Positions 1-64,000 of a stretch of 64,000 nucleotides of DNA are shown here, in pieces. The stretch covers positions 1 through 64,000 of the forward strand of contig JAZKJM010000001.1 in the NCBI GenBank assembly GCA_040384265.1, written 5' to 3'. Under the pieces are notes generated by a model. The model was not told where the DNA came from, made no database searches, and was given only the letters and a program-made list of their open reading frames with translations. The translations under genes and the position numbers were made by a program. Source of the DNA: Pseudomonadota bacterium (GTDB lineage: Bacteria > Pseudomonadota > Alphaproteobacteria > Rickettsiales > UBA3002). Numbering within the stretch: the first letter of the stretch is position 1; every line of letters begins with the position of its first letter.

Positions 1-25
1 TACTAGCGACGCAGACGCGTCGCGC

Positions 26-54
26 TGGATTGCCGCGCTACGCTCGCAATGACG
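26..54. repeat. Half copy of dispersed palindromic repeat, family A
   Basis: This 29-base stretch matches the right arm of the perfect stem-loop at 7657-7747 with one substitution, and matches the right arm at 33047-33075. The partner arm is not present in this window and may lie just upstream of base 1. It would be translated if addB began at the upstream TTG, which argues for the ATG at 96 as the addB start. Confidence 0.7.
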
Positions 55-95
55 CCGTGGTGAGGGTGGGGGATAACCCCTATCAGGCTGCCGCC

Positions 96-2906
96 ATGCC
101 GAATCTTTTCACCGTTCCTGCCGGTCATGCCATCGCCGCCCATGCGGCGCGGCACATGCTCGCAACCTTGCCGGATGCCGCGCTCGCCCGTGCGGTGGTG
201 CTGGTGCCCACGCAGCGCGCCTGCGTCACCATGCGCGCTGCGTTCGCGCAGGCGCTTGGTGGCACCACGGCGCTGCTGCCGCGGATCCTGCCGCTGGCGG
301 ATATTGGGCAGGAATTAGTCGCCTTGCTGGGCCCGCGCGCGTTTGAATTGCTCGCCAGCATTCCGCCCGCCATGCCGCCGGAGCAACATCGCTATATGCT
401 CGCCAAACAGATTATGGTGTTTGAGCGCAGCCGCCTTGGCGCCGTCACCCTCGATTATGCGCTGACATTGGCGGATGCGCTGGTGGCGCTGCACGACCAG
501 TGCGCCCGCGCCGGGGTGCAGCTGACGCACGAAGCCCTGCGCCCGCTGGTGCATGCGGATTTCGCAACCCATTGGGAGCAATCGTTGCAATTCCTCGGCA
601 TCCTCACCGAACATTGGCCGGGGCTGGAGGCAGAACTTGGCCTCACCACCGCCGCCACCCGCGAGGTCGCGGTGCTAACGGCGCTGACCGAGGCGTGGCA
701 ACACAACCCGCCGGATTATCCGGTGATCGTCGTCGGCTCCACCGCCAGCCAGCCTTCCACCGCCGCGCTGCTGCAGGTGATCGCGGATATGCCAACCGGC
801 AGCGTCATCCTGCCCGGACTCGATGCCGCTATGCCCGCGCAGGAATGGGCACTGATCGAAGCCGGTCACCCGCTCTACCACCTCAAACATTTCCTCGATC
901 GCTGGCCGCTGCCGCCAAACGCGGTGACGCCGCTTACGACCGGCCCGCGCAGCGTGTGGATGGATGCACTCGCCGCCACCGCGCAAATTCCGGCATGGAA
1001 AAACACCGCGCTTACGGATCATCACCAGCTGCGCCTGATCGCCTGTGCGCATGCGGAGGAGGAGGTGCGGGTCATCGCCTTGCTGCTGCGCGAGGCGCTG
1101 GAGAACCCGGACTTCAACGTCGCCCTCGTCACGCCGGATGAAGGGCTGATGGCGCGCGTCGCCAGCCACATGAAACGTTATGATGTCACCCTCGACCGGC
1201 TGAACGCCGGAACGTTGGCGACTACCCAAACCGGCAGCCTGTGGGCGGCACTCGCCGCCGCCATCGCCGAGCCGGAGCGGATGGCGCTGCTGCGTAGCCT
1301 GCTGCACCACACGCTGCTGGACATTGCCGGCGAGCTGCTACGCGGGTTGGAGCCGGGCTGGCACGGGGTGCAGCGCGGCCATCGCGGCCAGTTGCCGCCG
1401 CTCAGCGAAGCAGTGCGTGCGCATGCGGATTTTCCGCCCATCGAATCATTGGTGCGTGAATTGGCGCGGCTTTCGCGCGCGCAACTCACCGCCACGCAAT
1501 GGGTGGATGCAGGCAAAGCGCTGCTCGCCCGCTTCGTGCAAGCCAGCGGGCAGGGGCATGAAGCGGTGGAAACCCAACTCGATGCGCTCGTCCATGCGGA
1601 TGCGTTCGGCCCGCTGGAAATTCGTGAATTCGTGGCGCTGCTGCAGCAACAGCTCGCCGCCCCATGGCGCGATGCCGGGCTGCGCAGCCATCCGCAAGTG
1701 TTCATGCTGACGCCGGTGGAAGCGCGGCTGCAACAATTCGACCGCGTGATTCTCGCCAATATGCAAGAGGCGCTCTGGCCCGGCGCGCATACGCCAAGCC
1801 CCTGGCTGAACCTCGCCTCGCAAAAAGCGCTCGGCCTGCCATCACCGCAGGAGCGCATCAGCCTGATGGCGCATGACATGCTGATGCTGGGCAGCAGCGG
1901 CGAGGTGTTCCTCACCTATCCCAAGCGCGATCAGGGCAGCCCCACCGCACGCTCGCGCTTCATCGAACGGCTGGTGACGCTGCTTGCCACCCATGGCATT
2001 TCTGCGCAGGCGATTACGGATACGCGCATTATTGGTTGGGCAAACACGTTGCAAGCGGCAGGCGATTACACGCCCGAACCCGCGCCGCGACCGCTACCTG
2101 CCCGGGCCGAGCGACCCCAGCGCTTGCCCGTTTCAGCACTGGATGCGTTGTTCAGCGACCCCTTCAGCATCTACGCGAAACATGTGCTGAACCTGCGCAA
2201 ACTGAACGAGATCGACGCCGACCCCGAGGCCAGCGATTTCGGCAACCTCGCGCACAAGGCCATTCAGGCACTCAGCGAGCATTGGAATGCCCATGCACGG
2301 GCCGCAACGGCGGAGGAAATCGCCGCTATCACCGATCATGCGCTACGCGATTTTTCCGATCGCCCCAACATCGCGCTTTTCTGGCGGGCGCGGCTGGTTG
2401 GGGCGCTGGATTTCGTGAATGGGCTCGAAGGCGAGCGCCGCCAGCAACCGCTGCGCGTGGCATCCGAAATTCCTGTAGAAGCCACACTCACCCTCGCCGA
2501 CGAGAAAACCCTGACGCTGCACGGACGGATGGACCGGGTGGAGCAGGGGACGGCAGGCAGCGCTCTCATCGATTACAAAACCGGGCAGGCGCCGACCGAA
2601 AAAGATATGCTCAACGGCAAAAACGTGCAGCTACTCGCCTATGCGATGATGGTGGCAGAGCAGGGCGGCCAACCGGGCGCGCTTGAATATTGGAAACTGC
2701 CGCATGGCAACGCGGTGGGCGAAATTCACAGCACCACGATGGATGCGCTCATCGAGAATCATTTGCCCACACAACTACGCGCCGCACTATCGCAGATGCT
2801 GGATGAAACCACCCCCTTCCTCGCCCGCCCCGTGCCAAACAGCCGCGACGAACGTTTCGGTAACGATTACGATGGTATCAGCAGGTATGATGAGTGGGCG
2901 GGGTAA
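96..2906 (+). CDS. addB: Double-strand break repair protein AddB
   Basis: Probable AddB subunit of the AddAB helicase-nuclease, which resects double-strand breaks for RecA-dependent repair. The 936-residue product has an inactive-looking UvrD-like N-terminal half and a C-terminal RecB-type nuclease domain: a DFGNLAHKAIQ segment is followed by GRMDRVE and the PD-(D/E)XK core IDYKTGQ, with D826 and K828. Length fits alphaproteobacterial AddB. The frame extends upstream to a TTG, but that part translates a dispersed repeat, so the ATG at 96 is preferred. The usual partner addA does not follow; the next gene is on the opposite strand and its stop codon abuts this one. Confidence 0.9.
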   Translation: MPNLFTVPAGHAIAAHAARHMLATLPDAALARAVVLVPTQRACVTMRAAFAQALGGTTALLPRILPLADIGQELVALLGPRAFELLASIPPAMPPEQHRYMLAKQIMVFERSRLGAVTLDYALTLADALVALHDQCARAGVQLTHEALRPLVHADFATHWEQSLQFLGILTEHWPGLEAELGLTTAATREVAVLTALTEAWQHNPPDYPVIVVGSTASQPSTAALLQVIADMPTGSVILPGLDAAMPAQEWALIEAGHPLYHLKHFLDRWPLPPNAVTPLTTGPRSVWMDALAATAQIPAWKNTALTDHHQLRLIACAHAEEEVRVIALLLREALENPDFNVALVTPDEGLMARVASHMKRYDVTLDRLNAGTLATTQTGSLWAALAAAIAEPERMALLRSLLHHTLLDIAGELLRGLEPGWHGVQRGHRGQLPPLSEAVRAHADFPPIESLVRELARLSRAQLTATQWVDAGKALLARFVQASGQGHEAVETQLDALVHADAFGPLEIREFVALLQQQLAAPWRDAGLRSHPQVFMLTPVEARLQQFDRVILANMQEALWPGAHTPSPWLNLASQKALGLPSPQERISLMAHDMLMLGSSGEVFLTYPKRDQGSPTARSRFIERLVTLLATHGISAQAITDTRIIGWANTLQAAGDYTPEPAPRPLPARAERPQRLPVSALDALFSDPFSIYAKHVLNLRKLNEIDADPEASDFGNLAHKAIQALSEHWNAHARAATAEEIAAITDHALRDFSDRPNIALFWRARLVGALDFVNGLEGERRQQPLRVASEIPVEATLTLADEKTLTLHGRMDRVEQGTAGSALIDYKTGQAPTEKDMLNGKNVQLLAYAMMVAEQGGQPGALEYWKLPHGNAVGEIHSTTMDALIENHLPTQLRAALSQMLDETTPFLARPVPNSRDERFGNDYDGISRYDEWAG

Positions 2907-3254
2907 TTACTCCGCGCCGTCTTGCGCTTTCAACTGGTCGATCTTTCTGCCGATTTCAGCAATCGGGTCGATGGGCTGGAAGAACGTGCTCGCATCCGCC
3001 CCATACATTTCAGCGACTTTGAGGGTCACGTCCTCCGGCGGGGTTTTGCCTTCAGCCGAAACAATCACTTCGCCATAGGCCTCGAAGTTATAGAGATCGA
3101 TTGCGCCACCGGCTTCAGCCGCCTTAAACGCATCGAACTGCGAAGGCTTGACTGCCACATAACACCAGAACGGCCCGCCATGGTCCATCTGTCCATAAAG
3201 CAGCATGATGACCCGGCTCAACGCATCGGCGTCGTATTTATTCTCTTCGGTCAT
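2907..3254 (-). CDS. Conserved small protein of unknown function (115 aa)
   Basis: Small soluble protein, function not recognised. It is acidic, has no signal peptide or membrane segment, and carries a central aromatic patch (GGPFWCYVAVKPS) followed by a predicted alpha/beta stretch. I believe similar short proteins occur in other alphaproteobacteria, but I cannot name a family. Two ATG codons are adjacent; the second (3254) is chosen because an AAAGGAG ribosome-binding site lies 6 bases before it, against 3 for the first. It lies downstream of acnA on the same strand, separated by a 12-bp hairpin repeat, so it may be a separate unit or a readthrough product of acnA. Confidence 0.7.
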   Translation of the reverse strand: MTEENKYDADALSRVIMLLYGQMDHGGPFWCYVAVKPSQFDAFKAAEAGGAIDLYNFEAYGEVIVSAEGKTPPEDVTLKVAEMYGADASTFFQPIDPIAEIGRKIDQLKAQDGAE

Positions 3255-3280
3255 CATCGTCTCCTTTGTGTTTTATAAGG

Positions 3281-3314
3281 CCCGTCATCCCGAAATCATG
3301 CCCGGGATGACGGG
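3281..3314. repeat. Palindromic repeat, family B, between acnA and the small gene
   Basis: Arms of 12 bases (3281-3292 and 3303-3314) pair perfectly around a 10-base loop. The arm sequence (GTCATCCCG type) recurs as the longer element at 40377-40475. It sits just after the acnA stop codon and could act as a transcript 3' end or attenuator, but there is no clear T-run. Confidence 0.75.
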
Positions 3315-3330
3315 AAATTCATTGCCGCCA

Positions 3331-6036
<2,706 letters not shown>

Positions 6037-6164
6037 CTGTTTTCTCCTGAAGTGTGATGTAAGGTTGTAGCGTGATTACAAATGGATTATTCAAGCCGGA
6101 CACATATTAGCAACCGAAAATCAGGCCAAACGCGGTTTGAGGCCGATTTTATCAGGGACTAGGG

Positions 6165-6788
6165 ATGAAAAGTAACAGTCTGACCCTCGCCAGCCTCGTC
6201 GTCGCCCGCGAAGGCGCGCCGCTGACGGCGCCCATCACCCTCGCGCTCGAAGGCGGGCAGATGCTCGCCATTCACGGCGCCAACGGGTCCGGCAAATCGA
6301 CCCTGCTCAAAACCCTGGCCGGGCTGGTCGCGCCCGATAGCGGCACCATCGCCATCAACGGCGCATGGCCCGCCGCCCGCCGCCCGTTCTATCTCGGCCA
6401 TAAGCGCGGGCTCGTTCCCACCATGAGCGTGTATGATAATGTCGCCTTCTGGGCACGCGCCGCCGGGTATCCGGAACTCACCGCTGCCGCCATGCATTAT
6501 TTCGAACTTACCGATATCGCCGATACCACGGTCACCACCTTATCCGCCGGGTGGCAGCAGCGCGTTGCGCTGACCCGGCTCATCACCATCCCCACCGCCC
6601 TGTGGTTGTTGGATGAGCCCACCGCCAATCTCGACACCGAGGGCACCGCCCTTCTTCAGTCCCTCATGCAGTCGCGGCTGGAGCAGGGCGGCATCGTCGT
6701 CGTCGCCACCCATACGCGAGTCGGTGGCGATAGCATAAAAATACTTAATTTAAGTGAGTTAAACAAAACTCTTAAGGTTAATGCGTAA
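6165..6788 (+). CDS. ccmA: Heme exporter ATP-binding protein CcmA
   Basis: ATPase of the CcmAB(C) transporter needed for cytochrome c maturation (System I); it drives release of holo-CcmE. The 207-residue ABC domain has Walker A (GANGSGKST), a signature-like LSAGWQQRVALTR and Walker B LWLLDEPTANLD. Its last ~25 codons are clearly AT-richer than the rest, a shift that continues into ccmB. The stop codon overlaps the ccmB start by one base (TAATG), indicating translational coupling. Confidence 0.95.
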   Translation: MKSNSLTLASLVVAREGAPLTAPITLALEGGQMLAIHGANGSGKSTLLKTLAGLVAPDSGTIAINGAWPAARRPFYLGHKRGLVPTMSVYDNVAFWARAAGYPELTAAAMHYFELTDIADTTVTTLSAGWQQRVALTRLITIPTALWLLDEPTANLDTEGTALLQSLMQSRLEQGGIVVVATHTRVGGDSIKILNLSELNKTLKVNA

Positions 6789-7435
6789 TGTTTTCTATCT
6801 TTGCACATGAAGTAAAGTATTACTTTAAGAATAGAGTTGAAGCTATTTATATATATAGCTATTTAATCTCCATTATTCTGATTGTTCCATTTGCTGTTGC
6901 GCCGGGAGAAGGACAACTTCAAGCGCTTGCACCACTTACTTTATGGATCGCCTTAGCCAGCGCAGTCACCCTCGGCGGCATGGGGCTTTTTGTCCGGGAT
7001 CACGACCAGGGACGGCTGGAATATTACCAATTACTGCCCATTTCACTCGAATCACTCGTTTTTGCCAAATGGGCGGCGTTCTATCTGTTCATTTTGGCCC
7101 CATTACTGGTGGTTTTGCCACTTGCTGCCATGCTTTTTGGCATCCCAGCCAGCCATATAGGGCATTATGCCATCGGTTTAGCCGCCAGTGCGGCAGCACT
7201 AACCATGCTCACCAGCTTAATCGCCGCATTGATGAGTGGGCTGGAAAAGGCGGGGGCGGTGCTGGGCCTGATCGTACTGCCGCTGACCATTCCGATCATG
7301 ATTTTCGGCACGCAGTATTGCCGTGATTTCTCAACCGACTGGCAGTCAAGCTTACTGTTCCTGCTGGGCTTCACCGTCTTTTTCCTGCCGCTGACCTGCA
7401 TTGCCGGGGCCTACAGCATTCGCGCCGCGAATTGA
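6788..7435 (+). CDS. ccmB: Heme exporter permease CcmB
   Basis: Membrane subunit of the CcmAB transporter for cytochrome c maturation. The 215-residue product is almost wholly hydrophobic with about six predicted transmembrane helices, and it carries LFVRDHDQGRLEYYQLLPIS, matching the conserved loop of the family. Length is normal. The first ~35 codons are AT-rich. ccmC, usually next, is absent: the gene is followed by a repeat-bearing gap and a convergent tatD, so the remaining ccm genes must lie elsewhere. Confidence 0.93.
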   Translation: MFSIFAHEVKYYFKNRVEAIYIYSYLISIILIVPFAVAPGEGQLQALAPLTLWIALASAVTLGGMGLFVRDHDQGRLEYYQLLPISLESLVFAKWAAFYLFILAPLLVVLPLAAMLFGIPASHIGHYAIGLAASAAALTMLTSLIAALMSGLEKAGAVLGLIVLPLTIPIMIFGTQYCRDFSTDWQSSLLFLLGFTVFFLPLTCIAGAYSIRAAN

Positions 7436-7656
7436 AATGGCTGCGGTGCCCATATAAAGCCTCACATCAACCCGTTTTTCCATGATCCCTATAGTCGCAT
7501 AATATGTATTATGGAAACTATAGTGATGGTGGAAGATGAGGATATGCACATTTCAATCAGTTGATGAATCAAGCGCTTGGCGCAATAATTCTCCGCGATA
7601 TCCACAACTTTCAATCCAGCACAAGCAAGAGCTTGGGAGTTATTGCTCCCATGAAG

Positions 7657-7747
7657 CCGTCATTGCGAGCGAAGCGCGGCAATCCAGCTGGGCCGCGCAA
7701 AGAACAAGGAAGAAAGATGGATTGCCGCGCTTCGCTCGCAATGACGG
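7657..7747. repeat. Palindromic repeat, family A, perfect 30-bp stem
   Basis: Left arm 7657-7686 and right arm 7718-7747 are perfect reverse complements over 30 bases, around a 31-base loop. Related elements are at 26-54 (one arm) and 32995-33075 (imperfect). It occupies the end of the 315-base gap between the convergent ccmB and tatD genes, and its right arm ends three bases before the tatD stop codon. The rest of the gap (7436-7656) shows no gene I can support. Confidence 0.9.
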
Positions 7748-7750
7748 AAT

Positions 7751-8533
7751 TTATATACTAGGCCGCTGCGCTTTGCTGAACAGTGTAAAAAAGTTCTCCG
7801 TCGTCACCCGCGCCAGCTCATCCGTGCTGACACCCTTGATTTCCGCCAGCCGCTGCGCCGTATGGGCCGTATAAGCCGGTTCGCACGGCTTACCCCGGTG
7901 TGGCTCCGGCGCCAGGTATGGCGAATCCGTTTCAACCAGCAACCGCTCCAGCGGCACCGTCGCAAAGCTATCACGCAGCGCCTGTGACTTTTTAAAGGTG
8001 ATGATCCCAGATGCCGAAACATAACCACCAAGTTTCACTGATTCATCAGATAGATATTGCGTAGAGCTAAAGCAATGGATGAGGAATCGAAACGGCGCTT
8101 CCTGATGGGCTTCTTTCACCATGGCCACCGTATCCGCATCCGCATCGCGGCTATGGATAATCACCGGCAAATCCAGCTGCCGCGCCACCCGGATATGGCG
8201 CGCAAACAGCTCCTGCTGCGCCTTTTTTGGGCTATGCTCGTAATAGTAATCCAGCCCCGTTTCACCGATGCCAATCACCCGCGGATGGTTCGCCTCGGCC
8301 AGCAATTCCGCTTCCGTAATGTCCTCGTGCGGTTCCGCCTCATGTGGGTGAATGCCGATGGAGCAATAAATCTCCGGATAGGTTTCCGCCAGCCGCTTCA
8401 CCGCCGCAAAGTCCGAGCGCTGGGTGGAAATGGTCTGCATCACCCTCACCCCCGCCTCCCGCGCCCGCGCCACCACCGCAGCCGTATCCGCCAATTCGGG
8501 GTAATTCAGGTGGCAATGGGAGTCGATGAGCAT
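7751..8533 (-). CDS. TatD family metal-dependent hydrolase
   Basis: TatD-type TIM-barrel hydrolase, a family with metal-dependent 3'-5' exonuclease activity and proposed roles in DNA repair. The 260-residue product begins MLIDSHCHLN with the metal-binding His6 and His8, and has the conserved GETGLDYY, IHSRDAD, IHCF and ETDSPYL motifs. The open frame extends 12 codons upstream, but the family N-terminus starts exactly at the ATG at 8533. In many bacteria it follows metG directly; here a small plus-strand gene separates them. Confidence 0.94.
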   Translation of the reverse strand: MLIDSHCHLNYPELADTAAVVARAREAGVRVMQTISTQRSDFAAVKRLAETYPEIYCSIGIHPHEAEPHEDITEAELLAEANHPRVIGIGETGLDYYYEHSPKKAQQELFARHIRVARQLDLPVIIHSRDADADTVAMVKEAHQEAPFRFLIHCFSSTQYLSDESVKLGGYVSASGIITFKKSQALRDSFATVPLERLLVETDSPYLAPEPHRGKPCEPAYTAHTAQRLAEIKGVSTDELARVTTENFFTLFSKAQRPSI

Positions 8534-8613
8534 GATGTCACAAAACTTTAATAAACGGTTACAATACATACGCTACACTGAAGGAAATAGAAATACAATT
8601 TCAGGAGCAGACC

Positions 8614-8934
8614 ATGTCCGACAACGAGCCAAAAAACATCACACTGCCTGCTTCATGTGCAAAAGCAACGGCATTTCAAATTGCTGGCGAAGTGGTTACC
8701 GCGGATAAAAAATACGCCTGGCATGATGCCAGTTATAGCATTGCTGCCACAGCGCATATCCTTAGCCAAAAAACAGACGCAACCAAAGACGACAAAGTCT
8801 GTTTCAACGATCTATTGAAGCATCACAAAAACCTGCTCACCCGCACGGCTGCCGAACTATGCACTGGCTGCGAAGATTCATCCTGGCGGATCGATGCAGC
8901 CAACTTCATTCGACATGAAACCCGCCGCCGTTAA
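8614..8934 (+). CDS. Unrecognised small protein (106 aa)
   Basis: Not recognised. The product is soluble and hydrophilic, with no signal peptide, and has four cysteines, two in a CTGC pair near the C-terminus. A good ribosome-binding site (CAGGAG) precedes the ATG. It is on the opposite strand to its flanking genes tatD and metG, which are commonly adjacent, and its base composition is less GC-rich than theirs. Its TAA stop overlaps the metG stop by two bases. A recent or lineage-specific insertion is an inference from this layout. Confidence 0.6.
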   Translation: MSDNEPKNITLPASCAKATAFQIAGEVVTADKKYAWHDASYSIAATAHILSQKTDATKDDKVCFNDLLKHHKNLLTRTAAELCTGCEDSSWRIDAANFIRHETRRR

Positions 8935-10442
8935 GCCCCCTCCGCCATCAACCGCGGGAACACCCCTTCCGGCTTCGGCAATGGCGTGCCCGGCACCAGC
9001 GCGTGCTCCGGCGCGAGGTGGATGAACAGGCGCTTATCCGGCGGCACGGCCAGCTGGTCGAGCAGCTTCGCCGCCGCATCGGGCGTGAAGGGCTGTAGCA
9101 TGATCCCGATGCAACGGATGGATTCTGCGAGATAATAGAGCACTGAGTTCATGCGCGCGGGGTCGGTTTTCTTCAAGGTCCACGGCGCTTCGCGGTCGAT
9201 ATATTCATTCGCCGCGCTGGCCATGGCGAGAATCGCGCCAATCACTTCGCCGAATTTGCAGCGCTGCATCTGCTCGCGGGCGCTACTGTGGGTGCTGTCG
9301 CTCGTCACCCGCACCAGGTCCATCAACGCGGCATCCTGCGGCAGCACGACGCTGGCATCCACCGTCGGCACCGCCTCGGCGCAATGTTTGGCGATCATGC
9401 TCAGCGTGCGCTGCGCCAAATTGCCGATATTATTGGCGAGATCGGCATTGATCCGATCGAACATGCTCTGGCGGCTGAAATTCCCATCCGAGCCAAACGG
9501 CACTTCGCGCAGCAGGAAATAGCGCGTCTGGTCCAGCCCATATTTCTCGATAAGATGCGCCGGCGCGACCACATTGCCCAGCGACTTGCTCATCTTCTCG
9601 CCCTCGATCGTCCACCAGCCATGGGCGAACACACGCTTGGGCGTTTCCAGCTTGGCCGACATCAGAAACGCAGGCCAGTACACCGTATGAAAGCGCAGGA
9701 TATCCTTGCCCACCATATGCAGATCGGCGGGCCAGAACCCATCTGCCGCCGTCCAGTAATTCGTCAACGCATCCAGCCAGACATACATGATATGCTGCTC
9801 ATCGCCGGGCACGGGAATGCCCCACTCAAACGTGGTGCGCGAAATGGAGAGATCCTTCAACCCACCACGCACAAAGCTCAGCACCTCATTGCGGCGCGCC
9901 TCGGGGAGAATGAAATCGGGGTTCGCCGCATAAAAATCCAGCAGCGGTTGCTGGTATTTGGAGAGCTTGAAGAAATAGCTCGGCTCCTCGACCCACTCAA
10001 CCTCGGCGCCGGTGGGCGCCTTGCCGTTGATAAGCTCGGATTCCTGATAAAACGCCTCGTCGCGCGTGGCATACCAGCCGCCGTAATTGGCGAGGTAAAT
10101 ATCGCCCGAGGCTTCGAGCCGTTTCCACATGGCCTGCGCGGCGGCCACATGGCGCGGCTCGGTGGTGCGGATGAAATCGTCGTTGCTGAGGTTGAGGATG
10201 CGCGCCATATCGCGGAAATGCTCGGAGACCTCATCGACAAATGCCTGCGGCGGCACGCCCGCCGCTTTGGCCGATTTCTCGACCTTCTGCCCATGCTCAT
10301 CCGTCCCGGTGAGGAACTTCACCGGCAACCCATCCAGCCGCATGAACCGCGCAATCGCATCGCAGGCAACGGATGTATACGCATGCCCCAAATGCGGCTT
10401 GTCGTTCACGTAATAGATGGGGGTGGTGATGTAATAGGTCAT
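8931..10442 (-). CDS. metG: Methionine--tRNA ligase
   Basis: Charges tRNA-Met with methionine. The 503-residue class I synthetase has the HIGH-type motif HLGHAYT near residue 18 and KMSKSLGN in the catalytic domain. It is the short form without the C-terminal EMAP/Trbp111 tRNA-binding domain, as in many alphaproteobacteria. It lies downstream of tmk and holB on the same strand, separated from holB by 90 bases. Confidence 0.97.
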   Translation of the reverse strand: MTYYITTPIYYVNDKPHLGHAYTSVACDAIARFMRLDGLPVKFLTGTDEHGQKVEKSAKAAGVPPQAFVDEVSEHFRDMARILNLSNDDFIRTTEPRHVAAAQAMWKRLEASGDIYLANYGGWYATRDEAFYQESELINGKAPTGAEVEWVEEPSYFFKLSKYQQPLLDFYAANPDFILPEARRNEVLSFVRGGLKDLSISRTTFEWGIPVPGDEQHIMYVWLDALTNYWTAADGFWPADLHMVGKDILRFHTVYWPAFLMSAKLETPKRVFAHGWWTIEGEKMSKSLGNVVAPAHLIEKYGLDQTRYFLLREVPFGSDGNFSRQSMFDRINADLANNIGNLAQRTLSMIAKHCAEAVPTVDASVVLPQDAALMDLVRVTSDSTHSSAREQMQRCKFGEVIGAILAMASAANEYIDREAPWTLKKTDPARMNSVLYYLAESIRCIGIMLQPFTPDAAAKLLDQLAVPPDKRLFIHLAPEHALVPGTPLPKPEGVFPRLMAEGA

Positions 10443-10532
10443 GTTCAGCGGCCAATGATGGGGTTTAAGCCTTCAGTGATTAATACATGATCGGGGATAT
10501 CCGCCAGTTTATTCTGCACTGGACACCGCGTA

Positions 10533-11660
10533 TCACGCCGCCAGCATGTCAAGCTGTGTCGGGTCGGCAAGCAGGCGGATGCTGTGGCGCTTGTCGAGGT
10601 TGAAGGTCTCGGTCTGGTGGATGAGGCGGTTGCCGTTTTCCACCCATGCCTGCAGCTGGCTGGGCGTGTTGATGCCTGCCACCGCCGCCAGCATCTCGGC
10701 CTCGCGGCGGAAAATGGGGGTTGGATCCTGATGCGGGTAGAGGCTGAGGCGCTGCATCGCCATCTGCCAGCCATGCATCACGGTGGCCCAGCCTTGCGGC
10801 GATTTCAGGCCACCGGCGGAATCGCAGAATTTCTGGCGGGTGGCGGCACTGGCACCCGGCTGCATGGCGGCAAGCCAGCCTTCATACCAGCCGAGCCCCT
10901 CTTCTTTATAGAGCGTGATCGCGTGACCCGGCGAGCCGTGCGACAGCGCATACAGCGCCGCGTAATCATGCGAAGCGATGCTCGGCGCGATCTGGTTGAG
11001 CGTGTCGGCAAAGGCCGTCGCATCCGGCGCGGTGAGTTTGAAATGGCGGCAGCGCGAGCGGATGGTCGGCAAAATGCCGCCCGGCTCGTGGCAGATCAAA
11101 AACAGGATGGCACGCTCGGGTGGCTCTTCCAGAATTTTCAGCAACGCGTTGGCGGCGTTGCTGTTGAGCTGGTCCACCGCATCCACAATCACCACCCGCC
11201 ACAGGCCTTCGGCGGGGGTCAGGCTCAGGAATTCGGGCACCTTGCGCGCCTCATCCACCCCGATATGGGATTTTTCAACATGCTTCTTCGCGTCATAGGC
11301 CGGGCTCAGGGTCAGCAAATCGGTGTGCGACCCGGCGGCGATGCGACGAAACAGCGTATGCTCGGCATCCATCGCGAGGGATTGGGGGTTGGTGGCTGGG
11401 GGTGGCGCCGGTTCGTCACCAAACAGGGACATGCTGGGCGCTTCCGCCGCCACGGCCTGCGCGCCTTGCGCGAGGATAAAGCGTGCAAAGCGATAGGCCA
11501 GCGTCGCCTTGCCGATACCTTTATGGCCGGTCATCAAATAGGCGTGATGCACCAGCCCACGATTGAACTCGTTGAGAAACCGCGCCTGCGCCTGCTCGTG
11601 GCCGAACAGCAGCGGGTTTTCACGCGGGGCAGGAACGTCGATCTCGGATTCTTTGGCCAT
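10533..11660 (-). CDS. holB: DNA polymerase III subunit delta'
   Basis: Clamp-loader delta' subunit, part of the complex that loads the sliding clamp at replication forks. The 375-residue AAA+ protein has a P-loop-like GHKGIGKATLAYRFA and a sensor region with LLKILEEPPE. The frame opens 17 codons earlier, but the ATG at 11660 is preferred because it begins 10 bases after the tmk stop and yields the family's normal N-terminus. No Cys-rich zinc module is evident, so the Cys4 zinc site of gamma-type loaders is absent. The tmk-holB-metG order is conserved in many bacteria. Confidence 0.93.
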   Translation of the reverse strand: MAKESEIDVPAPRENPLLFGHEQAQARFLNEFNRGLVHHAYLMTGHKGIGKATLAYRFARFILAQGAQAVAAEAPSMSLFGDEPAPPPATNPQSLAMDAEHTLFRRIAAGSHTDLLTLSPAYDAKKHVEKSHIGVDEARKVPEFLSLTPAEGLWRVVIVDAVDQLNSNAANALLKILEEPPERAILFLICHEPGGILPTIRSRCRHFKLTAPDATAFADTLNQIAPSIASHDYAALYALSHGSPGHAITLYKEEGLGWYEGWLAAMQPGASAATRQKFCDSAGGLKSPQGWATVMHGWQMAMQRLSLYPHQDPTPIFRREAEMLAAVAGINTPSQLQAWVENGNRLIHQTETFNLDKRHSIRLLADPTQLDMLAA

Positions 11661-11670
11661 GGGCGCAGTG

Positions 11671-12321
11671 TCACATGGCCGCGTGGGTGAGCGCAAGGCC
11701 AAACCGCGCATTCACGCAGGCGATGATGGCGGCGTGAACGGCGGCCGCATCCTGCGTCGCGTCGATGGGGCGGATGCGCTGCGGATGCGCCGCCGCAAGG
11801 CTGAGGAACCCGGCACGCAGCTGCTCGTGGAAGGCAATATCCATCTGCTCGAAGCGCGATTCGGCGATGTTGCCGCGTTTATCGGCGCGGGCAAGACCGG
11901 TGGCGGGCGGCAGGTCGAGCAGCAAGGTCAGGTCGGGCGCGGCATTGGCGAAAAGCTGGCTATAAAGCTGGTCGAGCCAGCTGCTACCCACCTGTTTGGA
12001 AAGCCCCTGATAGACATAGGTCGAATCGTAAAACCGGTCGCACAGCACCCACGCGCCGCGCACCAGCGCCGGGGTGATGGTGGTGGCCAGATGGTCGTAA
12101 CGCGCCGTCATGAACAGCAGCGCCTCGGTTTCAGGCAACCACGCATCCGTGCTGCCGCTCACCACCAGCTGGCGAATAGCCTCGCCACCGGGCGAACCGC
12201 CCGGCTCCCGGGTGGTGATATGGCTGAGGCCCGCCGCCGCAAATGCCTTCGCGAGCAGTTTGATCTGGGTGGATTTTCCCGCCCCCTCACCGCCTTCCAG
12301 CGTGATGAACCGGGCCCGCAT
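11671..12321 (-). CDS. tmk: Thymidylate kinase
   Basis: Phosphorylates dTMP to dTDP for dTTP synthesis. The 216-residue product starts MRARFITLEGGEGAGKST with an intact P-loop, then has the DR(Y/F) motif as DRFYDSTYVYQG and a lid region. The start ATG at 12321 lies only two bases after the dacC stop, so the longer upstream frame is not used. It forms one chain with dacC upstream and holB downstream. Confidence 0.96.
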   Translation of the reverse strand: MRARFITLEGGEGAGKSTQIKLLAKAFAAAGLSHITTREPGGSPGGEAIRQLVVSGSTDAWLPETEALLFMTARYDHLATTITPALVRGAWVLCDRFYDSTYVYQGLSKQVGSSWLDQLYSQLFANAAPDLTLLLDLPPATGLARADKRGNIAESRFEQMDIAFHEQLRAGFLSLAAAHPQRIRPIDATQDAAAVHAAIIACVNARFGLALTHAAM

Positions 12322-12323
12322 CC

Positions 12324-13541
12324 TTACAGCCCAAGCCCACGCGCCACGCGGCTGAAGAACGAAAGCTTCTCGGTTGCTTTGGCGGCTACCAGCGGCAGTT
12401 CCTTGGTGGTGCCATTGGCGAAGGTGAGCTTCAGCTTGCCCACTTCCTGCCCTTGCGCCACCGGCGCCATCAGCGGCGAAGCATATTCCACCGTCGCTTT
12501 GGTCGTGTTCTGGCCAGCCTTGGGAATGCTCAGCAGCACGTTTTCCTTCACCGTCAACGGCAATTCGCGGTCGGCACCCATCCACACTTTGGCGGTGGTG
12601 ATTTCCTGATCGGCGCGGAACACGGTCGCGTCATCAAAGTTGCGGAAGCCCCAGTTCAGCAGGCGTTCGCCTTCCGAGGCGCGCGCAGCTTCGGAATCCA
12701 GCCCGTTAATCACCAGCACCAGGCGGCGCTTGGTCGCCGGCTCCGTCGCCGAAAGGGTGATGCCATAACCCGCCGCTTCGGTATGGCCGGTTTTCAGCCC
12801 ATCCACATGCAGCGCGGCATTGCCCAGCAGCAGGTTGCGGTTGAACTGGCGAATGCCGTGATAGGTAAATTCACGCTCGCTGACATAGTGGTAATATTCC
12901 GGGAAATCGCGGATGAGGGCACTTGCCAGCGCCGCAAGGTCATGCGGCGTGGTGGTGTGGTCGGGGCTCGGCCAGCCACTGGCATCCTTAAAATTACTGC
13001 CGGTCATGCCCAGCTTTTTGGCGGTCTCGTTCATCAGCACCGAGAAGGCCTCCTCGGAACCGGCGATGCCTTCGGCCACCACCACACAGGCATCGTTGCC
13101 CGATTGGATGGCGATGCCGCGGATCAGGTCTTCAAGCCCGATCTGGCCGCCGAGCGGCACAAACATTTTGCTGCCCTGCATGCGCCATGCTTTTTCGCTG
13201 ACGGTGAACTGGCTGCTGGTCGTCAACGTGCCTTGCTTGAGGCGGTCGAAAATGATGTAGAGCGTCATCATCTTGGTCATCGAGGACGGGTACATTTTTT
13301 TGTCCGCCGCTTTTTCGGCGAGCACGGAACCGGTGGTCACATCCAGCAGCACCATGTGGCTGGCCGGGGTTTCAAGTGCGCTGCCATCGGCAGCAAGCAC
13401 GGGCATGGCGGCAGCGCTCGTGCGCAGGGTCAGGTCGAGGCCCGCCTCGCTGCTATCTTCCTCCGCCGCTTGCGCCGCGAACGTAAACGCGCCGGTGACG
13501 ATAATCATTGCGGCCGTAAGCCAGGACCAACGTTTCAACAT
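12324..13541 (-). CDS. dacC: D-alanyl-D-alanine carboxypeptidase (PBP5/6 family)
   Basis: Periplasmic serine peptidase that trims the terminal D-Ala from peptidoglycan pentapeptides. The 405-residue product has an N-terminal signal peptide ending near AAQAAEE, the SxxK motif at S87-K90 (SMTK), SGN at 147-149 and KTG at 250-252, followed by the beta-rich C-terminal domain of PBP5 and a terminal region fit for membrane association. ATG at 13541 follows a GGGAGA site; an upstream TTG in frame is less likely. The exact paralogue letter (dacA/dacC/dacF) cannot be decided. Confidence 0.93.
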   Translation of the reverse strand: MLKRWSWLTAAMIIVTGAFTFAAQAAEEDSSEAGLDLTLRTSAAAMPVLAADGSALETPASHMVLLDVTTGSVLAEKAADKKMYPSSMTKMMTLYIIFDRLKQGTLTTSSQFTVSEKAWRMQGSKMFVPLGGQIGLEDLIRGIAIQSGNDACVVVAEGIAGSEEAFSVLMNETAKKLGMTGSNFKDASGWPSPDHTTTPHDLAALASALIRDFPEYYHYVSEREFTYHGIRQFNRNLLLGNAALHVDGLKTGHTEAAGYGITLSATEPATKRRLVLVINGLDSEAARASEGERLLNWGFRNFDDATVFRADQEITTAKVWMGADRELPLTVKENVLLSIPKAGQNTTKATVEYASPLMAPVAQGQEVGKLKLTFANGTTKELPLVAAKATEKLSFFSRVARGLGL

Positions 13542-13567
13542 GTGCAATTCTCCCTTATTGTTTTTAT

Positions 13568-14680
13568 TTATTCCCGAATAATTTTTGCATCCGCCCCGGC
13601 TTCACGGGCCTTGGCGAGTGCGGTGTTCGATGCTTCAAGCGTGCTGTAAGGCCCCATGCGCACATGGTATAACGTCTGCCCGCCCTTATCTTTTTTGCTG
13701 ATATTCAACCCCTCCACTGCCGCGAATTGCTTGCGCAGGCGCTCGGCGTTGGTCTCGTTGCTGAATGCGCCGAGCTGCACATAGGTGCCGCCCCCGGCAG
13801 CAACGGCCACTGAAGGCGCGGCCTTAGGCGCCTCAACCGCATCGAACGGCGATTCAGTGGCAATCACCTTGTCGGCTTCCATGATTTTGGATTTCGCTGC
13901 AGGCAGGGCTTTGGGTGGCATCAAATCCGCCGAGGCCACTTCCGATATAGGGGCCGATTTCATGGTCTGGGTCGGCTCGCCATCGCTGGATTTATTAATA
14001 CTATCCCAGAAGCTGCTGCCTTCATCGCCACTGTCGCTCGTCGCCCCGTCGTCGGATGCAACGCGCGTGACCTGGCTGGCGGGAGCGCTCTCACCGTCGC
14101 CATAATTCATCACTTCGCTCGCCACATCGATCGATTTGGGGTCACGGCCCTCCGCCAGCAAATCGGCAAAACGCTGCGATTCCTTGGGCATATATTCCAC
14201 CCGCACTTTGGCAACACCCGCGCGCAGCAGGCCAATTTTCTCCGCAGCCGCGCGGCTCAAATCGATAATCCGGTTTTTCGAAAACGGCCCACGATCATTG
14301 ATGCGCACATAAACCTGTTTGCCGGTCGAAAGCATCGTCACCCGCACGATGGATGGCAGCGGCAAGGTGCGGTGCGCGCCGGTCAGCTCTTCCTTATCGA
14401 AACGCTCGCCATTGGCGGTTTTGCCGCCATGGAACCCCGGCCCATACCACGATGCCAGCCCCTCTTCTTTGTAATCCGGCTGGTTGCGCGGCACATAGGT
14501 TTCACCATCGACACTGTAGGATTGGCCAAGCTTCACCGTCGGCGACACTTTTTTGCCTTTGACGTAGCCGGGAACCCCCTCGGTGCTTTCCTCATGGCCG
14601 GAATAGGTGACGCGCGGGCCACCGCCGCACGCCGCCAGAAGCAGCAATGCCGAAACCCAAAACAGTGACGTACGTTTCAT
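13568..14680 (-). CDS. rlpA: RlpA family septal lytic transglycosylase, lipoprotein with SPOR domain
   Basis: Outer-membrane lipoprotein that cleaves denuded glycan strands, usually at the division septum. The signal sequence ends in a lipobox LAAC with lipid-modified Cys18. A double-psi beta-barrel follows (GLASWYGPGFHGGKTANGE, then RINDRGPF and IDLSRAAAEKIGL), then a low-complexity linker, then a C-terminal SPOR domain (about residues 295-370) for binding denuded peptidoglycan. It sits between mltB and dacC, forming a cell-wall remodelling group. Confidence 0.92.
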   Translation of the reverse strand: MKRTSLFWVSALLLLAACGGGPRVTYSGHEESTEGVPGYVKGKKVSPTVKLGQSYSVDGETYVPRNQPDYKEEGLASWYGPGFHGGKTANGERFDKEELTGAHRTLPLPSIVRVTMLSTGKQVYVRINDRGPFSKNRIIDLSRAAAEKIGLLRAGVAKVRVEYMPKESQRFADLLAEGRDPKSIDVASEVMNYGDGESAPASQVTRVASDDGATSDSGDEGSSFWDSINKSSDGEPTQTMKSAPISEVASADLMPPKALPAAKSKIMEADKVIATESPFDAVEAPKAAPSVAVAAGGGTYVQLGAFSNETNAERLRKQFAAVEGLNISKKDKGGQTLYHVRMGPYSTLEASNTALAKAREAGADAKIIRE

Positions 14681-14683
14681 GAT

Positions 14684-15661
14684 TTATTCTCCGATAGCAT
14701 CGGCCAGCATGCCGACGGACGTGGCGAAATAGCGCGAGCGATTCCATTGCAGCAGCGCCTGAAAATTGTCGGTCACAAGGTAGGCGCCCTCTTCGGCCGT
14801 GCCGGGCAGCATCGCATAGCGCGTGGCCTGCGTATCGGGAACGGCGGCGCCACCTTCATACGTAAACCCACGCGCGCGCCAATAGCTGGCCGGGTGCGGT
14901 TGCTTGAGGTCGGCTTGCTCAATCGTGATGCCTTCCGGCACGCTCACGGCGCGGCCCCAGCCTTCTTTTTTGTTCCAGCCCAGCGCGTTCAGGTAATGGG
15001 CGACCGAGGCGAACACATCCGCCGGTTCGTTCCAGATGTCGCGCTTGCCGTCGCCATTGCCATCCACCGCATAGCGCAGGTAGGTGCTGGGCATGAACTG
15101 GCAATCGCCCATCGCCCCCGCCCAGGAGCCCGTCAGCTCATCCGCGCGCAGGTTCTCAGCTTCAAGGATTTTGAGTGCGGCGATCAGCTCATCGCCAAAA
15201 AACGCCGCGCGGCGGCCTTCATAAGCCAGCGTCGCCAGCGACTGCACCACCGAAAACCCGCCCTTGTTATTGCCATAATCCGATTCAATCGCCCACAGTG
15301 CGACGATGTATTTCGGCTGCACGCCATAACGGCGGCTGATTTTCTGCAGCACCGCATGATGCTCCTGCAGCATCGCCCGCCCAATACGGATACGGCGCGG
15401 CGAAATGGTGTTACTGATATATTTGCTGAAGGTAATTTTCGTTTCCGGCTGCTTCTGGTCCAGCACCACCACCGAATCATCGAGCGCCACATCGCCCAAG
15501 GCATCATCCACCACCGCGGGCGAAATCCCTTCGCTCAGCGCGCGGGCGCGGAAGGTTTCAAGCCACCGCGGAAATCCGTCCGATTGCTGGGCCGAAACGG
15601 CAGCCGGAATGGCCAAAAGCGCCATCACCAGCCCAACGATTGTACCACTGCGCCACTGCAT
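14684..15661 (-). CDS. mltB: Lytic murein transglycosylase, MltB type
   Basis: Cleaves the MurNAc-GlcNAc bond with formation of 1,6-anhydro ends. The 325-residue product has an N-terminal signal peptide (cleavage likely after VSAQQ), the catalytic Glu126 in ALWAIESDYG, and the family segment GSWAGAMGDCQFMPSTYLRY followed by DGNGDGKRDIW. No lipobox is seen, so it is probably soluble in the periplasm. It is three bases upstream of rlpA and likely cotranscribed with it. Confidence 0.92.
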   Translation of the reverse strand: MQWRSGTIVGLVMALLAIPAAVSAQQSDGFPRWLETFRARALSEGISPAVVDDALGDVALDDSVVVLDQKQPETKITFSKYISNTISPRRIRIGRAMLQEHHAVLQKISRRYGVQPKYIVALWAIESDYGNNKGGFSVVQSLATLAYEGRRAAFFGDELIAALKILEAENLRADELTGSWAGAMGDCQFMPSTYLRYAVDGNGDGKRDIWNEPADVFASVAHYLNALGWNKKEGWGRAVSVPEGITIEQADLKQPHPASYWRARGFTYEGGAAVPDTQATRYAMLPGTAEEGAYLVTDNFQALLQWNRSRYFATSVGMLADAIGE

Positions 15662-15810
15662 ACAGCATCCATAGTTGAAGGAACGATTCCTCAGGGACAG
15701 TTGTTATGACCTTTGCACCACGACTGAGCAAGACGAAACCCCATGAATCCACGCCCAAGCGATTTCTGTCGTCATGTGAAATGCTTAGTGCTATCTTACC
15801 TGTGGAAAAC

Positions 15811-17022
15811 ATGAGCAGTCATTTCACACCTGAACGCATCATCGGCCCAGACGTGACGGCCTCGGTCGCCGATGTGCTCGCGCGCCATATTGGCACGGGT
15901 AAATGGGTGCTGGTTTGCGACGACACAACCTGGGTCGCCGCCGGCGAAGCCGTCTATACCCGGCTCGGCGGGCATAGCTGCGTCACCCCGCATTCGCTTG
16001 GCCGCGCCGCCCGCCCGTTGCTCAGCCACACCACCCCACTGATGGATGCAAACTGCGATGGCTTCATCGCCGTGGGCTCGGGCACCATTAACGATGTCAC
16101 CAAGCTTACCGCCGCGCGGCTCAATAAACCCTATATTTCCATCGCCACCGCCGCCTCGATGAATGGCTACACCTCCGCCAATGCCAGCCTGGAGGAACAG
16201 GGGGCGAAGCATTCGTATGCCGCCAGCCCGCCACGTGCCGTGATCGCCGACCTCACCGTCCTTGCCGCAGCACCACGCCGCATGGCCCGCGCCGGGCTTG
16301 GCGACACGCTGTGCCGCAATTCGGTCGAGCCCGATATGCTGATGAGCCATTTGCTGCTCGACACCCCTTACCCGCGCGCCTTGTTCGACCGCATGCGTGC
16401 CCACGAGGCAGACCTCATCGCCAACGCTGCCGCCCTGCGCGAGGGTAACCCAACCCTCATCCACAAACTGATGGAAGCACTGCTCGATGCCGGGGACGCC
16501 ATGCGCGAATTTGGCTCCAGCGCCCCGGCCAGCCAGGGCGAGCACATGATCGCCCACACCGCCGAAATGCTTTATGGTGGCGAATTGCGCAAAGTGCTGC
16601 ATGGCGAGATGATCGCCGTCACCAGCAGCACCATGAGCCATTTGCAGCAGAAAATGCTGCTCGCCCAGCCAACAGTGAAGCCACTACCTAAAGACGAGGG
16701 CCAGTTTTTACGACTTTTCGGCAAGCAAGCCGGGCAGGATGCCGTCGCCATGTACCAGAAAAAATTGCTGACGCCCGACATGGCGGCCAGCATCAACGCC
16801 CGCATCGCCCCAAACTGGCTGGATATCAAGGCGGCGCTGCTCGCTGTCATGCTACCATCCAACGCCGTCGAACGCGCGTTCATCCAAAGCGGCAATGCCA
16901 CCCGCCCCACCGAAATCGGCATGAGCGACGACCGCTACCGCACCGCCTGCACCTATGCCTTCATGACGCGCGACCGCTTCACGTTCCTTGATTTAGCCGT
17001 AATGAACGATAAACGGATTTAA
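15811..17022 (+). CDS. Glycerol-1-phosphate dehydrogenase-like (AraM/EgsA family)
   Basis: Iron/zinc-type dehydrogenase most like sn-glycerol-1-phosphate dehydrogenase, which reduces dihydroxyacetone phosphate with NAD(P)H. Visible signatures are the nucleotide-binding [13 protein letters not shown], the substrate-loop [11 protein letters not shown], and metal-ligand candidates in [21 protein letters not shown] and VLHGEMIA. The frame is open from 15706, but the ATG at 15811 fits the family start better (403 residues). Ribosome-binding evidence is weak for every candidate start. Neighbours give no pathway clue: it is divergent from mltB and its stop codon overlaps that of queF. The true substrate is uncertain. 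Confidence 0.82.
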
Positions 17023-17474
17023 CCGCGCCCACGGTAATTGGCGACGCCCGGATCCGGCAGCCAGAGGCCTTTGGGCGCTTCACTGGTCTGGTAGAAAATA
17101 TCGATCGGCATGCCACCGCGCGGATACCAGTAGCCACCGATGCGCAGCCATGCCGGGTCAATCGCCGCAATGATGCGCTTGGCGATGGTGATCGAGCAAT
17201 CTTCGTGAAACGCGCCATGATTGCGGAAAGAATGCAGGAACAGCTTGAGCGATTTGCTCTCCACAATCCACTGCCGCGGCACGTAATCGATCACGAAATG
17301 GGCAAAATCCGGCTGGCCGGTTTTGGGGCACAGCGACGTGAATTCCGGCGCCGTGAAGCGGATCAGGTAATCCACATTCGGGTGCGGGTTTTCCACCCGC
17401 TCCAGCACCGCCGCCTCGGGCGAGGTGGGCAGCGCGGTCATTTCGCCAAGCTGGGTCAGGTTCTCAGTGCTCAT
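17019..17474 (-). CDS. queF: NADPH-dependent 7-cyano-7-deazaguanine reductase
   Basis: Reduces preQ0 to preQ1 in queuosine synthesis. The 151-residue unimodular QueF has the catalytic Cys49 and Asp56 in [15 protein letters not shown], the family motif [15 protein letters not shown], and the HEDC substrate-binding segment. It is the last gene of the minus-strand queE-queC-queF group. Confidence 0.97.
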
Positions 17475-17524
17475 GCGCGGGTGGTAGCGCGCGGGCGGCT
17501 ATCCGTCAAGAAAATGCCGTCGCG

Positions 17525-18205
17525 TCAGGCCAGTGTCGGGTCCACCATCCCATTCTCCGCAAACCCCTTGTTGCGCAGCTGGCAGCTATCGCACTGGCCG
17601 CACGGCTTGCCCTCGGGGCTTGGGTCATAGCAGCTGATCGTCATCGCATAATCCACGCCAAGGCGCAGCCCTTCACGGATGATTTCGGCCTTACTCATGC
17701 GAATAATCGGGGTGTGGATGCGGATATGCTGCTTGGCCTCGACGCCATACGCCGTCGCCAGGTTCGCCGTTTTTTCGAACGCCTCAATAAATTCTGGGCG
17801 GCAATCCGGGTAGCCGGAATAATCCAGCGCATTCACGCCGATGAAAATGTCATAGGCCTGCAGCACCTCCGCCCAGGCCAGCGCGAAGCTGAGGAAAATC
17901 GTGTTGCGGGCGGGCACATAGGTGATGGGCACCCCTTCGCCAATCTGCGCATCCGTGCGCGATTTGGGCACGGCAATCTCATCCGTCAGCGCCGACCCGC
18001 CAAATAGCCGCAAATCAATATCCGCCACTTTATGCTCATGCGCACCCAGCGCCTCCGCCACTTTCTTGGCCGAAAGCAGCTCCACCGCATGGCGCTGCCC
18101 ATAGCGGAAGCTCAGGCAATAGACCTCAAACCCCTGCGCCCGCGCCATCGCCAGCGTCGTCGCCGAATCCAACCCGCCGCTTAATAGTAACACTGCTTTT
18201 TTCAC
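17525..18205 (-). CDS. queC: 7-cyano-7-deazaguanine synthase
   Basis: Converts 7-carboxy-7-deazaguanine to preQ0 using ATP and ammonia. The 226-residue protein has the PP-loop [13 protein letters not shown] at its N-terminus and a C-terminal zinc site ([20 protein letters not shown]). It begins with GTG, which overlaps the TGA stop of queE by four bases, so the two are translationally coupled. Confidence 0.97.
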
Positions 18206-18864
18206 GCAATCCCCAACATCTTATGTGTCTGGAGTGATAGGCGATAGCCATGGGTTTGTGCAAGCATCAGCGCGCGCTGGGTGTTGGCGCGGTTGCGCGC
18301 TTCATCCCCCACATCCATGGGCTGCACATAGACCGGGATCGCCCGGCCCGCCTGCCCCACCTGCCCGATATCGCTATATTCCGCCTCATCCGCCGAGATG
18401 ATGAACTTCAGCGCATCCGCCCGCTCCAGCACTTCCGGGCGGATTGGGTAATAGCGCCCATCCGTCACCTTCGGCGAGCAGACGATGTTCACCGCCGCCG
18501 GCAGTGGCCGCCACAGCGTGCCATTTGTCTCGATCTGCACGCGCAAACCGCGCGCCAGCAGCGCCTCGCACAGCGGCCCAATCTCCTGCCGCAGCGGCTC
18601 CCCGCCGGTGATCACCACCAGATCGCGGATCCCCGCAGCGGTCGCCACCACCGTTTCCAGCAGCGTTGCGAGCGCCATTTCCTCGAAAATCTCAAATTCC
18701 GTATCGCAAAATCCACAGGCCAGGTTGCAGCCACCCAGCCGCACAAACACCGCTGGCTGGCCCACAAACGGCCCCTCACCCTGCAAGGTGGGGAATATCT
18801 CTACCACCTTCAGCGTGCTGCCGTCGCCCTTCTCGGGCCCGCGTTTGGGATTTTTGCCGAACAT
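18202..18864 (-). CDS. queE: 7-carboxy-7-deazaguanine synthase
   Basis: Radical SAM enzyme that contracts 6-carboxy-tetrahydropterin to the 7-deazaguanine core. The 220-residue product has the cluster-binding cysteines C46, C50 and C53 in CNLACGFC, the substrate segment PTLQGEGP, and VITGGEPL. The ATG at 18864 is chosen although the frame extends far upstream, because that extension runs antisense to metZ. It is divergent from metZ with only 39 bases between them. queD is not in this window. Confidence 0.96.
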
Positions 18865-18903
18865 CTTGCCTGCCTTTATTTTGGCCGCTACAGTAACGCC
18901 CCT

Positions 18904-20118
18904 ATGCCAAAACCGCAAGATGCCGAATCGATCGAAAAATACGAAGACGCCGGGCTTGAAACAAAGCTCGTCCACGGCGGCAGCCTGCGCTCGCAATATG
19001 GCGAGGTTTCGGAGGCCATTTTCCTCAATTCCGGCTTCTGCTATGACAGCGCCGAAACCGCCGAGAAGCGCTTCAACGGCGAAGAACCGGGCTTTGTCTA
19101 CTCCCGCTACCGCAACCCAACGCTGGCCATGCTCGAAGACAGGCTGTGCCTGCTCGAGGGCGCGCAGAGCTGCATCGCCGTCGCATCCGGCATGGCGGCG
19201 GTGTTTGCCAGCCTCATGGGTGTGCTGAAAGCGGGCGACCGCGTGCTCGCCAACCGCGTGCTGTTTGGCTCCTGCCATTACATCATCACCGAGATTTTGC
19301 CGCGTTTCGGCATCACCACCGAACTGGTGGATGGCCACGACCTGCCCGCATGGGAGCGCGCCCTCAGCACCCCGGCGCAGGCGGTGTTCATTGAATCCCC
19401 CGCCAACCCAACGCTGCAGCTCACCGACATCGCCGCCGTGTGCGCGCTTGCAAAAAAAGCCGGGGCGCTGGTCGTGGTCGATAATGTCTTCGCCACCCCG
19501 ATGTTCCAAAAACCGCTCGCCCTCGGCGCGGATATGGTCGTCTACTCCACCACCAAATATTTCGATGGGCAGGGCCGCACGCTCGGCGGCGCCATCCTCG
19601 GCGACAAGCAGCTGCTGGAAGAGCGCATCCTGCCCTTCCACCGCCACACCGGCCCGGCGCTCAGCCCGTTCAACGCCTGGGTCATCCTCAAAGGCCTCGA
19701 AACCCTGCCCATGCGCATGGAACGCCACACCAGCAACGCCCAGACCCTCGCCGAGCTGATGGAAACCCACCCGGCGATTGAAGCGGTCTACTATCCCGGC
19801 CTGCGCAGCTTCGCGCAATACAGCCTCGCCCAAACGCAAATGAGCGGTGCGGGCGGCCTCATCGCCTTCTCGCTGAAGGGCGGCAAAGCGGCCGCTTTCC
19901 GCTTCCTCAACGCATTGTCGATCGTCGCTATTTCCAATAATCTTGGCGATGCAAAAAGCCTCGCCACCCACCCGGCGACCACCACCCACAGCAACATGAC
20001 CGCCGACGCCCGCGCCGCGATTGGCATCACGGATGGCACCTTGCGCCTGTCCGTCGGCCTCGAATCCATCGCCGACCTGAAGCGCGACATCACCGCCGCC
20101 CTGCAGGCCGCTGCGTGA
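18904..20118 (+). CDS. metZ: O-succinylhomoserine sulfhydrylase
   Basis: PLP enzyme of the Cys/Met metabolism fold that makes homocysteine from O-succinylhomoserine and sulfide. In the 404-residue product the Schiff-base lysine is K218 in YSTTKYFDGQGR, and SRYRNPT and ASGMAAVFASL are typical. The C-terminal part has HPATTTHSNM. The longer open frame upstream lies over queE and is discarded. The stop overlaps the GTG start of the next gene by four bases. An alternative would be cystathionine gamma-synthase, but the QGRTLGG context favours MetZ. Confidence 0.93.
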   Translation: MPKPQDAESIEKYEDAGLETKLVHGGSLRSQYGEVSEAIFLNSGFCYDSAETAEKRFNGEEPGFVYSRYRNPTLAMLEDRLCLLEGAQSCIAVASGMAAVFASLMGVLKAGDRVLANRVLFGSCHYIITEILPRFGITTELVDGHDLPAWERALSTPAQAVFIESPANPTLQLTDIAAVCALAKKAGALVVVDNVFATPMFQKPLALGADMVVYSTTKYFDGQGRTLGGAILGDKQLLEERILPFHRHTGPALSPFNAWVILKGLETLPMRMERHTSNAQTLAELMETHPAIEAVYYPGLRSFAQYSLAQTQMSGAGGLIAFSLKGGKAAAFRFLNALSIVAISNNLGDAKSLATHPATTTHSNMTADARAAIGITDGTLRLSVGLESIADLKRDITAALQAAA

Positions 20119-20603
20119 AAAAGCGCCTACCGCTTATCCTGTTTTTCTGCCTTCTCGCGATGGCGGTTTACCTTGCCCTCGACACCGCACCAGCACCCCA
20201 AAAAACCGAAACCCTGCGCGCCCATATTGACCGCACCCACCGCGGCGCGCTCACCCTCAACCTTGAGCTCGTCACCACCCCCGAGGGGCGTGAACGCGGA
20301 CTCATGAACCGCACCAGCTTGCAGCCGTATGACGGCATGGCGTTCTTCTTCCCGCGCGTCGCCCCGCAGTATTTCTGGATGAAAAACACCCTCATTCCGC
20401 TCGATATCCTCTTCATCGACCAGAACAGGCGCATCGTCACCATTGCCCGTGGCGAGCCATTCTCCGAGGCGCGACTAGGCAGCAACGGCCCCATCGAAAC
20501 CGTGATTGAGCTTGACGCTGGCCGCGCCGCGAAGGATGGTATCGCGGTAGGGGATGTCGTCCATTATGAAACCAAAGTTCCGCCCAGCCAACTGGCTCGC
20601 TAG
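20115..20603 (+). CDS. DUF192 family exported protein
   Basis: Small exported or membrane-anchored protein of the DUF192 family, whose function is unknown. The 162-residue product has one N-terminal hydrophobic segment (residues 5-22) and a DUF192 body with RERGLMNR, MAFFFP and the signature FWMKNTLIPLDILFID. It starts with GTG overlapping the metZ stop by four bases, suggesting coupling to metZ. Its 3' end overlaps the next gene by 38 bases. Confidence 0.88.
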   Translation: MKKRLPLILFFCLLAMAVYLALDTAPAPQKTETLRAHIDRTHRGALTLNLELVTTPEGRERGLMNRTSLQPYDGMAFFFPRVAPQYFWMKNTLIPLDILFIDQNRRIVTIARGEPFSEARLGSNGPIETVIELDAGRAAKDGIAVGDVVHYETKVPPSQLAR

Positions 20604-21090
20604 CGTACTCGCTCTTGCATTGCCGCTCATGGCAAGCGCGCAGGCAAGCTCCGTCATTTTCGAGCGCGCGGATGTCACGATCGAATCCCCGCCATCCACC
20701 GATAAAGAACCAAAACCCAGCCACCCCACGCTGAAATACAGCGTCGAATCCCGCCCCGAAGACGCGCTGCGGCTGGAATATATCCACACGCTCAACGGCC
20801 TCACCGCCGATACCGGTGTCCTCATCGTCTTCGATGCGCCAAGCATGGTGCCGCTGCCCGCCATGAAGGTCTACACCCCGGTCGATGCCCTGTTCATCGC
20901 GGATGATGGCACGGTCGTGCAAATCCTACCCAATGTGGTGCTGGGCGACATTACGCAGGAAATCAAAGCACGCGAGCCGGTGAAGGCCTTCTTCTTCATC
21001 AAAGCGGGCGAAGCGGCAATGCGCAACATCCACCCGCGTGACACCGTCAGCGGCAAAATGTTCGCCATCGCGCCGCCGGTGCAGCAGTAG
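20566..21090 (+). CDS. Divergent DUF192-like exported protein
   Basis: Exported protein of 174 residues with a signal peptide ending near LMASAQASS. Its C-terminal half resembles the DUF192 body of the gene before it: MKVYTPVDALFIADDG lines up with MKNTLIPLDILFIDQN, and AGEAAMRNIHPRDTV with AGRAAKDGIAVGDVV. The signature Trp before MK is replaced by Ala, so this copy looks degenerate or repurposed. ATG at 20566 is preferred; an in-frame ATG at 20554 is possible. The overlap with the preceding gene implies coupled translation. Confidence 0.75.
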   Translation: MKPKFRPANWLASVLALALPLMASAQASSVIFERADVTIESPPSTDKEPKPSHPTLKYSVESRPEDALRLEYIHTLNGLTADTGVLIVFDAPSMVPLPAMKVYTPVDALFIADDGTVVQILPNVVLGDITQEIKAREPVKAFFFIKAGEAAMRNIHPRDTVSGKMFAIAPPVQQ

Positions 21091-21096
21091 GCCGCG

Positions 21097-21525
21097 TCAG
21101 CCAACCACCCGCAGCGCTTCAATCACCACATGTGCCTGCGCCTGGGGGTATTCATCCACCAATGTCAGGTGAATCACGGCCTTATAGCCCACCGGCGTCA
21201 AGGCCTGCAGCGCGGCTGCCGCACCGCCATGCAGCCGGAACGTCGGCTTGCCGCTGGGCAAATTCACCACTTCGATATCGCGCCAGTAAATCCCACCACC
21301 GGCGCCGACGCCCGTGCCCAGCGCCTTGCCCAGCGCCTCTTTCGCCGCAAAGCGCTTCGCATAGGTGCTGGCCACGCCATTGCGGTTGCCGCCGCCGGCC
21401 CGGCGCTGCGCCTTCGCGCGCTCGCCCTCGGTGAAAATGCGCTGTTCAAACGCCACGCCAAACCGCGCCAGCGAGCGCTCAATGCGGGTGATGTCGCAAA
21501 TATCGTTACCAATGCCCAGGATCAT
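21097..21525 (-). CDS. acpS: Holo-[acyl-carrier-protein] synthase
   Basis: Transfers 4'-phosphopantetheine from CoA to acyl carrier protein. The 142-residue product has the two family motifs: GIGNDICDI at the N-terminus with the metal-binding Asp, and [16 protein letters not shown] in the middle. Its ATG overlaps the pdxJ stop by four bases (ATGA). The pdxJ-acpS pair is normal for alphaproteobacteria. Confidence 0.96.
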
Positions 21526-22256
21526 GCGCGCGCCTCATCCATCAACTGCCGCATCCGCGCAATCGCGGCCGGCAACCCCATGAACATCGCCTCGCCCATC
21601 AGGAAATGGCCGATATTCAGCTCGTGCAGCTCCGCCATCGCCGCTACCGGGCTCACATTGTCAAATGTCAGCCCATGCCCTGCATGCATCTCCAGCCCCA
21701 GCGCATTCCCAAGAGTCGCCGCCCGCTGCAACAGCGCCAGCTCCTCACCAAACTCCGCACTCTCACGGTCAAACTGCGCATACCGCCCCGTATGCAGCTC
21801 CACAATATCCGCACCGACACGTTTGGCCGCTTCCAGCTGTGGCGCCTGCGGGTCGATGAACAGCGAAATCCGGATCCCCACCGCCACCAGCGGCGCAATA
21901 TACTCCCGCAGCGCCGCCTCCTGCGCCACCACATTCAGCCCGCCTTCGGTCGTCCGCTCCGCGCGGCTTTCGGGCACCAGGCAACAGGCATGGGGGCGAA
22001 TTTCAAGCGCGATGCGCTGCATTTCCGCCGTCGCCGCCATCTCGAAATTCAGCGGCAGGGCAATGGCATGCTTCAGCCCCACCATATCCGCATCCGTGAT
22101 ATGCCGCCGATCCTCCCGCAGATGGGCCGTAATCCCATCCGCCCCGGCCTGCTGCGCCAGCAGCGCTGCCGCCACGGGGTCCGGGTGCGCCCCACCGCGC
22201 GCATTGCGCAGCGTCGCCACATGATCGATATTCACGCCCAGTCGAAGATGATGCAT
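21522..22256 (-). CDS. pdxJ: Pyridoxine 5'-phosphate synthase
   Basis: Condenses 1-deoxyxylulose 5-phosphate with 3-amino-2-oxopropyl phosphate to give PNP in the DXP-dependent vitamin B6 pathway. The 244-residue TIM barrel starts with [17 protein letters not shown] and has [21 protein letters not shown] and GHGLTFDNV, all typical. It is coupled to acpS. A terminator-like hairpin at 22295-22326 separates it from the two unrecognised genes upstream. Confidence 0.97.
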
Positions 22257-22294
22257 GCCACAAGCTTACAACGCCCACGCCGCCGCACCAACGA

Positions 22295-22326
22295 AAAAAG
22301 GCGATCCCGTGGGGGACCGCCTTTTT
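22295..22326 (-). terminator. Rho-independent terminator of the two-gene unit
   Basis: The stem pairs 22295-22303 with 22318-22326 (nine bases), then one mismatch and four more pairs around a GTGG loop. A- and T-runs flank it, so it reads as bidirectional. On the minus strand it lies after the 115-aa gene and before pdxJ, and would end transcription of the upstream pair. Confidence 0.85.
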
Positions 22327-22346
22327 CATAAACCATCCGCTAGCAA

Positions 22347-22694
22347 TCAGCGATCGCGCTCGGAGGATTGCTGGCGCTCGCTCATCACCCGGTTGGTGTG
22401 ACGCCCAAGCACTTTTGAGCCCGCATAGACCGTACCAGCAGCAAGCCCCGTCGCGGCCAGAGCTGCCGTCACCGGCTTCTCTTTCGCAATCCCAACGATG
22501 GCCTTGCCGAAGCTGTTGTCGTGGTTCTTGATCGCTGCTGCAACATACGCATCACCAGCCTGAACACCCTGCTTGGCATTGCGCGCTGCTGCACTGGCCG
22601 CCGACCCTGCATGCCCCGCCACGTCGCCCAGGGACGACCACAGCGACTTCATGCTGGCCTTGAAACCGTTAGCTGCTGCAGCGGCGCCAGACAT
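22347..22694 (-). CDS. Unrecognised Ala-rich protein with C-terminal hydrophobic segment (115 aa)
   Basis: Not recognised. The product is alanine-rich and has one predicted hydrophobic segment at about residues 73-97 followed by an 18-residue polar, Arg-rich tail; there is no N-terminal signal peptide. The segment resembles that of the gene just upstream (shared pattern L..G.VYA....LG), so the two may be related or targeted alike. It is 11 bases downstream of the 435-aa gene and followed by a terminator, so the two form a transcription unit. Confidence 0.65.
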   Translation of the reverse strand: MSGAAAAANGFKASMKSLWSSLGDVAGHAGSAASAAARNAKQGVQAGDAYVAAAIKNHDNSFGKAIVGIAKEKPVTAALAATGLAAGTVYAGSKVLGRHTNRVMSERQQSSERDR

Positions 22695-22705
22695 TCATTA
22701 GCTCC

Positions 22706-24013
22706 CTATGCGCGACCGGTTGCTGGCTCGTTGTTGCGGCTGTTGGCCACTTCCGAAGCACGGTCGCCCGGCCCCTTGTTACCCAGCGCCGACACGGCAG
22801 CATACACGGCACCCGTAACCAGCGCACCAGCGCCAATCACCTTGCCCCAACGCGTGGAACCGATGGCGCCATGCTTGGTCACCATTTCACTGACCGATTT
22901 GCCTTCTTTCTTGGCAACTTCTTCCATCCATGGCTGCGTACGCTTGAACTCGAACGCCTTCGTGAAGAAGCCACGGCCTTTTTCACCCGTCGATGACGCG
23001 CTCGAAGCAAGCGAGCTCATCGCCGAAGATGCGGTCTTCACCGTTTTAAACGCTTCACGTTCTGCAGCCGAGAACTCTTTTTCCATCGCACCGTAGATGT
23101 GGTGTTTGATGTCGGCATTGTCCGTCACCAGCGTATCAAGTTTTCTGCCTTCTGCCTCAATCGCTTTATCCAATTTACCTTTGAAGAAGCTATCTGCCTT
23201 CTCTGCTTGAAGCTTACGGATTTCTTTACCGATTTTCAGCGCTTCAGCCTGTGCAGCCGCAATTTCCGTTTCCAGCGTCGTGGCGATATGGTTCAGATCC
23301 AAACCGCTAATATTCGCTTTATTTTTAACCCCGGTCACGCCTGCCGCAAACTGATCTACAACTTCTTTCGGCAGCACATCTTTGATGCCTTCCGGTGCGG
23401 AAGCAAGAAGCTTCTTGATGCTTTCTTCAGTGTACTCGGCTCCACCGTGCGCAGTAACCAGTTGATCAATCGTGCTGCGCAGGCTCTTCACTTCACCGTC
23501 AAGCTTGGCAAAATCAATTACCGGCACCTTCTTCTCGACGCCATCGACCACTTTCTTGAACTGCTCCACACCTTTAAGGACGTTTGACGCATCTGCCTCA
23601 AGGAGGTTGATCGAATCAGGATGCGCCACCAAAATTTTCTTCAGCTTGGCAAGTTTATCGGCACCCGCAGCTTCACCAGGCGTCAGGGTTTTGATAACCG
23701 CTTCGATTTCGTCCGCAGCGCCGAACACGCCCGAGATGCCCTTAACCTCATCCGCATGCTTTTTGGCTAAATTTTTGAACACCCCGCGCAGGGCAGCGGC
23801 TTCTTTCACGTCTGCAATTTCAGCAGCGCTGGCGGTTTTTGCTGCAGCGGCAAATTCTTTGGCAGCCGTTTTCAAAGCATCCACATCCGTGAGCACCGTT
23901 TCACCGAGCTTGACTGTTCCATCAGCAAGGAAGCTGTATTTGACATCGCCTACTTTCAGTTTGACGGTCCCTGCTTCAACATTCCCAAAATCAAAAGCTG
24001 TGGTGGTGGCCAT
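22706..24013 (-). CDS. Unrecognised Ala/Lys-rich protein, probable C-terminal membrane anchor (435 aa)
   Basis: Not recognised. The N-terminus (about residues 15-42) looks like a beta-hairpin, the middle is Ala/Lys/Glu-rich and helical with a coiled-coil-like stretch at about 245-330, a Ser-rich patch (SSLASSASSTGEKGRG) follows, and a hydrophobic segment lies at about 390-411 with a 24-residue polar tail. There is no signal peptide. The architecture suggests a tail-anchored or secreted protein, but this is inference. ATG follows GGAGAAG. It lies 102 bases downstream of rel, between rel and pdxJ. Confidence 0.7.
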   Translation of the reverse strand: MATTTAFDFGNVEAGTVKLKVGDVKYSFLADGTVKLGETVLTDVDALKTAAKEFAAAAKTASAAEIADVKEAAALRGVFKNLAKKHADEVKGISGVFGAADEIEAVIKTLTPGEAAGADKLAKLKKILVAHPDSINLLEADASNVLKGVEQFKKVVDGVEKKVPVIDFAKLDGEVKSLRSTIDQLVTAHGGAEYTEESIKKLLASAPEGIKDVLPKEVVDQFAAGVTGVKNKANISGLDLNHIATTLETEIAAAQAEALKIGKEIRKLQAEKADSFFKGKLDKAIEAEGRKLDTLVTDNADIKHHIYGAMEKEFSAAEREAFKTVKTASSAMSSLASSASSTGEKGRGFFTKAFEFKRTQPWMEEVAKKEGKSVSEMVTKHGAIGSTRWGKVIGAGALVTGAVYAAVSALGNKGPGDRASEVANSRNNEPATGRA

Positions 24014-24115
24014 AATTCTTCTCCTAAAAACTCGTTACATGAACCAAACATAACCGATTCATCCACCAAGTAGTGTGAAGATTATGTGACAATGAGGTTA
24101 ACGGCCCGTTTGGGG

Positions 24116-26266
24116 CTAGACGCGCTCGACGCTCTGGATCACGTCTTTGGCTCTCAGGCTCGCGATAATGCTGTTCAGGTGCCGTGCATTTTTTACTTCG
24201 ACATCGATTAAAATATCAAAAAAATCGGTGCTGCGGTTGGTGATTTTTAGGTTGCTGATGTTGCCCTCATCCTTCGCAATCACGTTGGCGACGCTGGCCA
24301 GCGCGGCCGTTTCGTGGCTCAAACTCACCCGCAGGCGGCCGATGAACAGCTCGTCCTGCCCGCTCGCATCCCACGCCACATCGATCCATTTTTCGGGGCT
24401 ATCGGCGAAATTCTCGAGCGTATCGCAATCCATCGTGTGGATGGTAATCCCCTTGCCGGTCGCCACAATGCCGACGATTTTATCGCCGGGAATCGGGTGG
24501 CAGCAGCCCGCGTAATGGATCGCCATGCCGGGCACGAGGCCCTTGATCGGCATCGGCACCGCTTTTTTCGATTTCTTCTTGATGTTGATGATATCAAACG
24601 GATTTTTAACCCCGTGCGACTCGGATTTGCGGGTGTGGAACACCGCATCATACACCTGGTTGCGGTTGATAATCCCCTCGCCCACCTCGGCGAACAGGTC
24701 ATCGACCTCCTTCTTCTTCAGCACCGCCATCGCCGGTTCGAGCATTTTCTCGGTCAGGTCGTGGCCTTCCTGCTTGAAGGTTTTGGTGAGGATGGCCTTG
24801 CCGAGGGTCACATATTCCTCGCGCTGCTGGTCGCGAATATAGCGGCGGATCTCGGATTTCGCCTTGCCGGTGACCACAAACCGCTCCCAGCTGGGGCTCG
24901 GCGTCTGGGTTTTGGCGGTAATAATATCGACCTGATCGCCGTTTTTAAGCGTGTGCTTCAGCGGCACAATCCGCCCGTTCACCTTGGCGCCAACGCAGGT
25001 GAAGCCCACGCCCGAATGCACCGCAAACGCGAAATCCACCGGCGTACTGCCGCGCGGCAGGGCGATAATATCGCCCTTGGGCGTGAAGCAGAACACCTGG
25101 TCGTGATACATTTCCAGCTTGGTATGTTCGAGGAACTCCTCCGCACCTTCGGATTGCTCCATGATTTCAAGCAGTTCGCGCACCCAGCGGTATTGCTTGC
25201 CCTCGGTGCTGACCTTATCCTTGCCTTCACCCTGTTTATAGCCCCAATGCGCCGCGATCCCGTATTCCGCGACCTCCTGCATGTCCTCGGTGCGGATCTG
25301 GATCTCGATGCGCTGCTGCTGCGGGCCAATAACGGCAGTGTGGATCGATTGGTAGCCGTTGACCTTGGGCGTCGAGATGTAATCCTTAAAATGGCCCGGA
25401 ATCGTGTGGTATTTCTCGTGAATCAGCCCCAGCGCATGGTAGCAATCCGCAATGCTCGGCGCGATGACGCGGAAACCCACAATATCCGCCAGCTGCTCGA
25501 AAGTGACGCCCTTGCTCTCCATCTTTTTCCAGATGGAATAGGGCTTTTTCTCGCGGCCATAGATTTTCAGGCCGTTCAGCCCGCCGCCCACCGCCAGTTC
25601 GCGGAGGATTTCCTCGACCCGCTGCACCTGCGTTTTACCCTGTTTACGCAAAAATTCCAATCGCTTGATGATGGATTCCCGCGCTTCCGGGAACAGCTCC
25701 TTAAAGGCCAGGTCCTGCAGCTCTTCCTTCATCCGCCGCATGCCGATGCGTTCGGCGAGGGCGGCATAAATCTCCAGTGTTTCACGGGCAATGCGCTGGC
25801 GTTTTTCCGGTTTGGGGATGTAGTGCAGCGTCTCCATGTTGTGCAGGCGATCGGCCAGCTTCACCATCAGTACGCGCAGATCCTGCGCCATCGCCAGCAC
25901 CAGCTTGCGGAAATTTTCCGCCTGTTTGCTCGATTCGGATTTGATTTCAAGCCGGTTCAGCTTGGTCACCCCATCCACCAGCCCGCGGATTTCGGCACCA
26001 AACAGATGCTCGATCTCATCCAGCGTGGCGTCGGTGTCCTCCACCGTATCATGCAACAAGGCGGTGATGATGGAAGCGGTATCCAGCTTATATTGCGTTA
26101 ATTTATAAGCAACTTCAACCGGATGCGAGAAATAGGGATCACCCGAGGCCCGCTTTTGCGCGCCGTGCTTTTGCATCGCGTAGACATAGGCGCGGTTGAG
26201 GGCGTCCTCATCCGCGTCCGGGTCATACGCGCGGATTTTATCCACCAACTCCATTTGCCGAATCAT
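24116..26266 (-). CDS. Bifunctional (p)ppGpp synthetase/hydrolase, RelA/SpoT type
   Basis: Controls the stringent response by making and degrading (p)ppGpp. The order of domains in the 716-residue product is the HD hydrolase (YFSHPVEVA and LLHDTVEDTDAT, intact), the synthetase (GREKKPYSIWKKM, DYISTPKVNGYQSIHT, IQIRTEDMQEVAEYG), TGS (about 390-450) and a C-terminal ACT domain. An intact HD site with a full synthetase suggests a single dual-function Rel/SpoT enzyme. ATG at 26266 is chosen over an upstream alternative start. It follows rpoZ on the same strand, as is common in alphaproteobacteria. Confidence 0.95.
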   Translation of the reverse strand: MIRQMELVDKIRAYDPDADEDALNRAYVYAMQKHGAQKRASGDPYFSHPVEVAYKLTQYKLDTASIITALLHDTVEDTDATLDEIEHLFGAEIRGLVDGVTKLNRLEIKSESSKQAENFRKLVLAMAQDLRVLMVKLADRLHNMETLHYIPKPEKRQRIARETLEIYAALAERIGMRRMKEELQDLAFKELFPEARESIIKRLEFLRKQGKTQVQRVEEILRELAVGGGLNGLKIYGREKKPYSIWKKMESKGVTFEQLADIVGFRVIAPSIADCYHALGLIHEKYHTIPGHFKDYISTPKVNGYQSIHTAVIGPQQQRIEIQIRTEDMQEVAEYGIAAHWGYKQGEGKDKVSTEGKQYRWVRELLEIMEQSEGAEEFLEHTKLEMYHDQVFCFTPKGDIIALPRGSTPVDFAFAVHSGVGFTCVGAKVNGRIVPLKHTLKNGDQVDIITAKTQTPSPSWERFVVTGKAKSEIRRYIRDQQREEYVTLGKAILTKTFKQEGHDLTEKMLEPAMAVLKKKEVDDLFAEVGEGIINRNQVYDAVFHTRKSESHGVKNPFDIINIKKKSKKAVPMPIKGLVPGMAIHYAGCCHPIPGDKIVGIVATGKGITIHTMDCDTLENFADSPEKWIDVAWDASGQDELFIGRLRVSLSHETAALASVANVIAKDEGNISNLKITNRSTDFFDILIDVEVKNARHLNSIIASLRAKDVIQSVERV

Positions 26267-26374
26267 GCACCCACTATAGCGGGTGCGCCGCACCATGGCC
26301 AGAAATCAGTGTATTTTTTGGCTGGAACACAGCCATCGAGGCGGGAATACGTCGAAATAGCAACAGCCGAAGAA

Positions 26375-26761
26375 CTAGTCTTCGACTTCGATATTCTCTT
26401 CCACAAAGCTCATGCCCTGGCCTTGTTGCTCGACAAAATGGGTCTGCGGCTCGAAGGATTCCTCGATGTCGCCACGGTTATTGACCGTGTAGCTGGCATG
26501 GGCGTCTTCTTCGATCACATCGCTTGGGTCGAACCCGGCTTTTTTCTGGAAATTGACGATGATTTCCTCGTGAACAACCTTCACATCAATCGTTTTATCG
26601 GCGATTTCGCGCAGCGAAACAACGGCGTCCTTATCGTTATCACGGTCAATGGTCAGCGGCATACCGGACGAAATCTGCTTCGCGCGCTGGGCGGCGACAA
26701 CCACCAGATCAAAGCGGTTCGGGATGGTGAGGATGCAATCTTCAACGGTGACGCGGGCCAT
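26375..26761 (-). CDS. rpoZ: DNA-directed RNA polymerase subunit omega
   Basis: Small subunit that helps assemble RNA polymerase and is a ppGpp-binding surface in some bacteria. The 128-residue product starts [10 protein letters not shown] and has [16 protein letters not shown] and a conserved VVSLREIAD segment; the C-terminal extension is long and acidic. A GGAGT site precedes the ATG. It is first in the rpoZ-rel pair and divergent from lipA across 117 bases. Confidence 0.95.
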
Positions 26762-26878
26762 GGTTACTCCGGGAATGAAAGATGAAAGATGGTGGGTGGT
26801 TAAGGGAATTTCTTGTGTTTTGCAAGTAAAACGTTAGATTTGCAGCCCACCCCACCGCACGCTCAATGATGGACGTTT

Positions 26879-27826
26879 ATGGCCGATTTACTCAACAAAC
26901 CGCACGGCGACGACAAAAAACTCCCCAAACCCGACTGGATCCGCGTGAAAGCGCCGCAGTCCGAGGGCTATATGAACACGCGCGATTTGATGCGCAAAAA
27001 CAAGCTCAACACCGTTTGCGAGGAAGCCGCCTGCCCCAATATCGGCGAATGCTGGAGCAAAGGCCACGCCACCGTGATGATCCTCGGCTCCGTCTGCACG
27101 CGGGCCTGCGCCTTCTGCAACATCGCCACCGGCCAGCCCGATACGCTCGACCCGCATGAGCCGAAGAATCTCGCCGAAGCGGTCGGCAAGCTGGGCCTCA
27201 ACCACGTGGTCATCACCTCGGTAGACCGGGATGATCTGGACGATGGCGGCGCGCAACATTTCGCGCAATGCATCGAATATATCCGCACCACTGCGCCCAC
27301 CACGACCATTGAAATCCTGACGCCCGATTTCCTGCGCAAAGAGCACGCGATCCCTGTCATCGCCGGCGCGCGGCCGGATGTGTTCAACCACAATATCGAA
27401 ACCGTGCCCTCGCTCTATAAGCGCATCCGCCCGGGCGCGCGTTATTTCAATTCGCTGCACCTGCTGAAAACGGTGAAAGAGCTGCAGCCGGGCGTGTTCA
27501 CCAAATCCGGCATCATGGTCGGCCTTGGCGAAACGACGGATGAAGTGCTGCAGGTGATGGATGATCTGCGCGCGGCGGAGGTCGATTTCATGACCATCGG
27601 CCAATATCTGCAACCCACCCCCGCCCATGCGCCGGTCGATCGCTATGTGACACCCGATGAGTTCCGCTACCTCGAACGCGTGGCCTATACCAAGGGCTTC
27701 CTCATGGTCAGCGCCTCACCGCTCACCCGCTCCAGCTACCACGCCGACGCCGACTTCGCCAAAATGCGCGACGCGCGCAATGCGAAACTGGCAGCCGTCC
27801 ACAGCGCTGCGAATGATAACGCGTAG
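26879..27826 (+). CDS. lipA: Lipoyl synthase
   Basis: Radical SAM enzyme that inserts two sulfurs into protein-bound octanoyl groups. The 315-residue product has the auxiliary-cluster cysteines in [13 protein letters not shown] and the SAM-cluster CTRACAFC, plus RSSYHA at the C-terminus for the auxiliary cluster Ser ligand. In many alphaproteobacteria a RatA/Coq10 gene follows directly; here an unrelated gene on the other strand lies between. Confidence 0.98.
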
Positions 27827-27827
27827 G

Positions 27828-28505
27828 CTATATTGCCCACTGCCCATTGCGCCCATTTATCTTTGCTAGCACACGCTTCACATGTTTTTCCGTCTGGTCG
27901 CCCACAGGAATGATGCCGGGCAATGCCTGATCTGGTGTAAAGCCACGCCCTACCGCGGCATCCAGCAATGCCTGTTGCGAGGCAAACCTGTAATTGCGAA
28001 CCACCTTATTGACTTGGCTGTTAGAAGCATGCTCGCCATCGGCCAATAGCTTTGCCAGTGATGCACGCACAACTCCCAAAAATTGACATGTTTTTTCAGG
28101 TATATGCTTCGTGTCAATGACGATAGTGTTACTGCTATTGGAGAAAATTTTTTCATCTTTCAAAAGCAGATACGTCAATGCCCTGCTAAAAAGGCCACGA
28201 TCAATGGGTTGAGGCAATTTACTCGCAGCATCTAATACGGCCTTCTCAAGCGCTTCAGCATCCAAGCCATTGTATTCAATATTTATTTTCTGAAGATAAG
28301 CCGAAGCATATTGCTGAAAGCGCAACCCAAAGTTTTCTGCATCATCAAAGTTCTTGCGCGACATACTAAGAGACATAGTATTAACAACCTCAATAAATTC
28401 TTGTGGCTCATATCCCCTAAATTCACGAATGGCCTTGAGCGCCGCGCCCAATCGCTTGCCATGCGCCTTTGCTGCTTTTTCTTCTGCTCCGTGTGCCATC
28501 ACCAT
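27828..28505 (-). CDS. Unrecognised protein (225 aa) between lipA and the RatA/Coq10 gene
   Basis: Not recognised. The product is mostly helical and soluble, with a KAHGKRLGAALKAIREFRGY N-terminal stretch that superficially resembles the start of a helix-turn-helix domain, but the rest gives no family. It is clearly AT-richer than its neighbours. Start options are 28505 and 28499. Its stop codon lies one base after that of lipA, and it is opposite in strand to both neighbours, so it appears inserted into a conserved pair. Confidence 0.62.
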   Translation of the reverse strand: MVMAHGAEEKAAKAHGKRLGAALKAIREFRGYEPQEFIEVVNTMSLSMSRKNFDDAENFGLRFQQYASAYLQKINIEYNGLDAEALEKAVLDAASKLPQPIDRGLFSRALTYLLLKDEKIFSNSSNTIVIDTKHIPEKTCQFLGVVRASLAKLLADGEHASNSQVNKVVRNYRFASQQALLDAAVGRGFTPDQALPGIIPVGDQTEKHVKRVLAKINGRNGQWAI

Positions 28506-28581
28506 CTCGATAAATGCTATTATAAAACATTAATGTAACAGCTCCCCTTGCATCCCGGCGTGACAATTGTATGAAGATTCC

Positions 28582-29037
28582 ATGCCCGCTTACAGTGAAA
28601 CACGCCACCTGCCCTACACGCCGCAACAGATGTACGCGCTGGTGCTTGATATCGAGCACTATCCGGCCTTCCTGCCATGGTGCCGGGCGGCGCGGATCAT
28701 CGCCCGCGAGGAAACAAGCTTTATCGGCGAGCTGGTCATCAGCTTCAGCCACCTGACGGAGCGCTACACCTCGCGCGTCACCCCGGTGCCGCCGGTGGGC
28801 GATGCGCCGGGAAGCATCAATGTCGATCTGGTCAGCGGGCCGTTTCACCGGCTCAGCAACCATTGGCGCTTCGTGCCCAAGGATGGCGGCACGGAAATTC
28901 ACCTCGAACTGGATTTCCAGTTCAAATCGAAGCTGCTCGATAGTTTGATCGGCGGACTTTTTGGCCGGGCCTCGGAAAAAATGGGTGCCGCCTTCACCGC
29001 CCGCGCGCATGCGCTCTATGGGCCGGGCGCATTATAG
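28582..29037 (+). CDS. RatA/Coq10 family START-domain protein
   Basis: Polyketide-cyclase/START-fold protein of 151 residues, of the group annotated as RatA toxin or Coq10 ubiquinone-binding protein. Typical features are the early LPYTPQQMYALVLDIEHYP and FLPWCRAARI, the WRFVPKDGGTEI strand and the C-terminal helix. In alphaproteobacteria a role in ubiquinone function is the more likely reading than a ribosome toxin, but that is not shown here. ATG at 28582 is preferred to an upstream TTG. The stop overlaps the corA region. Confidence 0.88.
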   Translation: MPAYSETRHLPYTPQQMYALVLDIEHYPAFLPWCRAARIIAREETSFIGELVISFSHLTERYTSRVTPVPPVGDAPGSINVDLVSGPFHRLSNHWRFVPKDGGTEIHLELDFQFKSKLLDSLIGGLFGRASEKMGAAFTARAHALYGPGAL

Positions 29038-30003
29038 CAGCTTGCGCTGCTTGAGATAGGCATAGGGCAAAATCGCCGCAAACGACATCAGCACCAGCGC
29101 GCCGAGATAGCCAAAATGCCATTCCAGCTCGGGCATCAGCTTAAAGTTCATCCCATAAATCCCCGCAACCAATGTCGGCGGCAGGAAAATGAGCGACGCC
29201 ACCGAAAGCACCCGGAACACCGCATTCTGGTTGATGCTGATCATCCCCAGCGTCGCATCCAGCAGGAAATTGACGCGACCGGTCAGGTACGTCCCATGGT
29301 CGATCAAGCCCGAAATATCCTTACGGATGGCAACAAGCTCCGTCTCGTTTTCCGTCACGCACATTTTTTTGTGGTGGTTGGCATAGCCCGCGACACGCCC
29401 GAAGGTGACAAGGCTCTCATGGATTTTGGAGGATAAATCCCCGCTGCGGCCAATACGCTCCAGCACCTGCTGGTAATCCGCCGATTTGGCTGCAGGCCCT
29501 GCCTTCTGGCTACGAAAAATATCCTTGGTGATGCGGTCAATATCGCGGTCCAACCGCTCCAGAATATCGGCGATGCGGTTCACGATCGCATCCATCAACC
29601 CCAGAAACAGCGTGTTTTCATCGAACTGCGCATCCGGCTGCTTGAGGATCATCGCCGCGAACCGGCGGAAAGATGTCGCATCGACATAGCGAATCGTCAC
29701 CAACGCAGATGCCGTGAGGATGAATGTCACCGCATGGGTTTCGGGCGCTTGCGTGTCCACCTTGGTGGTCATCGTCGCCGTCATGTAATGCGCGCCGCGA
29801 TCCTGGTAGAGCCGGTTGGAGACCTCGATCTCGTGCATCTCCTCGCGGGTGGGAATTTCGAGGCCGAGGAATGCCTCCACCGCCAGCTCTTCCTCCCGCG
29901 TCGGGTTCAGCAGGTCGATCCAGACGGTATTTTTTGGAATTTCCAGCCCGGCACCGCCCGCTTGCGCGGTGACACGGCCGTTTTCCTGACTGTAAATCAT
30001 CAT
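29032..30003 (-). CDS. corA: CorA family magnesium/cobalt transporter
   Basis: Pentameric inner-membrane channel for Mg2+ and related cations. The 323-residue product has the long cytoplasmic helical domain and two C-terminal transmembrane helices, with the pore signature YGMNF in AGIYGMNFKLMPE between them. The positively charged tail KQRKLL is normal. Start ATG at 30003 (or the adjacent ATG at 30000); an upstream TTG is less likely. It converges with the RatA/Coq10 gene, the stops overlapping. Confidence 0.93.
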   Translation of the reverse strand: MMIYSQENGRVTAQAGGAGLEIPKNTVWIDLLNPTREEELAVEAFLGLEIPTREEMHEIEVSNRLYQDRGAHYMTATMTTKVDTQAPETHAVTFILTASALVTIRYVDATSFRRFAAMILKQPDAQFDENTLFLGLMDAIVNRIADILERLDRDIDRITKDIFRSQKAGPAAKSADYQQVLERIGRSGDLSSKIHESLVTFGRVAGYANHHKKMCVTENETELVAIRKDISGLIDHGTYLTGRVNFLLDATLGMISINQNAVFRVLSVASLIFLPPTLVAGIYGMNFKLMPELEWHFGYLGALVLMSFAAILPYAYLKQRKLL

Positions 30004-30114
30004 ACGAAAGCCCAGGCGCGCCAATTTGCGTTAATGCGGGTTGATGCATGTGGCATAGCAGCGCGCCCCCAGCCTGTCACTTGTATTCTTGGCCCGCCGT
30101 GCTACGCATGGGGC

Positions 30115-30483
30115 ATGAAAAAGCCAGCCACTCACATTCCCTTCACCCGCGCCCACTGGCTTGGCAAAGTGAAGCGCTCGCTGCTCATCGCCGCCATCAT
30201 GGTCAGCACCTCGCTCACCATCGGCATTCTCGGCTATCATTATCTGGGCGCGCTACCATGGGTGGATGCGCTGCTCGAAGCGTCGATGATCCTTGGCGGC
30301 ATGGGCCCCGTGTCACCCATGCAAAATGATGCCGTAAAAATCTTCGCCTCGGCCTATGCGCTGTTCAGTGGCCTCGCGCTGGTTTCCACCACCGGCATGC
30401 TGCTTGCCCCGTGGCTGCAGCGCATGCTCTACCACACCCACCGGCAAGCGCATTGCGACGCAGTCATCGCGCAAAAAGATTAG
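30115..30483 (+). CDS. Small membrane protein of unknown function (122 aa)
   Basis: Small integral membrane protein with two or three predicted helices (about residues 24-45, 48-68 and 78-100). It carries ASMILGGMGPVSP between helices, a motif I associate with uncharacterised ion-channel-like proteins in other bacteria, though I cannot name a family with confidence. The ATG at 30115 has a GGGG-containing site just before it. The stop overlaps that of the next, convergent gene. Confidence 0.7.
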   Translation: MKKPATHIPFTRAHWLGKVKRSLLIAAIMVSTSLTIGILGYHYLGALPWVDALLEASMILGGMGPVSPMQNDAVKIFASAYALFSGLALVSTTGMLLAPWLQRMLYHTHRQAHCDAVIAQKD

Positions 30484-31241
30484 CGTTGCTTGGGCACCAG
30501 CAGCGTTTTCGGCCGCCGCTCTTTCGCCACATTGAATAGCGAGAAGGTGCGATTCACATAATTCGTCACGCCCTTGATGCCGTTCATATATTCCGTCAAT
30601 GCAGGCGTGTTTTCCGCCTCCACCAGCCGCACCCGGCGGCTTGGGTCAATGGTCTCGAACGACACATAAAACCACGGCTCGCCGCGTTTGATGATGAGGT
30701 CTTTGCTCGTGTCATACCACTCGAACGCCCACACCAGCCCGCGCGGCCACACATCAATCGGGAAGCGCCCGCCGATCAGCAGCCCCGGCCACGGCGTCCC
30801 CGTCGGGTGATAAAACGGCGGCAGCTGATTGATCGTCACCGCCTCATCCGCAAGAAACACATACGGCGTCATGAACTGCAGGATCGGCCGGTTCGGGTCG
30901 CGCCATTCCTTGCGATTCACAATCGCAAACATCTTGTTCAGGTGCGATGGGCGGATGGTCGATTGATCGCCCGCCAGGTTAATCAGCCCCGGCTCATCGC
31001 CGTTGGGCTTATAGCGCAGCTGAATATCCACCGGGCAGGTCACTTCAAACAGGCGCGACTCATGGTCATTCACCGCCGGGCAGACGGAAACGCCCTTCGC
31101 ATGCGCCGTGCGGCCGGGCGGGCGCGACATTTTGCGCGGCGCATCCCAGATAAAACTGGCCTTGTCGGTATCCAGCAGCCAGCCCACATCCACCACGCGG
31201 TTGGCCGGGCTATCGTCAGGTTTTTTGCAAAATGAAAACAT
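30480..31241 (-). CDS. Conserved hypothetical protein (253 aa)
   Basis: Function not recognised. The product is soluble, rich in Pro, Trp and aromatic residues, with segments such as ILQFMTPYVFLADEAVTINQ and PWPGLLIGGRFPIDVWPRGL that suggest a beta-rich fold. There is no signal peptide. The frame is open further upstream, but the ATG at 31241 gives a compact start; ribosome-binding evidence is weak. Codon use matches the housekeeping neighbours. Confidence 0.65.
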   Translation of the reverse strand: MFSFCKKPDDSPANRVVDVGWLLDTDKASFIWDAPRKMSRPPGRTAHAKGVSVCPAVNDHESRLFEVTCPVDIQLRYKPNGDEPGLINLAGDQSTIRPSHLNKMFAIVNRKEWRDPNRPILQFMTPYVFLADEAVTINQLPPFYHPTGTPWPGLLIGGRFPIDVWPRGLVWAFEWYDTSKDLIIKRGEPWFYVSFETIDPSRRVRLVEAENTPALTEYMNGIKGVTNYVNRTFSLFNVAKERRPKTLLVPKQR

Positions 31242-31337
31242 GCGCCCATCATAAGGACGGCCACGCCAAAAAGTCACGATGAAAATTTTGGTGTATTTTG
31301 CGCCCGCGCCCATTATAGAACGCATTCCTCAGACGCA

Positions 31338-31352
31338 AGGGGTGGCCGAGTG
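31338..31352 (+). other. Partial copy of the tRNA-Ser 5' end
   Basis: Fifteen bases (AGGGGTGGCCGAGTG) are identical to bases 31419-31433 of the tRNA-Ser gene 80 bases downstream. The rest of the tRNA is not repeated here. The region 31242-31416 holds no gene I can support other than this fragment and presumed promoter sequence. Confidence 0.7.
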
Positions 31353-31416
31353 CCAGCCGTCCGGCGCGAGGACCAATAGACTAAACCACGAGGCGATGCC
31401 TTGCGGATATGAATAC

Positions 31417-31506
31417 GGAGGGGTGGCCGAGTGGTTTAAGGCGCACGCCTGGAAAGTGTGTGTACGTTAACGCGTACCGAGAGTTCGAATCTCTTCCCCT
31501 CCTCCA
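31417..31506 (+). tRNA. tRNA-Ser (anticodon GGA)
   Basis: Ninety bases fold as a class II tRNA: the acceptor stem pairs GGAGGGG with CCCCTCC, the D arm contains GGCCGAGTGGTTTAAGGC, the anticodon stem CACGC/GTGTG holds loop CTGGAAA with anticodon GGA, a long variable arm follows, and the T arm contains GTTCGAATC. The CCA end is encoded. The discriminator base reads as T, whereas G is usual for bacterial tRNA-Ser, a point worth noting. It decodes UCC and UCU. Confidence 0.95.
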
Positions 31507-31544
31507 TATAAAAAGCCCGCCCGTGCGGGCTTTTTATATGGAGG
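31501..31544 (+). terminator. Terminator hairpin sharing sequence with the tRNA 3' end
   Basis: Arms 31501-31520 and 31525-31544 are perfect 20-base reverse complements around a CCGT loop. The outer six base pairs use the last six bases of the tRNA, including CCA. The inner part is a GC stem followed by TTTTTATA, so it works as a terminator on the plus strand. Confidence 0.88.
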
Positions 31545-31760
31545 ATGAGACGATTGCTTCCAGAAGAACCCTAGTTCGACAAAACGCCAGCAGGCGTTTT
31601 GGACTCGTAGCGCAGCGAAGAGCCCGCAGGGTGGAGGCCAGCAGGCCGACATCAATCTCTTCCATCCATACAATTGATCGACAAAAATAATCTCTATTTT
31701 TGAAAAACACGCTTAGCAAAAGCTCTTTTAGTTTTTACTTCCGACAGCTACAATTTCGAC
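31545..31760. other. Non-coding tRNA-proximal region with hairpin and tRNA-like remnant
   Basis: No gene supported. It contains a perfect nine-base stem at 31580-31601 (loop AGCA) and, at 31654-31670, AATCTCTTCC followed by ATCCATA, which partly repeats the tRNA T-arm/acceptor 3' region and the bases after it. From about 31675 the sequence turns AT-rich, leading into the nucleotidyltransferase gene. This may be a decayed duplication or an attachment-type junction. Confidence 0.5.
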
Positions 31761-32492
31761 ATGAGCAAAAAACATCTTAAAATTGCTGAGAAGTTTTTAC
31801 AAAAAACTTTCCCGAAGGCTAATTCTGCCTTTGTTTCCGGCTCGATTATTCGCGGTGAAGGTAAAGAACATTCAGATTTGGATATTGTTTTATTGTTTAC
31901 CAAATTGCCGAATGCATTTCGTGAATCATTTATTTTTGAATCCATACCCGTAGAAGTTCTGGCCCATGATAGAGAAACTATTCATTGGTTTATTTCAAAT
32001 GAGCAAAAGAACGGCAAAGCAAGCCTCGCGCATATGATAACAACCGGCGTTGTTGTACCGAAAGCCACTGTCCTGTCGAAGCAGGTTCTGGCGTGCGCCA
32101 ATGAATATCTAAAATTGGGTCCGCAAAAACCCTCTAAAAAAGTGCTCGATGAGCTTCGATATAGAATATGCGATATACTGGATGACTTAAGAGATGAGCG
32201 TCCAAAACAAGAGGTCATGGCATGCGCCACGCAACTCTATCCTTTACTGGCAGAGCTTATTTTCAGGAATGCTAGCCAATGGGTTGCGGGTGGGAAGTGG
32301 ATTCCTCGCAGCCTGCAACAACTGGATTCAAGAATGGCCGCTAATTTTGATCACGCATTTGCTGATGCATTCAATGGCAAAACAAAAAAACTGATCCTAT
32401 TTTCTGAAAAAATCCTAACAGAGGCGGGCGGTCCTTTGTGGGATGGATGGCACTCGGACGCGCCCAATAAATGGAAAAAGAAATTTAAATAG
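31761..32492 (+). CDS. Nucleotidyltransferase-domain protein (243 aa)
   Basis: Member of the polymerase-beta-like nucleotidyltransferase superfamily. The N-terminal domain has the diagnostic GSIIRGEGKEHSDLDIVLLF, with GS followed by the metal-binding SDLD pair. The C-terminal half is helical and not recognised, so substrate is unknown; aminoglycoside-modifying or MNT-toxin-type roles are possible but not shown. The gene is much AT-richer than its surroundings and lies next to the tRNA-Ser, both consistent with horizontal gain. No HEPN partner is adjacent. Confidence 0.82.
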   Translation: MSKKHLKIAEKFLQKTFPKANSAFVSGSIIRGEGKEHSDLDIVLLFTKLPNAFRESFIFESIPVEVLAHDRETIHWFISNEQKNGKASLAHMITTGVVVPKATVLSKQVLACANEYLKLGPQKPSKKVLDELRYRICDILDDLRDERPKQEVMACATQLYPLLAELIFRNASQWVAGGKWIPRSLQQLDSRMAANFDHAFADAFNGKTKKLILFSEKILTEAGGPLWDGWHSDAPNKWKKKFK

Positions 32493-32497
32493 CGGGC

Positions 32498-32863
32498 CTA
32501 GCCCCGCACCTGCCCCATGCGCCAAAGCGCGCCGATGAACAGCCCCTTTGCGGGCGGTAGCAACAGCAGCGACATCGCCACTGCGACGCTGAGCCACACC
32601 ACCATCGAGAGCCAATCGGGCCAGGTCGAATCCGGGATCACGAACAGTAGCACCGAGGCCAGCACATGGCCGACGATGACAATGGTGAGCCAAGCCGGGC
32701 CGTCATCTGCGTTGATATGGGCGTAGGATTCGCCGCATGCGGCGCAGGCATCCACCTGTTTCAGGTAGCGGGCAAACAGTTTGCCTTTGCCGCAATGCGG
32801 GCAGCGCCCCACCATGCCGCGCAGCATCACCAGTCCATAATCGAGCGGTTGTTCGGGTTCCAT
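32498..32863 (-). CDS. DUF983 family membrane protein
   Basis: Small membrane protein with an N-terminal zinc-ribbon-like segment (CPHCGKGKLF and CAACGES) and two transmembrane helices, the standard DUF983 layout. Function is unknown; in many alphaproteobacteria it is linked with cytochrome oxidase genes, but not here. The 121-residue form from the ATG at 32863 is preferred, with AGGTGAG seven bases upstream. It converges with the nucleotidyltransferase gene. Confidence 0.88.
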   Translation of the reverse strand: MEPEQPLDYGLVMLRGMVGRCPHCGKGKLFARYLKQVDACAACGESYAHINADDGPAWLTIVIVGHVLASVLLFVIPDSTWPDWLSMVVWLSVAVAMSLLLLPPAKGLFIGALWRMGQVRG

Positions 32864-32994
32864 GGCGCTCACCTAGCACAGCCGCGCGCGGTGCGCATCG
32901 TTTATTGTGCCACACCTGCGCAGATGCGGTGCCCGCGAATGCCCCGGCAGGCGGTTGGCGCTTGAATTGCGGCAGGATTGCCCGCTATGAATTT

Positions 32995-33075
32995 CGTCAT
33001 TGCGAGCGCTTAGCGAAGCAATCCACCTTGGTCACACAAAGGAAGATGGATTGCCGCGCTTCGCTCGCAATGACG
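32995..33075. repeat. Palindromic repeat, family A, imperfect copy
   Basis: Left arm 32995-33025 and right arm 33047-33075 are inverted relatives of the perfect element at 7657-7747; the right arm is nearly identical to it, the left has several changes. It lies in the gap between the divergent DUF983 and leucyl aminopeptidase genes. Translating through it would give an artificial N-terminal extension of the peptidase. Confidence 0.85.
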
Positions 33076-33107
33076 ACTGTCAAAATCATTCGCGCAAAGG
33101 CGATCCC

Positions 33108-34478
33108 ATGGCCTATTTCACCCACAGCACCGCGAAAACCACGCCGATCGTGCCGCTGACCAGCGAGGCGCTGCCCGCATGGCTGAAAAAGCAACCCAAG
33201 CCCGTGCAGGCATGGGTCAAAACCCAAAACTTCACCGCCAAGCCCGACAGCGCACTGCTGGTGCCGGATGCGCACGGCGCGCTGGCGATGGTGCTGGCGG
33301 GGGTTGAGGCCGCGCCGCATATCTGGTCACTCGCCGCCTTGCCCGCCATGCTGCCCGCTGGCCATTACCGGCTGGAAACCGCTTGGAAAAAACCGGTGCT
33401 GGAGGATGCGGCCCTCGGCTTCGCCCTCGCCCAATACCAGTTCAACGCCTATAAAGAAATGGAGCGCAAAGCGCTCGCCCTCGCCGTGCCAAAAACCATC
33501 GACCTTGCCGCCCTGCAGGCGCGGGTGGAGGCGATTGGGCTGGTGCGCGACCTCATCAACACCCCGCCCAACGATATGGGCCCGGCCAGCCTCGCCAAAG
33601 CGGCGCGCGCGGCGGCCAAGCACATGGGCGCAACCTTCAACGAAATCGTCGGCGATGCGCTGCTGAAACAGGATTACCCCGCCATCCACGCCGTTGGCCG
33701 CGCCGGGCCGGAAGCGCCGCGGCTGATCGAGCTGACCCACGGCAAAAAATCGCACCCGCTGGTGGTGCTGGTCGGCAAGGGCGTGACGTTTGATACGGGT
33801 GGGCTGGACATTAAGCCCTATGCCTCGATGAAGCTGATGAAAAAGGACATGGGCGGCGCGGCACTGGTGCTGGGCCTTGCCCAGGCCATCATCGCCGCCA
33901 AGCTGCCCATTCGCTTGCGCGTGCTGATTCCGGCGGTGGAAAACAGCATCAGCCGTAACGCGTTTCGCCCGCAGGATGTGGTGCCCACACGCAAGGGCCT
34001 CACCATCGAAATCGGCTCGACAGATGCGGAGGGCCGCGTCATCCTCGCCGATGCGCTGACCGAGGGCGACCGCAGCAAACCGGCGCTGATGATCGATGTC
34101 GCCACCCTCACCGGCGCTGCCCGCACGGCGCTGGGCACCGAATTGCCCGCACTCTATTCCAACCGCGACGACATCGCCCGCGACATCGTAAAACACGCGA
34201 TGGCCGTGCGCGATCCTATGTGGGCGATGCCGCTCTGGCAGGGCTACGCAAAATACATCAACAGCCCGATTGCCGATGTGACCAATACGCCCAATTACGG
34301 CTTCGCGGGCAGCATCACCGCCGCACTGTTTCTCGAACGGTTCGTGTCGCCAGAAACGCCGTGGGTGCATATCGACAGCTATGCGTGGAACGCCGAAGCG
34401 CAGCCGGGCCGCCCAGTCGGTGGCGAGGCGCTCACGCTGCGCGCGCTGTTCGCCTATTTACAATCCCGCTTTGCTTGA
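33108..34478 (+). CDS. Leucyl aminopeptidase, M17 family
   Basis: Two-metal cytosolic aminopeptidase. In the 456-residue product the metal-binding segments are VLVGKGVTFDTGGLDIKP and GSTDAEGRVILADAL, with catalytic Lys and Arg in place, and KKDMGGAALVLGLAQ between. The start ATG at 33108 is the first after a dispersed repeat; an open frame from 33000 would translate the repeat and is rejected. An AAAGG site lies just upstream. The MarR-like gene follows 12 bases later and may be cotranscribed. Confidence 0.93.
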   Translation: MAYFTHSTAKTTPIVPLTSEALPAWLKKQPKPVQAWVKTQNFTAKPDSALLVPDAHGALAMVLAGVEAAPHIWSLAALPAMLPAGHYRLETAWKKPVLEDAALGFALAQYQFNAYKEMERKALALAVPKTIDLAALQARVEAIGLVRDLINTPPNDMGPASLAKAARAAAKHMGATFNEIVGDALLKQDYPAIHAVGRAGPEAPRLIELTHGKKSHPLVVLVGKGVTFDTGGLDIKPYASMKLMKKDMGGAALVLGLAQAIIAAKLPIRLRVLIPAVENSISRNAFRPQDVVPTRKGLTIEIGSTDAEGRVILADALTEGDRSKPALMIDVATLTGAARTALGTELPALYSNRDDIARDIVKHAMAVRDPMWAMPLWQGYAKYINSPIADVTNTPNYGFAGSITAALFLERFVSPETPWVHIDSYAWNAEAQPGRPVGGEALTLRALFAYLQSRFA

Positions 34479-34490
34479 TAGGATCGTTGC

Positions 34491-34862
34491 ATGAGCGAAA
34501 CACCCGCCCCCTTTGAAGCATTGAAACAATGGCAACGTGTCATCGCGCGCTCCCTGCGCGAATTGCCGTATGACCTTTCGCAACGCCAGATCGGGGTGAT
34601 CCTTACCGTCTATATGACCCCGCCGCCGCACACCATCCGCAGCCTCGCCGAGCATTTGAACGTGTCCAAGCCCGCTATCTGCCGCGCGGTCGATGCGCTG
34701 TCGGTGCTCGACCTGCTGCGCCGTAAAAAGGACGAAGACGACCGCCGCAATGTGTTCCTGCAGCGCACGATCAACGGCTCCGTCTTCCTGCGTGATTTCG
34801 CCGATATCATCGTCCGCGAAACCACCACCCCGGTGACCGCACAACCGATTTTGTCAATATAG
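34491..34862 (+). CDS. MarR family winged-helix regulator
   Basis: Short MarR-type DNA-binding protein of 123 residues. The winged helix spans roughly 30-100, with IRSLAEHLNVSKPAICRAVD as the recognition helix region and RRKKDEDDRRNVFL as the wing. The flanking dimerisation helices are short, and the C-terminus is cut to a few residues compared with the family's usual 140-150. The palindrome overlapping its stop codon may be its own binding site or belong to the flagellar promoter. Its targets are not known. Confidence 0.85.
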   Translation: MSETPAPFEALKQWQRVIARSLRELPYDLSQRQIGVILTVYMTPPPHTIRSLAEHLNVSKPAICRAVDALSVLDLLRRKKDEDDRRNVFLQRTINGSVFLRDFADIIVRETTTPVTAQPILSI

Positions 34863-35157
34863 GAAATTATTTCCTAGTTATGCACAAAATAGCGCTTGCA
34901 AAAATTCCTAACTTCTATAGATTAACAATGTAGGCAAATTGTGCTTACCGACCAAGAAAAACAAAAATAACCGAATAAAAACAAAAGCGTAAAAAACGCA
35001 TAAAGATGAGTGAAACAGGGGCCCCTTGCACAACGAAACCGTCATACTTTGCACCGAAATCACTCGCTTTACTCTGGCAAGCTCCACTTCCTATTTGCAA
35101 CCCGTTGACCGCACCACCACGTATGGCGCGCTCACCCCTTTGTCACTGGAGTAGCGC
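34860..35157 (+). promoter_or_regulatory. Upstream region of the flagellar cluster
   Basis: A 298-base non-coding stretch, AT-rich in its first half. It starts with a perfect inverted repeat TAGGAAATTATTTCCTA at 34860-34876, an operator-like site that overlaps the marR stop codon. A TTGCAA at 34896-34901 with TATAGA/TAGATT-like sequence downstream could be a vegetative promoter, but spacing is not ideal. No convincing sigma-54 site was found. It presumably carries the promoter for fliF onwards. Confidence 0.5.
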
Positions 35158-36816
35158 ATGAACGCGATGGTGCAATCCCTCAAAGACCTCAACCAGATCA
35201 AACTCGCGGCCATGATCGGCACCGCCGTCGTCATGATCGGGTTTTTCGCGTATATCTCCCTGCGCGTCGCCGTGCCGACCTTTGCACCACTCTACAATGC
35301 GGTACCCGTCGAGGATGGCGGCAAAATCGTCGCCGAGCTGGAACTGCAAAACATCCCGTATGAACTCAAGCGCAACGGCACCCAGATCCTCGTCCCCGCC
35401 GACCAGGTCGATAAATTGCGCCTCAAGCTCGCCCAGCGCGGTCTGCCATCGCAAGGCTCGATGATCGGCTATGAAATTTTCGATAAGTCCGACACGCTCG
35501 GCACCTCGAACTTCGTGCTCAACATCAACCAGCTGCGCGCGCTGGAAGGCGAGCTGGCCCGCACCATCGGCAGCTTCGACACGGTTGAGGTCGCCCGCGT
35601 CCACCTCGTCACCCCCAAGCGCGAACTCTTTTCGCGTGACGCGATGGAGCCAACCGCATCCGTCGCCGTGAAGCTGCGCGCCACGGGCGGGCTTAACAAA
35701 AACGAAATCGCCGCCATCCGCAACTTGGTGGCCAGCGCCGTCCCCGGCCTGAAGCCCACCCGCGTCACCGTGGTCGATAGCCGCGGCGTGCTGCTCGCCA
35801 AAGGGGTCGATGAATCCAACGACGCCAACGCCGTCAGCGAAGACGCCGAAGGCTTCCGCGCCGATTACGAAAAGAAAACGATGGAGCGCCTCGAAAAACT
35901 GCTCGAACAATCGGTCGGTATCGGCAAAGTAAAAGCCGAAGTGCACGCGGATATCGATTTCAACCGCACCATCACCAATTCTGAGAAATATGACCCCGAA
36001 GGCCAGGTTGCCCGCTCCGTGCAATCGGTGAAAGAAGATGAAAGCGGCAACGAAAAATCGACCGATAATTCGGTGAGCGTCAGCAACAACCTGCCCGCCG
36101 CGCAAGCTGCATCGGGCGGCGCAGGCACGACCAACAGCAACAACAAAAAACGCGTCGAGGAGACCACCAACTTCGAGATCAGCAAAGCCACCACCAACTC
36201 GGTCAAGGAAGCCGGGGTCATCAAACGCCTCAGCGTCGCTGTGCTGGTCGATGGCATTTCCACCATCGATAAGGATGGCAAAACCACCTACGCCCCACGC
36301 CCGGATGCCGAGCTGAAACAGCTTGAAAAACTCGTGCAATCCGCCGTCGGTTACGATTCGACCCGTGGCGACGAAGTCAGCGTCATCAACATGCCATTCG
36401 CCGCCGCCCCGACCGATATGTTCGCCACCTCGCCGTTCGACTGGATCAAACAGGACCTCAACTCCATCATCCAGACCATGGTGCTCGGCGGCGTGGCGAT
36501 CCTCGCCATCCTGCTGGTCATCCGTCCGCTGGTGGCCCGCGCGATCGAGTCCGCCGCTGCCGCTGCGAAAGAGGATGAGATGGAACAGGCCGCCCTCGCC
36601 GCCCCATCCATCGCCGCCCGCCTGACCGACCAGTCGCGCCTCAAAGCCTTTGCGGATGATGATTCCCTCGAAGGTGATGACGGCGAAGACATGATCAACA
36701 TCGACCGCATCCAGGGCAAACTGCGCTCATCCAGCTACATGAAGATCAACAAAATGATTGATAAACACCCTGACGAAACGGCCCAGATCCTTCGTCAGTG
36801 GCTTGCCGTATCCTAA
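35158..36816 (+). CDS. fliF: Flagellar MS-ring protein FliF
   Basis: Forms the MS ring in the inner membrane, the base of the flagellar motor and export apparatus. The 552-residue product has a transmembrane helix at about 21-42, the YscJ/FliF-type ring-building domains ([25 protein letters not shown]), a low-complexity periplasmic loop near 300-330, a second helix at about 440-460, and a C-terminal tail that binds FliG. A GGAG site precedes the ATG. First gene of the flagellar cluster. Confidence 0.96.
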
Positions 36817-36830
36817 AGGAGCACTCATCG

Positions 36831-37868
36831 ATGCCACCCGTCCCTGCCCAGAACGATAAAAAGGAAGACTACCGCAAGCTGACCGGCGTGCAGAAAGCGG
36901 CGATCATCCTGATGTCGGTGGATGAGGAAAACTCCATCAAGATCCTCAGCGCGATGACGGATGAGGAAATCAAGGAACTCTCCAACACCATGTCTTCCCT
37001 CGGCACCGTCAGCGCGGAAACCGTGGAGCGCCTGTTTGTCGATTTCGTGGAATCCATGTCCTCTTCCGGCGTCGTCGTCGGCACGTTCGATTCCACCGAG
37101 CGCCTGCTGCTCAAGGCGCTCGGCAAAGACCGCGTCGATGGCATCATGGAAGACATCCGCGGCCCCGCCGGCCGCACGACATGGGACAAACTGGGCAACG
37201 TGAACGAGGAAATCCTCGCCACTTTCCTCAAGAACGAATACCCGCAGACCATTGCGCTGGTGCTGTCGAAAATCAAAGCCGAACACGCCGCGCGCGTGCT
37301 TGCCGTGTTCCCCGAAGAACTCTCGCTCGAAGTCATCATGCGCATGCTGAGCATGGAAGCGGTGAAGAAAGAAGTACTCGATGGCGTCGAAAAAACCCTG
37401 CGCCTCGAATTCATGAACAACCTCGCCAAAACCCAGCGCCGCGATACGCATGAAATCATGGCGGAAATTTTCAACAACTTCGACCGCAACACCGAATCGA
37501 AATTCATGGCCATCCTCGAACAGAAGAGTGGCGATTCCGCCGAGCGCATCCGCGCCCTCATGTTCACCTTCGAGGATCTCAAGAAGGTCGATCCATCCGG
37601 CATGCAGACCCTGCTGCGCCAGGTGCCAAAAGAGAAACTGGGCATCGCCATGAAAGGCGCGTCGGAAGTCATCAAGGAGCTGTTCTTCAAGAGCATGTCC
37701 GAGCGTGCCTCCAAGCTGCTGCGCGAGGATATCGAGGCGCTCGGCCCTGTTCGCCTGAAGGATGTGGATGAAGCGCAAATGGCCATCGTCCAGATCGCCA
37801 AAGACCTCGCTGCCAAAGGTGAAATCGTTATCGCGGGCGATTCCGGCGAAGATCAGTTGGTCTACTAA
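36831..37868 (+). CDS. fliG: Flagellar motor switch protein FliG
   Basis: Rotor protein that couples stator torque to the MS ring and participates in switching. The 345-residue product shows the N-terminal FliF-binding domain ([14 protein letters not shown]), the EHPQTIA-type motif as [14 protein letters not shown], and the C-terminal torque helix with charged residues ([20 protein letters not shown]). ATG at 36831 has an AAAGGA site about 10 bases upstream. It ends one base into the fliH start. Confidence 0.97.
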
Positions 37869-38593
37869 TGACCCAGCAACGCCTCCAGCGCTTCGACTTC
37901 AACAGCCTGCGCGATTTCCGTGGCCCCATCGTCATGAAAACCGTCTCGAAAGAAGAGTCGATTTTTGTCGAACCCGCCGCACCGGTGGTGCCAAGCTTCA
38001 CCCAGGCCCAGCTGGATGCCGCCACGCAAGAAGGCCGCAAAGCCGGTTATCTCGAAGGGTTCCACGCCGGCACGGTGGATGCGCGCAAAAATTTCGAAGC
38101 AAAAACGGATGAGACCAACAGCCTCGTCCTCAGCTTGCTTGATACGATCAACGCCCTTGAGCAACGCTACAAAGCGCTGCTGCAATCCGAAGCCAAAAAT
38201 CTCGGCGCGCTCACCCTTGCCATCGCCAAAAAAGTGGCGAACGAAGCGCTGGATGCGCGTGGTGAACAAGCCATCACCGCCCTTGTGGAGCGCTGCCTGC
38301 CGGTGGTGTTCAGCAAGCCGCGCCTTGTCATCGAGGTCAACCCCGAGATGCTCGCCCAAACCGCCGATCGCATGGAAGCGTTGCTCAACGCCCATGATTT
38401 CGAAGGCGAGATCCATTTTAAATCGAACGACCAGTTCGCCACCAGCGATGTTTCCCTCGACTGGGGCACAGGGCAGGTCTATCGTTCCACCACCGAATTA
38501 TGGGCCGAGATCGAAGCGCTCATCGACCGCATTCCGCTGGAGATGACCTTCGCCGAGACACTCGACACCACCGCCACACGCACAGGAGAATAA
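37868..38593 (+). CDS. fliH: Flagellar export regulator FliH
   Basis: Probable FliH, the stalk-like regulator of the FliI export ATPase. The 241-residue product has the expected order: a short N-terminal region, a helical repeat-like stretch (GRKAGYLEGFHAGTVDARK), and a C-terminal domain resembling V-ATPase E subunits. Its ATG overlaps the fliG stop by one base (TAATG). fliI itself is not in the window. Sequence conservation in this family is low, so position between fliG and fliN is the main support. Confidence 0.85.
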   Translation: MTQQRLQRFDFNSLRDFRGPIVMKTVSKEESIFVEPAAPVVPSFTQAQLDAATQEGRKAGYLEGFHAGTVDARKNFEAKTDETNSLVLSLLDTINALEQRYKALLQSEAKNLGALTLAIAKKVANEALDARGEQAITALVERCLPVVFSKPRLVIEVNPEMLAQTADRMEALLNAHDFEGEIHFKSNDQFATSDVSLDWGTGQVYRSTTELWAEIEALIDRIPLEMTFAETLDTTATRTGE

Positions 38594-38594
38594 T

Positions 38595-38876
38595 ATGGCT
38601 GATGACAACGCTTTTTCCGACACCCCCGAAGATAACCTGACGCTGGAAGCCGTCAGCGATATTCCCGTGTCCATTTCGGTGGTGCTTGGCAAAACCAGCA
38701 TGCAAGTGCAGCAGTTGCTGAAACTGGGCCGCGGCGCGGTGGTGGAACTGGATCGCAAAGTGGGCGAGCCGGTGGATATCCTCGTCAACAACCGCCTCGT
38801 CGCCCGCGGCGAAGTGGTGGTGGTCGAAGATAAAATCGGCGTAACGATGACAGAGATCATCAAAGCGGAGAAATAA
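38595..38876 (+). CDS. fliN: Flagellar motor switch protein FliN
   Basis: C-ring subunit of 93 residues consisting almost entirely of the SpoA domain (ISVVLGKTSMQVQQLLKLGR, then VELDRKVGEPVDILVNNRLV). A CAGGAG site precedes the ATG. fliM, its usual partner, is not adjacent and must be elsewhere. Confidence 0.97.
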   Translation: MADDNAFSDTPEDNLTLEAVSDIPVSISVVLGKTSMQVQQLLKLGRGAVVELDRKVGEPVDILVNNRLVARGEVVVVEDKIGVTMTEIIKAEK

Positions 38877-38948
38877 GCCTATTTCCCAGTCACCGCCAGA
38901 GTGACGGGAAGACCACGGCGAATAGACGACTAAAAAAAGAGGTGTGCT

Positions 38949-40358
38949 ATGAGACTATTAATCGTTGGTGACTTAGGCGGCCAGATCGGTGCAGCGAGTA
39001 AAATCGCGCGGGATCGTGGCGCGAAAGTGTCGCAAGTATCCGATATCGATGGCGCCTACCAAATGCTCTGCGACGGCCAGGGTGCGGATATCATCATGAT
39101 CGAGGTGCATCAGGACATCGCCCGCTTCGTCACCATGCTGGCCGCCGAACGCATCACCGTGCCGCTGGTCGCCTGCGGCATCGAGGCGGATGCGAAAGCC
39201 GCCGCCAGCGCCATCCGCGCCGGGGCGAAGGAATATATCCCCCTGCCGCCGGATGAAGAACTCATCGCCGCCGTGCTCGAAGCGATTTCGGAAGAAGCCC
39301 ACGCCGTCATCCACGGTTCGGAAGCCATGCGCCGCACCTTGGCAATGGCCGAGCAAGTCGCGCCGTCGGATGCCAGCATCCTCATCACCGGTGAATCGGG
39401 CACCGGCAAAGAAGTCATCGCCCGCTATGTGCACAAAAAAAGCGCGCGTTCCGGCAAGCCGTTCATCGCCGTCAACTGTGCGGCGATTCCGGGTAATTTA
39501 ATGGAATCCGAGCTGTTCGGCCACGAGAAGGGCTCCTTCACGGGCGCGCTGTCGCGCCGCATCGGCAAGTTCGAGGAAGCCAACGGCGGCACCCTGCTGC
39601 TCGATGAAATCAGCGAAATGGATATCGGCCTGCAATCGAAATTGCTGCGCGCCATTCAGGAACGCGAGATCGACCGCGTCGGCGGATCGAAGCCGATCAA
39701 AATCAACATCCGCATCCTCGCCACCTCCAACCGCGACCTGGAGGCCGAAGCCAAGCGCGGCAATTTCCGCGAGGATCTCTATTTCCGCCTCAACGTCATC
39801 AGCCTGCACCTCGCCAAGCTGATGGAGCGGATCGACGACATCGCCCCGCTGGCCGATTATTTCATCGAGAAATATTCCAAAGCCAACGGCGTGCCGACCC
39901 GCCGCCTCAGCGGCGCAGCACTCGACAAGCTGAAAGCCTACCCATGGCCCGGCAACGTGCGCGAGCTGGAAAACATCATGCACCGCGCGGTGCTGATGGC
40001 GCAAGGCAACGTGATCGAGGACACCGCCATCCTCCTGCCCATCCGCAAGGATGCCGCAGCGATCGCCGCCGCCGTGCCGATGCCGGAAATTTCGCCGCTC
40101 GCACCGGTCAATCTGGAAACCATGCAGCCCGCACTGGCGCCGCAAAGCGTGCCCTCCAACAACACCATGCGCCGTAACGATCTGGTCGGCCGCACGGTGG
40201 GTGAAGTGGAGAAGGAACTCATCATCGATACGCTGGATTATTGCCTCGGAAACCGCACGCAAGCCGCGCAGGTGCTCGGCATTTCCATCCGCACCCTACG
40301 CAACAAACTGAAGCAATATAACGACGAAGCCATCCCCAATAAAACCGGTAGCTATTAA
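38949..40358 (+). CDS. flbD: Sigma-54 dependent flagellar regulator, FlbD-like
   Basis: AAA+ activator of sigma-54 promoters, the probable class II/III flagellar regulator. In the 469-residue product the receiver-like domain (1-120) has Glu52 where the phosphorylated Asp is expected ([10 protein letters not shown]). The AAA+ domain has Walker A GESGTGKE, a sigma-54 contact loop reading GSFTGA rather than GAFTGA, and Walker [12 protein letters not shown] Fis-type helix-turn-helix ([20 protein letters not shown]) closes the protein. Lying between fliN and flhA is normal for alphaproteobacteria. Confidence 0.92.
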
Positions 40359-40376
40359 TGCTGACCCCCAACACAG

Positions 40377-40475
40377 TGTCATCACGGGCCTGTCCCGGGA
40401 TCCGGCGCGCGGAGCGCAAGCAATCCTCCCTGAGCGCATTGCACGGCTGGATCCCGGGACAAGCCCGGGATGACA
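40377..40475. repeat. Palindromic repeat, family B, long copy
   Basis: Arms of 27 bases (40377-40403 and 40449-40475) pair with two mismatches around a 45-base loop that itself contains GGCGCGCGGAGCGC. The outer sequence is of the GTCATCCCGGG type also found at 3281-3314. It fills most of the gap between flbD and flhA and may break the cluster into two transcripts or attenuate readthrough. Confidence 0.88.
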
Positions 40476-40509
40476 ATCGAATGATCGTATCAACGATAGG
40501 GACAAACTA

Positions 40510-42651
40510 ATGGCCCCGGTGCCAAAAACATCGCTCGCCTCACGCTTCACGATTCCGATCATGCGGAAGAACATCCGCAGCGCGTCGAAACGCACGGATA
40601 TCTTCTTCGCGCTGGGCGTGATTGGCATCATCTCGGTGCTGGTGCTGCCCATCGCGCCGATCCTGCTCGATATGCTGCTTGGCATCTCGATCACCATTTC
40701 GGTGCTGATCCTGATGACGGCCCTGTTCGTCAATAAACCGCTCGAACTCTCGGCCTTCCCGACCATTCTGCTCGTCTCAACCATGCTGCGCCTCTCGCTC
40801 AACATCGCCACCACGCGCTTGATTTTGAGCCATGGGCACGAAGGCGCCCACGCCGCCGGTCACGTGATTGAGGCCTTCGGCGGGTTCGTCGCGGGCGGTT
40901 CGGTGCTCATCGGTGCGATTGTGTTTGGCATTCTGACCATCATCAATTTCGTCGTGATCACCAAAGGTTCGGGCCGGATTGCCGAAGTCTCCGCGCGCTT
41001 CAGTTTGGACGCCATGCCCGGCAAACAAATGGCCATCGACGCTGATCTTTCGAGCGGCCTGATCGACGACAAACAAGCCAAAGCCCGCCGCAAAGAGCTG
41101 GAAGATGAAAGCACCTTCTATGGCTCGATGGATGGCGCCAGCAAATTCGTGCGCGGCGATGCGATTGCAGGCATTCTCATCACCTTCATCAACCTGATCG
41201 GCGGCATGGTCATCGGCATCGCGGTCAATGACCTGACCTTCGCCAAAGCCGTCGACACCTACACCAAACTCACCATCGGTGACGGCCTCGTCAGCCAAAT
41301 CCCAGCGCTGATTGTCTCGACCGCAGCGGGTATTCTCGTCACCAAAGCCGGCATCGACGGCTCGTCGGATAAGGCCGTCATCGGCCAGCTTTCGCGCATG
41401 CCGGCACCCCTTGGCATCACCAGCTTCCTGCTGCTGTCGTTCGCCATTTTGCCGGGCATTCCGTTCGCACCATTCTTCACGCTGGCACTCCTCACCGGCT
41501 ACCTCGCCTTTTCGATCCATAAAAACAACAAGGTTAAAAAAGCTGCCGAAACCACCGGTGGCGTACCCGGCATGCCTGCCATGCCCGGCGCACCCGGTGA
41601 GGCCAACGCACCGGTCGATGAAAAAATCTCCGATTCGCTGCAAATCGATAGCCTGCGGCTCGAGCTGGGCTACGGCCTGCTGCCGCTCATCAACTACCAA
41701 AAAGGCCACCGCCTGACCGAGCAAATCAAAGCCCTGCGCAAACAAGTCGCGCGCGAACTCGGCTTTGTGATGCCGCCCGTGCGCATTCAGGATAACATGC
41801 AGCTGCCCGCCAACAGCTATGTGTTCAAGGTCAAGGAAGTGGAAACCGCACGCGGCGACATTCGCCCGGATATGCTGCTGGTGATGGACCCGGCGGGCAA
41901 CACCATCAGCCTGCCCGGCGAAGAAACCATCGAGCCCACGTTCGGCCTGCCCGCCATGTGGGTGAGCGAGAACTACCGCGAAGAAGCGCTGTTTCGTAAC
42001 TACACGGTAGTCGATCCGCCAACCGTCATCACCACCCACCTCACCGAGGTGGTGAAAGACAACATGGCCGACCTTCTCTCCTACGCCGAAACGCAAAAGC
42101 TGCTCGACGATCTGGGTAAGGAGGAGCAAAAACTCATTTCCGAAACGATTCCGTCGCAGGTTTCCGTTTCCGGCGTGCAGCGCGTGTTGCAGAATTTGCT
42201 CGGCGAAATGATCTCCATCCGCGACCTGCCAACCATCATGGAAGCGGTGAGCGAATCCAGCCGTGTGACGCAGAATATCTCGCTCATCACCGAGCATGTA
42301 CGCATGCGCCTCGCCCGCCAGATCAGCCACCAAACCACCAACGAGGAGGGCTACATCCCGATCCTCGCCATGTCGCCCGCGTGGGAGCAATCCTTTGTTG
42401 AATCCCTCACTGGCGAGGGCGATGAGCGCACCCTCTCGATGGCGCCCAGCCGCATTCAGGAATTCATCACCATCGTCCGCCAGAAATATGAGGCGCTGAC
42501 CATGCAGGGTGAAATGCCGGTGCTGCTGACCAGCCCGACCATTCGCCCGTATGTACGCTCCATCATCGAGCGTTTCCGCCCGCAAACGCAGGTACTGAGC
42601 CAGAACGAAATCCACCCGAAAGCCCGCATTAAAACGGTAGGTCAGCTGTGA
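40510..42651 (+). CDS. flhA: Flagellar biosynthesis protein FlhA
   Basis: Core membrane component of the flagellar type III export gate. The 713-residue product has about eight N-terminal transmembrane helices, the FHIPEP-family signature region (GSGRIAEVSARFSLDAMPGK) and a large cytoplasmic C-terminal domain that docks chaperone-substrate complexes. An AGGGA site precedes the ATG. Its TGA overlaps the GTG start of flhF by three bases within GTGA. Confidence 0.98.
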   Translation: MAPVPKTSLASRFTIPIMRKNIRSASKRTDIFFALGVIGIISVLVLPIAPILLDMLLGISITISVLILMTALFVNKPLELSAFPTILLVSTMLRLSLNIATTRLILSHGHEGAHAAGHVIEAFGGFVAGGSVLIGAIVFGILTIINFVVITKGSGRIAEVSARFSLDAMPGKQMAIDADLSSGLIDDKQAKARRKELEDESTFYGSMDGASKFVRGDAIAGILITFINLIGGMVIGIAVNDLTFAKAVDTYTKLTIGDGLVSQIPALIVSTAAGILVTKAGIDGSSDKAVIGQLSRMPAPLGITSFLLLSFAILPGIPFAPFFTLALLTGYLAFSIHKNNKVKKAAETTGGVPGMPAMPGAPGEANAPVDEKISDSLQIDSLRLELGYGLLPLINYQKGHRLTEQIKALRKQVARELGFVMPPVRIQDNMQLPANSYVFKVKEVETARGDIRPDMLLVMDPAGNTISLPGEETIEPTFGLPAMWVSENYREEALFRNYTVVDPPTVITTHLTEVVKDNMADLLSYAETQKLLDDLGKEEQKLISETIPSQVSVSGVQRVLQNLLGEMISIRDLPTIMEAVSESSRVTQNISLITEHVRMRLARQISHQTTNEEGYIPILAMSPAWEQSFVESLTGEGDERTLSMAPSRIQEFITIVRQKYEALTMQGEMPVLLTSPTIRPYVRSIIERFRPQTQVLSQNEIHPKARIKTVGQL

Positions 42652-43694
42652 GAATGAAGCAAATCAGTGCGGCGACGATTCAGGAGGCCCTCGCACTGGC
42701 GCGGCGCGAACTGGGCGAGGATGCGGTGCTGCTTGAAACCAAAAAATCCGGCCGTGGCAAAGGCGTTGTCGTCGTGTTCGCGGTGGATGAACCCGATGAG
42801 CGGCTGTTCGATGACGACCTGATCGAAGACCCCGCCGACATCATGCCCTTCAGCCCGCACATCACCCGCCCGGCGACTGCACGGGTGGAACTGGAGCACC
42901 CGGCCCTACCCATCGTCACCGAAGCACTCGCCTATCACGGCGTGCCCGAACCGCTCGCCAGCCGCATGCTCGCCACCCTGCACCGCTTGCCGCTGAAGGC
43001 GGATGCGCTGCTCGAAGTCGCCCAAAGCGCCCTCAGCGAAACACTCGCCGCCCATTTCGTGTTCAAACCCATCGCCACCGGTAGCACCACGCCGCCAGAG
43101 CGCGCGCTGATGTTTGTCGGCCCGCATGGCGCTGGCAAAACCGCGACCCTCTCGAAGCTGGCGACCGAACTGGTGATGCAGAACAAACCCGTCGTCATCA
43201 TCTCCACCGACACGGAGCGCATGAACGGCGCGGACAGCCTGCAGCATCTCGCCGAAATCCTGAAATGCGATTTCTATACCTGCGACACGCGCATGCAGCT
43301 CAAAATTCTCACCACCCAATATCAGGGCAAAGCCTGGGTGCTGATCGATAGCGCGGGCGCGAACATTTATGAATTCGCGCAAATGAAAGCGCTCGGCGAG
43401 CTGGCCGGGCTGCAAGGCATCGAGCCCATTCTCGTCTGCCCGGCCGGGATGGATGCGGACGAAGCGCAGGAAATGGCCAGCGTGTTCACCTTCCTCAGCA
43501 TCGAGCGCACCATCATCACCCGCATGGATGCCGTGCGCCGCCTGAAAGCCCTGTTCACCGCCGTTTCCGCCGGTGGCTATGCACTTGCCAACCTCACCCA
43601 TTCCGCCGTGCCGACGGATGCCTGCACCGCCCTTTCCGCCCCGGCACTTTCACGCCTGATGCTCCGCCATGTGCGCGAGCGAATGACCCATTAA
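42648..43694 (+). CDS. flhF: SRP-family GTPase FlhF
   Basis: Probable FlhF, the GTPase that sets the place and number of polar flagella. The N-terminus (MRMKQISAATIQEALALARR) matches family FlhF; the NG domain has GPHGAGKTATLSKLA as G1 and the G3 motif as DSAG in place of the usual DTAG. Product length is 348. GTG at 42648 is preferred because the family N-terminus begins there; ATG at 42654 is possible. It is coupled to flhA. Confidence 0.9.
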   Translation: MRMKQISAATIQEALALARRELGEDAVLLETKKSGRGKGVVVVFAVDEPDERLFDDDLIEDPADIMPFSPHITRPATARVELEHPALPIVTEALAYHGVPEPLASRMLATLHRLPLKADALLEVAQSALSETLAAHFVFKPIATGSTTPPERALMFVGPHGAGKTATLSKLATELVMQNKPVVIISTDTERMNGADSLQHLAEILKCDFYTCDTRMQLKILTTQYQGKAWVLIDSAGANIYEFAQMKALGELAGLQGIEPILVCPAGMDADEAQEMASVFTFLSIERTIITRMDAVRRLKALFTAVSAGGYALANLTHSAVPTDACTALSAPALSRLMLRHVRERMTH

Positions 43695-43705
43695 AGGAGT
43701 ACGCC

Positions 43706-44491
43706 ATGTCCGAACCCATCCCAGCAAGCGCCCCGGCCCCCCTTCGCGGCGAGAACATCATCGCGGTTGCGTCGGGCAAAGGCGGCGTCGGTAAAACATG
43801 GTTTTCGATCACCCTTGCCCATCTGTTCGCCCGCGCCGGTCGCAAAGTGCTGCTGTTCGATGGCGATATCGGCCTGGCCAATGTGGACGTGCAGCTGGGG
43901 CTGACCCCCACCCGCGACCTCGGCGCAGTTTTCTCCGGCCAGTGCCGCATGCGCGACGCCATCACCCATTACGAAGGCGGCAAATTCGATATCCTCGCGG
44001 GCCGTTCCGGCTCCACCTCCATGGCCAATCTCGGCGCCAGCCGCATGACACCAGCCGCCGAACAGCTGGTCGATCTCGCCCGCGATTATGATTTCGTCAT
44101 CATCGACCTTGGCGCAGGCATCGAGCAACACGTGCAGGTCATGTCCTCGCTCGCCAGCAAAGTGATCGTCGTGCTGACGGATGACCCAACCTCGCTGACG
44201 GATGCCTATGCCTTCATCAAGCTGTGCGTCACCCGGCCGCACGCGCCGGCAGTGCATGTGGTGGTGAACCAGGCCGCCTCGCAGAAAGAAGGCGACGCCA
44301 CCTATGCCGCCATCAACCGTGCGACGACTAATTTCCTCAAAATTTCACCGCCCCTGCTCGGCGTGATTCGCAAGGATAACAAGGTTAAGGACGCCATCCG
44401 CAGCCAGTCTTCGCTGCTCGAAAAAGCGCCGCACACCACCGCGGCGACGGATGCAGCGGCCATTTCCATCAAGCTGCTGAAAAAAGATTAG
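43706..44491 (+). CDS. flhG: MinD-like ATPase FlhG (FleN/YlxH)
   Basis: Deviant-Walker ATPase that limits flagellar number together with FlhF. The 261-residue product has SGKGGVGKTWFSITLAHL with the signature lysine, LLFDGDIGLANVDVQLGL, and VIIDLGAGIEQHVQ. A strong AAAGGAG site precedes the ATG. Position directly after flhF supports the name. Confidence 0.93.
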   Translation: MSEPIPASAPAPLRGENIIAVASGKGGVGKTWFSITLAHLFARAGRKVLLFDGDIGLANVDVQLGLTPTRDLGAVFSGQCRMRDAITHYEGGKFDILAGRSGSTSMANLGASRMTPAAEQLVDLARDYDFVIIDLGAGIEQHVQVMSSLASKVIVVLTDDPTSLTDAYAFIKLCVTRPHAPAVHVVVNQAASQKEGDATYAAINRATTNFLKISPPLLGVIRKDNKVKDAIRSQSSLLEKAPHTTAATDAAAISIKLLKKD

Positions 44492-44510
44492 CGGGCACGA
44501 AAGGGCAGCG

Positions 44511-46376
44511 ATGACAGAACCGATAGCAGCGCCCGCCCCCATCAGCAACCTGGCGACGATCCAGCCGGTTTCCGTCACCGCGCCCAACCCGGAAACGGGC
44601 GGCAGCCATGGCAACCCGCTCGCGACTGTCCCGGCGGGCACCACGGTCGAAGGCTTTGTCGTCAACCGCGATGCGCAGAACAACCCCATCGTCCGCACCG
44701 CCCTTGGCGACCTGCAGGTGACCAGCGATGTCTTTCTCAAAACCGGCAGCGAAGTCGTGTTCAGGGTCGATCCCACGCAAACCACCCTCGCCCGCATCGT
44801 CACCGTCGATGGGTTAACCCCGCAGGATTACAACGCACAAAACAGCCGCGGGCTGACGCGCGACACCATCTCCACCAGCGGCCTTGCCGCCGCGCTGCCA
44901 AATGCCCCCACCCAAGCCGCCAGCGGCAGCACGTCCGCCGCGCCCGCCAACCCGGTGCTGCAAGCAGTCGTGTTGCAAGCCACCCCGGCCACCGCACCCG
45001 TGCTCACTAGCGCCCTGCAGCAGCTACAAACCGCCTTGCCCGCCGTCGCCGCGCAGCTGGCCCAACTCAATCAACTCAGCGCCGGCACCCCGCTCAAACT
45101 GACCGTGCTGGATGTGCGGCTGCCGCCCATCCCCATTTCGCTCGCCGCCCTGCCCGAAACGCATTTGCCCGATAGCCTGCTGCCCCCACGCCCCGGCACG
45201 CCACAACCGCAAACCGCCACCACTCTTGCGGCCGCCCCACCCTTGGCAAACGCCACCCCCGCGCCCGCACCGGCTGCCTATGCCACTGCGGCACCAACAC
45301 CAGAAGCCGACCCCATCGCCGCCGCGCCACTCACCAAGCCGCAGGCCCCCACCGCGCCTGCTCCCGCCGTTCAAGGGGAAGCGGAAGCCCCCGCTGCTAC
45401 CAAGCAGCCCACCATTGCCACCCAACCCGCGCCGATAGTCGCCCCACCTGCCGCGCCCATCGCCGCGAAAACGCCCGCTGTTGCCTCCAACCAGCCTACG
45501 GTCGAAGCCAGCGTCATCGGCCATGAGCCCGACGGCGCGACCATTCTGCACACGCCGTTTGCGACCCTGAAAGTCTACACCACGCAACCGCTGCCCACCG
45601 GCACCACCCTGCTTGTCAGCGCGCAGGCGGATGCAACCGGCAAGCCCGCGCCCATCACCCCACTGACCCCCGGCGAAACCATCATCAGCAGCGTCACCCG
45701 CACATGGGATGGGCTCGACCAGCTCATCAGCACCATCAAAACCGCCAATCCGGACCTCGCGCGCGACGTGCAGCAGCGCCTGCCTGCCATCAACCACCAC
45801 CTCACCAGCAACTTGATTTTCTTCATTGCTGCGGTGAAACAGGGCGATCCGGAGGCGCTGCTTGGCAAGCGCCTCGCCCGCCAGCTCGAACTGGCCGCGC
45901 CTGAACTCATGGCCCGCCTGCGGCAGGACATCACCCAGATGCAGCAGGCCTACACCGATTCACCACTGCCGCACTGGTCGTCCATCATGCTGCCGATGAT
46001 GTTCGGGCAGGAGCTGGTGCAAGCGCGGCTGTTTATCAGCAAGGATCCCGAGCAGGCCGATAAAAAAACCGACAGCGAGGGGCGCAGCCAGCGCTTCGTG
46101 CTCGAAGTCGGCATGAACGCCATCGGCCCGATGCAGTTCGATGGCTTCATCAAAGCGGCGGATCGCACCAAGTCTTTTGACCTTATCGTCCGCACCGCGC
46201 AGCCGCTCGATGCCGAGATCAGCCAGGGCATCCGCGCTATTTTCGACAGTAGCGCGCAGATCACCGGCATCCGCGGGCAACTGCTGTTTCAGGCGGGCGA
46301 GCACCATTTCGTCCGCCCGCTGGCGGATGTGCGGCCAACCGCCAGCGGCAGCGCCAGCAACACAATCCTTGCCTGA
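44511..46376 (+). CDS. Probable flagellar hook-length control protein (FliK-like)
   Basis: Large protein of 621 residues with a very Pro/Ala/Thr-rich central segment (about residues 125-335) and a more ordered C-terminal domain near 530-610 (FVLEVGMNAIGPMQFDGFI, then the strand-rich SFDLIVRT). This layout resembles FliK: long disordered ruler plus folded switch domain. Sequence identity to FliK is not obvious by eye, so the call is based on architecture and its place after flhG. Confidence 0.6.
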   Translation: MTEPIAAPAPISNLATIQPVSVTAPNPETGGSHGNPLATVPAGTTVEGFVVNRDAQNNPIVRTALGDLQVTSDVFLKTGSEVVFRVDPTQTTLARIVTVDGLTPQDYNAQNSRGLTRDTISTSGLAAALPNAPTQAASGSTSAAPANPVLQAVVLQATPATAPVLTSALQQLQTALPAVAAQLAQLNQLSAGTPLKLTVLDVRLPPIPISLAALPETHLPDSLLPPRPGTPQPQTATTLAAAPPLANATPAPAPAAYATAAPTPEADPIAAAPLTKPQAPTAPAPAVQGEAEAPAATKQPTIATQPAPIVAPPAAPIAAKTPAVASNQPTVEASVIGHEPDGATILHTPFATLKVYTTQPLPTGTTLLVSAQADATGKPAPITPLTPGETIISSVTRTWDGLDQLISTIKTANPDLARDVQQRLPAINHHLTSNLIFFIAAVKQGDPEALLGKRLARQLELAAPELMARLRQDITQMQQAYTDSPLPHWSSIMLPMMFGQELVQARLFISKDPEQADKKTDSEGRSQRFVLEVGMNAIGPMQFDGFIKAADRTKSFDLIVRTAQPLDAEISQGIRAIFDSSAQITGIRGQLLFQAGEHHFVRPLADVRPTASGSASNTILA

Positions 46377-46403
46377 GCGCCCGCGCTGCGGTAGCACACT
46401 GGC

Positions 46404-47411
46404 ATGAACGCACCCGCGAAACTCCTCCAGCCACGGGCTGACATCTCCCGCCTGCGCACGCTTGTCGACGCCGATCTGGCGCGCGTCAATGCCGTCATCG
46501 CCGCGCACGGCCACAGCAACATCGCGCTCATCAATGATCTGACCTCCCACATCGTCGCCGCCGGCGGCAAGCGGCTGCGGCCCTGCCTGACCATCGCCGC
46601 CGCCATGCTCTGCGGCTACACCGGCGAGCGCCATGTGCGGCTAGCCGCCTGCGTCGAGTTCATCCACACCGCGACCCTGCTGCATGACGACGTGGTCGAT
46701 GAGAGCGACCTGCGCCGTGGCACCGCCACCGCCAACGCCCTATGGGGCAATAAAACCAGCGTCCTCGTCGGGGATTTCCTGCTCAGCCGCGCCTTCCAGC
46801 TGATGGTGGCCGATGGCTCGCTCGATGTGCTGAAGATCCTCTCGGATGCCGCCGCAATCATCTCCGCCGGTGAAGTGCACCAGCTGATGGTCAGCCACGA
46901 TCTCGCCATCACCCAAACGGTGTATGAAGAAGTGATTTCCGCCAAAACCGCCGCCCTTTTCGCCGCCGCCTGCGAGCTTGGCGCAGTGGTCAGCGACCAG
47001 CCCCAATGGCGCGATGCGCTGCGCTGCTATGGCCAGGCCCTCGGCATGGCTTTCCAACTGGTGGATGATGCGCTTGATTACCAGGCCAGCGAAGCCGAAC
47101 TCGGCAAAGCCATCGGCGATGATTTCCGCGACGGCAAAGTCACCCTGCCCGTCATTTTTGCCTATGCGGATGGCTCAGCCGAAGAACGCGCTTTCTGGGA
47201 ACAGGCGCTCGAAAGCGGCGAAACCATCAGCGCGGAGAACCTGAAGCGCGCCAAGCAACTGCTCGCCAGCCACGACGCCTTCACAAAAACCCATAATGTA
47301 GCGCAAGCCTTCGTCACGCAGGCCTGCGAGGCGTTGGCCATCTTCCCCCCATCCCCCGCCAAAGACGCGATGATGGAAGCCGCCCGCTTCGCCGTCGAGC
47401 GTTCGCACTAA
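46404..47411 (+). CDS. ispB: Polyprenyl diphosphate synthase (octaprenyl type)
   Basis: Makes the long-chain isoprenoid tail, most likely for ubiquinone. The 335-residue all-helical protein has the first Asp-rich motif LLHDDVVDESDLRRG and the second as QLVDDALDYQ, with GGKRLRP upstream. Small residues before the first motif suggest a long-chain product, but chain length cannot be assigned from sequence alone. Downstream of the flagellar cluster without an obvious functional link. Confidence 0.92.
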   Translation: MNAPAKLLQPRADISRLRTLVDADLARVNAVIAAHGHSNIALINDLTSHIVAAGGKRLRPCLTIAAAMLCGYTGERHVRLAACVEFIHTATLLHDDVVDESDLRRGTATANALWGNKTSVLVGDFLLSRAFQLMVADGSLDVLKILSDAAAIISAGEVHQLMVSHDLAITQTVYEEVISAKTAALFAAACELGAVVSDQPQWRDALRCYGQALGMAFQLVDDALDYQASEAELGKAIGDDFRDGKVTLPVIFAYADGSAEERAFWEQALESGETISAENLKRAKQLLASHDAFTKTHNVAQAFVTQACEALAIFPPSPAKDAMMEAARFAVERSH

Positions 47412-47429
47412 ATCAGTATTGAAGAAGGA

Positions 47430-48479
47430 TTATTCCCCCGACGCAGGCGCGTCCATGCTCGTGTCAGGCGCAGTGCGGGTGTTTTTCGTCGGCGCAGCGG
47501 CTTTTGCATCATCCGACTTAATCAGCCCCGCTTCACGGAAATAGCGCAGCGCGCCCGGGTGAATCGGCGCAATCAACCCGGCCGAAACCATGCGTTCCTT
47601 ATCGAGCGTCGCGAACACGAAATGCAGGGTTTTGAAGCTGTCGAAATTATCGAACACCGCTTTGGTGAGTTGATACACCGTTTCCTCATCCGCATCCGCC
47701 GTGGTCACCAGCGTCGCTTTCACGCCGAAGGTCGGCGTGTTCTGCGGGTTGCCCTGATACATGCCGCCGGGAATTGCCGTGCGCGCATAGAACGGGTTTT
47801 CGGCAAGCAGCTTGTTCACTTCCGCACCCTCAACCGGGATAATTTTCGCCCCGCAATTGGTGGTGATTTCCTGAATCAGTCCGTTCGGGTGACCCGCCGC
47901 AAACACCATCGCGTCGATCTTGCCATCGCACAGCTCTTTCGCCGCATCCGTTGGTTTCAGCTCGCTTGCTTCCTCGAAGGAGCGCTTGGTCCAGCTATGC
48001 AGCTCCATCAGGCTCTGCATGATTTCACGCATGCCCGACCCGGCATCGCCAAGGTTCACGCGCTTGCCTTTAAGGTCGGAGAATTGCTTGATGTTGCTGT
48101 TCTTGCCAACGGCCACCGTGAACATTTCGCTATGCAACGAAAACACCGAGCGCAAATCACGGAATGGCGGGCCATCCGCAAACACCCCTTCGCCGCGATA
48201 GGCGTTATACTGCCAATCCGACTGTACGATGCCGAAGCTGATTTCCCCATCCCGCAGCGCGCGGATGTTATAGATCGAGCCACCGGTCGATTCGACAAAG
48301 CAGCGAATCCCATGCTCCTTGCGCCCGCGATTAATGAGGCGGCAAATCGCCCCGCCCGCCGGATAATACACCCCCGTCACCGAGCCGGTGCCAATGGTAA
48401 TGATATTTTCCTGCGCCCGTGCCTGTGGCGTCAACGCCACCACCAACACAGCCAACAATCCCGCGAACATGATCTTCAT
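47430..48479 (-). CDS. TAXI family TRAP transporter solute-binding protein
   Basis: Periplasmic binding protein of the TRAP-associated extracytoplasmic immunogenic (TAXI) family. The 349-residue product has a signal peptide (cleavage near PQARAQENI), then IGTGSVTGVYYPAGGAICR as the family signature and a two-lobed body. An extra C-terminal Ala/Thr-rich tail is present. No TRAP permease gene is adjacent, so its transporter must be elsewhere or it acts alone, for instance as a sensor partner. The regulator gene directly upstream is on the same strand. Confidence 0.9.
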   Translation of the reverse strand: MKIMFAGLLAVLVVALTPQARAQENIITIGTGSVTGVYYPAGGAICRLINRGRKEHGIRCFVESTGGSIYNIRALRDGEISFGIVQSDWQYNAYRGEGVFADGPPFRDLRSVFSLHSEMFTVAVGKNSNIKQFSDLKGKRVNLGDAGSGMREIMQSLMELHSWTKRSFEEASELKPTDAAKELCDGKIDAMVFAAGHPNGLIQEITTNCGAKIIPVEGAEVNKLLAENPFYARTAIPGGMYQGNPQNTPTFGVKATLVTTADADEETVYQLTKAVFDNFDSFKTLHFVFATLDKERMVSAGLIAPIHPGALRYFREAGLIKSDDAKAAAPTKNTRTAPDTSMDAPASGE

Positions 48480-48503
48480 AACAGCTACCCTCAAAACGCG
48501 TGG

Positions 48504-48956
48504 TTAGTAGAGGCGATTCATATACTCCGTCCAGAAACGCTCCAGATTATGCATCGATTTATTGCTCTCGCTCAGGAAAGCGAGCCCCGAGCTGCGCTTA
48601 TCCAGCTCGCTGACATTGCGCTCGATCAGCGCATCCATTTTCTGCACCAGCGTTGCGCCTTTTTCCGACAGCTTCACGCGGGTGGAACGCTTGTCATGCG
48701 GCGCTTTTTCCTGAATCAGGTAACCGGTTTCAACCAGGTGCTTCACGTTATACGACACGTTCGTACCGAGGTAATAGCCGCGGTTGGTCAGTTCCCCCAC
48801 CGTCAGCTGGTCGCCGCCGATGTTGTAGAGAATCAGCGTCTGCACGTTGTTGATGTCTTCGACCTTCAGGCGATCGAGCTCGCTTTTCACCACATCGAGG
48901 AAGCGCCGGTGCAGACGCTCAATCAAAAGAATGGTTTCGAGATAGACCTGCTTCAT
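48504..48956 (-). CDS. MarR family regulator, LdtR-like
   Basis: Winged-helix regulator of 150 residues. Similar in sequence features to LdtR of Rhizobiales (DINNVQTLILYNIGGDQLT and RGYYLGTNVSYNVKHLVETG are characteristic), which controls an L,D-transpeptidase gene and stress tolerance. The ortholog call is from memory of the family, not a search. It lies 24 bases upstream of the TAXI gene and downstream of the histidine kinase, all on the minus strand. Confidence 0.85.
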   Translation of the reverse strand: MKQVYLETILLIERLHRRFLDVVKSELDRLKVEDINNVQTLILYNIGGDQLTVGELTNRGYYLGTNVSYNVKHLVETGYLIQEKAPHDKRSTRVKLSEKGATLVQKMDALIERNVSELDKRSSGLAFLSESNKSMHNLERFWTEYMNRLY

Positions 48957-49008
48957 TGTTGTCTCCGTTGAATTATTTCCAGCTTATGTTCTGGCATAAT
49001 GGGTGATG

Positions 49009-50499
49009 TTAATCAAGCAGCGCGGGATCGGAGGTGAGCCGCACCGTCACCAGCGTGCCATCGCCGGGCGTGCTCTCGATTTTGATTTTGCCGTGATGCA
49101 GGTCCACCAACCGTTTGGTGAGCGGCAGGCCCAGCCCGGCGCCCTCATATTTACGGTTCAGCCCCGAATCTGCCTGGTTAAATGTCGAAAACGCCTTACG
49201 AATATCCGCATCTGACATGCCGATGCCGCTGTCTTTTACCGTCAGCGTGAAATAATAAATGCCCTGCCGCCCGGCTTCCGCCCGCGCGCTCACCGTCACT
49301 TTGCCACCCTCATCCGTGAACTTAATCGCGTTGGAAAGCAGGTTGAGCAGAATCTGCACCAGCCGCACCGGATCGCCGATGATTTTAGGCATTTTCTCCG
49401 GCAGGTCCGTATAGATATCAATCTTGCGCTGGTGCGCCTGCCCGGCCACGATCCGCAGCGCTTTTTCGATCACTTTGGCGATATTAAGCGAGCTGAACGT
49501 CACGCTCAGCTTGCCAGTTTCGGCCTTCGTCAGGTCGAGGATGTCATTAATTACATCCAGCAAATGGCGGCCGGAATCCTGAATATCGCGCGCATATTCA
49601 ACATACTTCGGATGGCCGAGCGAACCGAATTGCTGCTCGCCAATCATCGCCGAAAAGCCGATAATCGCGTTCAGCGGCGTGCGCAATTCATGGCTCACAT
49701 TCGCCAGGAATTGCGATTTCGCCTGGCTGGCCGCCTCCGCCGTCTGGCGGGATTTTTCCAGCTCCGAGCTCTTGCGCGACAGGCGGCTATCGCGATCCTC
49801 GATCTCTTTGAGCATGGCGTTGAACGAATCGGTCAGCGCCTGAATTTCCTTCGGCACCGTGTTCAGCACCCCGGGCACCACCCGCAACGCATAATCCTTA
49901 TAAAGCGACACACGCTGTGCGGTCGAGGAAATCTGGCGGATCGGCTTGATCAGCGCACGCTGCAACCGCAGCCCCAGCAACCAGCAGAAAAACGCAAGGC
50001 AAAGGCCCAACAGCACCGAGATCATCAGCCAGACAACGGCGTAATCGATGATCGACGGCGTCGAGGCCACCAGTGTCACCGCCCCGGTCGGCTCCGGCAA
50101 GCGGCGCTTGATGATAGGCACAGTGACGACAATTTTCTGGAATTCGCGCGCATCGTTGGCCAGCTGATTGCAGCTACGCTGCAGGCTTGTCTGTTCGCCA
50201 TCCTTCTGCCCCTGGCTGAAACCGCGCGCCACGTTGTTGCGGTCATACACGCAGGCGAGGATCAGGTCCTTGTTCGCGGCCACCGCCTCCAGCGCAGCGT
50301 TGCTGCTGCTATTGTCGATACCCTCGACATCCCCCAAATCGAGCGCCACCATACGCGCCTGAATGGTCAGCGCCCGCGCCTGGTTGGCCCGCAGTTCAAA
50401 GAACGAAACACAGGTCAGCGTGAGCGTCAGCACGCAGATAAACACGGCGCATAGAAGCGCAACGCTATTACGATACAGCTGTTGGACCGAAAAAATCAT
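49009..50499 (-). CDS. Membrane sensor histidine kinase
   Basis: Two-component sensor of 496 residues. The N-terminal transmembrane helix (about 12-32) is followed by a periplasmic domain resembling CHASE8, a second helix (about 155-178), a HAMP domain, a short coiled coil, HisKA with the phosphorylated His270 in SHELRTPLNAIIGF, and a HATPase domain with the N box (LLSNAIKFTDEGG), DSGIGMS and GAGLGLPLTK. No receiver domain or response-regulator gene is adjacent, so it is an orphan kinase. ATG at 50499 is preferred to a longer start. Confidence 0.93.
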   Translation of the reverse strand: MIFSVQQLYRNSVALLCAVFICVLTLTLTCVSFFELRANQARALTIQARMVALDLGDVEGIDNSSSNAALEAVAANKDLILACVYDRNNVARGFSQGQKDGEQTSLQRSCNQLANDAREFQKIVVTVPIIKRRLPEPTGAVTLVASTPSIIDYAVVWLMISVLLGLCLAFFCWLLGLRLQRALIKPIRQISSTAQRVSLYKDYALRVVPGVLNTVPKEIQALTDSFNAMLKEIEDRDSRLSRKSSELEKSRQTAEAASQAKSQFLANVSHELRTPLNAIIGFSAMIGEQQFGSLGHPKYVEYARDIQDSGRHLLDVINDILDLTKAETGKLSVTFSSLNIAKVIEKALRIVAGQAHQRKIDIYTDLPEKMPKIIGDPVRLVQILLNLLSNAIKFTDEGGKVTVSARAEAGRQGIYYFTLTVKDSGIGMSDADIRKAFSTFNQADSGLNRKYEGAGLGLPLTKRLVDLHHGKIKIESTPGDGTLVTVRLTSDPALLD

Positions 50500-50626
50500 C
50501 CCGGCAACGCTACACCAGCCCAACCAAGAAATCATTAAGTGAATCGCGCTGATTCACAGCTACTTACCAAATATAACATTTGCGACACCGCCGCGCCCAT
50601 GCTACCGCCCAGCTAAGGAGAATCAT

Positions 50627-52450
50627 ATGTGCGGAATTATCGGTGTTATCGGCGTTGAACTGGCGGCCCCTCGGGTGCTCGAGGCCTTGCGCCGCCTGGA
50701 ATATCGCGGGTATGACTCCGCCGGCATCGCCACGCTGGTGGATGGCCGCATCGAGCGCCGCCGCGCGCAGGGCAAGCTCGTCGCCCTTTCCGCCTTGCTG
50801 GAAGCACAGCCGCTCGCCGGCACCGTCGGCATCGGCCACACGCGCTGGGCCACCCACGGTTTACCGACCGAAGCCAACGCCCACCCGCATGCGACGGATA
50901 AAGTCGCCGTCGTCCATAACGGCATTATCGAAAATTTCCAGCAGCTGCGCGCCGAGCTCGAAAGCGCCGGTCACGCCTTCACCAGCCAGACGGATACGGA
51001 AGTCGTCCCCCAGCTCATTACCTATTACCTCAACCAAGGCAAAGCACCGCGCGAGGCCGTTTCCGCCTGCCTGAAGCGCCTTGAGGGCGCCTTTGCGCTC
51101 GGCATCATTTTTGCCGATGCGCCGGATGTCATGTATGCCGCCCGCCTTGGTTCGCCGCTCGCCATTGGTTTTGGGACGGGCGAAAATTACCTCGGCTCAG
51201 ATGCGGTCGCCCTCGCCCCGCTCACCCAGAAAATCTGCTACCTCGCCGAGGGCGATTGGGCCGAAATCCGCCGTGATTCGGTGACGATCTACAACGCATC
51301 GGATGAAGTCGTCGAGCGCCCAATCAAAGTCACCGCCCTCACCGGCGCCACCACCGGCAAAGGCGATTTCCGCCATTTCATGCAGAAGGAAATCTTCGAG
51401 CAGCCCTCCGTCATCGGCCAGACGCTCAACGTTTATTACAACCCCACCACCGCCCGCGTGACCATGCCCGAGCTGCCCTTCGCACTGGCGAATATTTCCC
51501 ATATCACCATCGTCGCCTGCGGCACCTCGTATTACGCCGGGCTCACCGCGCGCTATTGGCTCGAATCTCTGACCAAGCTACCGGTCGACATCGACATCGC
51601 CTCGGAATTCCGCTACCGCGAGCCGGTGATGATGAAAGGCGGGCTCACCCTCGCCATTTCGCAATCGGGCGAAACCGCCGACACGCTCGCCGCCCTGCGC
51701 TACGCCAAAACGCAAGGCCAGCACACGCTCGCTATCGTCAACATGCCCGAATCCAGCATGTCGCACGAGGCGGAAGCCACGCTTTACACCCATGCCGGGC
51801 CCGAAATCGGCGTCGCCTCGACCAAGGCCTTCACCACCCAATTGACCGTGCTGGCCTGCCTCGCCATCGCGCTGGCGGATGCGAAAAACACACTGGATGC
51901 CGCCGAAATGGCCCGCCTCACCCACGCGCTGGCCGAAGTGCCCGCCCGCGTGTCGGAAGTGCTGCACAACGCCGATGTGATCGAAAAACTCGCCCATAAA
52001 GTGCAGAACGCCAAAGATATGCTCTATATCGGCCGCGGCACCAGCTACGCCATCGCCCACGAAGCCGCGCTCAAAATGAAAGAGATTTCCTACATCCACG
52101 CCGAGGCCTATGCCGCGGGTGAAATGAAGCACGGGCCGATTGCATTGATCGATGAATCGGTGCCGATTGTCGCCATCGCACCGAAGGATCATTTGTTTGA
52201 AAAAACCGCCTCCAATATTCAGGAAGCGGCCGCACGCGGCGGTAAAATCATCGCCTTTTCGGATGCGGCAGGCATCGCCGCGCTTGGCAATATCGTCAGC
52301 GACGCGGTGACATTACCCACCGTGCACCCCTTCGTCACGCCGATTCTGTATGCGGTTCCGGCGCAATTACTCGCCTACCACACCGCTGTGCTGAAGGGCA
52401 CGGATGTGGATCAGCCCCGCAATTTAGCGAAATCGGTTACGGTAGAATAA
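50627..52450 (+). CDS. glmS: Glutamine--fructose-6-phosphate aminotransferase
   Basis: Makes glucosamine-6-phosphate, the first step to UDP-GlcNAc. In the 607-residue product the N-terminal glutaminase domain starts MCGIIGVIG with catalytic Cys after Met removal, and two SIS domains follow (CGTSYYAGLTARYW; STKAFTTQ). It ends in the standard AKSVTVE. TAAGGAG precedes the ATG. Its end overlaps the convergent gene by 14 bases. No glmS ribozyme is expected or seen. Confidence 0.98.
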   Translation: MCGIIGVIGVELAAPRVLEALRRLEYRGYDSAGIATLVDGRIERRRAQGKLVALSALLEAQPLAGTVGIGHTRWATHGLPTEANAHPHATDKVAVVHNGIIENFQQLRAELESAGHAFTSQTDTEVVPQLITYYLNQGKAPREAVSACLKRLEGAFALGIIFADAPDVMYAARLGSPLAIGFGTGENYLGSDAVALAPLTQKICYLAEGDWAEIRRDSVTIYNASDEVVERPIKVTALTGATTGKGDFRHFMQKEIFEQPSVIGQTLNVYYNPTTARVTMPELPFALANISHITIVACGTSYYAGLTARYWLESLTKLPVDIDIASEFRYREPVMMKGGLTLAISQSGETADTLAALRYAKTQGQHTLAIVNMPESSMSHEAEATLYTHAGPEIGVASTKAFTTQLTVLACLAIALADAKNTLDAAEMARLTHALAEVPARVSEVLHNADVIEKLAHKVQNAKDMLYIGRGTSYAIAHEAALKMKEISYIHAEAYAAGEMKHGPIALIDESVPIVAIAPKDHLFEKTASNIQEAAARGGKIIAFSDAAGIAALGNIVSDAVTLPTVHPFVTPILYAVPAQLLAYHTAVLKGTDVDQPRNLAKSVTVE

Positions 52451-53159
52451 GCGGCAACGCCAGCGCGCCCGCCACATACACAATCACCCGCGCCTCCTTG
52501 GGCACCAGGAACTTCATCACGAAGAACGGCAGGATATACTGCCACTGATCGAACGGCAGCAGCGCGCCCATCAGCGTGAACCACCATACCCACGGCTTCT
52601 CAAACGGCGACACTTTGCTGCCCGAAAGCCGCAACGCCGCAAGCGCGAGGATCATCATCACGAACCCGGTCTGCACCACGCCATAGATCGTATGCTCCGC
52701 CAGCACCCGCGCCAGCGCCAGGCAGGCAAACGCGTAGGAATAAATCGTCGCCGCAATCCAGCCCTGCTGCCATTGAATGGCAGCCATGATGACAACAAAT
52801 ACCGCATAGGTGGTATAGAGCAGGAACTGTTCACTGATTCCGAACTTCAGGAAATAGGCGATAAAAATCACCCCGCACACCACCTCCAGCACCGTGTAGA
52901 TGCTCGGAATCGCGCCCTTGCAATAGCGGCATTTGCCACGCGTCATGCACCAGGAGACAATCGGGAACAGATCAATTGGTTTCAAATCCGCATTGCAATG
53001 GCCACAGAACGGATGCCGCTCGAACGGCGTTTTGCCGCGCGGCAGGCGGTACACCACCGAGCAGGCATAATTGCCCACCGCTGGGCCAAGCACAATCATC
53101 CAAATCAGGCCGATGATGGTAAACAGATGCGCATCCATCCAGAGAGAAAACGAGACCAT
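52437..53159 (-). CDS. Prepilin-peptidase-like membrane protein, degenerate
   Basis: Membrane protein of 240 residues with the N-terminal cysteine motifs of the A24A prepilin peptidase methyltransferase region: HPFCGHCNADLKPID and CRYCKGAIPSIYTVLEVVCG, two CxxC pairs in normal spacing. The peptidase domain should contain Asp residues in a D...IP(D/N) and GxGD arrangement; neither is present (AAIQWQQGW takes that place). It may have lost protease activity or act only as a membrane scaffold. It is one base from the EAL-like gene and surely cotranscribed with it. Confidence 0.78.
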   Translation of the reverse strand: MVSFSLWMDAHLFTIIGLIWMIVLGPAVGNYACSVVYRLPRGKTPFERHPFCGHCNADLKPIDLFPIVSWCMTRGKCRYCKGAIPSIYTVLEVVCGVIFIAYFLKFGISEQFLLYTTYAVFVVIMAAIQWQQGWIAATIYSYAFACLALARVLAEHTIYGVVQTGFVMMILALAALRLSGSKVSPFEKPWVWWFTLMGALLPFDQWQYILPFFVMKFLVPKEARVIVYVAGALALPLILP

Positions 53160-54409
53160 CAGTTCTTCACCGCCGATTTAGGGTTCACCACACTATCGAG
53201 ATACCGCCCCTGGAACAGGGTAATGCCCAGCGCCTGGCCATATTCCACCGCTTGCCGGTTATCGCAGCGGGTGAGGATCACCCGGTTATTGCCGCAAGCA
53301 CGCACGGCTTCCGCCAATCGCCGGTTTTTCTCGCTGGTGAGGTCCTGGCTCGCATCGCTGTTCCAGATCAGTTTCACAAGGTCAAACCCTAGCCGGTTAC
53401 GGTCAATCTGCGCGATGCTCAGCTCCGTCACCCCATCGAGGCAAACACGGTAGCGAAGCTTCTGCACAATATCCTTCGCCAGCAGGAACGCCGACATATC
53501 CGCAAACACATCCGCAATCTGCAGCTCGATCACAATTGCCACCTTGCTGGTCGGCTTGATCGCCGCATCGAACTCCGTAAAGCGGGTCGAAAGCAGCGTC
53601 TGGATGTTCAGGTTCAGGCTCACCGGCTTGGTCAGGTAACGAATCGGGTTGCGCTGGATCGTGTCCAAAATCCGATCATCGAGAATTTGCGTCAAGTACT
53701 TGAACAGCCAGCGATTCGACAGCAGATCCACCTCCACCCCCATGCTCTGGCGCAGGTGGTTGATGTTGATATACACCTCATCGAACACGGTGCGGATGGT
53801 GGTTTCCGGCATCGCCGCGCAAATCGGCTGGCGGCGAATGGTCGCGGTCAGGTCGATATCGCGCATGTCGCGCTCAATCGCGGCAAGGCTTGCTGCCGTC
53901 AATAGCTTCAGCTCCTTACCACCGGCCGTTGCAGGCGGCGGCGTATCACCGGCAAGCGTCGCCGCTGCCGCACGCGGCAAGCCGCCTTGCGACTGGCGCA
54001 CCCGCACAATCAGCCGCCGCTTGCACAGATTCATGAAATCCTGCCACTGCTGCTCGATGTCGTAGAAATCCGAGAACGCCGGGTTCTCATCGCCCTCCGC
54101 CGTATAGGCAACCGGATCATCCATGAACAAATAGCGCAGCTGGAAGATCATCTTCTCGGCCAGCTGTTTGGGGAAATTGCGCACCATCACATAGATCGTC
54201 GCATCGTCGCACTGGTAAATCGCGCCGTCGCGGTCACCCAGCAGGTCGTTCATCAGGTTGGTCGCAATTTTGATCTGGTATTCGCTGCGGTAATGCTCAA
54301 GCAACAGCTCGAAATGGAAGCAGATCACATGCCACCCCTGCGGGCTATCCTGCACCAGCTGCAACAGCTCGATCAGATGGGCTTCCGGCTCCCGGCTCAC
54401 TACGCGCAT
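53159..54409 (-). CDS. Protein with degenerate EAL-like C-terminal domain (416 aa)
   Basis: The C-terminal ~180 residues resemble an EAL (c-di-GMP phosphodiesterase) fold: LNLNIQTLL, RYRVCLDGV, LGFDLVKLIWN, and VEYGQALGITLFQGRYLD near the end match strand positions of EAL domains. The EAL and other catalytic acid motifs are missing, so it is probably inactive and may act as a binder. The N-terminal ~200 residues are not recognised. It is coupled to the degenerate prepilin-peptidase gene (ATG/TGA overlap of one base), and the pair may form a pilus- or surface-related unit. Confidence 0.72.
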   Translation of the reverse strand: MRVVSREPEAHLIELLQLVQDSPQGWHVICFHFELLLEHYRSEYQIKIATNLMNDLLGDRDGAIYQCDDATIYVMVRNFPKQLAEKMIFQLRYLFMDDPVAYTAEGDENPAFSDFYDIEQQWQDFMNLCKRRLIVRVRQSQGGLPRAAAATLAGDTPPPATAGGKELKLLTAASLAAIERDMRDIDLTATIRRQPICAAMPETTIRTVFDEVYININHLRQSMGVEVDLLSNRWLFKYLTQILDDRILDTIQRNPIRYLTKPVSLNLNIQTLLSTRFTEFDAAIKPTSKVAIVIELQIADVFADMSAFLLAKDIVQKLRYRVCLDGVTELSIAQIDRNRLGFDLVKLIWNSDASQDLTSEKNRRLAEAVRACGNNRVILTRCDNRQAVEYGQALGITLFQGRYLDSVVNPKSAVKN

Positions 54410-54459
54410 GCGGTCATACCTTTAATATTTCCTTACGTCTGTAACAGGGGATGGGAGGA

Positions 54460-54981
54460 TTAGCGACGCCGCTTTTTCTTCGGCCGGTCGTCATCGTCTT
54501 CATCCTCGTCCTCATCATCCTCGTCGGATTCGTCTTCATCCTCGTCGTCTTCCTCTTCCTCATGCTCCTCGAAATCATCGACGATTTTATTGTCGCCAAC
54601 CATTTCCGTGAACATATCGTCATCCGCATCGTCGGAATTCGGGTCGGATTCCTCCTCCTCGTCATGCTCCTCGACTTCCTCCAGCGAGGTCAGTTCCACG
54701 CTGTCATCGTCTTCCATTGGCTCCAGCTCAAGCGCTTCGTCGCCATCCTCCACATCCGGAAGGTCGCCGGCCATGTCGAGCAGATCGTCATCATCCCGCG
54801 CGGATTTACGCACAGGTTTCGCCGGCTTCACCTCTTTTTTAGGGGCTGGCTTTTTCTTGACGCCTTCTGTCCATGTCTTGGCACATTTGGGGCATTTGAT
54901 GGGATTCACCACCCCAAAATCGTAAAATTTGGCGTCACATTTCGGGCAAACGCGCTTGCTGCCTAAATCCCCAGACGTCAT
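54460..54981 (-). CDS. TIGR02300 family acidic protein (FYDLN domain)
   Basis: Small protein of 173 residues found in alphaproteobacteria; function is unknown. The N-terminus carries a zinc-ribbon-like CPKCDAKFYDFGVVNP then CPKCAKTW, and the C-terminal half is a long Asp/Glu-rich run ending in a basic RPKKKRRR tail. The GGAGG site fits the ATG at 54981; a longer start at 55002 is less likely. The acidic run is low complexity rather than a domain. Confidence 0.92.
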   Translation of the reverse strand: MTSGDLGSKRVCPKCDAKFYDFGVVNPIKCPKCAKTWTEGVKKKPAPKKEVKPAKPVRKSARDDDDLLDMAGDLPDVEDGDEALELEPMEDDDSVELTSLEEVEEHDEEEESDPNSDDADDDMFTEMVGDNKIVDDFEEHEEEEDDEDEDESDEDDEDEDEDDDDRPKKKRRR

Positions 54982-55095
54982 GAAGCCTCCACTTTCCTGC
55001 AATATTTCCTATTCTTGCGTGCGGCCCCAACTTGCGTTAGAACGCGCCCATTCCATTCACATAACGTGAGTTTTTTAGAAAACGCAATAGGCCTT

Positions 55096-57096
55096 ATGCA
55101 TTCTGATGATCACAATCTGAATAACCTGCCGCGCGCTGCCACCGGCACCACAGCAAAATCCTTACAAGGAAGCTGCCGCGTGCCCGGCGATAAATCCATT
55201 TCCCACCGCGCGCTAATGCTCGCCTCACAGGCGCTTGGCACCACCACCATCCACGGCCTGCTGGAAGGCGAAGACGTGCTGCGCACCGCCGAGGCGCTGC
55301 GCCAGTGCGGCGTACCCATCACGCGCGACGCCAGCGGCACCTGGGTCGTCAGCGGCCGCGGCATCGGTGGCCTGCACGAGCCATCCGACGTGCTCGATAT
55401 GGGCAATGCCGGCACCGCCGCCCGCCTCATGATGGGCCTGCTCGCGCCTTATCCCTACACCAGCCATTTCACCGGCGACGCTTCCTTGCGCAAGCGCCCC
55501 ATGCAACGCGTCATCGGCCCGCTGGAGCAGGTTGGCGCCACATTCTGGGCCCGCGAAGGCGGCCGCCTGCCGCTCGCCATGAAGGGCGCGGCGATGCCCA
55601 TCAACATCCACTACACCCTGCCGGTCGCCTCGGCGCAGGTTAAATCCGCCATTTTGCTCGCAGGCCTCAACACCCCCGGCACCACCACCGTCATCGAGCG
55701 TGAAGCCACCCGCGACCACAGCGAACGCATGCTGCGCTTCTTCGGCATTCCCGTCCTTAGCACCCCATCGCCTGAGGGCGTGGTCATCACCCTCACCGGC
55801 CAGCCCGAACAAACGCCACAGGACCGCGAGCTGCATGTCCCGGCGGATCCATCCTCCGCTGCGTTCCCCATCGTCGCCGCGCTGCTGGTGCCCAACGCCA
55901 GCGTCACCGTGCGCGATGTGTGCCTGAACCCGCTGCGCACCGGCCTGTTCGATGTGTTGAAGCGCATGGGCGCCAACCTCACCATCAGCAACCAACGCGA
56001 CATCGGCGGCGAGCTGGTCGGCGACATCACCGCCAAAACCTCGGCGCTGCATGAGGTGGATGTGCCCGCCCACATCGCCCCGTCGATGATCGATGAATAC
56101 CCTATCCTCGCCATCGCCTGCGCCTGCGCGACGGGCAAAAGCGTCATGCGCGGCCTGTCGGAATTGCGGGTCAAGGAAAGCGACCGCCTCGCTGCCATCA
56201 TCGCGGGCTTACGCGCCTGCGGTGTCGATGCGCGCGAGGAAGGCGACGACCTGATTGTCTATGGCAAAGGCGGCGCGCCGCGCGGTGGCGCCACCGTCAC
56301 CACCCATTTCGACCACCGCATCGCCATGAGCTTCCTCGTCCTCGGTCTCGTCAGCGCCGAGCCGGTCACGGTGGATGACATTCGCGCCATCGCCACCAGT
56401 TTCCCCAGCTTCATGGAGCTGATGGCCGACCTTGGCGCCAACATCCGCCTCGCCCAGAAAACCGCCACGGGCCGCCGCCTCGTCATCGCCATCGATGGCC
56501 CCGCCGCCTCCGGCAAAGGCACCCTCGCCCGCCGCCTCGCCAACCATTTCAATGTCGGCTACCTCGATACCGGCAGCCTCTACCGCGCGGTTGGCATGCG
56601 GGTGATTTACGCCGACCAGAAACCCAGCGACGTCGCCGCCGCCATCGCCGCCAGCCGCGCCATTAACGCGCAGGATCTCGCCAACCCAAAACTACGCGGC
56701 GAGCGCATCGGCCAGGCCGCCTCCATCGTCTCCGCCATGCCGGAAGTGCGCGAGGCACTGCTCGACTACCAGCGCAAATTCGCCCAAAGCGAAGAAGGCG
56801 CCGTGCTCGATGGCCGCGACATCGGCACCGTCATCTGCCCGGATGCGGATGTGAAAATCTTCATCACCGCCAGCCTCGAGGCCCGCGCCAAGCGCCGCCA
56901 CCGCGAGTTGCAGGATTACGGCGTCACCGTCGATTACCAGTCCGTCTACGATGATCTGGTCGAGCGCGACGAACGCGACGCCACCCGCAGCGTCGCCCCC
57001 ATGGCCCCCGCCGCAGACGCCATCGTCATCGACACCAGCGACCTAAGCATGAACGAAGTGTTCGAGAAGGTGCTGGGGGTGATTAATAAAGGCTAG
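55096..57096 (+). CDS. aroA-cmk: AroA-Cmk fusion: EPSP synthase joined to cytidylate kinase
   Basis: One continuous frame of 666 residues carries two enzymes. Residues 1 to about 452 are EPSP synthase of the shikimate pathway (GDKSISHRALM, LDMGNAGTAARLMMG, SAQVKSAILLAGLN, LRVKESDRLAA). The pattern resembles class II enzymes, but the position that is Ala in the glyphosate-tolerant CP4 enzyme is Gly here. Residues about 460-666 are CMP kinase, with P-loop GPAASGKGT at 468-476, DTGSLYRAVG and DGRDIGTV. The linker is only a few residues. In most alphaproteobacteria these are two adjacent genes. Start ATG at 55096. Confidence 0.93.
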   Translation: MHSDDHNLNNLPRAATGTTAKSLQGSCRVPGDKSISHRALMLASQALGTTTIHGLLEGEDVLRTAEALRQCGVPITRDASGTWVVSGRGIGGLHEPSDVLDMGNAGTAARLMMGLLAPYPYTSHFTGDASLRKRPMQRVIGPLEQVGATFWAREGGRLPLAMKGAAMPINIHYTLPVASAQVKSAILLAGLNTPGTTTVIEREATRDHSERMLRFFGIPVLSTPSPEGVVITLTGQPEQTPQDRELHVPADPSSAAFPIVAALLVPNASVTVRDVCLNPLRTGLFDVLKRMGANLTISNQRDIGGELVGDITAKTSALHEVDVPAHIAPSMIDEYPILAIACACATGKSVMRGLSELRVKESDRLAAIIAGLRACGVDAREEGDDLIVYGKGGAPRGGATVTTHFDHRIAMSFLVLGLVSAEPVTVDDIRAIATSFPSFMELMADLGANIRLAQKTATGRRLVIAIDGPAASGKGTLARRLANHFNVGYLDTGSLYRAVGMRVIYADQKPSDVAAAIAASRAINAQDLANPKLRGERIGQAASIVSAMPEVREALLDYQRKFAQSEEGAVLDGRDIGTVICPDADVKIFITASLEARAKRRHRELQDYGVTVDYQSVYDDLVERDERDATRSVAPMAPAADAIVIDTSDLSMNEVFEKVLGVINKG

Positions 57097-57581
57097 CGGT
57101 TCAGTTTTGCCATCTGCGCATTATGCTCTTTGACTCGTGTTACAAACTGGCTAATCGCTTCCTGTACATTAGCATATTCCGTACTGTCTTCAGCATATCC
57201 CTTTGACGATGCAATGATGCCAAGCAAATTCTGTTGCTCACGCACAGCTTCCAGTTGCTTATTATTCTCCATATGCTTCAAAACCATCGTCGCGCTATTG
57301 ATGATGTCGTAATTGCCCGGTTGATTGCCATAAGACCTTTTCCCGTTTTTGGGGAATTCACCCAAAAGGCTACCCGGATGCTCTTCTGTGGGAGTTGCAA
57401 GGTACTTCGCCAAATTGTCTTGAATCAAATGCAACGTGGTGATGCTTTCCAGCCAGTCCGGTTTGTCAGGGCCGCCATTCTCTGTAACGGCTAACATAAG
57501 GCCCATGAGTCCCCCCTGAGATGCCGCACGCTGGCCCAATGTCGGTTTATGCACGGTAACGGTGGTGGTAGGTTTTGTCAT
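57093..57581 (-). CDS. Unrecognised protein (162 aa) between aroA-cmk and rpsA
   Basis: Not recognised. The product is soluble and mostly helical, with a Thr/Val-rich N-terminus (MTKPTTTVTVHKP) and a C-terminal helix. There is no signal peptide. It is AT-richer than its neighbours and lies on the opposite strand between cmk and rpsA, genes that are otherwise adjacent in most alphaproteobacteria. A strong CAGGAG site precedes the ATG at 57581; the frame's longer version is not favoured. Its stop overlaps that of aroA-cmk. Confidence 0.65.
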   Translation of the reverse strand: MTKPTTTVTVHKPTLGQRAASQGGLMGLMLAVTENGGPDKPDWLESITTLHLIQDNLAKYLATPTEEHPGSLLGEFPKNGKRSYGNQPGNYDIINSATMVLKHMENNKQLEAVREQQNLLGIIASSKGYAEDSTEYANVQEAISQFVTRVKEHNAQMAKLNR

Positions 57582-57686
57582 GTGTCGCTCCTGATAAATG
57601 CTATATGCAACACTCATTAACACATTCGGATAAAGCATAATGTGAAGATTTCATTACGTTTTAAGCCCATTTTTGGCCAAAACCGC

Positions 57687-57714
57687 TTGCCTTTTGGCCT
57701 CCCAAGCGTATAAA
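57687..57714 (+). promoter_or_regulatory. Probable sigma-70 promoter of rpsA
   Basis: TTGCCT at 57687-57692 and TATAAA at 57709-57714 are separated by 16 bases, a good vegetative promoter. Transcription would start near 57721, leaving a leader of about 60 bases before the rpsA ATG. The gap 57582-57781 otherwise holds no gene. Confidence 0.7.
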
Positions 57715-57721
57715 TCCTCCT

Positions 57722-57757
57722 CCCGCGCGCGTTGTGCGCACGGGTTAACCTCTAACC
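57722..57757 (+). promoter_or_regulatory. Structured 5' leader of rpsA
   Basis: Two adjacent hairpins: nine pairs with one mismatch at 57722-57744 (loop GTTGT), then GGTTA/TAACC at 57743-57757. The ribosome-binding site AAGGA follows. S1 autogenously controls its own translation in E. coli through its leader, so these could be a comparable site, but this is inference. Confidence 0.5.
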
Positions 57758-57781
57758 AATACCCCTTAAGGAATCCATTTC

Positions 57782-59560
57782 ATGGCTCAATCAGCAGCAG
57801 TACGTAAAGAAGACTTCAAAGACGAAAATTTCACCACCGGCGAAAATTTCGCCGATCTCTTTGAGAACAGCGCCGCGGGCAAACTGTCCGAAGGCAGCGT
57901 CGTCAAAGGCACCATCGTTGGCATCGAAAAAGACCTCGCTATTATCGATGTGGGTCTCAAATCCGAAGGCCGTATCCCACTGAAAGAATTCTCGGTTGCT
58001 GGCCAGCCTGCTGAAATCCGCATCGGCGACACGTACGATATCTATATCGAGCGCATCGAAGACCGTAACGGCGAAGCCCAGCTCAGCCGCGAGAAAGCCC
58101 TGCGCGAAGAAGCATGGATCAAGCTCGAAGAAATCCACAAAAACCAAACCAAGATCGAAGGTGTCATCTTCGGCCGCGTTAAAGGCGGCTTCACGGTGGA
58201 CATCAAAGGCGCCGTGGCGTTCCTGCCAGGTTCGCAAGTCGATATCCGTCCGATCAAGGATGTCACCCCACTGATGAACATCCCGCAGCCATTCCTGATC
58301 CTGAAAATGGATCGCCGCCGCGGGAACATCGTGGTTTCCCGCCGCGCCATCATGGAAGAGTCGCGCGCCGAAGCCCGTGGCATGCTCCTCGATAAAATCG
58401 CGGAAGGCCAAGTGCTTGACGGTATCGTCAAAAACATCACCGACTACGGTGCGTTCATCGATATGGGCGGCGTTGACGGCCTGTTGCACGTCACCGACAT
58501 TTCGTGGAAGCGTATCAATCACCCATCGGAAGTGTTCGCGATTGGCGATCCAGTCCGCGTGATCGTCACCAAGTTCGATGCCGAAACCAAGCGTATCTCG
58601 CTGGGCATGAAGCAGCTCGACAGCAACCCGTGGGAAGGCGTCAGCCATAAATTCACCCCCGGCGCGCGCCTCAAAGGCAAAATCACCAACATCACCGATT
58701 ACGGTGCCTTTGTTGAGCTGGATTCCGGCGTGGAAGGCCTCGTGCACGTTTCCGAGATGAGCTGGACCAAGAAAAACGTCCACCCATCCAAGCTGGTGCA
58801 AACCGGTCAGGAAGTCGAAGTGCAGGTGCTGGATGTGGATGCAAACAAACACCGCATCAGCCTTGGCATGAAGCAGTGCATCGACAACCCATGGAACAGC
58901 TTCGCCGCCAACTCGCATGAAGGCGACATCATCGAAGGTGAAGTGCGCAACATCACCGACTTCGGTCTGTTCGTCGGCCTCAAAGGCGAGATCGACGGCC
59001 TTGTCCACCACTCGGACATCAGCTGGACCCAGCCGGGCGAAGAAGCCATCAAAACCTTCAAAAAAGGTGACAAGGTGCAGGCCCGCATTCTCGTCATCGA
59101 TATCGAGAAAGAGCGCATCAGCCTTGGCATCAAGCAACTGAGCGAAAACCCTGCCGGTGACACCCTCGCCGCCTACAAAAAAGGCGACGTGGTGACCTGT
59201 GCAGTAACCGCGGTTGACCGTGATGGCATCGAAGTCGAGATCGCCGAAGGCGTGAAGTCCTACATCAAGAAAATGGACTTGAGCCGCGACCGTCAAGACC
59301 AACGCCCTGAGCGCTTCGCCGTTGGTGATCGCGTCGATGCGAAAGTCGTCAGCGTCGATAAGAAAACCTCCAAGGTTTCCGTATCGATCAAGGTGCTTGA
59401 GCAAGACGAGCACAAACGTGCGATCGAGGAATACGGTTCGTCCGATTCCGGCGCAAGCCTCGGCGACATCCTCGGTGCCGCCATCGAAGAAGCGTCGGGT
59501 CCTAAGAAAAAAGCTGCTGCCAAGAAAAAGGCTGCTGCTGAAGACGAAGACGCCGCTTAA
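57782..59560 (+). CDS. rpsA: 30S ribosomal protein S1
   Basis: Largest small-subunit protein; binds mRNA and aids initiation on structured messages. The 592-residue product has six S1 repeats, the third to fifth being the best conserved (GQVLDGIVKNITDYGAFIDM; GARLKGKITNITDYGAFVEL; GDIIEGEVRNITDFGLFVGL). The C-terminal tail is Lys/Ala-rich and acidic. A strong AAGGA site precedes the ATG. Downstream are a terminator and a small membrane-protein gene. Confidence 0.98.
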   Translation: MAQSAAVRKEDFKDENFTTGENFADLFENSAAGKLSEGSVVKGTIVGIEKDLAIIDVGLKSEGRIPLKEFSVAGQPAEIRIGDTYDIYIERIEDRNGEAQLSREKALREEAWIKLEEIHKNQTKIEGVIFGRVKGGFTVDIKGAVAFLPGSQVDIRPIKDVTPLMNIPQPFLILKMDRRRGNIVVSRRAIMEESRAEARGMLLDKIAEGQVLDGIVKNITDYGAFIDMGGVDGLLHVTDISWKRINHPSEVFAIGDPVRVIVTKFDAETKRISLGMKQLDSNPWEGVSHKFTPGARLKGKITNITDYGAFVELDSGVEGLVHVSEMSWTKKNVHPSKLVQTGQEVEVQVLDVDANKHRISLGMKQCIDNPWNSFAANSHEGDIIEGEVRNITDFGLFVGLKGEIDGLVHHSDISWTQPGEEAIKTFKKGDKVQARILVIDIEKERISLGIKQLSENPAGDTLAAYKKGDVVTCAVTAVDRDGIEVEIAEGVKSYIKKMDLSRDRQDQRPERFAVGDRVDAKVVSVDKKTSKVSVSIKVLEQDEHKRAIEEYGSSDSGASLGDILGAAIEEASGPKKKAAAKKKAAAEDEDAA

Positions 59561-59584
59561 TTCTTATGACTATCTGAGTAAACC

Positions 59585-59619
59585 GAAAGGGCGGGTATTT
59601 AATATCCGCCCTTTCTTTA
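59585..59619 (+). terminator. Rho-independent terminator of rpsA
   Basis: Stem of 10 bases (59585-59594 with 59606-59615) around an 11-base AT-rich loop, with CTTTAT after it. It lies 25 bases after the rpsA stop on the plus strand. Confidence 0.85.
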
Positions 59620-59635
59620 TGGTCAGCGCTAAAAA

Positions 59636-60058
59636 ATGAAATCGCACAAAACGAAAATTAACATTGCCATGCTTGTGCTAAGCGTGATTTTTATGGCCCC
59701 TCTCGTGGGCCCTCTTATCGCAGCTTCCCTACAAGTTCCTAATGTTGCGTTTGTGTATGGGCCTCATGGTTTTTCTGCTGATAGCGCAGTGACTTTTCCG
59801 CTGATAGCTATCATTGTCTTTTCAACCTTCCCCTTTTTAAACTACATCATCCCCAAAATCCCCTCGCAACAGACGCAGAAGAGGATCATGATCATCGCCG
59901 TAGTAATTTTTATATGCATTCCGGCTTTTTTTGTACCTCGCCCTATTTCAAAAATGACCAGACAATTCGTAACCCAATACATGAAAAACCATCATTACCA
60001 GCTTTGCGAAAAACAGAGGTCCTATCGCATGGAGTTCTGGTGCATTGATTCTAAATAA
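59636..60058 (+). CDS. Unrecognised small membrane protein (140 aa)
   Basis: Not recognised. The product has three predicted transmembrane helices (about 8-31, 53-75 and 84-101) and a C-terminal soluble tail with Cys residues (HHYQLCEKQRSYRMEFWC). It is clearly AT-richer than its neighbours. The ribosome-binding site is weak. It lies between rpsA and sppA, on the same strand, after the rpsA terminator, so it would need its own promoter. Confidence 0.6.
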   Translation: MKSHKTKINIAMLVLSVIFMAPLVGPLIAASLQVPNVAFVYGPHGFSADSAVTFPLIAIIVFSTFPFLNYIIPKIPSQQTQKRIMIIAVVIFICIPAFFVPRPISKMTRQFVTQYMKNHHYQLCEKQRSYRMEFWCIDSK

Positions 60059-60131
60059 ATCATTGATTTATTGCATCTTGACTGAGCACTGCTGACGCCA
60101 TAGTAATTTCGCAACCACCCACGAGGTAGCT

Positions 60132-61058
60132 ATGCAACCCCACAGCGATTTGCTCATCGACCGTAAACGCCTTAAGTCCCAGCTGGTCAGCTGGCGGGCG
60201 CTGGCGCTGGTTGCGGTGTTTGCGGCGGCGGCCATTTTCTTTGGCGGGTTTGGCGCCCACAGCAAAGGCGGCAAAGGCGATTACATCGCCCAGATCACCA
60301 TCGAAGGCATCATGGAAGACGATGCCGACCGCGACGCGCTGATGAAAGACATCCTCGAAGATGACCGCGCCAAAGCCGTGCTCGTGCGGCTAGATTCGCC
60401 CGGCGGCACCACTGTCGGCGGCGAAGCGATTTACCTGCAACTCAAGCAAATCGCCAAAAAGAAACCCGTTGTCGGCGTCATGCACACGCTGTGCGCCTCG
60501 GCCTGCTACATGGCGGCGCTCGGCACCGACCATGTCGTCGCCCGTGAGGGCACCCTCACCGGCTCGATCGGCGTGCTGCTGCAAAGCCTCGAGATCAGCC
60601 GCCTGGCCGATAAGCTCGGCATCACCCCCATCACCATCAAATCCGGCGCGATGAAGGATGTACCCAGCATCGCCGAGCCCTTCACCGATGACCAGCGCGC
60701 CATCGTCTCCGAAGTGGTGATGGATGCCTACGACCATTTCGTCCGCCTGATTGTCGAGAACCGTAAAATGGACGATGCGCAGGTGCGTAAATTGGCCGAT
60801 GGCCGCATCTATACCGGCTCGCAGGCGGTCAAGCTGAAGCTGATCGACGGCATCGGCGGGGATGATGAAGCCCTCGCCTGGCTGGCCGAAAACCGCAAAA
60901 TTAACCCTAAACTGGAGCTACGCGAAATCACGCCCGATCCAGAGATTAACTCGCTTTTAGGCAAGCTCGGCCAGTACTCGGGAATAAAAATCTTCGATAA
61001 ATCAGCAGTAGGGCTTGACGGGCTGGTTAGCATCTGGCATCCTTCACTCACGCAATAA
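60132..61058 (+). CDS. sppA: Signal peptide peptidase SppA, 36K type
   Basis: Membrane-bound serine-lysine protease that digests cleaved signal peptides. The 308-residue product has an N-terminal transmembrane helix (about 25-41), the nucleophile Ser123 in TLCASACYMAA, and a downstream GTLTGSIGV with SGAMKD holding the candidate general-base Lys. This is the short form with one protease domain. It is followed 24 bases later by ihfB. Confidence 0.93.
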   Translation: MQPHSDLLIDRKRLKSQLVSWRALALVAVFAAAAIFFGGFGAHSKGGKGDYIAQITIEGIMEDDADRDALMKDILEDDRAKAVLVRLDSPGGTTVGGEAIYLQLKQIAKKKPVVGVMHTLCASACYMAALGTDHVVAREGTLTGSIGVLLQSLEISRLADKLGITPITIKSGAMKDVPSIAEPFTDDQRAIVSEVVMDAYDHFVRLIVENRKMDDAQVRKLADGRIYTGSQAVKLKLIDGIGGDDEALAWLAENRKINPKLELREITPDPEINSLLGKLGQYSGIKIFDKSAVGLDGLVSIWHPSLTQ

Positions 61059-61082
61059 CGTCATGATATAGCGAGAGAAACG

Positions 61083-61376
61083 ATGACAAAATCAGAACTG
61101 ATCCAACGACTCGCCAAACGTTACCCGCATTTGTACCAGCGCGACATTGAAGTGCTGGTCAACACCATGTTCGATGAAATCACCAACGCGCTCGGCGCCG
61201 GCAACCGGGTTGAGCTGCGCGGCTTCGGCGCTTTCTCCGTGCGCAAGCGCGACGCCCGCGCCGCCCGCAATCCCAAAAACGGTTCCATGGTCAGCGTCGG
61301 CCAGCGCCATGCAATTTATTTCCGCACCGGCAAAGAACTCCGCGAGCGCGTCACCAACGTGATTCCGAAAGACTAG
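61083..61376 (+). CDS. ihfB: Integration host factor beta subunit
   Basis: HU/IHF family DNA-bending protein of 97 residues. Starts [17 protein letters not shown] with the dimerisation helices and has the beta-arm [11 protein letters not shown] with the intercalating Pro. The [16 protein letters not shown] stretch fits the beta rather than alpha subunit. rpsA-sppA-ihfB neighbourhoods are common in alphaproteobacteria; here a foreign-looking gene lies after rpsA. Confidence 0.93.
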
Positions 61377-61386
61377 TTTTCACGCC

Positions 61387-62016
61387 GTGCCAGTCCTCAT
61401 CAAAAACTGCGGACTAAAAACCTCCGATGACATCACCACCGCCGCCACTACCGGCGCGCATTTTGCAGGCTTCGTCCATCACGAAGCCTCCCCGCGCCAT
61501 GTCGCCCTTGGCGATCTTGAGGCACTCGTCGCGCATGCCAAACCATTGCTGAAAACCGTCGTGGTGCTGAAAGCCCCTTCCGAAGGGCTGCTGTGGGAAA
61601 TCACAAACCTCGTCGCGCCCGATTTCATCCAGCTACATCAATTTCCCTCGGTCGATTATATCCGCAAAATTGCTGATCAAACCGGCATCCCCATCATCAG
61701 CGCCCTCTCCGTGCGCGATGCGCAGGACCTCGCCATGGCCGAAGCGCTGGAGGACGTCAGCGCCCATGTGCTGTTCGATGCGCCGCAAGCCGGCAGCGGC
61801 AAAACCTTCGATTGGCAATTGCTCAAAACCCTGACGATGAAAAACCCATGGTTCCTCGCCGGTGGCCTCACCATCGACAATGTCGCCGAAGCCATCCGCG
61901 CCACCCACGCGCCGATGGTCGATGTGAGCAGCGGCATCGAATCCGCCCCGGGCGTAAAATCCGCAGAAAAGATTGCAGCCTTCAACGCGGCTGTGCTACA
62001 TGCCTCGCATGCCTGA
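61387..62016 (+). CDS. trpF: Phosphoribosylanthranilate isomerase
   Basis: Third step in tryptophan synthesis from anthranilate. The 209-residue TIM barrel starts with [10 protein letters not shown], holding the catalytic Cys, and has the catalytic Asp in [16 protein letters not shown], then AGGLTIDNV and VDVSSGIES, all typical. GTG start at 61387. Its end overlaps the trpB start by 8 bases. It begins a trpF-trpB-trpA order usual for alphaproteobacteria. Confidence 0.95.
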
Positions 62017-63211
62017 ACACGCGACCATTCCCGACGACAACGGCCATTTCGGCATCTATGGCGGCCGTTATGTCGCCGAGACGCTGATGCCGCTGATCCT
62101 CGAAGTCGAGCGCGGCTATGCCGCCATGCGCGCCGACCCCGCCTTCCACGCCCAGTTCGACGATTTGATGAAGCATTATGTCGGCCGCCCAAGCCCGCTG
62201 TATTTTGCGGAACGCCTGACCGAAAAACTCGGTGGCGCGCAAATCTATTTCAAGCGCGATGAGCTAAACCACACCGGCGCGCATAAAATCAACAACTGCA
62301 TCGGCCAGGTGCTGCTCGCCATCCGCATGGGAAAAAAGCGCATCATCGCTGAAACCGGCGCGGGCCAGCACGGCGTCGCCACCGCCACCGTCTGCGCGCG
62401 TTTTGGGCTCGAATGCATCATCTATATGGGCGCCAAAGACATGGAGCGCCAAAAGCCCAACGTCTTCCGCATGAAGCTGCTGGGCGCGCAGGTCATCCCC
62501 GTCACCAGCGGCAGCCGCAGCCTGAAAGACGCCATGAACGAAGCCCTGCGCGACTGGGTAACCAACGTGGACGACACCTACTACCTCATCGGCACCGCCT
62601 CGGGCCCGCACCCCTTCCCCATGATGGTGCGCGATTTCCAGTCCGTCATCGGGCAGGAAGTCAAAACCGAATCGCTCGCCCGCCTTGGCCGCCTGCCGGA
62701 TATGCTGGTCGCCTGCATCGGCGGCGGCAGCAACGCCATCGGCCTGTTCCACCCCTTCCTGAAGGATGCCGCCGTGAAAATGGTCGCTGTCGAAGCCGCA
62801 GGCCACGGGCTCGATACCGATTTCCACGCCGCCTCGCTCACCCGCGGCACGCCCGGCGTGCTGCATGGCTGCCGCACCTACCTGCTGCAGGACGATGACG
62901 GCCAGATCACCGAGGCCCACTCCATTTCCGCCGGGCTCGATTACCCCGGCATCGGCCCCGAGCATGCATGGCTGAAAGACACCAACCGCGTCGAATATGT
63001 CAGCGCGACGGATGATGAGGCCCTCGCCGCCTTCAAAACCCTCGCCGTCACGGAAGGCATTTTGCCCGCGCTGGAGCCCAGCCACGCCCTCGCCCATGTC
63101 ATCACCCGCGCACCAACGATGGCCGCGGATCAGATCCTCGTAATGAACCTTTGCGGCCGCGGCGATAAGGACATCTTCACCGTCGCCGAAGCGCTCGGGG
63201 TCACGCTATGA
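62009..63211 (+). CDS. trpB: Tryptophan synthase beta chain
   Basis: PLP enzyme that joins indole and serine. In the 400-residue product the Schiff-base Lys93 is in GAHKINNC, and GGGSNAIG binds the PLP phosphate. The ATG at 62009 gives [15 protein letters not shown]; an in-frame ATG at 62000 is equally open. The start lies within the trpF end, and TGA overlaps the trpA ATG by four bases. Confidence 0.97.
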
Positions 63212-63996
63212 GCCGCATCGACCAAGCCTTCGCCCGCTGCCGCGCCGAAAACCGCGCGGCCTTCATTCCCTTCATCATGGGCGGTGATCCATCCCTTACC
63301 ACCTGCGCCGCACTGCTGGATGCGCTACCCGCCGCCGGGGCCGATATTATCGAGCTCGGCATCCCATTTTCCGACCCGATGGCGGATGGCCCGGTGATCG
63401 CCCAAGCTGGCCTGCGCGCGCTGGAAGCAGGCGCCACCCTCGCCCATATCCTGGGTCTCGCCCGCGCCTTCCGCGCCAAGCACAGCACCCCGCTGGTGCT
63501 GATGGGCTATCTCAACCCGGTCTATGTTTATGGCTACGAGAAATTCGCCGCCGATGCACAGGCCGCCGGGGTGGATGGCATCATCCTCGTCGACCTGCCG
63601 CCGGAAGAAGCGGCGGAAGTGGAGCCGCTGCTGACCAAACACGGCATCGCCCTCGTGCGCCTCATCGCGCCGACCTCGGTGCCGGGTCGCCTGCCGCTGC
63701 TCACCCAGCATGCGAACGGCTACCTTTATTACATCTCCATCACCGGCATCACCGGCGGTGCGGCCGCGCCCGAAGCGCGCATCCGTGAGCATCTCGCCGC
63801 CATTCGTGCCGCCACATCGCTGCCGGTCTGTGTTGGCTTTGGCGTTAAAACCCCCGCCGATGTCAGCGCCATGGCCGCCCTTTCGGATGGGGTTGTGGTC
63901 GGCTCAGCGATTGTAAATTTCATCCGCGAATCCGGATCAGACCTGGGCAAGTTCACGCAGTTCGCCCGCGCCCTCGCCGATGGCACGCGGCGCTAA
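63208..63996 (+). CDS. trpA: Tryptophan synthase alpha chain
   Basis: Cleaves indole-3-glycerol phosphate to indole for the beta chain. The 262-residue TIM barrel has the catalytic Glu in [16 protein letters not shown] and Asp in [12 protein letters not shown], and [10 protein letters not shown] in the phosphate-binding region. The gene is complete; its TAA ends four bases before the window ends. ATGA overlap with trpB indicates coupled translation. Confidence 0.97.
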
Positions 63997-64000
63997 AAAC

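Follow-up and report, generated by a model that had tools for sequence, protein, structure and literature searches.

A direct-repeat promoter box links the two-gene unit between rel and pdxJ to a putative two-component regulon in a genus of Rickettsiales

In Legionella and Coxiella, the effector regulons of PmrA and CpxR are marked by an OmpR-family direct-repeat box that stands before many scattered lineage-specific genes, an arrangement also seen at the locus described here. The small C-terminally anchored proteins of DUF883 (ElaB/YqjD) combine a helical body with a C-terminal segment, as the two products of this locus are predicted to do, and exported proteins are often cysteine-poor. In the passages of PMC4832192 that describe it, the operator of PhoP of M. 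tuberculosis is given as TCACAGC-N4-TCACAGC, with half-sites 11 bp apart. Pathogenic Rickettsiales employ the rvh type IV secretion system against host cells. For this system, the relevant passages of PMC9352585 state that two basal Rickettsiales families keep the system and lack almost all known effectors, a statement that covers two families to which the genus studied here may or may not belong, and they name peptidoglycan-binding proteins as possible bacteria-killing effectors. Searches among open-licence papers gave nothing on a regulon or promoter of the present kind in these bacteria, and the words regulon, operator, promoter and two-component never occur in the main text of PMC11077975.

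The locus is a two-gene unit in a 64,000-nucleotide stretch of a Rickettsiales genome, which was analysed as a whole and is called the window below. Unlike the PmrA and CpxR regulons, it has a box of different sequence and belongs to another bacterial order, and its products would be candidate substrates for translocation. As far as the PhoP operator is described in PMC4832192, the box resembles it in having two TCACA half-sites in a direct repeat of 7 + 4 + 7 bp; however, the 3′ part of each half-site differs, the phylum is unrelated, and the regulator here is a presumed one. The likeness to the rvh effectors of Rickettsiales, in the parts of PMC9352585 and PMC11077975 that deal with them, lies in the presence of the system in the genus and in candidates without signal peptides. 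Unlike those effectors, the unit contains no known effector domain, and its delivery would be a conjecture from sequence.

Genes, signals and distribution of the unit

As listed in Table 1, the unit consists of two genes on the minus strand, with a gap of 11 bases between gene 1 (435 codons) and gene 2 (115 codons), and the surrounding rel, pdxJ, acpS and queC were confirmed using Pfam. The two-gene unit between rel and pdxJ that the earlier note had described is therefore borne out in the window, together with the terminator at its end. A simple consensus scan gave no sigma-70-type promoter ahead of the unit, and the terminator was absent from its list too.

Table 1. Features of the unit and its flanks in the window. 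The beta-rich and helical descriptions of the two products are based in part on low-confidence structure models.
Feature	Position	Strand	Description or basis
Gene 1, 435 aa	22706..24013	minus	short beta-rich start, long helical body, C-terminal hydrophobic segment, 25-aa tail, zero cysteine (predicted)
Gene 2, 115 aa	22347..22694	minus	helical, C-terminal hydrophobic segment, 22-aa Arg-rich tail, zero cysteine (predicted)
Gene 1 hydrophobic segment, residues 392-410	22784..22840	minus	mean KD 1.88
Gene 2 hydrophobic segment, residues 75-93	22416..22472	minus	mean KD 1.22
Promoter box TTGTCACATAATCTTCACACT	24072..24092	minus	two TCACA half-sites, 11 bp apart
-10-like TATGTT	24047..24052	minus	19 nt past box
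AGGAG, ribosome-binding site of gene 1	24021..24025	minus	sequence
GGAG, ribosome-binding site of gene 2, within the 11-base gap	22702..22705	minus	sequence
Intrinsic terminator hairpin of the unit	22294..22327	minus	15-pair stem, -23.5 kcal/mol, T run at end
rel (RelA/SpoT), conserved upstream neighbour	24116..26296	minus	Pfam
pdxJ, conserved downstream neighbour	21522..22256	minus	Pfam

The two products had been called unrecognised, and they remained so, with no family above cut-off. The best E-values for the pair were 0.033 and 0.019 in Pfam, each below cut-off, where the 115-aa protein matched nothing but DUF5036 (0.019) when E-values up to 1 were admitted. The best values in PHROGs (0.013) and NCBIfam (0.035) were weak, PADLOC gave zero matches for both proteins, and profile searches against the PDB gave nothing credible (best E 0.1 and 0.015). 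The AlphaFold2 models, computed from alignments of 3 and 4 rows, were poor (pLDDT 46 and 45). No relatives were found in viral contigs using the large-protein alignment as the query, or in plasmids and phages using the 435-aa protein as the query.

The genus is represented by five genomes, namely that of the window (G000) and G001 to G004, and nine other genomes of the family (G005 to G013) were compared. The unit lies directly after rel in all five genus genomes and consists of one to three genes in each, with products of 435 and 115 aa in G000, 430, 109 and 313 aa in G002, 400 and 106 aa in G003, 167 and 103 aa in G004, and 182 aa in G001. On the co-occurrence of the two genes, which the earlier note had proposed as a check, the larger and the small gene occur together in four of the five genomes, the exception being G001 with its single gene. 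pdxJ follows the unit in G000, G001 and G002, and the contig stops earlier in G003 and G004. Outside the genus, three family genomes lack the unit, and in them no more than about 15 bases separate rel from pdxJ (G006, G007 and G009); rel is followed by acpS and pdxJ on the opposite strand in G008, has other neighbours in G005 and G012, is truncated by the contig end in G011, and was missing at threshold from G010 and G013. None of the nine genomes gave a match to the 435-aa or the 115-aa protein. The distribution supports a unit that was gained in, or retained solely by, this genus between rel and pdxJ.

The proteins of the unit diverge rapidly. The identity of rel between G000 and its four sisters is 88-91%, and the identity to G000 is 27-29% for the large protein (among G000, G002 and G003) and 22-28% for the small one (among G000, G002, G003 and G004). 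The spacer between rel and gene 1 is far better conserved than the proteins in the five genomes. A profile of the large protein, searched against 262 genomes of the order, matched G000, G002, G003 and G004, the last weakly (E 1.6e-4), and G001 was absent; two further matches at E 0.003-0.004 were judged to be due to chance.

Common C-terminal layout of the cassette proteins

All ten cassette proteins, that is, the products of the unit in the five genomes, have a C-terminal hydrophobic segment followed by 19-26 residues, and the layout is beyond chance because it is common to ten out of ten. No N-terminal hydrophobic stretch is present in the 435-aa or the 115-aa protein. The earlier statement that both end in a single hydrophobic segment and a short polar tail, with no signal peptide, holds for the residues and tail lengths given in Table 1, and its tentative suggestion of tail anchoring is consistent with a C-terminal segment and short tail that appear tail-anchor-like. 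A single segment near the C-terminus with a short tail and no signal peptide was found in eight of the ten proteins. The exceptions are the 313-aa protein of G002 and the 182-aa protein of G001, which carry an extra N-terminal segment, where a weak relationship between the two is seen (E 0.005), and the 167-aa protein of G004 resembles the tail part alone of the large protein (E 9e-4). This N-terminal kinship and tail-only likeness indicate that the proteins look modular and fast-changing.

The proteins resemble tail-anchored membrane proteins in the C-terminal hydrophobic segment, the tail of 19-26 aa and the missing N-terminal signal; they differ from them in that two of the ten add an N-terminal segment and that the segments, whose topology is predicted, are A/G-rich and weakly hydrophobic. 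Unlike proteins of DUF883, they gave no match to that family in Pfam at E up to 1.

An ancient duplication of the C-terminal part, which had also been suggested, is unproven. The pattern L..G.VYA....LG is found in both the 435-aa and the 115-aa proteins, but the two tails are not significantly alike residue by residue, an equally high score being reached by 27 of 300 zone-preserving shuffles, and hhalign gave a probability of 1%. When a profile of the large tails was compared with 235 sequences, small tails appeared at E 0.0087 (rank 5), 0.16 and 0.44, so that three of the four small tails fell among the first four non-training matches. The reverse profile placed one large-type tail at E 1.3, amid the background, which leaves a weak signal in one direction. 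The tail profile recovered its ten training cassette tails at E 4e-10 or better and gave ten additional matches at E 5.8e-4 to 0.0099.

A promoter box reused at many loci

The spacer after rel contains the direct repeat TTGTCACAnAAnCTTCACACT. The alignment of this spacer, which is conserved in all five genus genomes, gives TCACAnAAnCTTCACACT, followed downstream by a TATAAC-like element. The five genus genomes were searched for the spacer-derived pattern with up to two mismatches, with the reversed pattern as the control, and 20, 19, 16, 15 and 5 sites were found per genome, 75 in total, against 0 for the control. Since the five cassette sites served to build the pattern, finding them again is circular, which is not the case for the other 70. 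The 20 sites of G000 comprise the unit and 19 others. The per-position counts over the 75 sites show half-sites in the same direction, in an 11-bp register with a 4-bp spacer (TCACAnA-AnCT-TCACACT), and by this direct-repeat layout of TCACA half-sites the box is laid out like the operators of OmpR/PhoB-family response regulators. The window contains a single site at up to three mismatches, where 0.15 would be expected, and an exact match of the pattern was found in none of the viral contigs. The box had escaped the earlier note, and it ties the unit to the regulon.

Two sequence features that were not part of the search accompany the box. The element TAnnnT occurs 18-19 nt past the box in 57 of the 75 sites (7/11, 25/28 and 25/36 by mismatch class), whereas the remaining 22 offsets between 10 and 33 nt have it in about 1.5 (at most 6) of the 75. 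Among the cassette sites themselves, G000 and G004 have TAnnnT, and G001, G002 and G003 have TATAAC. The dinucleotide TG lies just 5′ of the pattern in 72-73% of the sites. In addition, 61 of the 75 sites lie outside mechanical ORFs, which take up 80% of the sequence at those loci. The TG, the -10 spacing and the location outside ORFs confirm the promoter class. An ORF of at least 60 aa begins within 300 nt after every one of the 75 sites, at a median distance of 48 nt and at 20-130 nt in 66 of them. Many loci thus share one conserved promoter, in which a direct-repeat operator is combined, within the genus, with a -10 element at a fixed position.

Most of the genes behind the box are orphans whose products contain little cysteine and no signal peptide. 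Pfam was applied to 16 of the 20 first ORFs of G000, where an RTX-repeat protein alone passed the cut-off, and to 12 of the 55 in the other four genus genomes, eight of them chosen by eye; ten box-led proteins of G000 gave zero matches in NCBIfam. Families recur across genomes, with three clusters of four, each spanning four genus genomes, and one cluster of six that includes G033, a genome of another family. For the most part, the matches suggest a role at or beyond the cell surface. The recognised members include an SLT transglycosylase in G004, which resembles the phage endolysin gp144 (E 1.4e-9), an Exo_endo_phos nuclease in G001, and an operon in G003 that encodes two consecutive M23 peptidases, of which the second also carries PG_binding_1, a domain that binds peptidoglycan. 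The box unit of G033 encodes a BTLCP protease, a ShlB-type transporter and the start of a TPS adhesin, in this order. A MazG-like member in G003 and a RimK-like ATP-grasp member in G029 look cytoplasmic and are misfits. TAnnnT is present at 18-19 nt at the SLT, nuclease and RTX sites, and none was found at 14-25 nt at the M23 operon, the BTLCP (LapG)/TPS unit or the RimK unit.

Of the 61 first ORFs eligible for a crude test, 3 have a signal-peptide-like start, and the SLT, M23 and nuclease proteins have none. The cysteine content is 4.1 per 1000 residues in the 59 of 75 first ORFs that qualified, compared with 10.0 in a background of mechanical ORFs of at least 100 aa from the window and nine fetched stretches, which are not verified genes (Mann-Whitney 2e-7). 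Proteins with zero cysteine make up 32/59 of the regulon and 20/138 of this background, and the ten cassette proteins hold two cysteines in total. Hydrophobic segments are not enriched in the regulon (35/59 versus 64/138, p 0.12); a narrower class of one to three segments gave p 0.03 and was not relied on. A C-terminal signal common to the regulon proteins was also sought. To the eye it seemed convincing, and an EM motif in their C-termini reached a log-likelihood of 265.6, compared with 232-246 for shuffled tails, but it vanished on cross-validation with homologues weighted and whole clusters held out (p 0.34 against its own shuffles and 0.42 against the background) and was therefore rejected.

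Regulator, competing readings and spread across the order

The reading that we favour, and hold to be somewhat probable, is that about 20 transcription units of G000, this one among them, share the promoter class, are driven by a response regulator and encode envelope or exported products, where the function of the regulon is judged from a few members picked by eye from translations. The unit would accordingly belong to a two-component regulon whose products work at the envelope or are exported, perhaps as substrates of type IV secretion. From its layout, the operator is most likely bound by a response regulator of the OmpR/PhoB family. G000 encodes at least nine full-length OmpR-type regulators; the candidate regulators of this genome were inspected by eye and the phoB neighbourhoods were examined, and no regulator was assigned to the box.

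In the proposed mechanism, the response regulator would bind the direct-repeat operator on a signal and recruit RNA polymerase. The two genes of the unit are probably switched on by the box, and the unit would be transcribed separately from rel and pdxJ, with a start near 24040 and an end at the terminator. The signal would call up proteins that evolve fast, contain little cysteine, lack signal peptides and may act at the envelope or outside the cell. Of these, the 435-aa protein, with its predicted long helical body, would use its C-terminal segment to sit in a membrane next to the 115-aa protein, and the purpose of the whole group might be contact with other bacteria or protists.

The earlier note had regarded the unit as an inserted cassette. 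The direct adjacency of rel and pdxJ in three genomes outside the genus (G006, G007 and G009) and the GC3 of gene 1, 0.56 against a window median of 0.75, are in keeping with an insertion; a mobile piece with no link to other loci is nevertheless disfavoured and very improbable, since the unit lies directly after rel in every genus genome, its promoter is conserved and common to 19 other sites of G000, and no recombinase was recognised at it (0/10 cassette proteins with a Pfam match above cut-off, other ORFs by eye). An ordinary PhoB regulon, in which the unit would serve the envelope under phosphate stress, also appears quite unlikely. PhoB is above the NCBIfam cut-off in all eight genomes searched, and the half-site TGTCA resembles the Pho box. 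However, a plain Pho regulon is less likely because seven of the eight phoB neighbourhoods have no box within three mismatches, the one box in G029 being about 2.2 kb off before a short ORF, and because in G001 the stretch around pstB lacks a box, both within it and immediately upstream, even when five mismatches are allowed; the second half-site, TTCACA, also fits TCACA-type operators better. PstB of G001 was identified by a PDB match (E 2.5e-91), and the other pst genes by eye. G001 does have a box unit on the opposite strand, at a distance of about 2 kb from pstB. A rival to be taken seriously is the production of gene transfer agents (GTA) or phage-like particles, in which the orphans would act in lysis, in release or as accessory genes. 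The grounds for it are four boxes of G000 within a GTA-like cluster that comprises portal, S78 protease, capsid, connectors and DUF2460, in an arrangement that G001 and G003 preserve. Nine proteins of the cluster were named using Pfam, and the rest are presumed from the usual gene order. A weak fifth site has three mismatches, two of the sites are upstream of structural genes on the same strand, and the likeness of one box-led SLT enzyme to an endolysin also speaks for this reading. Against this, 16 of the 20 sites of G000 are elsewhere, none of 20 sites of G029 and G033 was seen by eye in such a cluster (one, L198, adjoins phage-like ORFs), and the RTX and two-partner secretion members do not fit, so that we regard this explanation as unlikely.

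The boldest version of the envelope or exported reading is delivery by the rvh system, in which the regulon would consist of contact-delivered antibacterial or anti-protist effectors and the cassette proteins would be membrane-active members; we consider this possible, if doubtful. VirB4 is present in all five genus genomes, and its two copies in four of the five fit the virB4 duplication that the pertinent part of PMC9352585 places in the Rickettsiales ancestor. A VirB6-like protein in G000 and the absence of signal peptides from the box-led SLT, M23/PG-binding and nuclease proteins point the same way. On the other side, the regulon proteins show no common C-terminal signal on cross-validation, the VirB4 stretches that were fetched contain zero boxes, inspection by eye of the neighbours of the enzymes considered revealed no immunity gene, the RTX and TPS members take other routes, and the M23 operon has no TAnnnT at the usual place. 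A further extension, speculative and rather doubtful, is that the box marks the missing rvh effector repertoire of free-living early-branching Rickettsiales, lost as the crown families became host-bound, with the rel-pdxJ unit as one pair. This repertoire, directed against bacteria or protists, would contain a nuclease and peptidoglycan hydrolases beside numerous membrane-active proteins that evolve fast. The box offers a first entry point to the regulation of dozens of orphan genes, and by picking 5-20 candidate sites per genus genome it may provide a testable list of what is secreted and to whom.

The box may also mark the split between free-living and host-bound lineages. In a scan of 262 genomes of the order, in which box and control sites were tallied per family from hand-copied counts, the box was enriched in five more families and stood at control level in five large ones. 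No excess over the control was found in f10 (11 versus 12 sites, 23 genomes), f12 (25 versus 19, 51 genomes), f15 (30 versus 26, 37 genomes), f16 (13 versus 14, 18 genomes) and f20 (45 versus 39, 44 genomes), of which f12 and f20, judging from genome size and closed contigs, would be host-bound crown families. The box exceeded the control in f1 (163 versus 5 sites, 14 genomes), f24 (112 versus 8, 16 genomes), f5 (70 versus 5, 10 genomes), f17 (34 versus 1, 4 genomes), f21 (23 versus 3, 2 genomes) and f27 (12 versus 1, 1 genome), and a weak excess was seen in f13 (10 versus 1, 2 genomes) and f19 (5 versus 0, 2 genomes). In G029 (f17) and G033 (f21), the coupling to the -10 element is weak, with TAnnnT at 18-20 nt in 8 of 20 sites and at offset 30 in 5 of 20, and an ORF follows 18 of the 20 sites.

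Box-led genes in and outside the GTA-like cluster

A GTA-like cluster was observed at L134 (G000 C1:355001-375000), L273 and L274, and its gene content comprises a portal, an S78 protease, a capsid, connectors and DUF2460; no tape-measure gene was recognised in it. In G000, orphan genes led by the direct-repeat promoter box have the tail-tube-like gene on one side and the DUF2460 gene on the other, and the arrangement of the box-led orphans in G001 and G003 is the same, as judged by eye. A short contig of G002 (L276) also holds box-led genes similar to those of the cluster.

As listed in the table, peptidoglycan enzymes are found behind the box in G003 and G004. The second of the two M23 peptidases in G003 carries a peptidoglycan-binding domain, and among solved structures the SLT transglycosylase in G004 comes closest to gp144, a phage endolysin, and to a lytic transglycosylase; a signal peptide was found in none of these three proteins. 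In G033, the box is followed by the BTLCP (LapG-like) protease, after which come a transporter of the ShlB/FhaC type and the first part of a TPS adhesin; TAnnnT is absent at the usual spacing from this box.

Coordinates of the features described
Feature	Location	Strand or box
Two DUF192 genes	window 20115-21090	+
225-aa gene	window 27828-28505	-
Two M23 peptidases	L239 313-2849, G003 C104	behind box
SLT transglycosylase	L122 441-1469, G004 C40	box-led
339-aa orphan near pstB	L275 11290-17887, G001 C49	box-led
phoB and PhoX-like (DUF839) phosphatase	L227 3526-7926 (G005); L226 9026-11634 (G033)	
BTLCP (LapG-like) protease unit	L191, G033 C46:38850-42200	behind box
153-aa ORF, two copies	L234 1805-2266 and 2981-3442, G000 C3	

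Phosphate genes

In G001, pstB, identified by a PDB match to PstB, lies about 2 kb from the 339-aa orphan on the opposite strand; neither pstB nor the pst-like genes alongside, which were named by eye, have a box themselves. The phosphatase near phoB in G005 and G033 was recognised by eye only, and no box was found in either stretch.

Other genes

In the window, the two DUF192 genes are tandem and overlapping, each containing the domain. The 225-aa gene, which follows a lipoyl-synthase-like gene (named by eye), sits in a local GC dip of about 0.44, and has neither a Pfam match nor a box. In G000, the paired 153-aa ORFs, identical in DNA, lie just upstream of a VirB4 gene.
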